A stretch of DNA of 42,511 nucleotides. Origin: Solobacterium sp. Lineage in GTDB: Bacteria; Bacillota_I; Bacilli_A; Erysipelotrichales; Erysipelotrichaceae. A program made the translations under genes and the position numbers. The first letter of the stretch is position 1. Each line of letters starts with the position of its first letter. This document shows positions 1-42,511 of the stretch, one piece after another. Where the stretch lies: assembly GCA_022486935.1 (NCBI GenBank), contig JAKVJO010000006.1:1-42511 (forward strand). The letters run 5' to 3'. Below the pieces are notes generated by a model. That model worked only from the letters and a program-made list of their open reading frames with translations. It searched no databases and was not told where the DNA came from.

Positions 1-398
1 TGATCGAGAATCATCAGCGGCAGCACGCAGATCGTGACAATCACGGTAATGGCATTGGTGTTTGGATCCAGCACTGATCCCATCAGTACACCGGTCATCA
101 TGATCGGTGACAGCCAGAGATAGATACACAGGGTCGCATGATCCCTGCACCAGCTGGAGTATCTCGCAAACAGGTACATTGTCACAAAGTAGCCAAGCAG
201 GATCCAGAACTCATAATTGAATTTCAACTCATGGCTGAACAGAAGAGAAGCGACGGTATAGATAAACAGCAGCATTCCGCCGTATTTTGCGCAGTTGAAA
301 AGCGAATCATAATTACGCCGGTTCGTCTCTTCCGGATACTGCAGAATGATCCTGGCTTCTGTTTCCAGGGTATTTTTATTCCCACCCGTTCTGCTCAT
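1..398 (-). CDS. N-terminal part of a membrane protein, cut by the window edge
   Basis: The minus strand is open from an ATG at 398 to the left edge (about 132 residues), so the C-terminus lies outside the window. The start has a GAGGAA ribosome binding site six bases upstream. After a charged stretch of roughly 35 residues come at least four hydrophobic helices separated by short polar loops, and no cytoplasmic domain is reached. This pattern (short cytosolic head, then a bundle of helices) is common in membrane-anchored sensors such as GGDEF diguanylate cyclases or sensor kinases, but nothing visible proves that. The gene follows a terminator, so it is probably its own unit. Confidence 0.6.
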   Translation of the reverse strand, partial: MSRTGGNKNTLETEARIILQYPEETNRRNYDSLFNCAKYGGMLLFIYTVASLLFSHELKFNYEFWILLGYFVTMYLFARYSSWCRDHATLCIYLWLSPIMMTGVLMGSVLDPNTNAITVIVTICVLPLMILD

Positions 399-469
399 GT
401 ATTCCTCTTAGGTTAAGGATAACACAGCATTCGGGCTGATACCGCATTGGGATGGCCGTTATTCACACC

Positions 470-513
470 AAAAACAGTGCGTTCCCGAATCGTTACGGGT
501 TATCACGCACTGT
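470..513 (-). terminator. Intrinsic terminator after the BMP-phosphoesterase-Cys-rich operon
   Basis: On the minus strand a nine-base stem (ACAGTGCGT with ACGCACTGT, 474-482 and 505-513) with a small inner CCCG/CGGG pairing is followed directly by a run of five T. It lies a few bases after the stop of the Cys-rich gene. Confidence 0.8.
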
Positions 514-519
514 CTCTGT

Positions 520-822
520 TCACTTCTGAGGTTCAATTGGTGCTGCAGGTGCTGATGGAGCTGCTGCTTCAGCCGGCTGTTCCTGTTTTTCCACGGTCAC
601 TGTGACTTTCTTGCGCTGCTCTCTTGGACACTCTTCTGTCTTGAACAGTGAACAGTGGGAACAGTACGCCTTTGCACAGTAGACCAGTTTGCTGGGGCAC
701 TCCGACACCGCCTTCTTGCGGTCGCCGGCAACGTGGCAGTCTTCCTCATCTGCGTAGATGCACTTGAATGATTCGCAGATCGTATAACTGCGCCGCTCTG
801 CGTGAAATGTACGTTTCTCCAT
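520..822 (-). CDS. Small cysteine-rich protein of unknown function
   Basis: A 100-residue protein with a clear AAGGAG ribosome binding site ahead of its ATG. Eight cysteines lie between residues 16 and 65, among them a YCAKAYCSHC stretch, which suggests a bound metal or a disulfide-rich fold. The last 30 residues are low-complexity Glu/Pro/Ala. No signal peptide or membrane segment is seen. I do not recognise the family. It is the last gene of an apparent operon with the BMP-domain protein and the metallophosphoesterase: the gap to the latter is 48 bases and a terminator follows. Zinc binding is only a guess from the cysteine pattern. Confidence 0.6.
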   Translation of the reverse strand: MEKRTFHAERRSYTICESFKCIYADEEDCHVAGDRKKAVSECPSKLVYCAKAYCSHCSLFKTEECPREQRKKVTVTVEKQEQPAEAAAPSAPAAPIEPQK

Positions 823-870
823 TGATTGTAAACTCCTTTGACTGACAGCCCTTATTGTACTATTTTTCTC

Positions 871-1545
871 TCAATAACGCTTCTTTTTCTTCCGGATGGT
901 ATACCAGTCATAGATTGCCGAACCAGTCTTCCCCTCTTCCGGGTATTCACTCTGATCAATGTCCAGCATTGTATAGCCGCAGGCATTGATGATCTTTGTG
1001 CCGCAGCTGTGAACCATATTGCGGGTAAAGTCGCCATACTCCTGATGCACATGTCCATGGATCATATATGCCGGCTTCCACTTATTCAAAAGATCATTGA
1101 AACACTCAAATCCATGGTGCGGCAGATCTTCCAGATCGCCATACCCGGCAGCCGGTGCGTGTGCCAGCAGGATATCAAAGCCATTTGTAAAGCTGAGGAT
1201 ACCGGACAGTTTCTTGATCCGCTTGGCCATTTCCTCTTCCGTATACATGTCTTTGGAATTGCGGTACTTGACTGAACCGCCAAGACCGAGAATCCTGAGG
1301 CCATGGAAGTTATAGATCTGATCATCGATATCATCGCAGCCATCCGGCGGTCTTCGATCATAGACACCGTCATGATTGCCGCGTACATACAGCAAAGGCC
1401 GGTTGACCATGGTAGTCAGAAACTGCAGGTAGTCCGGATCCAGATCACCGCAGGACAGGATCAGGTTGACGCCTGCTGTCTTGTCTTTGGTGTAATAGTC
1501 CCAGAGTGCCCGTTCTTCTTTGTCAGCAACCAGAAGGATCTTCAT
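871..1545 (-). CDS. Calcineurin-like metallophosphoesterase
   Basis: A 224-residue cytoplasmic protein of the calcineurin-like phosphoesterase superfamily, which hydrolyses phosphate esters with two metal ions. Visible motifs are GD at 33-34, GNHD at 56-59 and GHVH near 165. The first motif of the family is normally DxH; here it reads VADKEE, so the aspartate (residue 8) is present but the histidine is not. Length suits small YfcE/MJ0936-like enzymes. The start codon overlaps the stop of the upstream BMP-domain gene (ATGA), implying translational coupling and a shared task. The substrate is unknown; a nucleotide or cyclic nucleotide would fit a nucleoside-binding partner, but that is inference. 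Confidence 0.8.
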   Translation of the reverse strand: MKILLVADKEERALWDYYTKDKTAGVNLILSCGDLDPDYLQFLTTMVNRPLLYVRGNHDGVYDRRPPDGCDDIDDQIYNFHGLRILGLGGSVKYRNSKDMYTEEEMAKRIKKLSGILSFTNGFDILLAHAPAAGYGDLEDLPHHGFECFNDLLNKWKPAYMIHGHVHQEYGDFTRNMVHSCGTKIINACGYTMLDIDQSEYPEEGKTGSAIYDWYTIRKKKKRY

Positions 1546-3485
1546 TCCTCAGCTCCCTTGACGACTCCATCGTCTTCCAGCTGTTTCCGTGACTGATCAT
1601 TCAATTCATCATAGACCGGGATCCGGCCGATGATGTTGTCATTCAGCCAGTCCATGGAGATGATACTTCCGCTGTCAAGACGCGGCGATCCGGCCGCCTG
1701 GATAAATCCCTGCTGGCTGTGCAGCTCGCCCTGGAACGGATCCAGCGTGCCCTGCTTCAGTGCATTGCGGAACAGATCAATCATCTTGCGGGAGTAATAG
1801 GAAAGCTCAGATGACAGGTTGATATCAATGACGCCGGCAGAAAGTCCCCACCACTCATTGACTGCCTGATCTTTATTCAGTTTCTCAGAAGTATCCCAGC
1901 TGCCATTGAGAATCGTCTTGACGATCCGCTCATAATAACGGGTCCAGTTTCTCACTGGTGATGCCAGGTTGGTAATATCTCCGATCGAGTTCACATGTAC
2001 CAGACCGTAGTCCGGCTGATCGCCGCCCGCAAAAGACAGATCCAGTCCGGAATAGATATGGATATCATTGTCCTTCAGCAGCTGTTTCCACTGGCAGTCC
2101 TGCATACCGGACCATGACACATAGACTTTTGCTTGCGGATCAATCATGGCAACGCCAATCGCAAACGCATTGACGCCTGCCAATACGCCATAGGCAGGTG
2201 CGCTGGCCAGATAGCCTACTTTATGATTGTCGGAATATACTCCGGCAAGGACACCCATCAGAAACTTCACTTCATATTCCCGGATGTTGTACGTACGCAC
2301 TGCATTGTGCGGCAGGAATACCGAGCAGTTGGCAAAGTGGATCTTCGGATATTTGATGGCAGCACGCAGTGTCTCACGCATCTGAGAAGCGGAGGTGGTG
2401 AAGATCACATCAGCACCGCGCTTTGCGGCATCATCAATGGTGTTCTGGATATCCTGATCCTCGATGCAGTTCTCGTAGTACCACGTCTTTACAAACCCTT
2501 CATAGTAATGCTCCAGGGCAATCCGGCCGATATCATGATCATTGACCCAGCCGGAATTCTGCAGGTTCTTCTCATAGATGAACGCTGCCTTCAAAGGATG
2601 TTTCTCGGTATAGACCGGCGGCCTGTTCAGGATATTCTGCAGAAAGCCCGTATTGCTTGCAGCTTCCGGTTCCGGGTTCTCCCGCAGGTTGATCTGTGTG
2701 CCGTTATTTTCTACCAGCAGTTCATTCCAGATTCCTTCCAGACGTCTAGCAATGGAATCCTTGCTGTAATCCAGCAGGGAATCAAACTGATAGACCAACA
2801 GATAAATCAGGAAGGCATCGCCGACGGTGATATTCATCCGGTCACCGCCCCTTGCCTTATAGACATTGGAGAATCTGAAGTATGCACCTCTGACGGTATT
2901 GATCAGATCAGAAGGCCATGGATCTTTCAGGTTCTGCCCGATCAATGACGCAAACTTGATATAAGATCCCGGCTTGGAGAAGACAATGTCATAGAACGGT
3001 GCCACTTTGAAGAAATCCAGGAACTCATAATAGACCTGCACTTCCTTCTCATCTGTCTTGACCGGAATGATCCGGGTCACATCTGCGTAGATGGAAGGTA
3101 CATCCAGATACTTCAGAACAGATACCCGCTTATTGCCTTCCTGCACATAGAACTGATGCATGTATTCAAAGACAAGAACCGCATCGCGGATTCCTTCACT
3201 CTCCTGGATATCGTACAGATTGGACCACTTCCTGGCAAACTCAGAGTCTTTTGCCATGATCGGCATGAAATTATCTGCGAAGGTACGTCTTCTGCCATCG
3301 GTCACTGTACCTACCAGCATGGACAGCGGAATATCCATTACGCCGACATGTTTCTCGCCGGCAGTACGGCGGTCCTGCAGCAGTGCATCAAGACACCCAA
3401 GATAGGGGTCGCGATGCTCCAGTGCTGCTTTGCGCATTGCCTTATCGCCGCTCTTTTTTGCGTCAGAATACTCTTCCATCGACAT
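1542..3485 (-). CDS. Cytoplasmic BMP-domain protein with ParB-like N-terminal half
   Basis: A 647-residue protein with GGGAGGA eight bases ahead of the ATG. From about residue 280 to the end it resembles the BMP/PnrA/Med family of nucleoside-binding proteins (start LKAAFIYEKN, GWVND motif, then alternating strands and helices). That family is usually a secreted lipoprotein of an ABC importer, yet here there is no signal peptide or lipobox. The first 280 residues contain a ParB/sulfiredoxin-like segment (VQEGNKRVSVLKYL near residue 115), followed by a helical region. No permease or ATPase gene is adjacent. The protein therefore looks like an intracellular nucleoside sensor or regulator, coupled by a four-base overlap to a phosphoesterase. 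Function is not known. Confidence 0.7.
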   Translation of the reverse strand: MSMEEYSDAKKSGDKAMRKAALEHRDPYLGCLDALLQDRRTAGEKHVGVMDIPLSMLVGTVTDGRRRTFADNFMPIMAKDSEFARKWSNLYDIQESEGIRDAVLVFEYMHQFYVQEGNKRVSVLKYLDVPSIYADVTRIIPVKTDEKEVQVYYEFLDFFKVAPFYDIVFSKPGSYIKFASLIGQNLKDPWPSDLINTVRGAYFRFSNVYKARGGDRMNITVGDAFLIYLLVYQFDSLLDYSKDSIARRLEGIWNELLVENNGTQINLRENPEPEAASNTGFLQNILNRPPVYTEKHPLKAAFIYEKNLQNSGWVNDHDIGRIALEHYYEGFVKTWYYENCIEDQDIQNTIDDAAKRGADVIFTTSASQMRETLRAAIKYPKIHFANCSVFLPHNAVRTYNIREYEVKFLMGVLAGVYSDNHKVGYLASAPAYGVLAGVNAFAIGVAMIDPQAKVYVSWSGMQDCQWKQLLKDNDIHIYSGLDLSFAGGDQPDYGLVHVNSIGDITNLASPVRNWTRYYERIVKTILNGSWDTSEKLNKDQAVNEWWGLSAGVIDINLSSELSYYSRKMIDLFRNALKQGTLDPFQGELHSQQGFIQAAGSPRLDSGSIISMDWLNDNIIGRIPVYDELNDQSRKQLEDDGVVKGAEE

Positions 3486-3538
3486 AGATCAATTCCTCCC
3501 TGCACCAGTAGAATAGCAGATTCTTTCCTTCAGCGTCC

Positions 3539-3573
3539 AAAAAAAGACTGCAGACCATGGAAGCGATCTGCAG
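3539..3573 (-). terminator. Intrinsic terminator after cbiK
   Basis: On the minus strand a seven-base stem CTGCAGA/TCTGCAG with a 12-base loop (arms 3548-3554 and 3567-3573) is followed by TC and then seven T. It lies about 34 bases after the cbiK stop and ahead of the BMP-domain gene. Confidence 0.75.
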
Positions 3574-3606
3574 GTGCAATCTAATCTGCCCTGATACAGA
3601 AAATGG

Positions 3607-4377
3607 TCAAATCATACTCAGCAGCAGTTTCCGGTATGCTGGATCTTCGCCAAGCCCATGCATGATGGTATGTACTTCAAACCCGGCTGCCCGCAGTTTC
3701 AATGTCATCTTACCATCAATCTCATTCAGTTCATGCACTGCATGCATTCCGGCAGTCATCATGAACGGAACCAGCAGGACTGGCCGCCCGGCACTGTTCT
3801 TCTGCAGTTCAGGAATGACTGTTTCAAGACTGTCAGGTCCGTGCATCAGCACCACATGGGTATGCGTAATGTGCTTATGGGCCATCTGATACTCAAACAT
3901 CCGGTAGAACAGTGCTGCCTGCTCATCAAAGCCATGGCCGACCAGCAGGATCTCTGCATCCGCGTATTCTGCTTCAAACGCCTTCAGGATTCTGATCAGT
4001 CCTCCATACTGTCTGGAAGAGGAATCCGCGATCATAGCCGGCAGTACTCTGATATGAATGAATCCGTGTGCGTTTTTCTGCAGTGCATCACTCATCTCCA
4101 TAAAGCTGACTCCCGGCGATACAAAACTGTTCAGCACCAGAAGATCATTGACGCCTTCTGCTTTGAGCTGTGCCATCGCCTCTGAAATGGTGCCAACCGG
4201 AGTATACCGTTCTTCCTGGGGAATCCGGCTGAGCATGTCTTCGTTGATGTATGCCTGAGCCACCGGAGTTCTTGGCCTTCTGGCTTTCAGTTCCAGATAC
4301 AGCTGATCAAGACTGCTGGTTCTGGCTGTTTCATTCAGGGTGCCGTACTGCACAAGCAGGATGCCATGTCTGTTCAT
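3607..4377 (-). CDS. cbiK: CbiK-type sirohydrochlorin chelatase
   Basis: A 256-residue cytoplasmic protein of the CbiK family of anaerobic class II chelatases, which insert Co2+ (for cobalamin) or Fe2+ (for siroheme) into sirohydrochlorin. Visible signatures are the N-terminal ILLVQYGT, LLVGHG with His148, and VPFMMTAGMHAVHE with His212. The two histidines fit the metal-binding pair of Salmonella CbiK. The ATG overlaps the ATPase stop by four bases and has GGAGAA upstream, so it is the last gene of the importer operon. No other cobalamin or siroheme synthesis gene is in the window. Because the neighbouring operon encodes AsrC, which needs siroheme, an iron-inserting role is an attractive inference. 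A cobalt role remains possible. Confidence 0.8.
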   Translation of the reverse strand: MNRHGILLVQYGTLNETARTSSLDQLYLELKARRPRTPVAQAYINEDMLSRIPQEERYTPVGTISEAMAQLKAEGVNDLLVLNSFVSPGVSFMEMSDALQKNAHGFIHIRVLPAMIADSSSRQYGGLIRILKAFEAEYADAEILLVGHGFDEQAALFYRMFEYQMAHKHITHTHVVLMHGPDSLETVIPELQKNSAGRPVLLVPFMMTAGMHAVHELNEIDGKMTLKLRAAGFEVHTIMHGLGEDPAYRKLLLSMI

Positions 4378-5141
4378 ATCTTTTTCTCCAGCTGATATGC
4401 GTAGAGCGCATTGGGGTCATCGGAAGAAATGATGGATACGCCCATTGCGTCCTGCAGCAGATCTTTCTTCTGTGCCAGTTCTGATGGTGTTCCGACTGCA
4501 GATATACGGCCATGGTTCAGCAGGATGATCTGATCGCTGATCGTAAAGGTCTGCGGCAGATCATGGGATGCGACAATGATTCCCTTGCCCATATCTGCAA
4601 GATTCTTCAGAATCTCAATCACCTTCAGCTGATGCTCGACATCCAGGTAGGTGTTCGGTTCATCCAGCATGACGTAGTCTGTATTCTGGGCAATGATCAT
4701 GGCCAGATAGACCCGCTGGCGTTCACCGCCGGAAAGACTCTGTACACTTCTGTCTTTGAGATCCATGACATCTGCCATTTCCATGGCATCGTGGATCTCG
4801 TTCAGATCGGTATCATTCAATACATTGGAATAGCCGGCAAATGGAAATCTGCCGTGCGATACCAGTGTTTCAACATCCATGTCCGGGTTGGTCAGATTCT
4901 GTGCCAGGTAGGCAATCCGTTTTGCCCGCTCTTTCGGCTTCATGGATTCTGCAGGCAGTGTATCAATCGACATGGATCCCTGGTGAGAAAGAATCCCGAC
5001 CATGGACTTCAAGAGGGTGGACTTGCCGCTGCCGTTTCTGCCCATCAAAGCAGTGATCTCTCCCGGCTTGAAACAGGCCTGTTCCAGTTTGACAAAGGCA
5101 TTTCCGTGATAGCCGGTGCTGTAGTTCTTCAGTTCGATCAT
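4374..5141 (-). CDS. FecE/BtuD-type ABC transporter ATPase
   Basis: A 255-residue ABC ATPase that would power uptake of an iron complex, heme, cobalamin or similar ligand through the adjacent permease. All nucleotide-binding motifs are intact: Walker A GRNGSGKS at 34-41, Q-loop glutamine 81, signature LSGGERQ from 136, Walker B ending in MLDEP, a D-loop and an ASHD switch histidine near 193. Length and the TYLD after Walker B are typical of the FecE/FepC/BtuD group. It overlaps both neighbours by four bases (ATGA), so permease, ATPase and chelatase are translationally coupled. The ligand cannot be read from the ATPase. Confidence 0.9.
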   Translation of the reverse strand: MIELKNYSTGYHGNAFVKLEQACFKPGEITALMGRNGSGKSTLLKSMVGILSHQGSMSIDTLPAESMKPKERAKRIAYLAQNLTNPDMDVETLVSHGRFPFAGYSNVLNDTDLNEIHDAMEMADVMDLKDRSVQSLSGGERQRVYLAMIIAQNTDYVMLDEPNTYLDVEHQLKVIEILKNLADMGKGIIVASHDLPQTFTISDQIILLNHGRISAVGTPSELAQKKDLLQDAMGVSIISSDDPNALYAYQLEKKI

Positions 5142-6148
5142 ACTGACAGCTTCCTTTTCCGTTTCATCAGGATATAGATAAAGAACGGCGTACCAAGGAA
5201 TGCCAGCAGCAGACCGACCGGCAGTTCATATGGAAAGAACAGCAGTCTGGAGATCAGATCACAGACAACCAGGAATGCCCCGCCGTATACCGCACACAGG
5301 GTAATCTGCCCCCGGCAGTGATCACGGCAGATCATCCTGACAAGGTTTGGCACCATGAGACCTACAAAACTGATCAGCCCGCAGATACTGACTGCCGCAG
5401 CTGACAGCAGCGCTGCTGTGAAGATTGCGACCAGGCGCACTGTCTTGACCTTGAGGCCAAGACCGCATGACATCTCATCGCCCAGCTGGAACAGATCAAT
5501 TCCGCCGGCGAAGATCATCGCAACGATCAGTCCGATCACAATGAAGATGAATGAGAACCCAAGCTGATTCCAGGTAACCCCGGAGAGACCGCCAAGCTGA
5601 AAGGACAGCTTATCTGTCACACAGTCCGGATACAGGACAATGAGTGCACTGGATACTGCATTCATCAGACTGGATACTGCAACACCTGCCAGGATCACAG
5701 TTGTCTTGGCAGTTCCTGCCTTGATGGAGATCAGATACACCAGCATGGCAGAGAAGATTGCCCCGAGGAATGTCATTGACATGCTCAGGATGGAATTGCG
5801 GGTGAACAGCAGTGAAGCAATCAGGGCAAACACCCCGGCACCGGAAGTGACGCCGATCGTGCTGGGCGAAGCCAGTGTATTGTTCAAAGAAGACTGCAGC
5901 AGTAGGCCGGCAACAGAAAGCCCGGCACCGCACACAAATGCCGCAAAGGCTCTTGGCATGCGGATCTGAAACAGGATGATGGAAGATCCGGAGGTGCCGT
6001 TACCAAACAGGGTATTCCAGGCAGACTGAAAACTCAGTGCCGGACTGCTCCAGAAGATAGAGCAGAACAGTGCCAGCACTGACAGCAGGATGCCAAGTAA
6101 CAGCAGTTTTTTATGACTCCTGGTAAAGGAGACTGTCGATGTACTCAT
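5138..6148 (-). CDS. FecCD-family ABC transporter permease
   Basis: A membrane permease of about 336 residues in the FecCD/BtuC family, which forms a homodimer with some 20 helices and imports iron-siderophores, heme or vitamin B12. Family signatures are visible: FVCGAGLSVAGLLLQ near the start, SPSTIGVTSGAG, and GLISFVGLMVPNLVR near the end, the region that contacts the ATPase. I chose the ATG at 6148, which has AAGG a few bases ahead, over an ATG at 6211 without a good ribosome binding site. Either way the gene overlaps the 3' end of the binding-protein gene, by 38 bases here. One permease gene is enough because the family works as a homodimer. Confidence 0.88.
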   Translation of the reverse strand: MSTSTVSFTRSHKKLLLLGILLSVLALFCSIFWSSPALSFQSAWNTLFGNGTSGSSIILFQIRMPRAFAAFVCGAGLSVAGLLLQSSLNNTLASPSTIGVTSGAGVFALIASLLFTRNSILSMSMTFLGAIFSAMLVYLISIKAGTAKTTVILAGVAVSSLMNAVSSALIVLYPDCVTDKLSFQLGGLSGVTWNQLGFSFIFIVIGLIVAMIFAGGIDLFQLGDEMSCGLGLKVKTVRLVAIFTAALLSAAAVSICGLISFVGLMVPNLVRMICRDHCRGQITLCAVYGGAFLVVCDLISRLLFFPYELPVGLLLAFLGTPFFIYILMKRKRKLSV

Positions 6149-7013
6149 ACGCCTTGTCCCATTGACTGTTCGGTTTATAGCCAAACAGATCTTTCGGAAG
6201 AATGATAACATGATCTGATTTCATCGCGGAAAGATCTGACCATGCCGGCTGGCTGGCAAACTGTTCTTCATAGCTGGCCTTTGCCTTTTCTTCACTGCCG
6301 GAAGGAATCAGGAAGATATAATCCGGATCTGCGCTGACAATTGCTTCAACAGACAGATCATCCAGTGAGGAGTTGTCATCGGTAATATTCTTCAAGCCGA
6401 ACGCATTGATGATTTCACTGGCAAAGTAGTCTTCTTTCAGCACTTTGTTTTTGGTGGCGGAAATACGGAGCAGCAGATAAGTCTTGCCGTTCATCTCGTT
6501 ATCGGAAGGAATGGAGTCCAGTACGTCATTGATTCTGGTCTGTACGTCTGTCACGTTCTCTGTATATTTTTCCGTATCTCCAGTCAGATCCGTGAACTGT
6601 TTCATATAGGAACTGTAGTCTTCAAACGAATTGACTTCGACAGTCATACACTTGATGCCGTTATCTTCCAGCTGTGTCTTCAGTTCTACATGAGCCGGAA
6701 TGTCGGAAGTCATCAATACCAGATCCGGGTCCAGTGCAACAACCTGCTCATAGCTTGGCTGTGTCAGTGTACCGATGGATACCGCATCGCTGTTGAGATC
6801 GCTCAGTTCCAGTGCATCTTCTGTCACGCCGCTGAGCGTACCGCCGGAAAGCAGCCACATATCAGCGATGGACTTGGACAGTGCAACCACTGAAGTCGGA
6901 GTACTGACAGCCGAGGCAGATGGAGCTGCAGTGGATACTGCAGTGCTGGAGGTACTGCATGCCGTCAGGGCAAAGACACTGATGATGGCAGTGAGTTTCT
7001 TGATCAGATTCAT
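6111..7013 (-). CDS. Substrate-binding lipoprotein of the FecB/BtuF type
   Basis: A 300-residue periplasmic-binding-protein-type lipoprotein that would deliver the ligand to the adjacent FecCD-type permease. The N-terminus is a lipoprotein signal: two lysines, a hydrophobic stretch and the lipobox LTAC with Cys19, followed by a Ser/Thr/Ala linker. The body has the TroA/FecB pattern: EQVVALDPDLVL, then a long backbone helix, then EAIVSADPDYIFLI. I used the ATG at 7013 (GAGGAAA upstream), which starts exactly at the signal peptide, rather than upstream in-frame ATGs at 7037 and 7031. A terminator-like hairpin separates it from asrC, so its promoter must lie within about 90 bases or it depends on readthrough. 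The ligand is unknown. Confidence 0.85.
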   Translation of the reverse strand: MNLIKKLTAIISVFALTACSTSSTAVSTAAPSASAVSTPTSVVALSKSIADMWLLSGGTLSGVTEDALELSDLNSDAVSIGTLTQPSYEQVVALDPDLVLMTSDIPAHVELKTQLEDNGIKCMTVEVNSFEDYSSYMKQFTDLTGDTEKYTENVTDVQTRINDVLDSIPSDNEMNGKTYLLLRISATKNKVLKEDYFASEIINAFGLKNITDDNSSLDDLSVEAIVSADPDYIFLIPSGSEEKAKASYEEQFASQPAWSDLSAMKSDHVIILPKDLFGYKPNSQWDKAYEYIDSLLYQES

Positions 7014-7038
7014 AATTTCTATTTTCCTCATTTCCATG

Positions 7039-7090
7039 AAAAAGCGGAGACCGGGCTTCCGGTATAAGCCGGCATGCCAGGCATCCGCTT
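7039..7090 (-). terminator. Intrinsic terminator between asrC and the importer operon
   Basis: On the minus strand the arms AAGCGGA (7084-7090) and TCCGCTT (7042-7048) close a larger hairpin with internal GC pairing, and a T run follows directly (7039-7043). It begins 12 bases after the asrC stop. Readthrough would place the importer and cbiK under the asr operon's control; full termination would separate them. Confidence 0.75.
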
Positions 7091-7101
7091 GGTAGTTTGA
7101 A

Positions 7102-8172
7102 TCAGCCCTGTGAACCAGGTCCTGCTTTCTGATGATCTGCAGGAAGTTTCACATTGAAGTTGGAACGGTATTCCGTCTCCTGCCAGAAGATCTGTTCAGC
7201 AACCATGCATTCCGGATTCAGCTTGACACCGTCCAGAATAATTTCCTTGAACTTCTGATAGCCGGCACGGTCAATCAGGTGGCCGCCATGGAGATAGACC
7301 GGCTTGTAGTCCAGAGCCCAGGCAGAGAACTTCTGCCAGTTGCCGAGAACGCCAAGCACTACATCTTCACTTGCCCAGTTCAGGAACATCTTACCGGCCC
7401 GCGGAGTCTGTCTGCCGGTACGGCCGCCGATGATGACTTTGTAGAACTTCTGGGGATTTCTGGTCCAGGCACCGGTCGGGCATACACGGACGCATTCGCC
7501 GCAGCCGACACAGCAGCAGTCATCCTTGATCGGAGTTCCGTTAGGACCCGGTGAGAGCACTCTGGTCGAGGCATGCTTGCACTGACGGACGCAGGCACCG
7601 CAGCCAATGCAGCGCTCCGGATGGAAATCAATCTTGGCAGTGCCGATGATGCCGAAGTCACACATGTGTGCTTTGACACAGTCATTCGGGCAGCCGGCGA
7701 TATTCACCTTGATGTGATAGTGGGACGGGAAGATGATTTTCTCGATTTTCTTTGCGAGATCCTGGGTGTTGATATTGCCGCAGATGCAGTGCACATTGCC
7801 GATGCAGGCAGAGATGTTTCTGGCACCGATGGTCGGATAGCCTTCATCTTCATCCCAGTCATGCGGTTCGCCGGCAACTTTGTCCATGTCGACATCGCAC
7901 TCATCTTCTTCAATGCCCTTGATATACCTGGCAAGATATTTATTGACTGCCGGGATGTCATCATACTTGATGCCCGGGAAGTCCAGGGTCATACGGGTTC
8001 CGATATGGAAGTTCCCATCGCCCCATTTTCTGGCGATCTCACTGGCAATATCCAGATATTCAACCGGAATGACAGCACCCGGTACGCGCAGCTGGAGCAT
8101 GAATTCTCCCGGTACCTTGGACTGGCGATAGCAGTTCAGCTTCAGTTTGGTTACATTGATATCACGATTCAT
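7102..8172 (-). CDS. asrC: Anaerobic sulfite reductase subunit C (siroheme, Fe-S)
   Basis: A 356-residue catalytic subunit of the anaerobic sulfite reductase, which reduces sulfite to sulfide in the cytoplasm with electrons passed from AsrA and AsrB. The siroheme/[4Fe-4S] ligands are visible as Cys123-x5-Cys129 and Cys161-x3-Cys165 (GCPNDC). Two ferredoxin-type [4Fe-4S] motifs follow, beginning at Cys188 (CIGCGAC) and Cys221 (CVGCGEC), as in AsrC and related dissimilatory sulfite reductases. AGGAGG precedes the ATG, and the gap to asrB is 13 bases. It is the last gene of the permease-trxB-trxA-arylsulfotransferase-asrABC operon and is followed by a terminator. Siroheme must come from elsewhere; cbiK lies just downstream. 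Confidence 0.95.
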   Translation of the reverse strand: MNRDINVTKLKLNCYRQSKVPGEFMLQLRVPGAVIPVEYLDIASEIARKWGDGNFHIGTRMTLDFPGIKYDDIPAVNKYLARYIKGIEEDECDVDMDKVAGEPHDWDEDEGYPTIGARNISACIGNVHCICGNINTQDLAKKIEKIIFPSHYHIKVNIAGCPNDCVKAHMCDFGIIGTAKIDFHPERCIGCGACVRQCKHASTRVLSPGPNGTPIKDDCCCVGCGECVRVCPTGAWTRNPQKFYKVIIGGRTGRQTPRAGKMFLNWASEDVVLGVLGNWQKFSAWALDYKPVYLHGGHLIDRAGYQKFKEIILDGVKLNPECMVAEQIFWQETEYRSNFNVKLPADHQKAGPGSQG

Positions 8173-8185
8173 ATCTCATCGCCTC

Positions 8186-8983
8186 CTAGTCTACCAGGTC
8201 TCTTGCGACCGTGTAGTTGAATACCGGTCCATCGAGACATACATATGTTTCATCAATCCGGCAGTGTCCGCACTTGCCCACTGCACAGGACATCTTGCGT
8301 TCAAACGACATCCAGATATGATCTGCTTCAACGCCGTTCTTCAGCAGTTCCAGACCGGTGAATTTCATCATCGGCGGCGGGCCTACGGTAATTGCAGCAT
8401 AGTTGCCCTTGAAGTCTTTCCAGGGAATCTCTTTGACAAACTCTGTTACAAGTCCGGTGCGGAATCCCTTCTCGGCATCTGTATCCAGTGCATAGATGGT
8501 ATGGAACTTCTTTTCCCAGTCTTTCAGGTTCTTCTTGAAGACAACGAAGTCCTTGTTTTTGAAGCCGGCAATCAGGTAGACATCTTTGACTTCTTCCGGA
8601 TGTGCCGCAAATTCATTCAGCATACTGCGTACCGGAGCAAGTCCGGTGCCGCCGGTAATCAATACAATATTCTTGCCCTTGAACTGGTCAACCGGCCAGC
8701 CATGTCCGTACGGACCGCGCAGGAATAACAGATCGCCCGGCTGTTTCTTGAAGATGACGTCAGTCACCTTGCCTACTGAGCGGATCGTGAACTCCAGCCA
8801 GCCATCACCCTGGGCGCTGACGGAGATCGGTGCTTCACCGACTCTTGGAATGCTCAGCTGCATGAACTGGCCATGCGCTACTTTGACATCCGTCTTGATG
8901 CGGAAGGTCCACTCATGGGCAGACTCTTTGGTGACACTCAGGATTTCACAGCCATACGGCTGAAGAATATTCGTCTCTGTCAT
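8186..8983 (-). CDS. asrB: Anaerobic sulfite reductase subunit B (flavin, [2Fe-2S])
   Basis: A 265-residue electron-transfer subunit of the PyrK/ferredoxin-reductase type: an N-terminal FAD-binding barrel, an NAD-binding domain with ITGGTGLAPV near residue 110, and a C-terminal [2Fe-2S] motif with Cys233, Cys238, Cys241 and Cys249 (CAVGKCGHC). It oxidises NAD(P)H and feeds AsrA/AsrC. I chose the ATG at 8983, one base after the asrA stop, over an ATG at 9016 that would add a Lys-rich 11-residue extension read inside asrA; coupling to asrA termination fits better. It is a central gene of the asrABC block. Confidence 0.93.
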   Translation of the reverse strand: MTETNILQPYGCEILSVTKESAHEWTFRIKTDVKVAHGQFMQLSIPRVGEAPISVSAQGDGWLEFTIRSVGKVTDVIFKKQPGDLLFLRGPYGHGWPVDQFKGKNIVLITGGTGLAPVRSMLNEFAAHPEEVKDVYLIAGFKNKDFVVFKKNLKDWEKKFHTIYALDTDAEKGFRTGLVTEFVKEIPWKDFKGNYAAITVGPPPMMKFTGLELLKNGVEADHIWMSFERKMSCAVGKCGHCRIDETYVCLDGPVFNYTVARDLVD

Positions 8984-8984
8984 C

Positions 8985-10031
8985 TTATTTCGCCTGCTTC
9001 CCTTCTTCTTTTTCAATCCTTGTGATTGCCTTGTTCATCTTGTCCACGGTAGTCGCAATGGAGATGAATTCAGGGCAGCGGTCAATGCAGCGGCCGCAGC
9101 CGACACACATGTTTCCTTCATGGAACCGTGCATCATAGTCATGGAACTTGTGCAGCACTTTGTAGCGCATGCGGTCACCGGCACGGCTTCTGATTTCTCT
9201 CTGGCCGGCCATCTGGTCAAATCCTGCAACCTGGCAGGAATCTGTGACACGTCTGCGTTCGCCGGCTTCCGTGTTATCGCCATAGACGATATCGCGGGTC
9301 GTGAAGCAGGTGCAGGTGCTGCAGGCAACGGTGCAGGCACCGCAGCTGATGCAGCGCTTGTCAAACTCACGCCACATGTCATCCTTCTTGAGCTTGTTCA
9401 GGATTTCCTTGTTCTTGATCTTCTTCGGCTTGACGCTGAGTTCGTTTTCTTCAATGAACTTCGGCGTGAAACGGCACTTCTCACTGTCTGCAAAGTAGGA
9501 ATCAAAGGAAGGATCCTTTACTTCTACTTTGAGACCGCATTCTTCATCCATGCGGATCGCCATTGCATAGTCATCCGTCTTGTTGGTACCCATGGAGACA
9601 CAGAAGCAGGTATCGCTGCCGCCCGGGCACTCCATCAGTACATACTTCACCTGATCATGAAGACGCTTGTAATACGGGTCATCAAATCCGCCATTGCCGC
9701 AGTAGATTCTCGCCTGGACCTTCTGAGCGTTGATATCGCAGGCTCTGCCGAGCAGCAGGATCGGCTTCATGTTCCCCTTGGCTTCGTGGTACTCCTCTTC
9801 TGTGAAATAGAAGAGTGTACGGTGAATCGGGCTCATGACTTCCTTTGCCGGGAATGTTGACTTCTCCTTGAATTCAATTTCTTCGACCGTAGAGATCTCA
9901 TCATACTTGATGATATCCGTGTCTGAATAACGGCCCTGTTTGGGGAAACGTTTCGGTGCAAAGACCCGGTAGGTCTTACGCAGCTCTTTCAGCACCTGAT
10001 TCGCTTCTTTGCTGGTTAATGTATAGCTCAC
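8985..10031 (-). CDS. asrA: Anaerobic sulfite reductase subunit A (ferredoxin-like)
   Basis: A 348-residue iron-sulfur subunit that relays electrons between AsrB and AsrC. Two [4Fe-4S] motifs are visible, at Cys227/230/233/237 (CISCGACTVAC) and Cys309/312/315/319 (CVGCGRCIDRC). The N-terminal half carries the conserved LLLGRACDINA and the ECPGGSDTCFC segment of this family. It starts with GTG; the AGGAGG seven bases upstream makes that start convincing. The arylsulfotransferase gene ends only 37 bases upstream with no terminator between, so sulfite reduction is transcribed together with sulfuryl transfer. The length is normal for AsrA. Confidence 0.94.
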   Translation of the reverse strand: MSYTLTSKEANQVLKELRKTYRVFAPKRFPKQGRYSDTDIIKYDEISTVEEIEFKEKSTFPAKEVMSPIHRTLFYFTEEEYHEAKGNMKPILLLGRACDINAQKVQARIYCGNGGFDDPYYKRLHDQVKYVLMECPGGSDTCFCVSMGTNKTDDYAMAIRMDEECGLKVEVKDPSFDSYFADSEKCRFTPKFIEENELSVKPKKIKNKEILNKLKKDDMWREFDKRCISCGACTVACSTCTCFTTRDIVYGDNTEAGERRRVTDSCQVAGFDQMAGQREIRSRAGDRMRYKVLHKFHDYDARFHEGNMCVGCGRCIDRCPEFISIATTVDKMNKAITRIEKEEGKQAK

Positions 10032-10068
10032 AGACTATCCTCCTGACAGGTGTCCCTGTTTGAATATG

Positions 10069-11934
10069 CTAGCAGGTGACCTTCACACCTGTTTCGTACT
10101 TTGTGTCGTCGATGATGACGCGTACATCGTAGACGCCCTTGAGCCCAGCCTTGCAGACAAAGGTACGGGTATTGCGCTCATCGCTCTCCAGGAATGTACC
10201 GCAGCACATTGCCAGACGCTGGGATGCGGAAGTGCTGATGAAGTAACGGTGAATCTCATCGCCCTGTTCCAGCTGCAGCATGATCATCTGACCCTTCTCA
10301 AAGGTGGCCTTGAAGTAGAACATGTCTGCTTCGTCAATCAGTTCAGCCTTGCAGGAATCCGGCAGCAGTTCGCCTTTGGATTCGGCAGGGATTTCCTGAT
10401 CAAACTCTTTGGTCACACCCATTGCGCCGAGGATTTCTCCTTCGCCAAGATCCAGGTTGATGCCATCTGTATAGAGTTTCAGTTTCTCAGCACGGTAGAA
10501 GTTGGAAATGGTCTTCAGTTCCAGCATCTTGACGCCCTGATCGATTTCAACTGTCGTGGAATACTGCATACCGCCGGCAAACTTCTGGAACGGACCGAGA
10601 TCCTCAGACGGGTTGCCATCTTTGTCAAATGCGATACCGCCGGAATGGATCATGTAATGGCCTTCGTTGTAATACTCAACATTGGAGATATACGGGGAAT
10701 AGAACTCTGCTCCCCTGTCCTTGCCATACTGCCACACCTGTTCGATCGTCATATCCTTGGTGTTGATGCGGTAGCGGACGCCTCTTGAGAAGGAATCCTT
10801 TGCCGGTACGTAGTTTTCCTTGAGCTTGTTTCCATAATGATGATTATCGAAGCACATGACATCGCCGTTCGGGGTGATGACGTTTGCGTGCTGTTCATAC
10901 TGCCATTCGAAGTTGTTTCCGATTGGCTTGAAGAAGTATTGATCCACCCATTCCCGCGGCCATCCGGTCGGATCGCCGATGATCCAGTTCAGCTTGCCGG
11001 AATCATAGTCAATGTTGACCATGACATCCATATGCCGTCCGGACAGGGTGATTGAATTGGTATTTTTATCATACCACACTGCGTTGTTGTGGAACCAGTC
11101 ATGATCGGACCAGCTGCCGCTTTTGGACATGCCCGGAACCAGGAAATCTGCGTAGTTCCATTCCTTGAGGATATCACCGGTCTTGCGGTCAATCAGGACC
11201 AGACGGTCTTCCACTGTCTCACTGCGGAAGTCATCTGTCAAAACCAGCAGGTTGCCATCTTCCATTTCCCATTCATCATGGTGATAGCCGCCCGGCAGTC
11301 TGTACTCTTTGTAAATCTTGCCGACTGTGCCGATCTCATAGAGCCCGCTCATGTAATATGGCAGGCCAACCAGACGGTTGGAGCCCATGATCAGGTTGCC
11401 GTTCTTCAGACGTTTGATATCGAATACGCATGCGATGTTCATGTGCCATCTTGCATCACCTGCATAGTCATAGCCGACTGCCAGGAATTCGCCGGACGGG
11501 GAGACGATGATGATATTGTCTTCCAGATATTCCGGTGTGGTGTTCATGGAAATGATCGGGTTGCCGCCTTCAAAGACATCCGGTACATCAATGGTGACAA
11601 CGGTGGAATCACCGCGGTATGCACGGATCTCAACCTTGTTGGAGTAATCGCTGTACAGACCGACAACCGGCAGAACATGGGTAGTAGCCGGTTCAAAGGT
11701 ATGGGAGATGTTGCCCTCCGGCTGATGCTTGCCAAGAACTGTAACGGTAACTGCAACTTTCTCTTCTGTCTTGAAGAGGATGACAGCAGACAGCGGGTTG
11801 ACCAGATACAGGTTGTACTTCACCAGCGGATGTTCGAGGGTGTAGTTTCCTGCTTCGAGCTCTTTCAGCATTTCCTGTTCTGCCTGGTACTGACGTTTGA
11901 TCAGATGCTCACTGAATTCATACTTGACTGCCAT
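10069..11934 (-). CDS. Cytoplasmic arylsulfotransferase (ASST family)
   Basis: A 621-residue PAPS-independent arylsulfate sulfotransferase. The family moves a sulfuryl group from an aryl sulfate ester to an acceptor through a sulfo-histidine. The first 110 residues form the ASST N-terminal beta domain; a six-bladed propeller follows. Counterparts of all four E. coli AssT active-site residues can be placed: His218 or 219 in GGYHHDE, His282 in DWFHNN, Arg300 in LSGRH and His349 in EQHAN. The His282-Arg300 spacing of 18 equals E. coli His356-Arg374. About 150 C-terminal residues form a further beta-rich region. Unlike E. coli AssT there is no signal peptide, so it should act in the cytosol, beside thioredoxin and asrABC. 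Start: AAGGAGGAG before the ATG. The donor and acceptor are not known. Confidence 0.9.
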   Translation of the reverse strand: MAVKYEFSEHLIKRQYQAEQEMLKELEAGNYTLEHPLVKYNLYLVNPLSAVILFKTEEKVAVTVTVLGKHQPEGNISHTFEPATTHVLPVVGLYSDYSNKVEIRAYRGDSTVVTIDVPDVFEGGNPIISMNTTPEYLEDNIIIVSPSGEFLAVGYDYAGDARWHMNIACVFDIKRLKNGNLIMGSNRLVGLPYYMSGLYEIGTVGKIYKEYRLPGGYHHDEWEMEDGNLLVLTDDFRSETVEDRLVLIDRKTGDILKEWNYADFLVPGMSKSGSWSDHDWFHNNAVWYDKNTNSITLSGRHMDVMVNIDYDSGKLNWIIGDPTGWPREWVDQYFFKPIGNNFEWQYEQHANVITPNGDVMCFDNHHYGNKLKENYVPAKDSFSRGVRYRINTKDMTIEQVWQYGKDRGAEFYSPYISNVEYYNEGHYMIHSGGIAFDKDGNPSEDLGPFQKFAGGMQYSTTVEIDQGVKMLELKTISNFYRAEKLKLYTDGINLDLGEGEILGAMGVTKEFDQEIPAESKGELLPDSCKAELIDEADMFYFKATFEKGQMIMLQLEQGDEIHRYFISTSASQRLAMCCGTFLESDERNTRTFVCKAGLKGVYDVRVIIDDTKYETGVKVTC

Positions 11935-11949
11935 GATTTCATCTCCTCC

Positions 11950-12261
11950 TTAGAGATTTTCTTCGATCATCTTCTCGATGACCGGCTTCTGCTGCAGACC
12001 TGCCAGGCGCTTCACTTCCTGACCGTCCTTGAGGAGGATCAGTGTCGGATAGCCTTTGACCTCATATTCAGCAGTCAGATCCTTGTTCTTGTCGAAATCA
12101 ACTTTCAGGATGTTGATCTTGTCGCCGAACTTCTTGTTTACATCTGCAAGTACGAAACCCAGCATCTTGCAGGGACCGCAGGTGGCGGAGAAGAAATCAA
12201 CCAGTACCAGTCCGTTGTTTACTTCAGCTTTGAATCCTGTTGCGTCTGTTTCTTTCAGCAT
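11950..12261 (-). CDS. trxA: Thioredoxin with a TCGPC active site
   Basis: A 103-residue cytoplasmic thioredoxin with the usual fold: the active-site strand and CGPC at Cys28-Cys31, the cis-proline loop GYPT near residue 72, and a C-terminal helix. The tryptophan that normally precedes the first cysteine (WCGPC) is threonine here, which should alter redox potential or partner choice. The gene sits 15 bases from both the reductase gene and the arylsulfotransferase gene, with AAGGAGG ahead of the ATG. The context suggests it is dedicated to this operon, as reductant or even sulfuryl acceptor for the arylsulfotransferase; that is inference. Confidence 0.92.
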   Translation of the reverse strand: MLKETDATGFKAEVNNGLVLVDFFSATCGPCKMLGFVLADVNKKFGDKINILKVDFDKNKDLTAEYEVKGYPTLILLKDGQEVKRLAGLQQKPVIEKMIEENL

Positions 12262-12276
12262 GTTCTGTTTTCCTCC

Positions 12277-13194
12277 TTACAGATTCTGTACGTAATGCGC
12301 AGCTTCCTGAGCTGCAATGGCGCCGTCCGAGCATGCGGTGATGACCTGTCTCAAGTTCTTCGTCACGCAGTCGCCAGCCCCATAGATTCCTTCTTGATTG
12401 GAAGCCATCCGGTCATTGACTTCGATGTAGCCGAACTTGTTCAGGATACCGAGATCCTTGACAAAGCCAGTCACTGGCGTCAGGCCGATATATTCAAATA
12501 CACCGTCACAGGACACTGTTTTCTCTTCGCCTGTCTTGGTTGATTTGAAGTGCACCCCTGTCAGTTTCTCTTCACCGGTGAAGTCGAGGATATCCTGATA
12601 CGGGTAAATAGTTACATTCTTGAATTCTTTCAGTTTGTCACAGGCCATTGGATCTGCGGTCAGATCAAACATGGTCACAATCGTCAGACTCTTGACAATG
12701 CCAGCCAGGAAGATCGACTCTTCCACTGCACTGTTTCCGCCGCCGATGACAACGACATCTTTGTCGCGGTACTGGGCACCGTCACAGATGGCACACCAGG
12801 AGATGCCGTTTGCCTTGAACTGTTCCTCGCCCGTGATGTTGAGGCATCTCGGCGTGGTGCCGGTTGCCACAATCACTGCCCTGCAGGAGTAGGACGCATC
12901 CTCTTCCAGACAGTGCACGATCTTCTCAGTGCCGTTATCTTCAATGGAAGTGACCGTCTTGTAGTCAAACGGTACATTCAGTTCCTGGGTGTGTTCAAAC
13001 ATCTTCATGGCAAGCTCTGCACCATTGATGGACCCGACGCCTGTGTAGTTCTGAATGTAATTGGTATTGATGATCTGTCCGCCCGGGGACAGTCTGTCGA
13101 GCATGAGCACTTTCATGTCGGCACGTGTGGCATAGATGCTGGCAGTCATGCCGGCAGGACCGGCACCGATGATAATCACATCATAATCTGACAT
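12277..13194 (-). CDS. trxB: Thioredoxin-disulfide reductase with atypical cofactor site
   Basis: A 305-residue low-molecular-weight thioredoxin reductase that should recharge the adjacent thioredoxin. Visible are the FAD motif GAGPAG at 10-15, the redox pair Cys134-Ala-Ile-Cys137 (WCAIC), the nucleotide-binding GGGNSA at 151-156 and the C-terminal GIYGAGDC of the FAD site. The HRRDxxR segment that binds the NADPH 2'-phosphate in E. coli TrxB is replaced by VTMFDLTAD, which argues against NADPH and for NADH or another donor. The ATG at 13194 has AGAGAGG ahead; the 11-residue upstream extension was not used. A Crp-type palindrome lies 22 bases before the start. Confidence 0.9.
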   Translation of the reverse strand: MSDYDVIIIGAGPAGMTASIYATRADMKVLMLDRLSPGGQIINTNYIQNYTGVGSINGAELAMKMFEHTQELNVPFDYKTVTSIEDNGTEKIVHCLEEDASYSCRAVIVATGTTPRCLNITGEEQFKANGISWCAICDGAQYRDKDVVVIGGGNSAVEESIFLAGIVKSLTIVTMFDLTADPMACDKLKEFKNVTIYPYQDILDFTGEEKLTGVHFKSTKTGEEKTVSCDGVFEYIGLTPVTGFVKDLGILNKFGYIEVNDRMASNQEGIYGAGDCVTKNLRQVITACSDGAIAAQEAAHYVQNL

Positions 13195-13216
13195 AATCTT
13201 ACCTCTCTCTACTGTA

Positions 13217-13234
13217 TTGTAAGACAATTCACAA
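13217..13234. promoter_or_regulatory. Crp/Fnr-type palindrome in front of trxB
   Basis: TTGTAA-GACAAT-TCACAA: two six-base half sites with the six-base spacer of Crp/Fnr operators and one mismatch between arms. It lies in the 65-base gap between the permease and trxB genes, 22 bases before the trxB ATG. It is similar to the palindrome at 14756-14773, so the divergent Crp/Fnr protein is the natural candidate to bind it. No convincing promoter was seen beside it. Confidence 0.5.
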
Positions 13235-13259
13235 GTTAATCTTTATAGTCTGGGTTAAC

Positions 13260-14735
13260 TTACATCATAAGATTTACAAACGGGATGCCAACGCAGAGAA
13301 TCAATGCAATTTCAACCACCAGGAAGGTACCGGCATAGCGGTATACATCCGAGCTGGTCAGCCACTCCTTGTTACCGAACATGATTGCCGCAAACAGGGA
13401 AGCTGCCGGTGTAACGCAGGCAGACAGCAGAACGAAGAAGATCAGCAGTGTCACAATCGGTGCCGCATCAACTCCGGCACTGGTGCAGTACATCAGCACA
13501 ACCGGCTGCAGGATCATACCGATCACCAGTGAATTGCACAGGTTGGTCAGAACCACCGCGATCAGCAGCAGGACAATCGTGAATACCAGCGGACTCATGC
13601 CGGTGAAGATCGGTGAGAGGATATTGTTCAAAAACACAGTGACACCGGTTGATTCATTGGTCAGCACGTTGCCAAGCAGGATCGCTGCAGTGATGATAAA
13701 GTAGGTCGGCCAGGCAAAGTCAGTTGCCATGACTGCCGGAAATTCAAGCACCGGCTTGCCGTCTTTCAAAGGAATTGCCGCAAGCACTGCAACGAAGGTA
13801 AATGCCATGCCGAGTGCATTGCTGGAAAGGAAGGACATGCCGGGCAGATCCGGAACCAGGGTCGGCACCAGCATGACGAAGATAAACAGGATGAAGGAGA
13901 TACCGATAATCTTCTGACGGATATTCATCGGCGGCAGCGGATTCTTCTTGAACTGTTCGACATCAACATGTTTCAGGGGAGTGACATCCGGGCGCAGGAC
14001 AAACTTGGTGAACAGCACCAGCACAATGAGCATGAACAGCGCCAGTACAAATGTGGTGATGAAGTAGGTGCCATTGCTGATGGTGTAAGTAGCACCGGCA
14101 TTGGCAGAGATCGTACGGAAGTTGCTGAGCAGTGCCAGTCCGTTATTCATATACGGCGGAACCGGGAAGCCAAGCAGTGAAGCCATGACAATCAGGATCA
14201 GCATGATCCGCGGGTACTTGTCTGTCTTCTTGAAGCCGAGGTCTTCGCAGATGCTGTACATGACCGGCCAGAAGAGGAAGATCGGTGCGAATGCATTGAC
14301 GAATACAGCGATCAGGAAGCAGCCCAGCAGCAGGATGAAGGAGAACAGCCAGGGACGGCCGTTGGAAATCTTGCGGGTAATGAAGAAGCGTCCGATATAC
14401 AGCGTAATCTTGTTGTGAACCATGGCGCCGACAAAGCACATCATGTAGAACGCCTGTACGACGGTGATGTTGCCAAAGCAGAGTTTCATCACTTCGCTCA
14501 TTGTTCCATAATCGGAGAATCCGATCATGACAATGGCGAGAAGACTTGGCCACAGTACATCGACAAAGGTCCAGAGATACAGTGTACCCAGGAAGATGCC
14601 GATGATCTGCATGCCGATTTCCGTTACCCCGGTCAGATTCAGCGGAAGGAAGCGGAACACAAACATGATTGCGACGCCGATGACAGAGTTGATAATCTTG
14701 TTTCTCAATGCCTTATCCGATTTCACAGCAGTCAT
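13260..14735 (-). CDS. SLC13-family (DASS-like) anion permease
   Basis: A 491-residue integral membrane protein with about 11-13 hydrophobic segments, resembling the SLC13/DASS branch of the ion-transporter superfamily, which imports sulfate or organic anions with cations. The first residues are a short charged cytosolic tail; two re-entrant-like regions (NAFAPIFLFWP near 150 and LCNSLVIGMI near 400) correspond to the paired substrate loops. Classical SNT motifs are not evident, so the substrate may be unusual. I used the ATG at 14735 (AGGGGT upstream) over a start 16 residues earlier. It is the first gene of the operon leading to arylsulfotransferase and asrABC, so import of a sulfate ester or sulfate is the contextual prediction. 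Confidence 0.82.
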   Translation of the reverse strand: MTAVKSDKALRNKIINSVIGVAIMFVFRFLPLNLTGVTEIGMQIIGIFLGTLYLWTFVDVLWPSLLAIVMIGFSDYGTMSEVMKLCFGNITVVQAFYMMCFVGAMVHNKITLYIGRFFITRKISNGRPWLFSFILLLGCFLIAVFVNAFAPIFLFWPVMYSICEDLGFKKTDKYPRIMLILIVMASLLGFPVPPYMNNGLALLSNFRTISANAGATYTISNGTYFITTFVLALFMLIVLVLFTKFVLRPDVTPLKHVDVEQFKKNPLPPMNIRQKIIGISFILFIFVMLVPTLVPDLPGMSFLSSNALGMAFTFVAVLAAIPLKDGKPVLEFPAVMATDFAWPTYFIITAAILLGNVLTNESTGVTVFLNNILSPIFTGMSPLVFTIVLLLIAVVLTNLCNSLVIGMILQPVVLMYCTSAGVDAAPIVTLLIFFVLLSACVTPAASLFAAIMFGNKEWLTSSDVYRYAGTFLVVEIALILCVGIPFVNLMM

Positions 14736-14755
14736 TTTCTTACCCCTACGTTCTA

Positions 14756-14773
14756 TTGTTAATGTTTTAACAA
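14756..14773. promoter_or_regulatory. Perfect Crp/Fnr-spaced palindrome in the divergent promoter region
   Basis: TTGTTA-ATGTTT-TAACAA is a perfect palindrome in its six-base arms, with the six-base spacer of Crp-family operators. It lies 20 bases before the permease ATG and about 90 bases before the Crp/Fnr regulator. Given the promoter proposed at 14810-14837 it would be downstream of the permease transcription start, a position that suggests repression, while on the regulator side it is upstream of the gene. Confidence 0.6.
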
Positions 14774-14809
14774 CTGTGAGCACATGATATCCCCGGCCCT
14801 GAGTTCCGT

Positions 14810-14848
14810 AATATAGCCTGCGTTATCTTTTTCACAATAAAAATTGTG
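14810..14848 (-). promoter_or_regulatory. Putative permease operon promoter with overlapping palindrome
   Basis: On the minus strand TTGTGA (14832-14837) and TATATT (14810-14815) are 16 bases apart, a plausible sigma-70 promoter for the permease operon starting near 14803. The -35 is overlapped by a second perfect palindrome, CACAAT-AAAA-ATTGTG (14833-14848), which also sits just ahead of the regulator gene and could mediate autoregulation. Confidence 0.45.
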
Positions 14849-14863
14849 GTGTATGATAATTCC

Positions 14864-15538
14864 ATGAAAACTGTTCCGCAGACATTTAAAGAACTTTATA
14901 AATACGGCACCCGCCTCGAAGTCAAAAAAGGACAGCTGATCTATGACTCCGAATCCGGCAGTGCCGAACATTTTGCCTTTTTGCTGGACAGCGGTGTCTG
15001 TGCCCTCTCCGGCCTGACTGCTGATGGCGAAGAGCAGATCTTTCTCTATTTCAAAGGGCAGCGCACCGTCGGCTTTGCCCAGCTGATGCCGGCTTCCCCG
15101 CAGATGACCAGACGGAACCACTGCTTTTCCATCATTGCCAAAACAGACTGCGTTCTCTATCAGATCACTGCTGAGGTATTCCGTGACCTGCTGGACAGCG
15201 ATCCCTTCTTTACCAAATTCATGCTGAAGGTGCTCGCAGAAAACTACATGGATATTCTGACCCGCTACCGCCAGAACCTTGAAGATCCCACTTCCATCCG
15301 GCTGTGCAGACTGCTGATTGAATTTGCCGGCATGCAGAATGGCATGCTGGTAATGCCTTCATTCTTCACCTATGCAGAACTTGCAAGATACCTGGGCACA
15401 CATCCGGTCACCATTGCCAGAATCATGTCCAAACTGAAAGAAGACGGCTGTATCTCCAAGCACGGAAAAAGCACCATCATCCTGGATCCCAAACGCATCC
15501 AGAAGATGATTGACCAGAATACCCCGATTGATTACTGA
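14864..15538 (+). CDS. Crp/Fnr-family transcription regulator
   Basis: A 224-residue regulator with an N-terminal cyclic-nucleotide-binding-type beta barrel (about 15-130), a long dimerisation helix, and a C-terminal winged helix (about 160-210) with the recognition segment ELARYLGTHPVTIARI. There is no N-terminal cysteine cluster as in Fnr, so an oxygen-sensing Fe-S centre is not expected. It is divergent from the permease-arylsulfotransferase-asrABC operon and shares a 128-base control region containing Crp-type palindromes, so it most likely controls that operon and perhaps itself. I prefer the ATG at 14864 to a GTG six codons earlier; neither has a strong ribosome binding site. The effector is unknown. 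Confidence 0.88.
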   Translation: MKTVPQTFKELYKYGTRLEVKKGQLIYDSESGSAEHFAFLLDSGVCALSGLTADGEEQIFLYFKGQRTVGFAQLMPASPQMTRRNHCFSIIAKTDCVLYQITAEVFRDLLDSDPFFTKFMLKVLAENYMDILTRYRQNLEDPTSIRLCRLLIEFAGMQNGMLVMPSFFTYAELARYLGTHPVTIARIMSKLKEDGCISKHGKSTIILDPKRIQKMIDQNTPIDY

Positions 15539-15544
15539 GCATAT

Positions 15545-15580
15545 AAAAATCCTCTTCTGATATCAGTTGGAAGAGGATTT
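15545..15580. terminator. Bidirectional terminator between convergent genes
   Basis: An 11-base stem AAATCCTCTTC/GAAGAGGATTT (15547-15557 and 15570-15580) with A and T flanks. It serves the Crp/Fnr gene on the plus strand and the phosphoribosyltransferase-like gene on the minus strand. Confidence 0.85.
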
Positions 15581-15600
15581 CATTTGATCGTTACTGCTGA

Positions 15601-16314
15601 TTAAAGCTTGCTGTAGCCGTAGCTGCAGATGACCGCATCCAGCGGTTTTCCTGCTTCGCACATCGGACACTTGTCCGGCTCGGATAATTCAAAGTCAGGC
15701 AGATCATCTCTGGTAAATACTGCATTGACCGGATAGCCTTCAATCTCTTCCACAGCACCGAAGACACAGGAAATACCCTGTACCTTGCCGCCATAGGAAT
15801 TGATGCACTTGATGGACTTGTAGATCGTATGTCCCGACATTGCCGTAGCGAGAATGATCAGGACATTTTTGTCCTTGAACATATGCCGGATGTTGTCTCT
15901 GACAACCATCTGACCTTCACGGTCAAACTCCGGAGATACCACATAGAACGTATGATGGCGGTTGTTGGACACGACACCAAGTCCGGTCAGTTCTTCTGCC
16001 ATGTAGGCGCCGATGACTTCGCATCCATCCAGGCACACAATGGTATCAATTGGTGTGACGGTAGCAGACGCTTCTGCCATGGCCTCCATGTAAGGGCCGC
16101 TGAATCTGGAACTGGTATGTGACAGGTTAACCCGGTTCACATATTTTCTGGACATGACCTTGGCAATGGACTGGGCAGCAGACATCCGGTTTTTGACTGT
16201 TGTCATGTCAATGTAGTAATTGACATGAAAGCGATCGCTGGAGAAATGACCTTTGGTGACTGAAATATAACAGCCTGGATCTTCTTTCGATACAATCTTG
16301 AATGGTTCTTCCAT
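15601..16314 (-). CDS. Phosphoribosyltransferase-like protein with degenerate PRPP loop
   Basis: A 237-residue cytoplasmic protein with a type I phosphoribosyltransferase-like fold, often annotated as orotate phosphoribosyltransferase. The PRPP loop normally reads as two acidic residues followed by TTG; here the aligned stretch is LIILATAMSGHT, without the acidic pair, so catalysis with PRPP is doubtful. Near the C-terminus is a CPMCEAGKP segment that could be half of a metal site. I chose the ATG at 16314 (GAAGGAG 11 bases ahead) over a TTG 19 codons upstream that lacks a ribosome binding site. It follows the MFS gene and ends at a terminator. A regulatory or ligand-binding role is as likely as an enzymatic one. 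Confidence 0.65.
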   Translation of the reverse strand: MEEPFKIVSKEDPGCYISVTKGHFSSDRFHVNYYIDMTTVKNRMSAAQSIAKVMSRKYVNRVNLSHTSSRFSGPYMEAMAEASATVTPIDTIVCLDGCEVIGAYMAEELTGLGVVSNNRHHTFYVVSPEFDREGQMVVRDNIRHMFKDKNVLIILATAMSGHTIYKSIKCINSYGGKVQGISCVFGAVEEIEGYPVNAVFTRDDLPDFELSEPDKCPMCEAGKPLDAVICSYGYSKL

Positions 16315-16371
16315 GAGCAGTAGTACTCCTTCTCTTACCTGATCATACCGTTCAGTTCGTTCTGCCGTCAA

Positions 16372-17589
16372 TTAACGTGCGCTATGAATTGATCCTTTAT
16401 TTTTCTGGATGACGATCAGAATCACTGCCATCAGGATGATCAGTCCTTCCGCAATGAAGAATGCCGGTTTATAGGAACCGGTGAAATCATACAGATAGCC
16501 TACAGCCGGCAGTGCCAGGGCATTGGTGAAGCCGCCGGCAAACTGAATGATCGGATAATACTTTGCATAGTTTTCCCGTCCGAAGTTCGCCTTGGTCAAG
16601 GTGACCAGGGAAATCGTGGACAGCACATAGATAAACCCATACAGCATGGAGCCCAGTTTCAGGGTAAGTGAACTGCCGCCCTGCAAAACCAGTGCCATGC
16701 CTGCAAAGCTCAGCGCAAGACAGGTCAGGCCGGTGAATACAGAACCGATCTTCTTCTCCAGCTGACCGCCGATAATCTTTCCGATAATATTGAAGGCCAT
16801 ATTGAATGACAGCAGCAGCGCACCAACTGCCGCAGTGAAGCCAAGTGATTCTGCATAGCCGGGAAAGTGCTGCGGCAATGACGTACAGATGTTGGACGCA
16901 ATGGAAATTACAAAAATGGAAAGAAAGGCAAAGGAGCCGAAGCGGATCTTTTTCTGACTGCTCTTAGCAGATTCTGTCTCCGTCCTGCCTTCTTCTGCCC
17001 CATATGCCACACAGCCGCAGTTTGCCGGATTCATGGTATAGGGATAAAGAATTGCCGGAAGACTCAGCACAATGATGGCAACACCCATGACGTTGAAACC
17101 GGTCTGCCAGCCCCACTGCTCATTGACCAGGTTCAGAAGGTAAGAGCCAATCGACCCCACCAGACCAGAAGCCCCGAACACAAAACTTGTCGCAAGACCG
17201 AGGTTCTTGGCAAACCACTGATTCAGAATCATGGTGATCAGTACCAGGCCGAGAAATGCACAGCCAACTCCGCGCAGTGCACCGCAGGCAATCAGCTGCC
17301 ATGCCTGGGTAGACCTTGCCAGCAGGAAGGTTGCGCCGGAGGTCAGTACCAGTCCAGCCGTCAGGATTTTCTTGAAATTATGTTCATTGACAAACTTTGG
17401 AATAAACAGTGCCAGGATATTTGTCACACTCATGGCCGCCATTGTGTGCATGGCAACCGTGCCTCTCAGGATCCCGGTGCTTTCTGATACCGGTGCATAG
17501 AATACTCCGATGGTATTCTGGCAGATGCCGATCGATACCCCGCAAAGACAGCACATGACTGCCACAATCGTCCAGTGTTTACGATACAT
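16372..17589 (-). CDS. MFS transporter (OFA-like)
   Basis: A 405-residue major facilitator with 12 hydrophobic segments and a charged central loop of about 25 residues near 195-220. The overall pattern and the ALRGVGCAFLGL segment near 105 recall monocarboxylate/oxalate-formate type (OFA) transporters, but the substrate is not evident. AGGGGAAAG precedes the ATG. It is probably co-transcribed with the phosphoribosyltransferase-like gene, whose start lies 57 bases after its stop. It diverges from trmD across a roughly 110-base region. Confidence 0.8.
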   Translation of the reverse strand: MYRKHWTIVAVMCCLCGVSIGICQNTIGVFYAPVSESTGILRGTVAMHTMAAMSVTNILALFIPKFVNEHNFKKILTAGLVLTSGATFLLARSTQAWQLIACGALRGVGCAFLGLVLITMILNQWFAKNLGLATSFVFGASGLVGSIGSYLLNLVNEQWGWQTGFNVMGVAIIVLSLPAILYPYTMNPANCGCVAYGAEEGRTETESAKSSQKKIRFGSFAFLSIFVISIASNICTSLPQHFPGYAESLGFTAAVGALLLSFNMAFNIIGKIIGGQLEKKIGSVFTGLTCLALSFAGMALVLQGGSSLTLKLGSMLYGFIYVLSTISLVTLTKANFGRENYAKYYPIIQFAGGFTNALALPAVGYLYDFTGSYKPAFFIAEGLIILMAVILIVIQKNKGSIHSAR

Positions 17590-17648
17590 ATGATTCTTTC
17601 CCCTTTTTATACAGCAGAAAGATCATATCACCCAAAAAATGTAAACTG

Positions 17649-17677
17649 TTCAGTAAACCCTGCAACGCGCGTACAAT
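17649..17677 (+). promoter_or_regulatory. Candidate trmD promoter
   Basis: TTCAGT (17649-17654) and TACAAT (17672-17677) are 17 bases apart, about 25 bases ahead of the trmD ATG. The -10 is good and the -35 weak. A direct repeat of GTTTAC (minus strand) flanks the -35 on the side of the divergent MFS gene. Confidence 0.45.
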
Positions 17678-17701
17678 TAGATCAGAGAAATGAGGTACTA
17701 C

Positions 17702-18421
17702 ATGCGGATCAGTATCCTGACCATCTTCCCGGAACAGTTTGACAGTTTTCTCAACGCCCCGATTATCAAGCGCGGGATGGAACGAAACCTGATTGACCTG
17801 GAAGTGATTGATATCAAAGACTACGCTGAAGGAAGCTTCCGGCATATTGATGATTCTCCCTATGGCGGCGGGGCAGGTATGATCCTGCGCTGTGAGCCGG
17901 TCATGAACGCATGGAACAGTGTCAAAGATCCAGGCAGTCATACCATCCTGACTTCTCCGCAGGGAAAGCCCTATACCGAAGCACGTGCCCATGAACTGTG
18001 CAGTGAGGATCATCTGATCTTTCTGTGCGGACACTACGAGGGAATGGATGCCCGGATTGAAGAACTGGCAGATGAAGAAATCTCTGTCGGAGATTATATC
18101 CTGACCGGCGGAGAACTGCCTGCCATGACCATCATCGACTCCATTGCCAGACTGCTTGGAACAATCCGTTCTGCCAGCACTGAAGAAGAATCCTTTGAAC
18201 AGGGGCTGCTGGAATACCCGCAGTATACAAGACCTGCCAGCTATGATGGCAAAGATGTTCCTGCCGTGCTGCTGTCTGGCCATGATGAAAATATCCGCAG
18301 ATGGCGGCTGAAGGAATCACTGCGCAGAACACTGGAAAAACGGCCTGATCTGCTGAACTGCCATGACTTCACAGAAGAGGAATTCCAGCTGCTGGAAGAG
18401 ATCCGGAAAGAGCGTCAATAG
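17702..18421 (+). CDS. trmD: tRNA (guanine37-N1)-methyltransferase
   Basis: A 239-residue SPOUT methyltransferase that methylates G37 next to the anticodon using S-adenosylmethionine and prevents frameshifting. The N-terminal ISILTIFPEQF, the SAM-binding knot (GHYEGMDARI and ISVGDYILTGGELPAM) and the C-terminal PEYTRP-like segment (YPQYTRPASYDG) are all present. I used the ATG at 17702 (GAGG eight bases ahead), which starts exactly at the conserved core, rather than four codons upstream. The usual neighbours rpsP, rimM and rplS are absent; instead a tRNA-Ala gene follows 36 bases later, probably on the same transcript. Confidence 0.95.
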   Translation: MRISILTIFPEQFDSFLNAPIIKRGMERNLIDLEVIDIKDYAEGSFRHIDDSPYGGGAGMILRCEPVMNAWNSVKDPGSHTILTSPQGKPYTEARAHELCSEDHLIFLCGHYEGMDARIEELADEEISVGDYILTGGELPAMTIIDSIARLLGTIRSASTEEESFEQGLLEYPQYTRPASYDGKDVPAVLLSGHDENIRRWRLKESLRRTLEKRPDLLNCHDFTEEEFQLLEEIRKERQ

Positions 18422-18457
18422 CCCCTCAGCTGTGATACAATGATTCTGCTCATTCGT

Positions 18458-18533
18458 GGGGTTGTAGCTCAGTTGGGAGAGCGCATGGTTCGCAATCATG
18501 AGGTCACGGGTTCGATCCCCGTTAGCTCCACCA
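18458..18533 (+). tRNA. tRNA-Ala (anticodon CGC)
   Basis: A complete 76-base cloverleaf including an encoded 3' CCA. The acceptor stem has the G3-U70 wobble pair that marks alanine tRNAs, the D arm is GCTC/GAGC, the anticodon loop TTCGCAA gives CGC (reads GCG), and the T arm is ACGGG/CCCGT with loop TTCGATC. Confidence 0.95.
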
Positions 18534-18538
18534 CAGTT

Positions 18539-18570
18539 CAAAAGAGATGCCGGCTGGCATCTCTTTCTTT
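18539..18570. terminator. Bidirectional terminator between tRNA-Ala and purB
   Basis: An 11-base stem AAAGAGATGCC/GGCATCTCTTT (18541-18551 and 18556-18566) with a GGCT loop. T-rich tails on both strands let it end the trmD-tRNA transcript and the pur operon. Confidence 0.88.
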
Positions 18571-18579
18571 GGATTCTGA

Positions 18580-20016
18580 TTAAACGTTCAGTTCAGACTT
18601 CATACCGACATCCTGAGGATTGGCATCCAGAATCGGTTTAATGACTTCAGACAGGAATTCTTCAACCTGCTGGGGAGCACGGCCGGTAAAGTCTTCCGGC
18701 TTCAGTTCGCTTTCAATTTCTTCTCTGGTCAGCCCGAATGCCGGATCATTCTCGATTCTGGCAATCATATCGTTGGGCTTGCCTTCCTGCTTGACGACTG
18801 CAGCTGCCGCAATGGCATGCTCTCTGAGACGCTCATGCAGTTCCTGACGGTCGCCGCCTTTTTTGACAGCTTTCATCATGATGTTCTCACTGGCCATGAA
18901 TGGCAGTTCTGCCATGACACGGCTGTGAATCACCTTCGGATATACAACCAGTCCGTCTGATACATTCAGCAGGATATTGAGAATGGCATCCGCTGCCAGA
19001 AATCCTTCTGCCATGGCAATTCGCTTGTTTGCAGAATCATCCAGTGTCCGCTCAAACCACTGAGTGCCGGCAGTCATTGCCGGGTTCAGTACATCAACCA
19101 TGAGGTAACGGCTGAGTGCGCAGATACGCTCGCATCTCATTGGATTTCTCTTGTATGGCATTGCCGAAGAACCGATCTGGTTCTTTTCAAACGGCTCTTC
19201 CATTTCCTTGAAGTTGGCAAGCAGTCTGATATCAGTAGCCATCTTCATGGCACTCTGGCCAAGACCTGCAATTGCTGAAAGCACATTGTAGTCAACCTTG
19301 CGGCTGTAAGTCTGTCCGCATACCGGGACGGCCTGTTTGAATCCCATCTGGGCACAGACATCCTGTTCAACTGCCTTGACTTTGGAGGCATCGCCATTGA
19401 ACAGTTCCATGAAGCTTGCCTGGGTGCCGGTGGTGCCCTTGACGCCTCTCAGCATCAGTTCTTCTTCCTGGTGCTTCAGTTCATTCAGATCCATGTAGAA
19501 CTCATTCATCCAGAGCGTGGCGCGCTTGCCAACAGTGGTCAGCTGAGCCGGCTGGCAATGCGTATATGCAAGACACGGCAGATCTTTGTATTCTTCTGCA
19601 AACTTGGACAGATTGGCCAGTACGCCGATCAGCTTCTGTTCAATCAGCTGAAGTCCTTCTTTCATGATGATGATATCGGTGTTGTCTCCGACATAGCAGC
19701 TCGTTGCGCCAAGATGGATGATTCCCTTGGCTTTCGGACACTGCAGGCCATAGGCATACACATGGCTCATGACATCATGGCGTACCAGTTTTTCCCTGGC
19801 AATGGCATCTTCGTAGTTGATGTCATCCTTGTGTGCTTCCAGTTCGGCAATCTGTTCATCTGTGATTTCAAGGCCCTGTTTCTGCTCGGCTTTTGCCAGG
19901 GCAATCCAGAGTTTTCTCCACGTTCTGAACTTGTTGTCTTCGGAATAGATATACTGCATCTCGTCCGATGCGTAGCGGGTGCTGAATGGTGAAATATAAC
20001 GGTCATGTGATGCCAT
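18580..20016 (-). CDS. purB: Adenylosuccinate lyase (animal-like type)
   Basis: A 478-residue lyase of the fumarase/aspartase superfamily. It removes fumarate from SAICAR (to AICAR) and from adenylosuccinate (to AMP). The superfamily signature GSSAMPYKRNPM is intact, and LGATSCYVGDNTD and THCQPAQLTTVGKR carry active-site residues. The length and long stretches such as FRTWRKLW and QWFERTLDDSAN match, from memory, the animal ADSL type rather than the shorter B. subtilis type. AGGAGG lies ahead of the ATG. It is the last gene of the pur operon, 26 bases after purL, and is followed by a bidirectional terminator. Confidence 0.95.
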   Translation of the reverse strand: MASHDRYISPFSTRYASDEMQYIYSEDNKFRTWRKLWIALAKAEQKQGLEITDEQIAELEAHKDDINYEDAIAREKLVRHDVMSHVYAYGLQCPKAKGIIHLGATSCYVGDNTDIIIMKEGLQLIEQKLIGVLANLSKFAEEYKDLPCLAYTHCQPAQLTTVGKRATLWMNEFYMDLNELKHQEEELMLRGVKGTTGTQASFMELFNGDASKVKAVEQDVCAQMGFKQAVPVCGQTYSRKVDYNVLSAIAGLGQSAMKMATDIRLLANFKEMEEPFEKNQIGSSAMPYKRNPMRCERICALSRYLMVDVLNPAMTAGTQWFERTLDDSANKRIAMAEGFLAADAILNILLNVSDGLVVYPKVIHSRVMAELPFMASENIMMKAVKKGGDRQELHERLREHAIAAAAVVKQEGKPNDMIARIENDPAFGLTREEIESELKPEDFTGRAPQQVEEFLSEVIKPILDANPQDVGMKSELNV

Positions 20017-20042
20017 ACTGTTGTCCTCCTGTCTGATCGAGA

Positions 20043-23000
20043 TTACTTTCTGAAGAAATTGACGCCGTTGTCAAACAGCGGCTGAATATGATCCACCGGA
20101 ACATTCTTGTACAGCATGTCGCCGGAGCGTTCTGTATGTCCCATCTTGCCGAGAATTCTTCCGTCAAGTGAAGTAATCCCTTCAATCGCCATGATACTGC
20201 CGTTCGGGTTGTAGCTCTGATCCATGGTTGGTTTGCCGGCAAGGTCAATGTACTGCGTTGCGACCTGACCGTTTTCAATCAGTTTGGCAAGCAGTGCTTC
20301 CTCACAGACAAAGCGTCCTTCGCCATGGCTGATCGGCATCATGTGATGATCATTCACCTGACAGCCGGAAAGCCATGGAGACTTGTTGGATGCGATACGG
20401 GTATGTACCAGCATGCTCTGATGGCGGCCGATGATGTTGTAGGTCAATGTCGGATCATCTTTGGAAATCGTGCGGATCTCGCCATACGGAACCAGTCCGA
20501 GTTTGATCAGTGCCTGGAAACCGTTGCAGATACCAAGCATCAATCCATCACGTTCATTCATCAGACGGTCCACAGCATCTTTGACTTCCGGTGAGCGGAA
20601 GAATGCCGAGATGAACTTGGCACTTCCATCCGGTTCATCACCGCCGGAGAAGCCGCCCGGTAACATGATCATATTTGCCGCATCAATTTCCCTGACCAGC
20701 GCTTCGCAGCTTCTGGATACATCTTCCGGTGTCAGGTTGCGCAGCACAAGAATGTGCGGATCAGCACCGGCCCTGCGGAATGCCTTGGCGGAATCATACT
20801 CACAGTTGGTGCCCGGGAATACTGGAATGATGACCCGCGGTGTTTCAACATGCACAGAAGAATGCAGCACTTCATGTGATTCATAAGAGATCGGATCAAC
20901 TTCCGGTCCTTTTTTGCGGTACGGGAATACCGGTTCAAGCTTCGCTTCCCAGGATTCCTGCAGTTCTGCGAGTGAGAGGTCCTCACCGCATGCATGCAGA
21001 ACAAATTCATCAGTGGTATGACCGATCAGTCTGCCGGCTTCTGCATCCTGCAGCTCCAGGATGATGGTGCCATAGGATTCTTCCAGAAGATCTGCTGCAG
21101 TGACATCCGCTTCAAGCTTGAGACCGATGCGGTTGCCTACACACATCTTGAACAGTTCGCCAGCCAGTCCGCCGAATCCGGAGGTGGCTGCTGCACGGAT
21201 CTTTCCTTCGCGGTTGAGATGCTCAACGATATCGTAGTTTCTCAGAAGACTCCCGGCAGTCGGCATGCCGTGATCATATTCCGGCTTCAGGATCACGATC
21301 GTGCTATCGGCCTGTTTGAATTCCGGGCTCAGAACATCTTTGGTGGTTCCGACTGCAGTCGCAAAACTGACCAGGGTCGGCGGAACATCGAGTCCTTCAA
21401 AACTGCCGGACATGGAATCCTTGCCGCCGATGGCACCGATGCCAAGACCCATCTGGGCATCCAGTGCACCAAGCAGTGCGCTCAGCGGTTTGCCCCAGCG
21501 TTCCGGCTGTTCTCCAAGATGCTCAAAGTATTCCTGGAATGTCAGATACATGTCTTCATGTTTGAACCCTGCGCAGACCAGCTTGGTGACTGATTCTGCA
21601 ACAGCAGTATATGCACCGCGGTAAGGATCAGCCGCAGTCAGATATGGATTGAATCCCCATGCCATACCGGAACAGGTGGTGGTTTCACCATCTACCGGAA
21701 GCTTGGCAGCCATTGCCATGGACGGGGTCAGCTGATACTTTCCGCCATATGGCATCAATACCGTTGCCGCACCGATTGTGCTGTCGAAGCGTTCGCCAAG
21801 TCCCTTTTCACTTGCCACATTGAGGTTGGAAACCAGTGACATCATCTGTTCTTTCAGACTGTTTCCAGCCCACTGCGGCTGATAGATGGTGCCGGAGGTC
21901 ACATGGGCATCAGCGTGTCTTGATGCACCGTTGGAACTGAGGAACTCCCGTGACAGATTGACGATCTCTTTGCCGTTCCAGCGTTCAATCATCCGCTTCG
22001 GTCCGGTTACTTCAGCGACGATGGTCGCTTCAAGATTTTCTTCTTCAGAAAGCGCAATGAACTGCTCTGCATCTTCTTTTGCTACAGCGACAGCCATGCG
22101 TTCCTGTGATTCACTGATGGCCAGTTCTGTACCATCAAGACCTTCGTATTTTCTGGTCACCTTGTTGAGGTCAATGTTCAGGCCATCTGCCAGCTCACCA
22201 ATCGCAACCGACACACCGCCGGCTCCGAAGTCATTGCAGCGCTTGATCATACGGCAGGCATCTTCACGGCGGAAGAGTCTCTGCAGTTTGCGTTCGATCG
22301 GCGCATTGCCCTTCTGGACTTCTGCACCGCAGGATTCAAGGCTGGTCAGCTTGTGGGCCTTGCTGGATCCGGTTGCCCCGCCGATGCCGTCTCTTCCGGT
22401 ACGGCCGCCCAGCAGGATGATGACATCGCCCGGCTGCGGCTCTTCACGGCGGACATGGCTTGCCGGTGTCGCACCGACAACCGCACCGATCTCCATGCGC
22501 TTTGCCGCATAGCCTGGATGATAGAGTTCATTGACCTGACCGGTCGCAAGACCGATCTGGTTGCCATAAGAGGAATAGCCTGCTGCAGCAGTGGTAACGA
22601 GTTTGCGCTGCGGCAGTTTGCCCGGCATGGTTTCAGATACCGGCTTCAGCGGATCAGCTGCACCGGTGACACGCATTGCCTGATAGACATAGCTTCGTCC
22701 GGACAGCGGATCGCGGATTGCGCCACCGATGCAGGTTGCTGCACCGCCGAACGGTTCGATCTCCGTCGGATGATTATGAGTTTCATTCTTGAAGAGGAAC
22801 AGCCAGTCTTCCGGCTTGCCGTCAACGTCGCACTTGATCTTGACGGTGCAGGCATTGATCTCTTCACTTTCATCCAGGTGCTTCAGGATACCGCGCTGCT
22901 TCAGTGCCTTGGCACCGATGGTCGCAAGATCCATCAGGGTCTGCGGTTTGGCATCACGGCCGGTTTCTTTGCGCAGCGCCTGATAGCGCTCAAATGCCTG

Positions 23001-23723
23001 CTGCACCACTGCATCATCGATTGTGACATCCTTCAGAATCGTACCGAAGGTGGTATGGCGGCAGTGATCGCTCCAGTAAGTATCGATCAGACGGATTTCA
23101 GTGATCGTCGGATCGCGGTGTTCGCTCTTGAAATAATCCTGGCAGAACACGATATCCGCATGATCCATGGCCAGGCCCTTCTCATTGCGGAATTCTTCCA
23201 GTGCTTCTTCACTCAGTGCAGTAAAGCCAGTCAGTGTTTCCACTTCGGTCGGTACGGCAAACTTCATCTTCAGCGTACTGACGGTTTCCAGGGACGCTTC
23301 CCTTGCCTCAACCGGGTTGATGACATACTTCTTGACTGCTTCATATTCAGGCTCTGACAGTGTGCCGTTAATCAGATAGACTTTCGCACTGCGTACATCC
23401 GGGCGTTCTTTCTGTGAGAGCAGCTGAATGCACTCAGAAGCGGAATCTGCACGCTGATCAAACTGACCAGGCAGATACTCTACAGCAAACACATGATCGG
23501 CAGCCGGCAGCTGCTGGTAGATCTCATCGACCGGCGGCTCACTGAATACCGTTGAGACTGCCTGATGAAAGAGATCCTCGCTGATATCTTCCACATCATA
23601 GCGGTTGATCAGGCGCAGGGTATTGATTCCTTTGATGCCCAGCAGTTCCTGCAGTTCTTTTTTCAGTGCTTCCGCTTCAACATCAAAGCCGGGTTTCTTT
23701 TCCACATAGATCCGATAGACCAT
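20043..23723 (-). CDS. purL: Phosphoribosylformylglycinamidine synthase, single-chain
   Basis: A 1226-residue FGAM synthase that converts FGAR, glutamine and ATP to FGAM. It is the large one-chain form with PurS-like, synthetase and glutaminase parts, so no separate purS or purQ is needed. The N-terminal 150 residues are PurS-like. The synthase core carries DTYWSDHCRHTTF and FKNETHNHPTEIEPFGGAAT. The last 260 residues are a class I amidotransferase with the nucleophile in GICNGFQ and the His/Glu pair in ISHGEGRF. Length and features suit the clostridial/streptococcal type. It lies four bases from purD and 26 from purB, with GAGGGATAAGG before the ATG. Confidence 0.96.
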   Translation of the reverse strand: MVYRIYVEKKPGFDVEAEALKKELQELLGIKGINTLRLINRYDVEDISEDLFHQAVSTVFSEPPVDEIYQQLPAADHVFAVEYLPGQFDQRADSASECIQLLSQKERPDVRSAKVYLINGTLSEPEYEAVKKYVINPVEAREASLETVSTLKMKFAVPTEVETLTGFTALSEEALEEFRNEKGLAMDHADIVFCQDYFKSEHRDPTITEIRLIDTYWSDHCRHTTFGTILKDVTIDDAVVQQAFERYQALRKETGRDAKPQTLMDLATIGAKALKQRGILKHLDESEEINACTVKIKCDVDGKPEDWLFLFKNETHNHPTEIEPFGGAATCIGGAIRDPLSGRSYVYQAMRVTGAADPLKPVSETMPGKLPQRKLVTTAAAGYSSYGNQIGLATGQVNELYHPGYAAKRMEIGAVVGATPASHVRREEPQPGDVIILLGGRTGRDGIGGATGSSKAHKLTSLESCGAEVQKGNAPIERKLQRLFRREDACRMIKRCNDFGAGGVSVAIGELADGLNIDLNKVTRKYEGLDGTELAISESQERMAVAVAKEDAEQFIALSEEENLEATIVAEVTGPKRMIERWNGKEIVNLSREFLSSNGASRHADAHVTSGTIYQPQWAGNSLKEQMMSLVSNLNVASEKGLGERFDSTIGAATVLMPYGGKYQLTPSMAMAAKLPVDGETTTCSGMAWGFNPYLTAADPYRGAYTAVAESVTKLVCAGFKHEDMYLTFQEYFEHLGEQPERWGKPLSALLGALDAQMGLGIGAIGGKDSMSGSFEGLDVPPTLVSFATAVGTTKDVLSPEFKQADSTIVILKPEYDHGMPTAGSLLRNYDIVEHLNREGKIRAAATSGFGGLAGELFKMCVGNRIGLKLEADVTAADLLEESYGTIILELQDAEAGRLIGHTTDEFVLHACGEDLSLAELQESWEAKLEPVFPYRKKGPEVDPISYESHEVLHSSVHVETPRVIIPVFPGTNCEYDSAKAFRRAGADPHILVLRNLTPEDVSRSCEALVREIDAANMIMLPGGFSGGDEPDGSAKFISAFFRSPEVKDAVDRLMNERDGLMLGICNGFQALIKLGLVPYGEIRTISKDDPTLTYNIIGRHQSMLVHTRIASNKSPWLSGCQVNDHHMMPISHGEGRFVCEEALLAKLIENGQVATQYIDLAGKPTMDQSYNPNGSIMAIEGITSLDGRILGKMGHTERSGDMLYKNVPVDHIQPLFDNGVNFFRK

Positions 23724-23727
23724 TGCC

Positions 23728-25032
23728 TTATCCCTCTTTCTTTCTGTTCAGTTCTGCAATTGCACGCGCACCGATATCGCTGCGTCTGAACATCTTCTCA
23801 AATGAAATCTGCTCACTTGCTTCATAGGCAGTCTGCAGTGCATCCATCAGTGTATTGCCAGTTGCAGTGACACCAAGCACTCTGCCGCCGGAAGTAACCA
23901 GTGTTCCGTCTGCTTCAATTTTTGTGCCGGCATGATATACCGTTACATGATCATCAGCTTCAATCTGGCCATTCACCAGACCGCTGATCGGCTTGCCCTT
24001 TTCATAGGACAGCGGATATCCGCCAGAGGCGAGAATCACGCAGGCGGCGGCACCGTCTGAGAAGCGTACTTCAGTGTCATCCAGCGTTCCATCCGTGGTA
24101 GCCTTCATGATCGTATAGAGATCCGATTCAAGCAGCGGCAGTACAACCTGGGTCTCCGGATCGCCGAAGCGGCAGTTATACTCAATCACTTTCGGGCCGT
24201 CTTTGGTAAGCATCAGTCCGAAGTACAGACAGCCTTTAAACGGGCATCCTTCTTTGGCCATGGCATCCACTGTCGGCTGGAAGATTTCCTTCCTGCAGCG
24301 TTCTGCAATCTCGGCTGTATAGAACGGATTGGGTGCGATGGTTCCCATACCGCCGGTATTCAATCCCTGATCATGATCCAGGGCACGCTTGTGGTCCATG
24401 CTGGAGACCATCGGTTTGACGGTCTTGCCATCACAGAATGACAGCACACTGACTTCCGGTCCTTCCAGGAATTCTTCTACAACCACTTCATTGCCGGAAG
24501 CGCCGAACTTCTTGTCCAGCATCAGTTCTTTGACTGCCTCTTCCGCTTCCTGTTCACTGCCGCAGATCAGTACGCCTTTGCCAAGCGCCAGACCGTCTGC
24601 CTTGATGACAGTGGGATAGGTATTCTTTGTCCGGATATAATCCATGACTTTGGCTGGATCATCGAATACCGCATAGTCGGCAGTCGGGATCCCGTACTTC
24701 TTCATCAGGGATTTGCTGAAGACCTTGCTGGCTTCAATGCGTGCTGCAGCAGCGTCTGGCCCAAAGGACGGAATGCCAATTTTGGCCAGGGCATCTACCA
24801 TGCCAAGGGCCAGCGGATCATCCTGGGCAACCACTGCATAGTCAAAGTGCTGTTCTTCTGCAAACTCCACCATGGCTTTGACATCTGTCGCCTTGATATT
24901 GACACACGCTGCGTCATAGCTGATGCCGCCATTTCCCGGACAGCAGGTAATATCACTGCACAGCGGATTCTTCTTCAGTGCTTTGATGATGGCATGTTCA
25001 CGGCCGCCGCCGCCGATCACCAGTATCTTCAT
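23728..25032 (-). CDS. purD: Phosphoribosylamine-glycine ligase
   Basis: A 434-residue ATP-grasp ligase that joins glycine to phosphoribosylamine, the second step of purine synthesis. The N-terminal VIGGGGREHAI, the ATP-grasp lysine segment VIKADGLALGKGV, the LNTGGMGTIAPNP loop and the metal site EYNCRFGDPE are all present. A GAAGGGGG run lies ahead of the ATG. The gap to the upstream AICAR transformylase gene holds a palindrome (25063-25096), and purL follows after four bases. Confidence 0.96.
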   Translation of the reverse strand: MKILVIGGGGREHAIIKALKKNPLCSDITCCPGNGGISYDAACVNIKATDVKAMVEFAEEQHFDYAVVAQDDPLALGMVDALAKIGIPSFGPDAAAARIEASKVFSKSLMKKYGIPTADYAVFDDPAKVMDYIRTKNTYPTVIKADGLALGKGVLICGSEQEAEEAVKELMLDKKFGASGNEVVVEEFLEGPEVSVLSFCDGKTVKPMVSSMDHKRALDHDQGLNTGGMGTIAPNPFYTAEIAERCRKEIFQPTVDAMAKEGCPFKGCLYFGLMLTKDGPKVIEYNCRFGDPETQVVLPLLESDLYTIMKATTDGTLDDTEVRFSDGAAACVILASGGYPLSYEKGKPISGLVNGQIEADDHVTVYHAGTKIEADGTLVTSGGRVLGVTATGNTLMDALQTAYEASEQISFEKMFRRSDIGARAIAELNRKKEG

Positions 25033-25062
25033 AGGATATAATCCCCCTTCTTCAAACGTGTA

Positions 25063-25096
25063 CAGGGGCAGTGCCCTGTTTCAGGTACTGTCCCTG
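25063..25096. repeat. Palindromic element in the purH'-purD gap
   Basis: Arms CAGGGGCAGT and ACTGTCCCTG pair over ten bases with one mismatch; inside, CCTG and CAGG pair again around a short loop. There is no T run on either strand, so it is not an intrinsic terminator. It resembles REP-like dispersed palindromes. Only one copy was seen in the window. Confidence 0.5.
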
Positions 25097-25116
25097 CTTG
25101 AATTATGATGGAATGA

Positions 25117-26298
25117 TCAGTGGTGGAACAGACGGATGCCGCAGAATGCCATGACAATACCGTACTTGTCACAGGTTTCAATGACCTGATCATCACGGAT
25201 GGAACCGCCCGGTTCCACAATGGCAGTCACGCCGCTGCGGTGTGCACGCTCAATATTGTCGCCGAATGGGAAGAAGGCATCAGAGCCCAGTGCCACACCG
25301 GTTACCTGGCTCAGCCATGCTTTCTTTTCTTCTGCAGTTAACGGAGCCGGCTGTGCCTTGAAGGTATTCTGCCAGACATCGTTGCCGATCGCATCTTCCG
25401 GGGTATCGCCAAGATAGACATCAATGGCATTGTCACGGTCCGGACGTTTGATATCATCACGGAACGGCAGGTTCAGTACTTTCGGCATATGGCGCAGCTG
25501 CCAGTGATCTGCTTTTTCTCCGGCAAGACGTGTGCAGTGGATCCGGCTCTGCTGGCCAGCCCCGACACCGATGGTCTGACCATCCTGTACATAGCAGACA
25601 CTGTTGGACTGGGTATACTTCAGCACGATCAGGCTCATGACAAGATCCTGTTTCTGCTGTTCGCTGAGAGTCTTGTTGGCAGTCACGATATTCTGAAGCA
25701 TGGTGGTCTCGTTGATCTCAAGATCCTGGCGGCCCTGTTCAAAGGTGACTCCGTAAACCGTACGGCGTTCAATCGGATCCGGTACATACTCCGGGTCAAT
25801 CTGGACAACATTGTAGCCGCCCTTCTTCTTTGCCTTCAGAATCTCCAGGGCATCCGCATCATAGCCCGGGGCAATGACACCGTCAGAGACTTCTTTCTTG
25901 ATCAGCAGTGCAGTGGAACGGTCGCATACATCTGAAAGTGCAATCCAGTCGCCAAAGGAAGACATGCGGTCAGCGCCGCGTGCTCTTGCATAGGCACATG
26001 CCAGCGGGGACAGTTCCATCTCTGAATCCAGATGATACATCTGTCTCAGTGTCTCATCCAGCGGATTGCCGACTGCTGCACCGGCCGGGGAAACATGCTT
26101 GAAACTGGCAGCGGACGGTTTGCCCAGTGCCTTCTTCAGATCCCTGACCAGCTGATAGCTGTTGAACGCATCCAGAAAGTTGATATAGCCCGGACGTCCG
26201 TTGAGAATCGTAACCGGAAGTTCAGATCCGTCTGCCATGAAAATCCTGGCCGGCTTCTGATTTGGATTGGTGCCGTACTTCAGTTGAAATTCGTTCAT
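25117..26298 (-). CDS. Stand-alone AICAR transformylase (PurH C-terminal domain type)
   Basis: A 393-residue AICAR formyltransferase, transferring a formyl group from 10-formyl-THF to AICAR to make FAICAR. It corresponds to the C-terminal part of bifunctional PurH and lacks the N-terminal IMP cyclohydrolase domain. Key segments are SFKHVSPAGAAVG, which holds the catalytic Lys-His, GVGAGQQSR, and GSDAFFPFGDNIE near the end. The neighbouring gene supplies the cyclohydrolase. I used the ATG at 26298, ten bases after GGAGG; a TTG two codons earlier is also possible. It follows the purO stop directly, suggesting coupling. Confidence 0.92.
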   Translation of the reverse strand: MNEFQLKYGTNPNQKPARIFMADGSELPVTILNGRPGYINFLDAFNSYQLVRDLKKALGKPSAASFKHVSPAGAAVGNPLDETLRQMYHLDSEMELSPLACAYARARGADRMSSFGDWIALSDVCDRSTALLIKKEVSDGVIAPGYDADALEILKAKKKGGYNVVQIDPEYVPDPIERRTVYGVTFEQGRQDLEINETTMLQNIVTANKTLSEQQKQDLVMSLIVLKYTQSNSVCYVQDGQTIGVGAGQQSRIHCTRLAGEKADHWQLRHMPKVLNLPFRDDIKRPDRDNAIDVYLGDTPEDAIGNDVWQNTFKAQPAPLTAEEKKAWLSQVTGVALGSDAFFPFGDNIERAHRSGVTAIVEPGGSIRDDQVIETCDKYGIVMAFCGIRLFHH

Positions 26299-26304
26299 CG
26301 TCAA

Positions 26305-27042
26305 TCATTCCTCCGTCTTCTGATACTTGTTGATGATCACATCTTCAAAGCTGCCATCACTCAGTGTAATTGCCCTGACAAACAGGCTGACTTTGTTATC
26401 TTCATTCAATGCCTTGAACAGTTCTGCAGCGTAGGCATGCGGATCACTTTCATTGACTGCGACCTTGATCGGTTCACCGGCAAAGCTTGGAATCGGACTG
26501 CCGTTTTTCTCATAGGTGGTAATCAGGTGGCCTTCTCCAATCAGCGGCTCCGGATAGTCAAATGTCTGCTGTTCCATGCTGGCTTCGTTCAGCTCATTGC
26601 TCTTGAGGATGCCGAGCTTGTAAGAGCCGGTATGCATATCCACAACACCGGAGATCCGCGGCGTGTAGTTCGGTGCATCATCTTCAAAGCGTCTTCCAGA
26701 CAGTGCTGCTTCAAAGGCATAGCCCGGGAAGCGGTTCTCTTCAATATACTCATAGATCGTATCAGTCTGATTGCCGTTGGTGACAATCGTCGTGTCATTG
26801 ATCGTACGCACTGCATTGTAGATAATCAGATGCGGATCTTCCATCTTGGAAGGATCTGCAGCGACGGTGCGGATTCCGCTGCCGTCTTCCAGTGTTTCAA
26901 ACACCCGGTTGCGGCTGTTGGCACTGCGGCCCATGATCCAGTAGGCGATCATTGCCTTTGTTCCGTCTGAAGAAAGTCCGATGCAGATACCGCGTCCTGG
27001 ATACTCATTGCCTGAGAGATACTTGAACAGATTCTTCTTCAT
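26305..27042 (-). CDS. purO: PurO-type IMP cyclohydrolase
   Basis: A 245-residue protein of the IMP cyclohydrolase family first known from archaeal PurO, which closes FAICAR to IMP. Visible family features are the N-terminal YLSGNEYPGRGI, IAYWIMGRSANSRNRVF, DPHLIIYNA and the central PNYTPRISGVVD. No ATP-grasp or methylglyoxal-synthase-like domain is present, so it is unrelated to the PurH N-terminal domain. It lies between purN (12-base gap) and the stand-alone AICAR transformylase, exactly where it replaces the missing half of PurH. Such bacterial PurO genes are known in some Bacillota. Confidence 0.9.
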   Translation of the reverse strand: MKKNLFKYLSGNEYPGRGICIGLSSDGTKAMIAYWIMGRSANSRNRVFETLEDGSGIRTVAADPSKMEDPHLIIYNAVRTINDTTIVTNGNQTDTIYEYIEENRFPGYAFEAALSGRRFEDDAPNYTPRISGVVDMHTGSYKLGILKSNELNEASMEQQTFDYPEPLIGEGHLITTYEKNGSPIPSFAGEPIKVAVNESDPHAYAAELFKALNEDNKVSLFVRAITLSDGSFEDVIINKYQKTEE

Positions 27043-27054
27043 GTCTTCCCTTCC

Positions 27055-27648
27055 TCACACTTCCCCATTGCACACCATGGCAATGGCTTTCGGCAGAAGC
27101 ACCCATTCCGCTTCTGTCATAATCCGTTTCTGCAGTGTTTCCGGTGTATCGTCAGCGTGTACTTCCACTGCCTTCTGCAGCAGGATCGGTCCGCCGTCAC
27201 ACTCTTCATTTACAAAGTGCACGGTTGCCCCGCTCACTTTGACACCGCGCTTCAATGCGGCCTCATGCACTCTCAGCCCATAGTAGCCAGGTCCGCAGAA
27301 ACTCGGGATCAGACTTGGATGGACATTCAGGATGCGGTTTGGATAAGCCTGGATGACCTTGGGGCCAAGCACGGAAAGAAATCCTGCCAGTACCACCAGA
27401 TCAATCTCATGTGACTTCAGTACAGCGATCAGTGCTTCATCAAAGGACACGCTGTCACTGTAGTCTTTTCTTCTGACCACTGCAGTCTCGACATGAAACT
27501 GCTCTGCCCGCTTCAGTGCGTAGATATCAGGCTTGCTGGCAACGACCAGTGTCACCTTCCCGTTGGGATTCTCCCCGCGGGCCTCACTGTCGAGAATTGC
27601 CTGCAGATTGGTGCCGCCGCCGGATACCAGTACGGCAATCTTCATCAT
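27055..27648 (-). CDS. purN: Phosphoribosylglycinamide formyltransferase
   Basis: A 197-residue GAR transformylase that uses 10-formyl-THF for the third step of purine synthesis. The N-terminal [13 protein letters not shown] binds phosphate; the catalytic Asn-His lie in [10 protein letters not shown], the essential Asp in EECDGGPI, and the GATVHFV segment between them is conserved. The ATG overlaps the purM stop by four bases, so purM and purN are coupled. Confidence 0.95.
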
Positions 27649-28685
27649 CGAAGATCAACTCCTTCGCCTTCGCCGATCACGCCGAGACGGTAAGCATCCT
27701 GGCCGTTCTGTTTCAGTATCGCAATGGTGTTGTCTGCGTCTTCTGCTGCGACTGTCATGATCATTCCGACACCCATATTATAGGTATTAAACATGTCACG
27801 TTCCGGAATATTTCCGGTTTCTGCAATCAGATTGAACAGTGCCGGGGTTCTGACATCTTTCTTTTCAATAACTGCACTGCAGCCCTTCTTCAGACTGCGC
27901 GGGATATTCTCGAAGAAGCCGCCGCCGGTAATGTGGGATACACCCTTCACCTTGATTTCTTTCATGACTGCCAGAACCGGCTTGACATAGATGACCGTCG
28001 GAGCCAGCAGTGCTTCACCCAGCGTGCAGCCGAGTTCATCATGATATTCTTTCAATACTTCCGGATGATTCTCCAGATCAAATACCCGGCGTACCAGGGA
28101 GAAGCCGTTGGAATGCACACCGGAAGAAGGCAGGGCAATGATCACATCGCCTTTCTGCATGGAACTGTTATCCAGGATCTTGCTCTTATCAACTGCACCG
28201 ACGGTAAAGCCAGCCAGATCATATTCATCCTCCGGATAGAAGCCCGGCATTTCGGCAGTCTCACCGCCGACCAGTGCGCAGTCTGCCTGTACGCAGCCTC
28301 CTGCGACGCCTTTGACAAGATCTGCAATCCGTTCCGGTACATTCTTGCCGCAGGCAATATAATCCAGGAAGAACAGCGGCTTTGCGCCTGCACAGATGAC
28401 GTCATTGACGCACATCGCAACACAGTCAATGCCGACCGTATCATGACGGTCCATGAAGTGGGCAATGCGCAGCTTGGTGCCGACACCGTCTGTTCCCGAG
28501 ATCAGTACCGGATGCGGCATATCCGTGCAGTCCAGTTCAAAGAGACCGCCGAATCCGCCCAGTCCGCCGATACAGTGTTCATTCATGGTGCGGTTTACAT
28601 ACTGCTTCATCAATTCCACTGCTTTGTAGCCGGCGGTGATATCAACACCTGCTGCGGCATAGCTTGCTGAATAGCTCTTTTCCAT
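27645..28685 (-). CDS. purM: Phosphoribosylformylglycinamidine cyclo-ligase
   Basis: A 346-residue AIR synthetase, closing the imidazole ring from FGAM with ATP. Typical segments are [11 protein letters not shown] at the N-terminus, [26 protein letters not shown] and [13 protein letters not shown]. The length is standard and AGGAGG precedes the ATG. It lies 25 bases downstream of purF. Confidence 0.96.
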
Positions 28686-28710
28686 CTTTCGTGGCCTCCT
28701 CTTTTCCTGC

Positions 28711-30180
28711 TCAGTCTTTTCCGGTCTGCTGTTCGCTCAGCGGCCGGTCATATACAATGTCCATCGTTTCCTTCGGCGGATCAACCGGATAATGTCCGGT
28801 GAAGCAGCCGGTGCAGTATTGGCACTTGCTATTGGGGCAGAGCTGCTGCACATGTTCCACACTCAGATAACCCAGGGAATCTGCCCCCAGGATCTCGTTG
28901 ATTTCTTCCACACTGTGGCCGGTTGCGACCAGCAGTTTCTCATCCGGAATATCCGTTCCGAAATAGCAGGGATGGCCAAACGGCGGTGCAGATACCCGGA
29001 AGTGCACTTCCGTAGCTCCGGCCTCACGTAAGAGGTCAATGATTCTTGCACTGGTAGTGCCGCGGACAATGGAGTCATCAATCAATACAACCCGCTTGCC
29101 TTCCACTGTGGAACGGATCACGTTCAGTTTGATCCGGACACTGCTTTCACGCTGCGCCTGACTGCCCTGGATAAAGGTACGGCCGACATACTTGTTCTTG
29201 ATGAAGCCGTGTCCGTAGGGAATGCCGCTTTCAATCGCATAGCCGAGTGCCGCATCCAGTCCGGAATCCGGAACGCCGATGACGACATCCGCATCAACCG
29301 GATGTTCCTTGGCAAGGAATGCGCCTGCTCTCAAACGTGCTTCATGGACACTGGTTCCGTCAATGACAGAATCAGGTCTTGCAAAGTAGACATACTCAAA
29401 GACGCACATGGTGTGCGGTGCAGTATTGCAGTGGGTACGGATGCTGCGCAGACCATTCGCATCTGCCGCAACAATCTCGCCCGGTTCCACATCTCTTACA
29501 AATTCAGCACCGACGGCATCCAGGGCACAGGACTCAGACGCAAATACCCAGCCATTGCCCTCTTTCAGTTTGCCGATGCATAACGGTCTGAAGCCGTTTG
29601 GATCACGCACGGCAATCAACTTGGTGTTGGTCATGATGACAAGACTGTAGGCACCCTTGATGATGTCCATCGTCTTGCATACAGCTGTTTCAATATCCGG
29701 AGAGGTCAGACGGTACTGGGTCAGAAGATAGCCGATGACTTCGGTATCAGAAGTGCCATGAAAGATGGAACCTTTCATTTCCAGTTTGTGTCTCAGTTCC
29801 GGTGCGTTGGTCAGATTGCCATTATGGGCAAGTGCCATGGCGCCTTTGCAGTGATGCAGGATCATCGGCTGCGCGTTGGAACGGGTGCGTCTGCCGCTGG
29901 TCGCATAACGGACATGGCCGGTTGCCATACGGGCACCCTGCGGAAGATCTTCCAGTACCCTTGGAGTAAATACTTCAGAGACCAGACCGAGATCACGGTA
30001 TCCATTCAGCACGCCATCCACATTCAGGGCAATGCCGCAGGATTCCTGTCCGCGGTGCTGCAGTGCATAGAGTGCACTGTATACCGCACTGACCATATCT
30101 GTCGTGCCGGTTGAATCACAGATGCCGAAGACGCCGCATTCTTCATGCAGGGCTGAATCAAGTTCTGTCACATCACGCAT
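28711..30180 (-). CDS. purF: Amidophosphoribosyltransferase
   Basis: A 489-residue enzyme for the committed step, converting PRPP and glutamine to phosphoribosylamine. The N-terminal 14 residues look like a propeptide removed to expose the nucleophile Cys15 (EECGVFGI). The Ntn glutaminase domain continues with GHVRYATSG and AHNGNLTN; the phosphoribosyltransferase domain has [13 protein letters not shown]. Cysteines in [19 protein letters not shown] and CPNSKCQYC fit the [4Fe-4S] cluster of the B. subtilis type, which makes the enzyme oxygen-labile. GGGAGGG lies upstream of the ATG. Confidence 0.96.
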
Positions 30181-30232
30181 GCCGGAATAACCCTCCCTTT
30201 ATCATCAAGTTACTTCAGTACTCTGGTAATGA

Positions 30233-30946
30233 TTATTTCAGAAGACGCTTCATGACTTCCTGGTAGGCATCTGCTTCTCCGCCCATGTTGCGGCGGAACA
30301 GGTCCTTGTCCAGATGTGCTCCGGTTGTGGCATCCCAGAAGCGGCAGGTATCCGGGCTGATTTCATCGGCCAGGATGATGGTGCCGTCTGACAGTCTGCC
30401 AAACTCCAGTTTGAAGTCGATCAGGCGGATATTGGCATCGAGCATGATGCCCTTGAGAATCTCGTTGATCTTGAATGCGTAGTTGGTGATGGTATCAATT
30501 TCTTCCTGGGTTGCAAGTTCGAGCGCCAGTGCATAGTAATGATTGATGAACGGATCATGCAGTGCATCATCCTTATAGCTGAATTCCAGGATCGGGGTCT
30601 TGAAGACTTTGCCTTCCGGTACGCCCATGCGCAGGGAGAAATGACCTGCTGCAACGTTGCGGATAATGACTTCCAGCGGAACGATGGATACTTTCTTGAC
30701 CAGCGTATCGCGGTCATTCAGTTCTTCTACATAGTGAGTCGGAATTCCTTCCTTCTCCAGTTTCTGCATCAGGGCATTGGAGAGCTTGTTGTTGACAACT
30801 CCCTTGCCGCGGATAGTGCCCTTCTTTTCACCGTCACCTGCGGTTGCGTCATCCTTGTAATGAACCATGACGATTTCAGGATCACTGGTAGCGAATACTT
30901 TTTTGGCTTTGCCTTCATACAGCTGTTCTTTGATTTCGACGTTCAT
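30233..30946 (-). CDS. purC: SAICAR synthetase
   Basis: A 237-residue ligase joining aspartate to CAIR with ATP. The N-terminal YEGKAKKVF, the central VEELNDRDTLVKKV and EVIIRNVAAGHF, and LIDFKLEFG and ILADEISPDTCR are diagnostic. The length fits the short bacterial form. It follows purE after 38 bases; GGGAGAG lies ahead of the ATG. Confidence 0.96.
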   Translation of the reverse strand: MNVEIKEQLYEGKAKKVFATSDPEIVMVHYKDDATAGDGEKKGTIRGKGVVNNKLSNALMQKLEKEGIPTHYVEELNDRDTLVKKVSIVPLEVIIRNVAAGHFSLRMGVPEGKVFKTPILEFSYKDDALHDPFINHYYALALELATQEEIDTITNYAFKINEILKGIMLDANIRLIDFKLEFGRLSDGTIILADEISPDTCRFWDATTGAHLDKDLFRRNMGGEADAYQEVMKRLLK

Positions 30947-30984
30947 CTTCTTACACTCTCCCTTTTGTTTTATATCAGAACTCT

Positions 30985-31491
30985 TCAGAGTTCGGTTGCT
31001 TCCAGACTGACTGCCTGATCCTTTTTGGCGATTGCTTCTGCGGTATCCTTGCGGAACTGAATCAGTTTTTCTGACAGTTCTACGTTGCCCAGTGCAAGAA
31101 TGGAAATTGCCAGATATGCCGCATTCTTGGCACCGTTGATGGCAACGGTTGCGACTGGATAGCCAGATGGCATCTGGACTGTTGCCAGCAGTGCGTCAAG
31201 TCCATCGCATGCCCCGCCCTTCATGGGAATGCCGATGACCGGCAGGATGCTGTTTGCCGCAAATGCTCCGGCAAGATGCGCTGCCATGCCGGCTGCACAG
31301 ATAATGACGCCATAGCCATTCTTCTGTGCGTCCTTTGCAAATGCTGCTGCGGCTTCCGGTGTACGGTGAGCGGAAATCACATGTGCCTCAAATGGAACAT
31401 TGAACTGTTTCAGTACGGTACAGGCCCCCTTGACGGTTGGCCAGTCGCTGTCGGAACCCATAATCACTGCAACTTTTTTGATTTCACTCAT
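30985..31491 (-). CDS. purE: PurE-type AIR/N5-CAIR carboxylase or mutase
   Basis: A 168-residue PurE with the conserved [15 protein letters not shown] and AGMAAHLAG...LPVIGIP segments, which shape the AIR site. PurE class I needs PurK to make N5-CAIR, while class II carboxylates AIR directly. No purK gene is in this operon, so either PurK is elsewhere or this is a direct carboxylase. I used the ATG at 31491, preceded by AAGGAC, because the longer reading frame (to 31584) runs back through an intrinsic terminator. It is the first gene of the pur operon and sits behind a structured leader. Confidence 0.94.
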
Positions 31492-31511
31492 CGTCCTTGT
31501 CCTTTCAAACG

Positions 31512-31543
31512 AAAAAAAGCGCAGTGCCCTGAAGGTACCGCGC
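31512..31543 (-). terminator. Intrinsic terminator inside the purE leader
   Basis: On the minus strand GCGCGGTACC and GGCACTGCGC pair over ten bases with one mismatch around a TTCAG loop, followed by seven T. It stands 20 bases before the purE ATG, within the transcribed leader, which is the layout of an attenuator. Confidence 0.85.
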
Positions 31544-31675
31544 CTATTGTGCAGATACTCTGCTCCCCTGAAGAGGTGCAGCAAATCCGTCCATGCAAAT
31601 TAGAGACGCCAAATGGTCTGTTTGATACAAAGCGTTCACCAGTCATCATTGGTCTTTGCATGGCATTAGTCTATA
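31544..31675 (-). promoter_or_regulatory. Structured leader and promoter of the pur operon
   Basis: A putative -10 TATAGA lies at 31670-31675 on the minus strand; the -35 (TTGTTT at 31691-31696, spacing 15) is weak. From the predicted start near 31663 the RNA begins with CCATGCAAA, which pairs perfectly over nine bases with TTTGCATGG (31591-31599). Inside this stem a competing helix of ATGCAAAG with CTTTGTAT and a small ACCA/TGGT hairpin are possible. A second hairpin spans 31560-31581, then comes the terminator. The layout suggests a riboswitch or other attenuation device for purine synthesis, but I could not match it to a known class. Confidence 0.5.
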
Positions 31676-31782
31676 GCCCTGCAAGGTAAAAAACAAGCAG
31701 TAAACAAATGAAAATATGCTGTAAGCAATGAAACATTGTTGAATGCTTCACGAGGCGAACGATGTATCCGCTTTCGGGCTGA

Positions 31783-32405
31783 TTATCTTGGCCCGTGACC
31801 GCCGCCGGGACCGCCCATTCCGCCACGTCCCCGACCGCCATTGCCAGGGCCGCCCATTCTTCCGCCACCCATGTTGCGTCCGCCGCCGCGGGGCATTCCC
31901 ATGCCGGGACCCGGACCGAAGCCCGGTGTTCTCATCGGCGGTACATAGTGAGGTCTTGGCCGTGAGAAGATCGGAATGAATATCGGCAGGATCCGTTCCG
32001 TCGGACGTACCGGCGTGTCATTGATCGTATAGCCGTCCGGCTGGAAGTAGCGCACATTGCCAGCCGGATCATAGACCGCAATCCGCATGTTGTAGCTGGC
32101 CAGCAGTTTGGCAGTCTCAATGGCATTCTCTTCCGGAATATCGTTATAGAGATACGCCGGCAGTGACTTCAGAATGGAAGTCGCATCACTCGGGGTGAGA
32201 TTCAGTGCATTCTCCAGACTATGCAGGCATTGAACTCACTTCCTGCATAGTCTACCAGCACGACATCCCACGCCTGCTGGGCTGAGGATGATACGGTAGT
32301 GGATACTTCATTCGCTGTCTGATTCAGTGGGTAGCCGCAGTGCGGGCAGGATACTGCCTGGTCGGAAATACTTGCGCCGCATTCAGGGCATTTGATCATA
32401 GCCAT
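31783..32405 (-). pseudogene. Zinc-ribbon / L7/L12-C-like protein with Gly-rich tail, split by a -1 frameshift
   Basis: The ATG at 32405 (AAGGAG upstream) opens a zinc ribbon with Cys6, Cys9, Cys20 and Cys23 (CPECG, CPHCG), a Ser/Thr linker and the start of a domain beginning [10 protein letters not shown]. This frame stops at 32202. In the -1 frame the protein continues without interruption as [20 protein letters not shown] and onward to 31783. Read together, this part resembles the ribosomal L7/L12 C-terminal fold that often follows a zinc ribbon in Bacillota. The tail of about 50 residues is Gly/Arg/Pro-rich, with RGG-like repeats. The shift falls within a 12-base inverted repeat. It may be a real mutation, a sequencing error or programmed frameshifting. 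Confidence 0.6.
32216..32253. repeat. 12-base perfect inverted repeat at the frameshift site
   Basis: AGACTATGCAGG (32216-32227) and CCTGCATAGTCT (32242-32253) are perfect complements around a 14-base spacer, inside the zinc-ribbon gene and exactly where its reading frame breaks. Confidence 0.9.
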
Positions 32406-32459
32406 ACATTTACGCTCCTTCTTCTGTTCTATCTCTCTGCCAGAAAAAGACCTGTTTGA

Positions 32460-32936
32460 TTACTTGTGATACGGTTCGTGGTGCATGATTCTGAACGACC
32501 GGTATACCTGTTCCAATACCATGATCCTGCACAGCTGGTGCGGGAAGGTATTGTCTGAGAGTTTCCAGCGGAAGTCTGCCCGCTGGATCAGTTCCCTGCT
32601 CAATCCAAGGGAACCGCCGATGACGAAGTCGATACGGCTGTGTCCATGCAGCTGCAGATCCTGGATCTTTTCTGAAAGACCTACAGAATCACAGGGCTCA
32701 CCAGCCAGGTCCAGCAGGATGACATACTCCTGCGGCTTGATTGACTTGAGCAGACGCTCGCCTTCCAGTTTCTTCACTGCTTCATTTTCTGCAGCAGAGT
32801 TGGACTCCGGTGCTTTTTCATCACTGACTTCTGTCAGTTCAATCTTGTCATAGCCAGAAATCCGTTTGGTATATTCCCTGATGCCTTCCATCATCCACTT
32901 CTCGCGGGCTTTGCCGCAGGCAATGACGCGGATCAT
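32460..32936 (-). CDS. rlmH: 23S rRNA (pseudouridine1915-N3)-methyltransferase
   Basis: A 158-residue SPOUT methyltransferase that modifies pseudouridine 1915 in helix 69 of 23S rRNA on assembled ribosomes. The SAM-binding knot FVIGGSLGL and the conserved C-terminus HHEPYHK are intact, as is the N-terminal ACGKAREKW. The ATG overlaps the stop of the HtrA-like gene by four bases; this htrA-rlmH order is the one seen in Bacillus. Confidence 0.95.
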   Translation of the reverse strand: MIRVIACGKAREKWMMEGIREYTKRISGYDKIELTEVSDEKAPESNSAAENEAVKKLEGERLLKSIKPQEYVILLDLAGEPCDSVGLSEKIQDLQLHGHSRIDFVIGGSLGLSRELIQRADFRWKLSDNTFPHQLCRIMVLEQVYRSFRIMHHEPYHK

Positions 32937-34033
32937 TCCAGGGTCACACTGACAGACTGTGACGTACCGCCGCGGATCAGGGTTACATTGACCAAGTCAC
33001 CCGGTATGTGGCTGTACAGCACACTCATCAGGACTTTTTCATCTTCAACCGGTACGTCATCAATTTCCGTAATGATATCGCCGACGGCAATGCCGCTGAT
33101 TGATGCCGGTGAATTCTCCTGCACCTGCTCGATATAGACACCGGTTGTCTGATCCAGCATGATATTCAATGCATTCTTCTGATAGGTTTCCATCTCTGAA
33201 ACATTGGTTCCGGAAACACCCAGGTATCCGCGGGTGACTGTTCCGGTACTCTTCAGCTGCTCAGCAACTTTCTTTGCCTCGTTGGCGGAGACTGCATAAG
33301 CCATGCCGCTATTGCCGGCTGCACTGGAGAGACTGGAAGACAGGACGCCGACCAGTTCACCGGACAGGTTGACAATCGGGCCGCCGGTATTGGACTGGTT
33401 GATGGATACATCGCTCTCCATGACACTGACAATCCAGGAGCTGCCGGCTTCAGCAGACTCCCTCAGCAGATGGCCAGAGGAAGAGACAACACCGAAGCTG
33501 ACGGTGCCGGCTCCGGAATCTGCGCGTCTGCCGCCGATCGCAATGACATATTCACCTTCCTGAACGGAATCAGAATCCGTAAAGGTAATCGGGGTGACAT
33601 CAAAGGATGGGTTGGTCTTCAGCAGGGCAAGATCCGTGTCATCATCACTGCCGGCAATGCCTGCCTGCAGTTCAACACTGTTGTCAAAGCGGACCGTAAC
33701 GGTATCCGCATCAGCGAGCACTTTTGCATTGGTGAGAATGTCTGTTTCGGAGGAATCCGAAGAGTAGACAACACCGGACATGGAACGCAGCACTTCGCCA
33801 TTGGAATAAGCAGTGACTGTCACAATCTTTGACTGTGCTGCAGCCGCTGTCTTGGTGATATCCGTGGTATAGCCATTGACCGTATTATTGACAATGACTG
33901 AACCGGCAGTGCCGGAAGGCACGGCGTTATCTGCCGATGATGCGGCTGTCTGCTTAAGACTGTTCAGGCTGTACGTCAGATAGATGCACCATGCAAGGAG
34001 TACTGCTGCAGCTGCCCAGATCCACTTTTTCAT
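32933..34033 (-). CDS. HtrA-like membrane-anchored protein with degenerate protease triad
   Basis: A 366-residue HtrA/DegP relative: an N-terminal membrane anchor (about 5-22), a trypsin-like domain (about 60-250) and a C-terminal PDZ domain (about 260-366, GYLGVSG to the end). In active HtrA proteins the triad lies in TNxHV, DxDLAxL and GNSGGP. Here the first reads TNAKV (Lys104 for His) and the last SNTGGP (Thr216 for Ser), while Asp134 in DTDLALL remains. It should therefore lack normal serine-protease activity and act, if at all, as a binding or chaperone-like protein outside the membrane. I used the ATG at 34033 (AAGGCGG upstream); it overlaps the walJ end by about 80 bases. Confidence 0.85.
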   Translation of the reverse strand: MKKWIWAAAAVLLAWCIYLTYSLNSLKQTAASSADNAVPSGTAGSVIVNNTVNGYTTDITKTAAAAQSKIVTVTAYSNGEVLRSMSGVVYSSDSSETDILTNAKVLADADTVTVRFDNSVELQAGIAGSDDDTDLALLKTNPSFDVTPITFTDSDSVQEGEYVIAIGGRRADSGAGTVSFGVVSSSGHLLRESAEAGSSWIVSVMESDVSINQSNTGGPIVNLSGELVGVLSSSLSSAAGNSGMAYAVSANEAKKVAEQLKSTGTVTRGYLGVSGTNVSEMETYQKNALNIMLDQTTGVYIEQVQENSPASISGIAVGDIITEIDDVPVEDEKVLMSVLYSHIPGDLVNVTLIRGGTSQSVSVTLE

Positions 34034-34781
34034 TAAAAGCACCGCCTTTCAATACTTCATACTGCCCGGCTGCACTGATCACAAGGTCCGGATTGAGATG
34101 CCCGGCATGTTTCTTCAGTGCTTCAAGCGCTGTGTTCAGTGCCTGTTCACGGGTATTGGCTTCCTGACTGATATGAGCCAGGATCACGCGTTTGGTCTTT
34201 TCCGTTACAATCTGCTCCAGCACCGCTGCAGCATCTTCGTTGCACAGGTGCCCGGAGTCAGAAGCGATCCGCATCTTAAGAAACTGCGGTCTGGATGTTT
34301 CCATCAGCATTCCCACATCGTGGTTGCTTTCCAGGATGATGTAGTCTGCCCCTTTCAACAGCGGCAGGTATTTGTCCTTGAGATAGCCGGTATCGGTAAT
34401 ATAGACCAGTTTCTCCTGCCAGGTCTCAAGAATATAGCCGACGGTATTCGGCGCATCATGTGATAATGCCAGCGGCGTTACCGTGACATGCTGGATCTGG
34501 AACTTCTGTTCCGGGATCACCGGAATGGTTTTGATGTCTTTCAGTTCGACCGGTGAGTAGATCTCATGGTCTTTGAACTGTTTGATCTGGCCGACATGGT
34601 CGGTATGGTTATGGGTGATCAGCACCGCATCCAGATCTTCCGGTCTGAGCTGCAGCTGTTCAAAGCATTGCTGCAGATATGCTTTTGTTGTGCCGCAGTC
34701 GATCATCAGGAACAGCGACTCTTCCTGGAAGAGGAAACAGTTTCCCTTTGATCCGCTGGCCAACAGCGCAAACTTCATCAT
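33954..34781 (-). CDS. walJ: WalJ/YycJ-type metallo-beta-lactamase-fold hydrolase
   Basis: A 275-residue cytoplasmic metallo-beta-lactamase-fold protein of the YycJ/WalJ family, linked in Bacillus to the WalRK operon and to DNA processing or cell-division control. The zinc site THNHTDH is near residue 56, with further ligands in the ITDTGYL and ILESNHD region and the AHIS segment near 200; the N-terminal FALLASGSKGN is typical. It overlaps the M23 peptidase gene by four bases upstream and the HtrA-like gene downstream. The last 25 residues overlap that gene and may be a lineage-specific tail. No walR or walK gene is adjacent. Confidence 0.87.
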   Translation of the reverse strand: MMKFALLASGSKGNCFLFQEESLFLMIDCGTTKAYLQQCFEQLQLRPEDLDAVLITHNHTDHVGQIKQFKDHEIYSPVELKDIKTIPVIPEQKFQIQHVTVTPLALSHDAPNTVGYILETWQEKLVYITDTGYLKDKYLPLLKGADYIILESNHDVGMLMETSRPQFLKMRIASDSGHLCNEDAAAVLEQIVTEKTKRVILAHISQEANTREQALNTALEALKKHAGHLNPDLVISAAGQYEVLKGGAFNEKVDLGSCSSTPCMVHLSDVQPEQS

Positions 34782-36301
34782 CCGTCGTGCCCCGTACAGT
34801 CAAGGAAGCCATCGCATGGATCATGCCGTTCCCCGTTGTACATGATAAAGAAGTGCGTATGCGGTCCGGTTGCTGCGCCGGTCATACCAAGCTGACCGAT
34901 GACGTCACCCTTTTCCACCACGGTACCAACCGCCAGCGGACTTGGTACATTCATATGTCCGTAGTAGGTTTCATATCCGTTGTTATGATTGATGATGACA
35001 TAGTTGCCGTTGACGCTGTTGTAGGAGTTGACTTCAATCGTGCCGTTATCTGCGGCATAGATATTGCCGTAGTGATCATAGGAGTTCTGTACGTCGATTG
35101 CGCGGTGGCCGTAATAGCAGCCCCAGCGGCAGGTAATGACCGGGTTGTCCACCGGCCAGCGGAACGTACCGGTACCGACACTTGGCAGCACCATCGTACC
35201 GACCTTGATCACCGCATTCACCGGCTGCAGGGTATCCACACTGGATTCCAGGGAACCGGTTCTCAGTACACCATTGATCCACTTCTCGGTATACAGTGCA
35301 TTGCGTGATCCGTTGACACCGGCTGTGGTCTGTTCCGAGGTACCTTCCCGCAGTGAACTGTCTTCTTCATACACCGTTTCGTAGTCAATGGATTCCTTCT
35401 TCATAGTCTCACGGTTGACGACAACATCAATCGGCGAATTGAAGTAGGTGACACACAGCTGCTCGCCCTCACTCAGTACCTGATCGGTACTGGAGATCTT
35501 ATCTTTGTTGATGTTCATGACCTGGGTCGCTGAAAGACCGTTGTTCTTGGCGCCGACACCGGCAACGGTATCGTACTTCTCAACGGTATAGTAACTCTTC
35601 TCAGTATTGTCACCATACTCCAGATACTCAAGCACCTGGTTCTGGGTGGTTTTGATTTCCGAAGGAGATGCGTACGCTTCCTTGGTTGTAATGGTCTGGT
35701 CAATGGAAATACCGACCGCTCTTGATCCATAGGTCTTCAGCTCTGCGGTCTGCTGGCCGGAGCTCAACGTTGCCAGTTCATCTGCGTCAATGAACAGTTT
35801 CAGATACTCCTGCATGGCATCTTCGTAGATCTGTTCATTCTGTACATAGATCTCCGCATAGACACCATTGGAGTCAGAGAACTCCACGCCGGTTGCCTTG
35901 ACCGTAAACAATTCGTTGTCCGTCAGATACTGAAACAGCTGACTGTCGATATCTTCATATGTGAAGTAGCTCTGCTCACTTGCCACATAGACATCCTTGC
36001 CGAGCTGGCAGGAAGAGTTTGGAAAATCATTCTTATAGTAAGTGTTATAGGTATCTTTCAGAAAGTCTGTCAGTTTGGACTTGTCGGTCAGTACACCGAC
36101 CAGCTGACCGTTGGAATAAAGCTTGTTGATCTCGTGCGGTGTGCTCTCCACTCTGGTGACATTCTGTTCCAGGATACCCGATACCGTGTCCGTCACTTCG
36201 GCATGTGCGGATGCGGTAACCTGCTTTAAAAGAACCGGCAGTCCGAATACAACTGCTGCACTTGCCAGAAAACATGCAATGACACTCAGTATCTTTTTCA
36301 T
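34778..36301 (-). CDS. Secreted LysM-G5-M23 peptidoglycan hydrolase
   Basis: A 507-residue exported protein: an N-terminal signal/anchor (two lysines then about 20 hydrophobic residues), a region of unknown fold to about 235, a LysM-like repeat (about 240-280, SYYTVEKYDTVAGV), a G5-like segment (about 290-370), and a C-terminal M23 metallopeptidase domain (about 385-500). Zinc ligands appear as GHRAID (His and Asp) and the GPHTHF pair. The usual small residue in HxGxD is Ala. It should cleave peptidoglycan cross-bridges or stems. It sits between dnaB and walJ, where Bacillus carries walRK-yycHI. The ATG at 36301 was chosen over a preceding TTG. Confidence 0.88.
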   Translation of the reverse strand: MKKILSVIACFLASAAVVFGLPVLLKQVTASAHAEVTDTVSGILEQNVTRVESTPHEINKLYSNGQLVGVLTDKSKLTDFLKDTYNTYYKNDFPNSSCQLGKDVYVASEQSYFTYEDIDSQLFQYLTDNELFTVKATGVEFSDSNGVYAEIYVQNEQIYEDAMQEYLKLFIDADELATLSSGQQTAELKTYGSRAVGISIDQTITTKEAYASPSEIKTTQNQVLEYLEYGDNTEKSYYTVEKYDTVAGVGAKNNGLSATQVMNINKDKISSTDQVLSEGEQLCVTYFNSPIDVVVNRETMKKESIDYETVYEEDSSLREGTSEQTTAGVNGSRNALYTEKWINGVLRTGSLESSVDTLQPVNAVIKVGTMVLPSVGTGTFRWPVDNPVITCRWGCYYGHRAIDVQNSYDHYGNIYAADNGTIEVNSYNSVNGNYVIINHNNGYETYYGHMNVPSPLAVGTVVEKGDVIGQLGMTGAATGPHTHFFIMYNGERHDPCDGFLDCTGHDG

Positions 36302-36318
36302 CAATGAATGAATCCTTT

Positions 36319-37695
36319 CTACTGCCCGTTGGCCGGTCCGTTGGAACGGTCAATGTCCATGATTGCGTTGGTCGCTGCTTCAAAGGCAACGCTGATCCTG
36401 CGGGTGGCACCATTACGGTGCTTGGCAATATTGATTTCAATTTCTTCCGTGCCGCTGGCATCCGCTGCCGCCTTGGCTTCTTCGTTATAGTAGGAGTCAC
36501 GGTACAGCATCATGACAATATCGGCATCCTGCTCGATGGCTCCGGATTCACGCAGGTCAGACAGCATCGGCTTTTTGGAATCACGCGATTCAACAGAACG
36601 GCTCAGCTGGGAAAGTGCCATGACCGGTACCTTCAGTTCTCTCGCCAGTGCCTTCAGGCTTCTTGAAATATCAGATACTTCCTGCTGGCGGTTATAGTCG
36701 CCATGGCCGCTTCCGCTGCCGCTGATCAGCTGGATATAGTCGATTACGATCAGTGCAATGCCGTTGTGCTGCTGCTGAAGCCGGCGGCACTTGGAGAAGA
36801 TCTCCGGCACTTTGGTGCCCGGGGTATCATCAATATAGATATTCAGTGTCTTCATGATGTTGGCAGTCTCATTGACCTTGTTCCACTCATCTGAAGTCAG
36901 ATAGCCGGTTTTCAGTTTGTCGCCAGGCACCCGGCTGCGGGCTGACAGCAGTCTCATTGCCAGCTGTTCGGCGCTCATTTCCAGCGAGAAGATGGCAACT
37001 GCCTGATCTGGCTGATATCTTGCGGCATTCAGTGCCAGGTTCAATGAAACCGCAGTCTTTCCCATGGAAGGACGGGCTGCCAGGATAATCAGGTCACCGC
37101 GCTGAAAGCCGTGGGTCGTATGATCCAGCTGTTCATAGCCGGTCTTGATCCCCGTAACGTCTGATTTGTTGTCTGCCATCTTGCGGATGTTGTCGACAAC
37201 GTTGGTCATCAATTCTGCCGGATCACGGAATTCACTGGTCCGCCGGTTTCTGGAAATATCCGTTACTGCTTTCTCTGCACCATCCAGGTATTCATTGATA
37301 TCCGGCTGTCCATCATATCCTTCTTCAACAATCGTCTGGGCTGCTTCAATGAGCTTCCGCATGATTGCCTTGTCATGGATGATCTGTACATAGTTGCGGG
37401 TATTGGCACTGGTGACAGAAGCGTCAGTCAGCCGTGTCAGATAATCATATCCGCCAACCAGTTCCAGCTGATTGGTATCCTTGAGTCTTGTCGAGACAGT
37501 CGTAATATCAATCGGAGTTCCCTCATGGTACAGCGAAGAAATCGCACTGTAGACCCGCCGGTTGACATCAATGAAAAAGTCCTCTTCCGACAGGCCCTCT
37601 TCCAGTGCAGCTCTTGCCGCATTGGGATAGACCATGATCGTTCCGAGTAATGAAGCCTCCGCCTCCGGTGCTGATGGCAATGTACGGGCCGGCAT
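36319..37695 (-). CDS. dnaB: Replicative DNA helicase
   Basis: A 458-residue hexameric replicative helicase (DnaC in Bacillus naming). The N-terminal helical domain covers about 1-110, then a linker, then the RecA-like motor with Walker A ARPSMGKT at 207-214, Walker B IVIDYIQLI near 320 and LSQLSRSVE near 360. The C-terminal INIAKHRNG segment carries the arginine-finger region. The ATG lies three bases after the rplI stop with only a weak ribosome binding site, so translation is probably coupled. The gdpP-rplI-dnaB order is conserved in Bacillota. Confidence 0.96.
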   Translation of the reverse strand: MPARTLPSAPEAEASLLGTIMVYPNAARAALEEGLSEEDFFIDVNRRVYSAISSLYHEGTPIDITTVSTRLKDTNQLELVGGYDYLTRLTDASVTSANTRNYVQIIHDKAIMRKLIEAAQTIVEEGYDGQPDINEYLDGAEKAVTDISRNRRTSEFRDPAELMTNVVDNIRKMADNKSDVTGIKTGYEQLDHTTHGFQRGDLIILAARPSMGKTAVSLNLALNAARYQPDQAVAIFSLEMSAEQLAMRLLSARSRVPGDKLKTGYLTSDEWNKVNETANIMKTLNIYIDDTPGTKVPEIFSKCRRLQQQHNGIALIVIDYIQLISGSGSGHGDYNRQQEVSDISRSLKALARELKVPVMALSQLSRSVESRDSKKPMLSDLRESGAIEQDADIVMMLYRDSYYNEEAKAAADASGTEEIEINIAKHRNGATRRISVAFEAATNAIMDIDRSNGPANGQ

Positions 37696-37698
37696 GAG

Positions 37699-38148
37699 TT
37701 ACTTTGAGTCGCTCCCGACGACGTGGCAGTTCACACTGCCGATAACTCCTTTATAGAGTTCCACTCTGACCTTGGTATAGCCAAGTCCGGAGATCGGATA
37801 GGTATCAACAAACTTGCGCTTGTCTACCTTGATGCCATTCTTGGCCAGCTGTTCCACAATCTGCTTGGTGGATACAGAACCGAATACCCGTTCTCCCTTG
37901 GAGTTGACCTGGAAAGTCAGAGTCAGCTTCTCCAGTTGCTTTGCAAGATCTTCCGCTTCGCTGCGCTTTTTGGCATCGAGTGCTTTTTCTTCCTGTTTCT
38001 GTTCTTCGAGAATCTCACGGGACTTTTCTGTAGACGGAACTGCCAGTCCTCTTGCGATCAGGAAGTTTCTGGCATAGCCGTCAGCTACATCCTTGATCTC
38101 ACCGCGTTTGCCCAGTTTCTTTACATCACTTGTCAGTATTACTTTCAT
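37699..38148 (-). CDS. rplI: Ribosomal protein L9
   Basis: A 149-residue L9 of the large subunit, which binds 23S rRNA near the L1 stalk. The N-terminal RNA-binding domain shows [20 protein letters not shown]; a charged central helix (about 45-75) links it to the C-terminal domain. It overlaps the gdpP end by 23 bases. Confidence 0.96.
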
Positions 38149-40102
38149 CTGCTTCAGCCTCCTTAAAGTATGTTTCTATCGTCTTCTGCAGTTCTTTCTG
38201 CAGTGTATCAATGTTGCAGTGCGGCCGCTGCATGGCTGCTGCAGTCATGTGTCCGCCGCCTTTCATCTGTTCCATGATGACCTGTACATTCACCTTGCCG
38301 TTGGAGCGGGCACTGATAGCAGTCTCATCATCCGTATCGTCTGCGATGACAAACGCAGCTTCAACCTGCTGGATCTCCAGGATCTCATCGGCAATCTGCG
38401 ACATAATGGATCTCGACAGCACCTTGTCCTTGACCGGACAGATGACAATGCCCTTGCCGATATTGCGGCAGTCAGCCATGGCAGATGCCTTGGTATTGAA
38501 CTCCTCATAGGAGTCCTTCAGATATTCATCAACCAGCAGCGGATCAGCACCGAGTTTTCTCAGGGCACTTGCCGCATCATAGGTTCTGGATCCCGTACGG
38601 GTACGGAACCGGTTGGTATCAATTGTCATGCCTGCAAGCATGATCGTTGCGTCAATCTCACTGACATCCAGACTGTTGGATACATACGGGAACAGTTCGG
38701 TGATCAGCTCACTGGCACTGGATGCACCGGCTTCGATATAAACCAGCACCGGCTTGACGCCCATCTCTGCCGTACGGCGGTGATGATCGATGATGGCAAT
38801 CTTCTTCGCACTCTCCAGCACCTTGGAGCCGTTGGACTGTTTCAGCGAATGGTGGTCAACCATGATCACCAGTGTCTTATCCTGAAGCTGGTTCAGTGCT
38901 TCGCTTTCTGTCACAAAGGAGATCTCCTGATTCAACTCTGCCTGGTTGGCAGTCAGTGCCCCTTTCAGTTTCTCTTCAATTCCGCCGGTCTTGGCAATGA
39001 TGACTGCCGGCTTATGCAGTGTTTCAGCAATGCGGGCCATACCGATGGCAGAGCCCATGCAGTCAAAGTCCATCTCACGGTGTCCGCAGATGATGACATT
39101 GGAACTGCGGGAAATGAGTTCACGGAATGTATGTGCCATGACACGCACCCTGACACGGCTGCGCTTCTCGGTCGCTTCAGTGGAACCGCCGAAATAGATG
39201 ACATCTTCACCGGACTTCTGCACGGCAACCTGATCGCCGCCGCGTGACTGGGCAAGATCCATCAGTTTGGCAACTGTATCATCCAGTTCGGAATAATGCT
39301 CATTGCCCCTTGCAAAGGCCATGGACAGGGTAATGGATACTTCCTGTTTCTGGGCTGCCTTGCGGACCGTGTTCAATACCGAGAAATGATCTGAGGAAAT
39401 ATCACTGAAGATCTTCTCATTCAATACCAGGAAGTAGCGGTAGTTATTCAGGCGCTTGCAGAGAATGCCATGATCCTTGCAGTATTCCGTCAGCGGTGAG
39501 CGCACTGCCACATTGATGGCAGAGACAACTGCTTCATCTTCATACTGTGTGCTCTCTTCATAGTTATCCAGGGAAGCCATGCCGAATACCGGCCGTTCTT
39601 CTTCATAGGAAGTACGGTAACGGAACAGGTCTGTCACATCGCGGAAGAAGAGCACCTGTTCATCTTCCTTGCGGGAGATTTCATATCTGCGGTCATCCAG
39701 CTGTACAGTGACACGGTCTGTATCGCCATTCAGAAGCGGCTCCGCTTCCGGCAGCCAGACGAGGATCTTTCTGCCTACCCGGTTGATACCGCGCTGATCA
39801 AACAGGTCACTCATCCAGGTGATGATATGCTCATCATCATAGAAGACCATGCCGACTTCGCCGAACAGGTACGCATCCTTGGCCGCATCGCCGAGGATGT
39901 CCTTGACGCCGGTCGTTGCATTCTCTGACAGCGCATCAAAGCGGTCAAAGCAGAAATACAGGGCGGCTGACTCAATAATCAGGATGACGGTGGCTGACAT
40001 GATGCCTTTATCAAGGCCCGTTCTGAAAATGACAAGGAGTGCGGCCTGCACTACCACTGCCAGTATCATCCAGCGTTTCAGACTAGCCATTTTTTGCTGC
40101 AT
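38126..40102 (-). CDS. gdpP: c-di-AMP phosphodiesterase GdpP
   Basis: A 658-residue membrane-bound enzyme that hydrolyses cyclic di-AMP. Order: two N-terminal membrane helices (about 10-55), a degenerate PAS domain (about 75-165), a degenerate GGDEF domain (about 170-300) and a catalytic DHH-DHHA1 domain (about 330-655). Metal-binding motifs include [17 protein letters not shown] and IIDHHRR. The ATG at 40102 has AAGGAG six bases ahead, so it is preferred over one five codons upstream. The C-terminal GGGHMTAAA is the usual DHHA1 signature. It sits between the YybS-like gene and rplI as in Bacillus. Confidence 0.95.
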
Positions 40103-41027
40103 TGGGATCTCCTTCAAGCATCTTCTGATGCATGTCTGTCGTTACATAGAGAAAACCGAATATTGCCGTTGGCAGTGCTGCCAGTAACATAACCAGAAAT
40201 GCAACGATGCCAATCCATTTCCGGCTCTTCGGGTGCATGACAATTCCGGTAACCATAAAACCAATCACGCCCATCACGACAAGATAGAAGAAACCGGCAA
40301 TGCCGAGGCACTGCATGACGTTCTGGGCAATGGAATTGCTCAGCGGCCGGTAGATCGAATAGTAATAGGCAACCAGCCCGGCAATGCCGACGTAGCCAAG
40401 CCACTTGGCCGGGAAGTAATTCTGAATCGGGGCAGCCGGTTCAACGTGCATGTGCAGGCGCTTGAACATCAGCCTTGCAATCAGATGGGTAACAAGTCCT
40501 TCCAGCACACCGGACAGGATTGCCGAGATGACAATGATGTTGGTGATAAAAGAAGAAATATCAATTCCCGCCGCAAGCGTGGTGCCGGTCTGCGACATTG
40601 CCTGATTCAGGATATCGGTATACTCCGAGACTTCAGCTGACAGGTTATAGCCAAACAGCGATGCCAGCAGGACTGTGCTTACAATGTTGACAACGGCACC
40701 GATGATCATGGACAGCACAACCAGCCGGTGCTGATCCCAGTTGTCATGGACACCTGCTCCGTATACCAGACCCAGGAATGATTCTGATGCGACATAGAAG
40801 ATGGTCTGCGGTGTGCTGACAATCAGCGACAGCAGGATCATTGCGGTAAGTACCATCCAGGATGGCTTCCATCCGTACTTGGTTGAAAAGAATACCATCG
40901 GAAGCGGAAAGAGAAAGAGCAGATAATCTGCCAGGATGCCGCCGAACTGACGGTCAACTAACAGCAGCACTCCGACGATGGCGCACATCATTGCCCCATC
41001 TGTAATTTGTCTGACGTTTTTGTTCAT
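40083..41027 (-). CDS. YybS-like DUF2232 membrane protein
   Basis: A 314-residue membrane protein with about eight hydrophobic segments, of the DUF2232/YybS family found directly upstream of gdpP in Bacillota. Some relatives resemble ECF-type S components, but the function is unsettled. GGAGGG precedes the ATG at 41027; a 41-residue extension to an upstream in-frame codon crosses the promoter and is rejected. The end overlaps the gdpP start by 20 bases. A loop with alternating charges lies near the C-terminus, which appears cytosolic. Confidence 0.82.
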   Translation of the reverse strand: MNKNVRQITDGAMMCAIVGVLLLVDRQFGGILADYLLFLFPLPMVFFSTKYGWKPSWMVLTAMILLSLIVSTPQTIFYVASESFLGLVYGAGVHDNWDQHRLVVLSMIIGAVVNIVSTVLLASLFGYNLSAEVSEYTDILNQAMSQTGTTLAAGIDISSFITNIIVISAILSGVLEGLVTHLIARLMFKRLHMHVEPAAPIQNYFPAKWLGYVGIAGLVAYYYSIYRPLSNSIAQNVMQCLGIAGFFYLVVMGVIGFMVTGIVMHPKSRKWIGIVAFLVMLLAALPTAIFGFLYVTTDMHQKMLEGDPNAAKNG

Positions 41028-41072
41028 TACCCTCCAAATGCCATGAATAAAATGGCCTTCCGGTTGCAGAAT

Positions 41073-41078
41073 ATTATA
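41073..41078 (-). promoter_or_regulatory. Consensus -10 box of the yybS-gdpP-rplI-dnaB operon
   Basis: TATAAT on the minus strand, with a weak -35 (ATGCAG, 17 bases away), predicts a transcript start near 41066, about 40 bases before the YybS-like ATG. It lies just after the rpsR terminator. Confidence 0.55.
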
Positions 41079-41139
41079 ACATAGCAGGTTTGATGCTGCA
41101 TTGCACGGCACCTGCACGTTCATCGAATTTTCAGAAATG

Positions 41140-41173
41140 AAAAAAAGCACTTCCTCATCACAAGGAAATGCTT
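41140..41173 (-). terminator. Intrinsic terminator after rpsR
   Basis: On the minus strand an 11-base stem AAGCATTTCCT/AGGAAGTGCTT (one T-G pair) with a seven-base loop runs into a T tract. It begins 11 bases after the rpsR stop. Confidence 0.9.
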
Positions 41174-41183
41174 GTTTGCTTGA

Positions 41184-41414
41184 TTACTCTCCGACGTAAG
41201 GCAGAAGAGCCATCTGACGGGCACGCTTGATCGCAACTGCCAGCACACGCTGGTACTTTGCCTTGGTGCCTGTGACGCGGCGTGGAATGATCTTTCCATT
41301 GGCGCCAACGAATTTCTTCAGAAGTTCTACATCCTTATAGTCAATATAAGTGATGTGGTTCTTGGTGAAGTAGCAGACCTTACGGGTGCTCATTCTCTGT
41401 TTTCTATAGGCCAT
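41184..41414 (-). CDS. rpsR: Ribosomal protein S18
   Basis: A 76-residue S18, which binds the S15/S6 region of 16S rRNA as a pair with S6. The [16 protein letters not shown] and [14 protein letters not shown] segments are diagnostic. It is the last gene of rpsF-ssb-rpsR, 17 bases after ssb, with AAAGGAG before the ATG. Confidence 0.97.
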
Positions 41415-41431
41415 GAACTTTCTCCTTTTCC

Positions 41432-41935
41432 TTAGAAAGGCAGGTCATCGCTCGAGATATCGAGGCTTGGACCTGTATTGAAGTCGTTGCTGCCGGCATT
41501 CTGGGAAGAAGAACTTCCGCCAAACGGATCGGCAGACGGTGCATCATTGTCATTCGGTACCGGCAGCATATTATCCGCACGGGACTGTGACTGTGAACGG
41601 GATTCCAGCAGTGAGACATTATCGCATACGATTTCTGTCACATATACTTTCTTTCCGTCTTTGTCGTTGTAGTTTCTGGTCTGGATACGTCCCTCAACAC
41701 CGACCATGGCACCTTTACGGGCATAAGAGCCGAGGAAATCGGCACTCTGTCTCCAGGCAACACAATTGATGAAATCGGCAGTAGGCTGATTGCTCTGGCC
41801 CTGTTCCTGCTGATTGTGAGATGAAAAACGGCGGTCACAGGCAACTGTGAAAGATGCGACGGACAGACCGCTCTGGGTCTTTCTTACTTCAACATCCTTG
41901 GTCAGTCTGCCAACCAGTACAACGCGGTTGATCAT
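41432..41935 (-). CDS. ssb: Single-stranded DNA-binding protein
   Basis: A 167-residue SSB: an OB fold to about residue 110 (starting [14 protein letters not shown], with FINCVAWR and VEGRIQTR), a Ser/Asn/Gln-rich linker and the acidic partner-binding tip SSDDLPF. It protects single strands and recruits repair and replication proteins. The ATG overlaps the rpsF stop by four bases. Confidence 0.97.
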
Positions 41936-42240
41936 TTCTTTGCCTCCTGAACCGGAGCTTCGTCACGGGTGATCATGTGACGGACAACGCTGGCGTTGAT
42001 CCGCATCAGACGGTCAAATTCCTTAACGCATGCATCGTCTGCTGCAAAGTTTACTACTACGTAGTAACCCTTGGTCATATCATCAATACGGTAGGCGAAA
42101 TCGCGCATGCCCCATTCGTTTGTCTTGGTGATCTTTCCACCCTGATCGGTGATGATCTTTCCGAGACTCTCGATGAGCGCAGCACGTTTTCCTTCTTCTA
42201 CGTTCGCGTTGATGATGTACATGACTTCATACTTCTTCAT
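41932..42240 (-). CDS. rpsF: Ribosomal protein S6
   Basis: A 102-residue S6 with the N-terminal KYEVMYIINAN and the central WGMRDFAYRIDD and GYYVVVNF segments. The ATG at 42240 follows AGGAGGTG by seven bases; the longer frame to 42339 runs through the promoter. It heads the rpsF-ssb-rpsR operon. Confidence 0.97.
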   Translation of the reverse strand: MKKYEVMYIINANVEEGKRAALIESLGKIITDQGGKITKTNEWGMRDFAYRIDDMTKGYYVVVNFAADDACVKEFDRLMRINASVVRHMITRDEAPVQEAKK

Positions 42241-42252
42241 TCTGTACACCTC

Positions 42253-42304
42253 CTTCTGGTCTAACGGCCATTTCTGGCAAGGAGCAGAGTTCTCTCTACT
42301 CGCA
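42253..42304 (-). promoter_or_regulatory. rpsF leader with two small hairpins
   Basis: The predicted transcript begins with GAGTAGAG paired to CTCTGCTC (42282-42301), then a GCCA/TGGC hairpin (42267-42278) followed by CCG-like sequence, then the ribosome binding site. Many rpsF leaders bind the S6-S18 pair as feedback control; whether this one has the exact motif is uncertain. Confidence 0.35.
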
Positions 42305-42310
42305 TGGGGT

Positions 42311-42339
42311 ATTGTAACAGTTAAAAAGGTGCTTGGCAA
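42311..42339 (-). promoter_or_regulatory. Promoter of rpsF-ssb-rpsR
   Basis: On the minus strand TTGCCA (42334-42339) and TACAAT (42311-42316) are 17 bases apart, a good sigma-70 promoter about 70 bases before the rpsF ATG. The rest of the divergent gap to 42504 shows no gene. Confidence 0.75.
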
Positions 42340-42504
42340 CCAGTTTATTTGAACATTGGCATCTCAGGAAGACCAAGAAAAAAGATTTAAATTTCATCGA
42401 AACTTCCTTTTTCACTACTTTTCTCACCGAAAGTCCCTTAATTCGACAGTGATCTATGATTACCTGTGAAGTGGTGCTGCTTGTAGTGAGAGGAGGCTGT
42501 AAAT

Positions 42505-42511
42505 ATGAGCA
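42505..42511 (+). CDS. Start of a plus-strand gene cut by the window edge
   Basis: An ATG at 42505 follows GAGAGGAGG by nine bases, which looks like a true translation start divergent from rpsF. Only two codons (Met-Ser) are visible, so nothing can be said about the product. Confidence 0.4.

Follow-up and report, generated by a model that had tools for sequence, protein, structure and literature searches.

The leader of the pur operon in the window (the whole 42,511-nt stretch of a Solobacterium sp. contig analysed here) is one of a set of purE leaders that combine a short open reading frame (ORF) with a putative RNA-polymerase pause signal and an intrinsic terminator. In its relatives this architecture is well supported statistically; the window's own leader is an atypical member, with a weak Shine-Dalgarno (SD) sequence, no stop codon at the terminator arm and a weak match to the pause signal. 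We give roughly even chances to the idea that the design is a translation-coupled attenuator of pur transcription, similar to that of E. coli pyrBI but serving purines.

The operon lies on the minus strand, from 31491 down to 20043, in the order purE-purC-purF-purM-purN-purO-like-purH(formyltransferase)-purD-purL, with purE (30985..31491) as its first gene. The two final steps of IMP synthesis fall to separate genes at 25117-27042, one for a PurO-like IMP cyclohydrolase, which scores 68 bits and thus under its curated cut-off of 150, and one for an AICAR formyltransferase. Between purE and rlmH there is also a minus-strand ORF of 101 aa (31783-32088) with a Gly/Arg/Met-rich tail, GMPRGGGRNMGGGRMGGPGNGGRGRGGMGGPGGGHGPR; it has no counterpart between rlmH and purE at L034, the locus that carries the closest relative of the window's purE.

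Ahead of purE, a promoter can be read from the sequence on the minus strand (31668..31696), consisting of a -35 hexamer TTGTTT (31696-31691), a 17-nt spacer and a -10 hexamer TAGACT (31673-31668), with a predicted transcription start near 31661. Downstream is an intrinsic terminator, the putative attenuator (31512..31545, minus strand), which reads AGGCGCGGTACC-TTCA-GGGCACTGCGCTT followed by U7; its hairpin (31545-31517) is worth about -16 kcal/mol, and the U tract runs to 31512, 20 nt short of the purE ATG, as the original prediction had it. Promoter, terminator and the start region AATGCCATGC all persist in the L034 leader: both hexamers and the sequence ...TAGACTAATGCCATGC are the same, with a different spacer, and the terminator is kept as GCGCGGTACCTT..AGGCACTGCG. 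Gemmiger leaders are similar in this respect, the window's GCGCGGTACC..GGCACTGCGC resembling their GCGCAGTGTACC..GCACTGCGC. The distance from terminator to purE has a median of 30 nt among the relatives' leaders, and a gap of only ~20-30 nt cannot accommodate a second promoter, so that pur mRNA made from the promoter at 31668..31696 must cross the terminator. Control of the pur operon by attenuation is supported by these three features, namely a conserved terminator, a promoter upstream of it and no space for another.

The original prediction had also argued for attenuation, on the strength of two mutually exclusive helices, and here the comparison with relatives upholds the outcome but not the switch. 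The predicted structures can all be found on the minus strand: a perfect 9-bp closing stem of CCAUGCAAA (31663-31655) with UUUGCAUGG (31599-31591), an 8-bp helix that competes for the same 5' strand (AUGCAAAG, 31661-31654, with CUUUGUAU, 31632-31625, including one G-U), and a second hairpin, CUGC-CC...GG-GCAG, in the predicted fold of CUGCACCUCUUCAGGGGAGCAG (31581-31560). One could imagine an unrecognised riboswitch or other RNA switch that toggles between stem and helix, considering that both coexist with a terminator in the window and that a 9-bp helix is uncommon for this 5' strand, being reached in 0.7% of shuffles. However, in a comparison of two sequences, the window and L034, the 9-bp stem is absent from the latter, the longest helix of the same strand there being 5 bp, a length that shuffles reach as well; the whole-leader fold is barely better than chance (z -1.8, equalled by 13/200 shuffles); and no Rfam family matches. 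We rejected the two-helix switch on these grounds and consider an RNA switch of this kind distinctly unlikely. At the level of sequence, the terminator is conserved and the competing helices are not.

Known riboswitches fare no better. A covariance-model search of the window with Rfam 15, as the original prediction had proposed, found zero families at gathering score, including the purine (RF00167) and ZMP-ZTP (RF01750) riboswitches, the latter without a match even at E<=10 in a 401-nt stretch, and none at relaxed thresholds either, which bears out the earlier judgement that the leader is unlike either class. The likeness to ZTP RNAs once seen in TGACTGGTGAAC and GGGGAGC has been dropped, since this cue is not conserved in L034 and obtains no model score. 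Members of the same family do carry riboswitches ahead of purE, of the ZTP class in L006, L011, L020 and L169 and of the purine class in L022, and these are likewise terminator-type controls at the same position, whereas most leaders of the genus, like that of the window, fit neither model. This suggests that the family's riboswitches and leader-ORF devices are interchangeable controls at purE.

The window comes from a metagenome-assembled genome (MAG) of the Erysipelotrichaceae, and its purE shares only 51-63% identity with the other purE of its own genus, versus up to 80% with that of Gemmiger. Its sole close relative is that of L034/L114, 80% identical (the protein differs at 20% of residues). 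In a purE tree, the window and L034 neighbour Gemmiger and not the genus's own purE; the tree covers purE only, and as one very long branch (L023) distorts its midpoint root we used neighbourhood alone. The pur operon of this MAG and that of L034 thus look to have been acquired horizontally from a Gemmiger-like member of the Oscillospirales, judging from these sequences. Considering this affinity of purE and the Gemmiger-like terminator, leaders from two source pools were compared, the Erysipelotrichaceae and the Oscillospirales.

The alignment of purE leaders from relatives, another proposal of the original prediction, confirmed the terminator, did not uphold the helices and revealed instead the design of ORF, putative pause and terminator. 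Some 300 leaders were compared, and counts come from non-redundant sets of 38 Erysipelotrichaceae and 97 Oscillospirales, which are redundancy-filtered but phylogenetically dependent, with many from MAG contigs. In the window's genus and in the Oscillospirales, the common design has an SD-led ORF of 20-43 codons whose stop coincides with the terminator's 5' arm; among the genus's own leaders most show it, at some 30-40 codons. Requiring an SD match of at least 4, an ATG or GTG start, at least 14 codons and a stop between -10 and +15 nt from the arm, such an ORF is present in 21/38 Erysipelotrichaceae leaders, against 1.9±1.4 (maximum 5) in dinucleotide shuffles, and in 43/97 from the Oscillospirales, against 3.5±1.9 (maximum 8). 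When the anchor is shifted at least 45 nt upstream, only 0-2 cases remain. The offset from stop to arm has a median of -1 nt (interquartile range -4 to +3.5), on ORFs mostly selected within ±20 nt, so that the real spread is wider. In L034, for example, the ORF starts with GTG behind the SD GAAGG and after 33 codons ends in a TAA 2 nt ahead of the arm; that of Gemmiger leader L052, like the window's, passes through its terminator.

Is the ORF read for its peptide? Across 16 pairs of leaders, differences fall evenly on codon positions 1, 2 and 3 (87/89/99), without third-position bias, and 136 non-synonymous codon changes stand beside 48 synonymous ones; the peptides are poorly conserved and belong to no NCBIfam or Pfam family. 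With so weak a coding signal, the case for translation rests on the SD and the placement of the stop, from which we infer that the ORFs are translated. Neither amino-acid enrichment nor codon runs were found in them, and the upstream RNA shows no excess of pairing with the terminator arm that could denote an antiterminator (z -1.3); an amino-acid attenuator of the trp or his type was rejected on both counts. The missing enrichment and codon runs also speak against the possibility that what the ORF monitors is translation capacity, the amino-acid supply or the formylation of initiator tRNA, a slower ribosome then lowering pur expression. Such a sensor would have the same anatomy, and the B. subtilis leader-peptide attenuators bmrB, tlrB and vmlR do answer to translation inhibitors, yet the genes downstream belong to purine synthesis in every case, and we regard this explanation as unlikely.

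Around the leader start, one sub-clade of the genus (L005, L009, L016, L116, L119, L121, L123, L128, L129 and L131) shares an element, GTCGGG..GAAAGGATGGAGCTATGGCGTCTGTTGTTATGACTCTCCAGACA, in a region extending 75 nt upstream and 45 nt downstream of the start codon. Its UGGAG can pair with CUCCA, which would place the AUG in a hairpin loop; the element is not in Rfam, and may control translation of the leader.

The second component emerged from an expectation-maximisation (EM) motif search without prior in the 75 nt upstream of the terminator arm. The consensus is GG[G/C]N-TTTT-TGC[G/A]C, i.e. GG-N2-T5-G-C-R, with a log-likelihood of 145.8 versus 61.7±3.4 for shuffles, and it lies at a median of 31 nt upstream of the arm. 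Held-out folds score 6.6 as opposed to 3.35 on the reverse complement (p=3e-7), and a motif trained on either group and applied to the other outscores shuffled sequences, with z of 4.4 and 5.7; a run on the Erysipelotrichaceae alone gave a different consensus. Strong sites have GC followed by G (32 sites) or A (14 sites), never by a pyrimidine. The simpler pattern GGN6TGYR, first spotted by eye in part of the same leader set, occurs in 37/82 leaders, with 8.6 expected from shuffles.

The element is spread evenly over the three frames of the ORF (25/25/22), and this speaks against the notion that a nascent arrest peptide, in the style of TnaC or SpeFL, responds to a purine metabolite by halting its ribosome on reaching the terminator. 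Some clades do share GISASKF, GTLAPK or RAGVFSSAD near the stop codon; but with a conserved element indifferent to frame, weak purifying selection on codons and no peptide family, we rejected a TnaC-type device, and find an arrest peptide quite improbable.

What the element resembles is a pause site. The elemental pause consensus has G at -10, a pyrimidine at -1 and G at +1, and for NusG of the B. subtilis type a T-rich motif at -11..-6 comes on top (PMC12288461). The leader element is a putative match to this consensus; in strict register its T tract would fall at -7..-3, off the NusG positions unless the RNA 3' end lies 4 nt further on. NusG of three of the genomes (G000, G009 and G058) reads VVRNTPGV, in which, by alignment, we take NT to be the pro-pausing residues N81/T82. 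Polymerase would probably pause at these sites, and for a time that may depend on the incoming nucleotide.

Several controls address whether the design could arise trivially. GGN6TGYR is found in 13/172 gene-end terminators of the same loci whose arm is touched by a stop codon, against 35/82 leaders, in 91/692 (13%) of coding windows and in 10/82 windows further upstream. A class-level control of 80 purE leaders from the Clostridia, collected after the pause motif was fixed, contained 41 terminators, of which 5 had an ORF at the arm (1.4 in shuffles) and 0/41 a pause-motif score of at least 8. Some of those 5 ORF matches resemble ordinary gene ends. Taken together, the gene-end, coding and Clostridia controls indicate that the design is neither an artefact of the pipeline nor a general trait of purE leaders.

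How does the window's own copy compare? Its candidate ORF (31488..31649, minus strand, starts at 31649 or 31646) crosses the terminator, without a stop at the arm, and ends in a TGA that overlaps the purE ATG (ATGA). In a gap-free alignment the ATG at 31646 falls on the GTG with which the L034 ORF begins; the ribosome site is weak (AAAGA). There are two pause candidates on the minus strand: GGATTTGCTGC followed by A (31577..31588), which fits GGN6TGYR and would put the 3' end at 31578, and AGAGTATCTGC followed by A (31550..31561), the window's best site for the motif learned from relatives, at a score of 5.9 versus 10-14 in strong members. The latter continues into ACAAT, as does its equivalent in L034 (GGGCAGTATGC followed by ACAAT), and is adjoined upstream by the hairpin at 31581-31560, a candidate pause hairpin of which L034 has a similar version, CUGCUCCUUUUCAAGGGCAG. 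The window copy may work in the manner of pyrBI, with the ORF running through the terminator, or may be partly decayed after transfer. In a stronger form of the latter explanation, the device decayed after acquisition from a Gemmiger-like donor and the terminator merely sets a constant basal level. The grouping of the window's purE with Gemmiger and not with its own genus would fit, as would the weak SD, lost stop and weak pause, but the window and L034 agree closely in promoter, terminator and start region despite the 20% divergence of their purE proteins. We hold such decay to be improbable; even this weaker copy may still function.

We propose the following mechanism for a translation-coupled attenuator. 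Transcription would start near 31661 and a ribosome would load on the short leader ORF, while polymerase, tens of bases ahead of the terminator, would meet the GG..TTTTTGC-purine pause, at which GTP or ATP is the incoming nucleotide. With purines in ample supply, polymerase would leave fast, stay ahead of the ribosome and terminate; with purines scarce, the longer pause would let the ribosome catch up at the end of the ORF, blocking the terminator hairpin so that pur is transcribed. In the window's variant, a ribosome passing through the terminator to the purE ATG would prevent the hairpin. That purine shortage lengthens the pause we infer from the next nucleotide being a purine; the generic pause consensus likewise has a purine at +1, and purine sensing, which the leader may perform, does not follow from that base. 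Polymerase of B. subtilis usually leaves its ribosomes behind (runaway transcription, according to the passage of PMC9226507 that cites it), and coupling would then have to come from the pause, which would explain the need for a programmed one. Going further, the leaders of the Oscillospirales and of one Erysipelotrichaceae genus could form a purine sensor free of aptamer, protein and peptide, in which pausing at GG..TTTTTGC before a purine gauges GTP/ATP and recruits the trailing ribosome, which then keeps the pur terminator open; this we hold tentatively, at somewhat below even chances.

The leader ORF of pyrBI runs through its terminator. With E. coli pyrBI (and pyrE) the pur leaders share an ORF extending up to the terminator or through it (as in the counts above, L034 and the window), a proposed block of the terminator by the ribosome itself with no antiterminator helix, and an operon that makes the nucleotide which would be sensed. 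Nucleotide-sensitive pausing upstream would be a further likeness; the pause element there is strongly enriched in the relatives and weak in the window. They differ in that the operon is for purines and in Firmicutes, the pause is GG..T5GC before a purine instead of a U-rich cluster, and most of the ORFs end at the arm. In E. coli a stop codon a few bp ahead of a terminator represses termination under coupled translation; the classical example is pyrBI, whose attenuator owes its steepness to pausing, by the ascription given there (PMC4824070). Closer in phylogeny, B. subtilis tlrB, vmlR and bmrB also combine a Firmicutes leader ORF with an intrinsic terminator, and NusG-linked pausing occurs in the tlrB and vmlR leaders (PMC12288461, PMC9226507, PMC4191407); however, these rely on drug-stalled ribosomes and alternative RNA stems ahead of resistance genes, whereas the pur leaders precede a biosynthetic operon and have no antiterminator excess. 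Open-access literature on purE or purine leader peptides and purine-operon pausing held no description of such a purine operon, and a group of purE leaders with overlapping ORF, pause signal and terminator is apparently undescribed.

The proposal makes a sharp prediction, namely that readthrough depends on the leader start codon, the distance from stop to arm and the pause bases, and it is testable, as these leaders also occur in cultured species such as Faecalibacterium prausnitzii (L071) and Gemmiger (L041, L082). If true, it would represent a pyrBI-like circuit with local coupling in a member of the Firmicutes, and translation-coupled attenuation of a housekeeping operon in bacteria whose polymerase is believed to leave the ribosomes behind, the programmed pause supplying the coupling. 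A search for PurR of the B. subtilis type in the window's genus returned nothing credible, with weak matches only, in long unrelated frames. The mechanism would thus account for purine control in abundant gut bacteria that apparently lack PurR, as checked in this genus, and often lack riboswitches as well.
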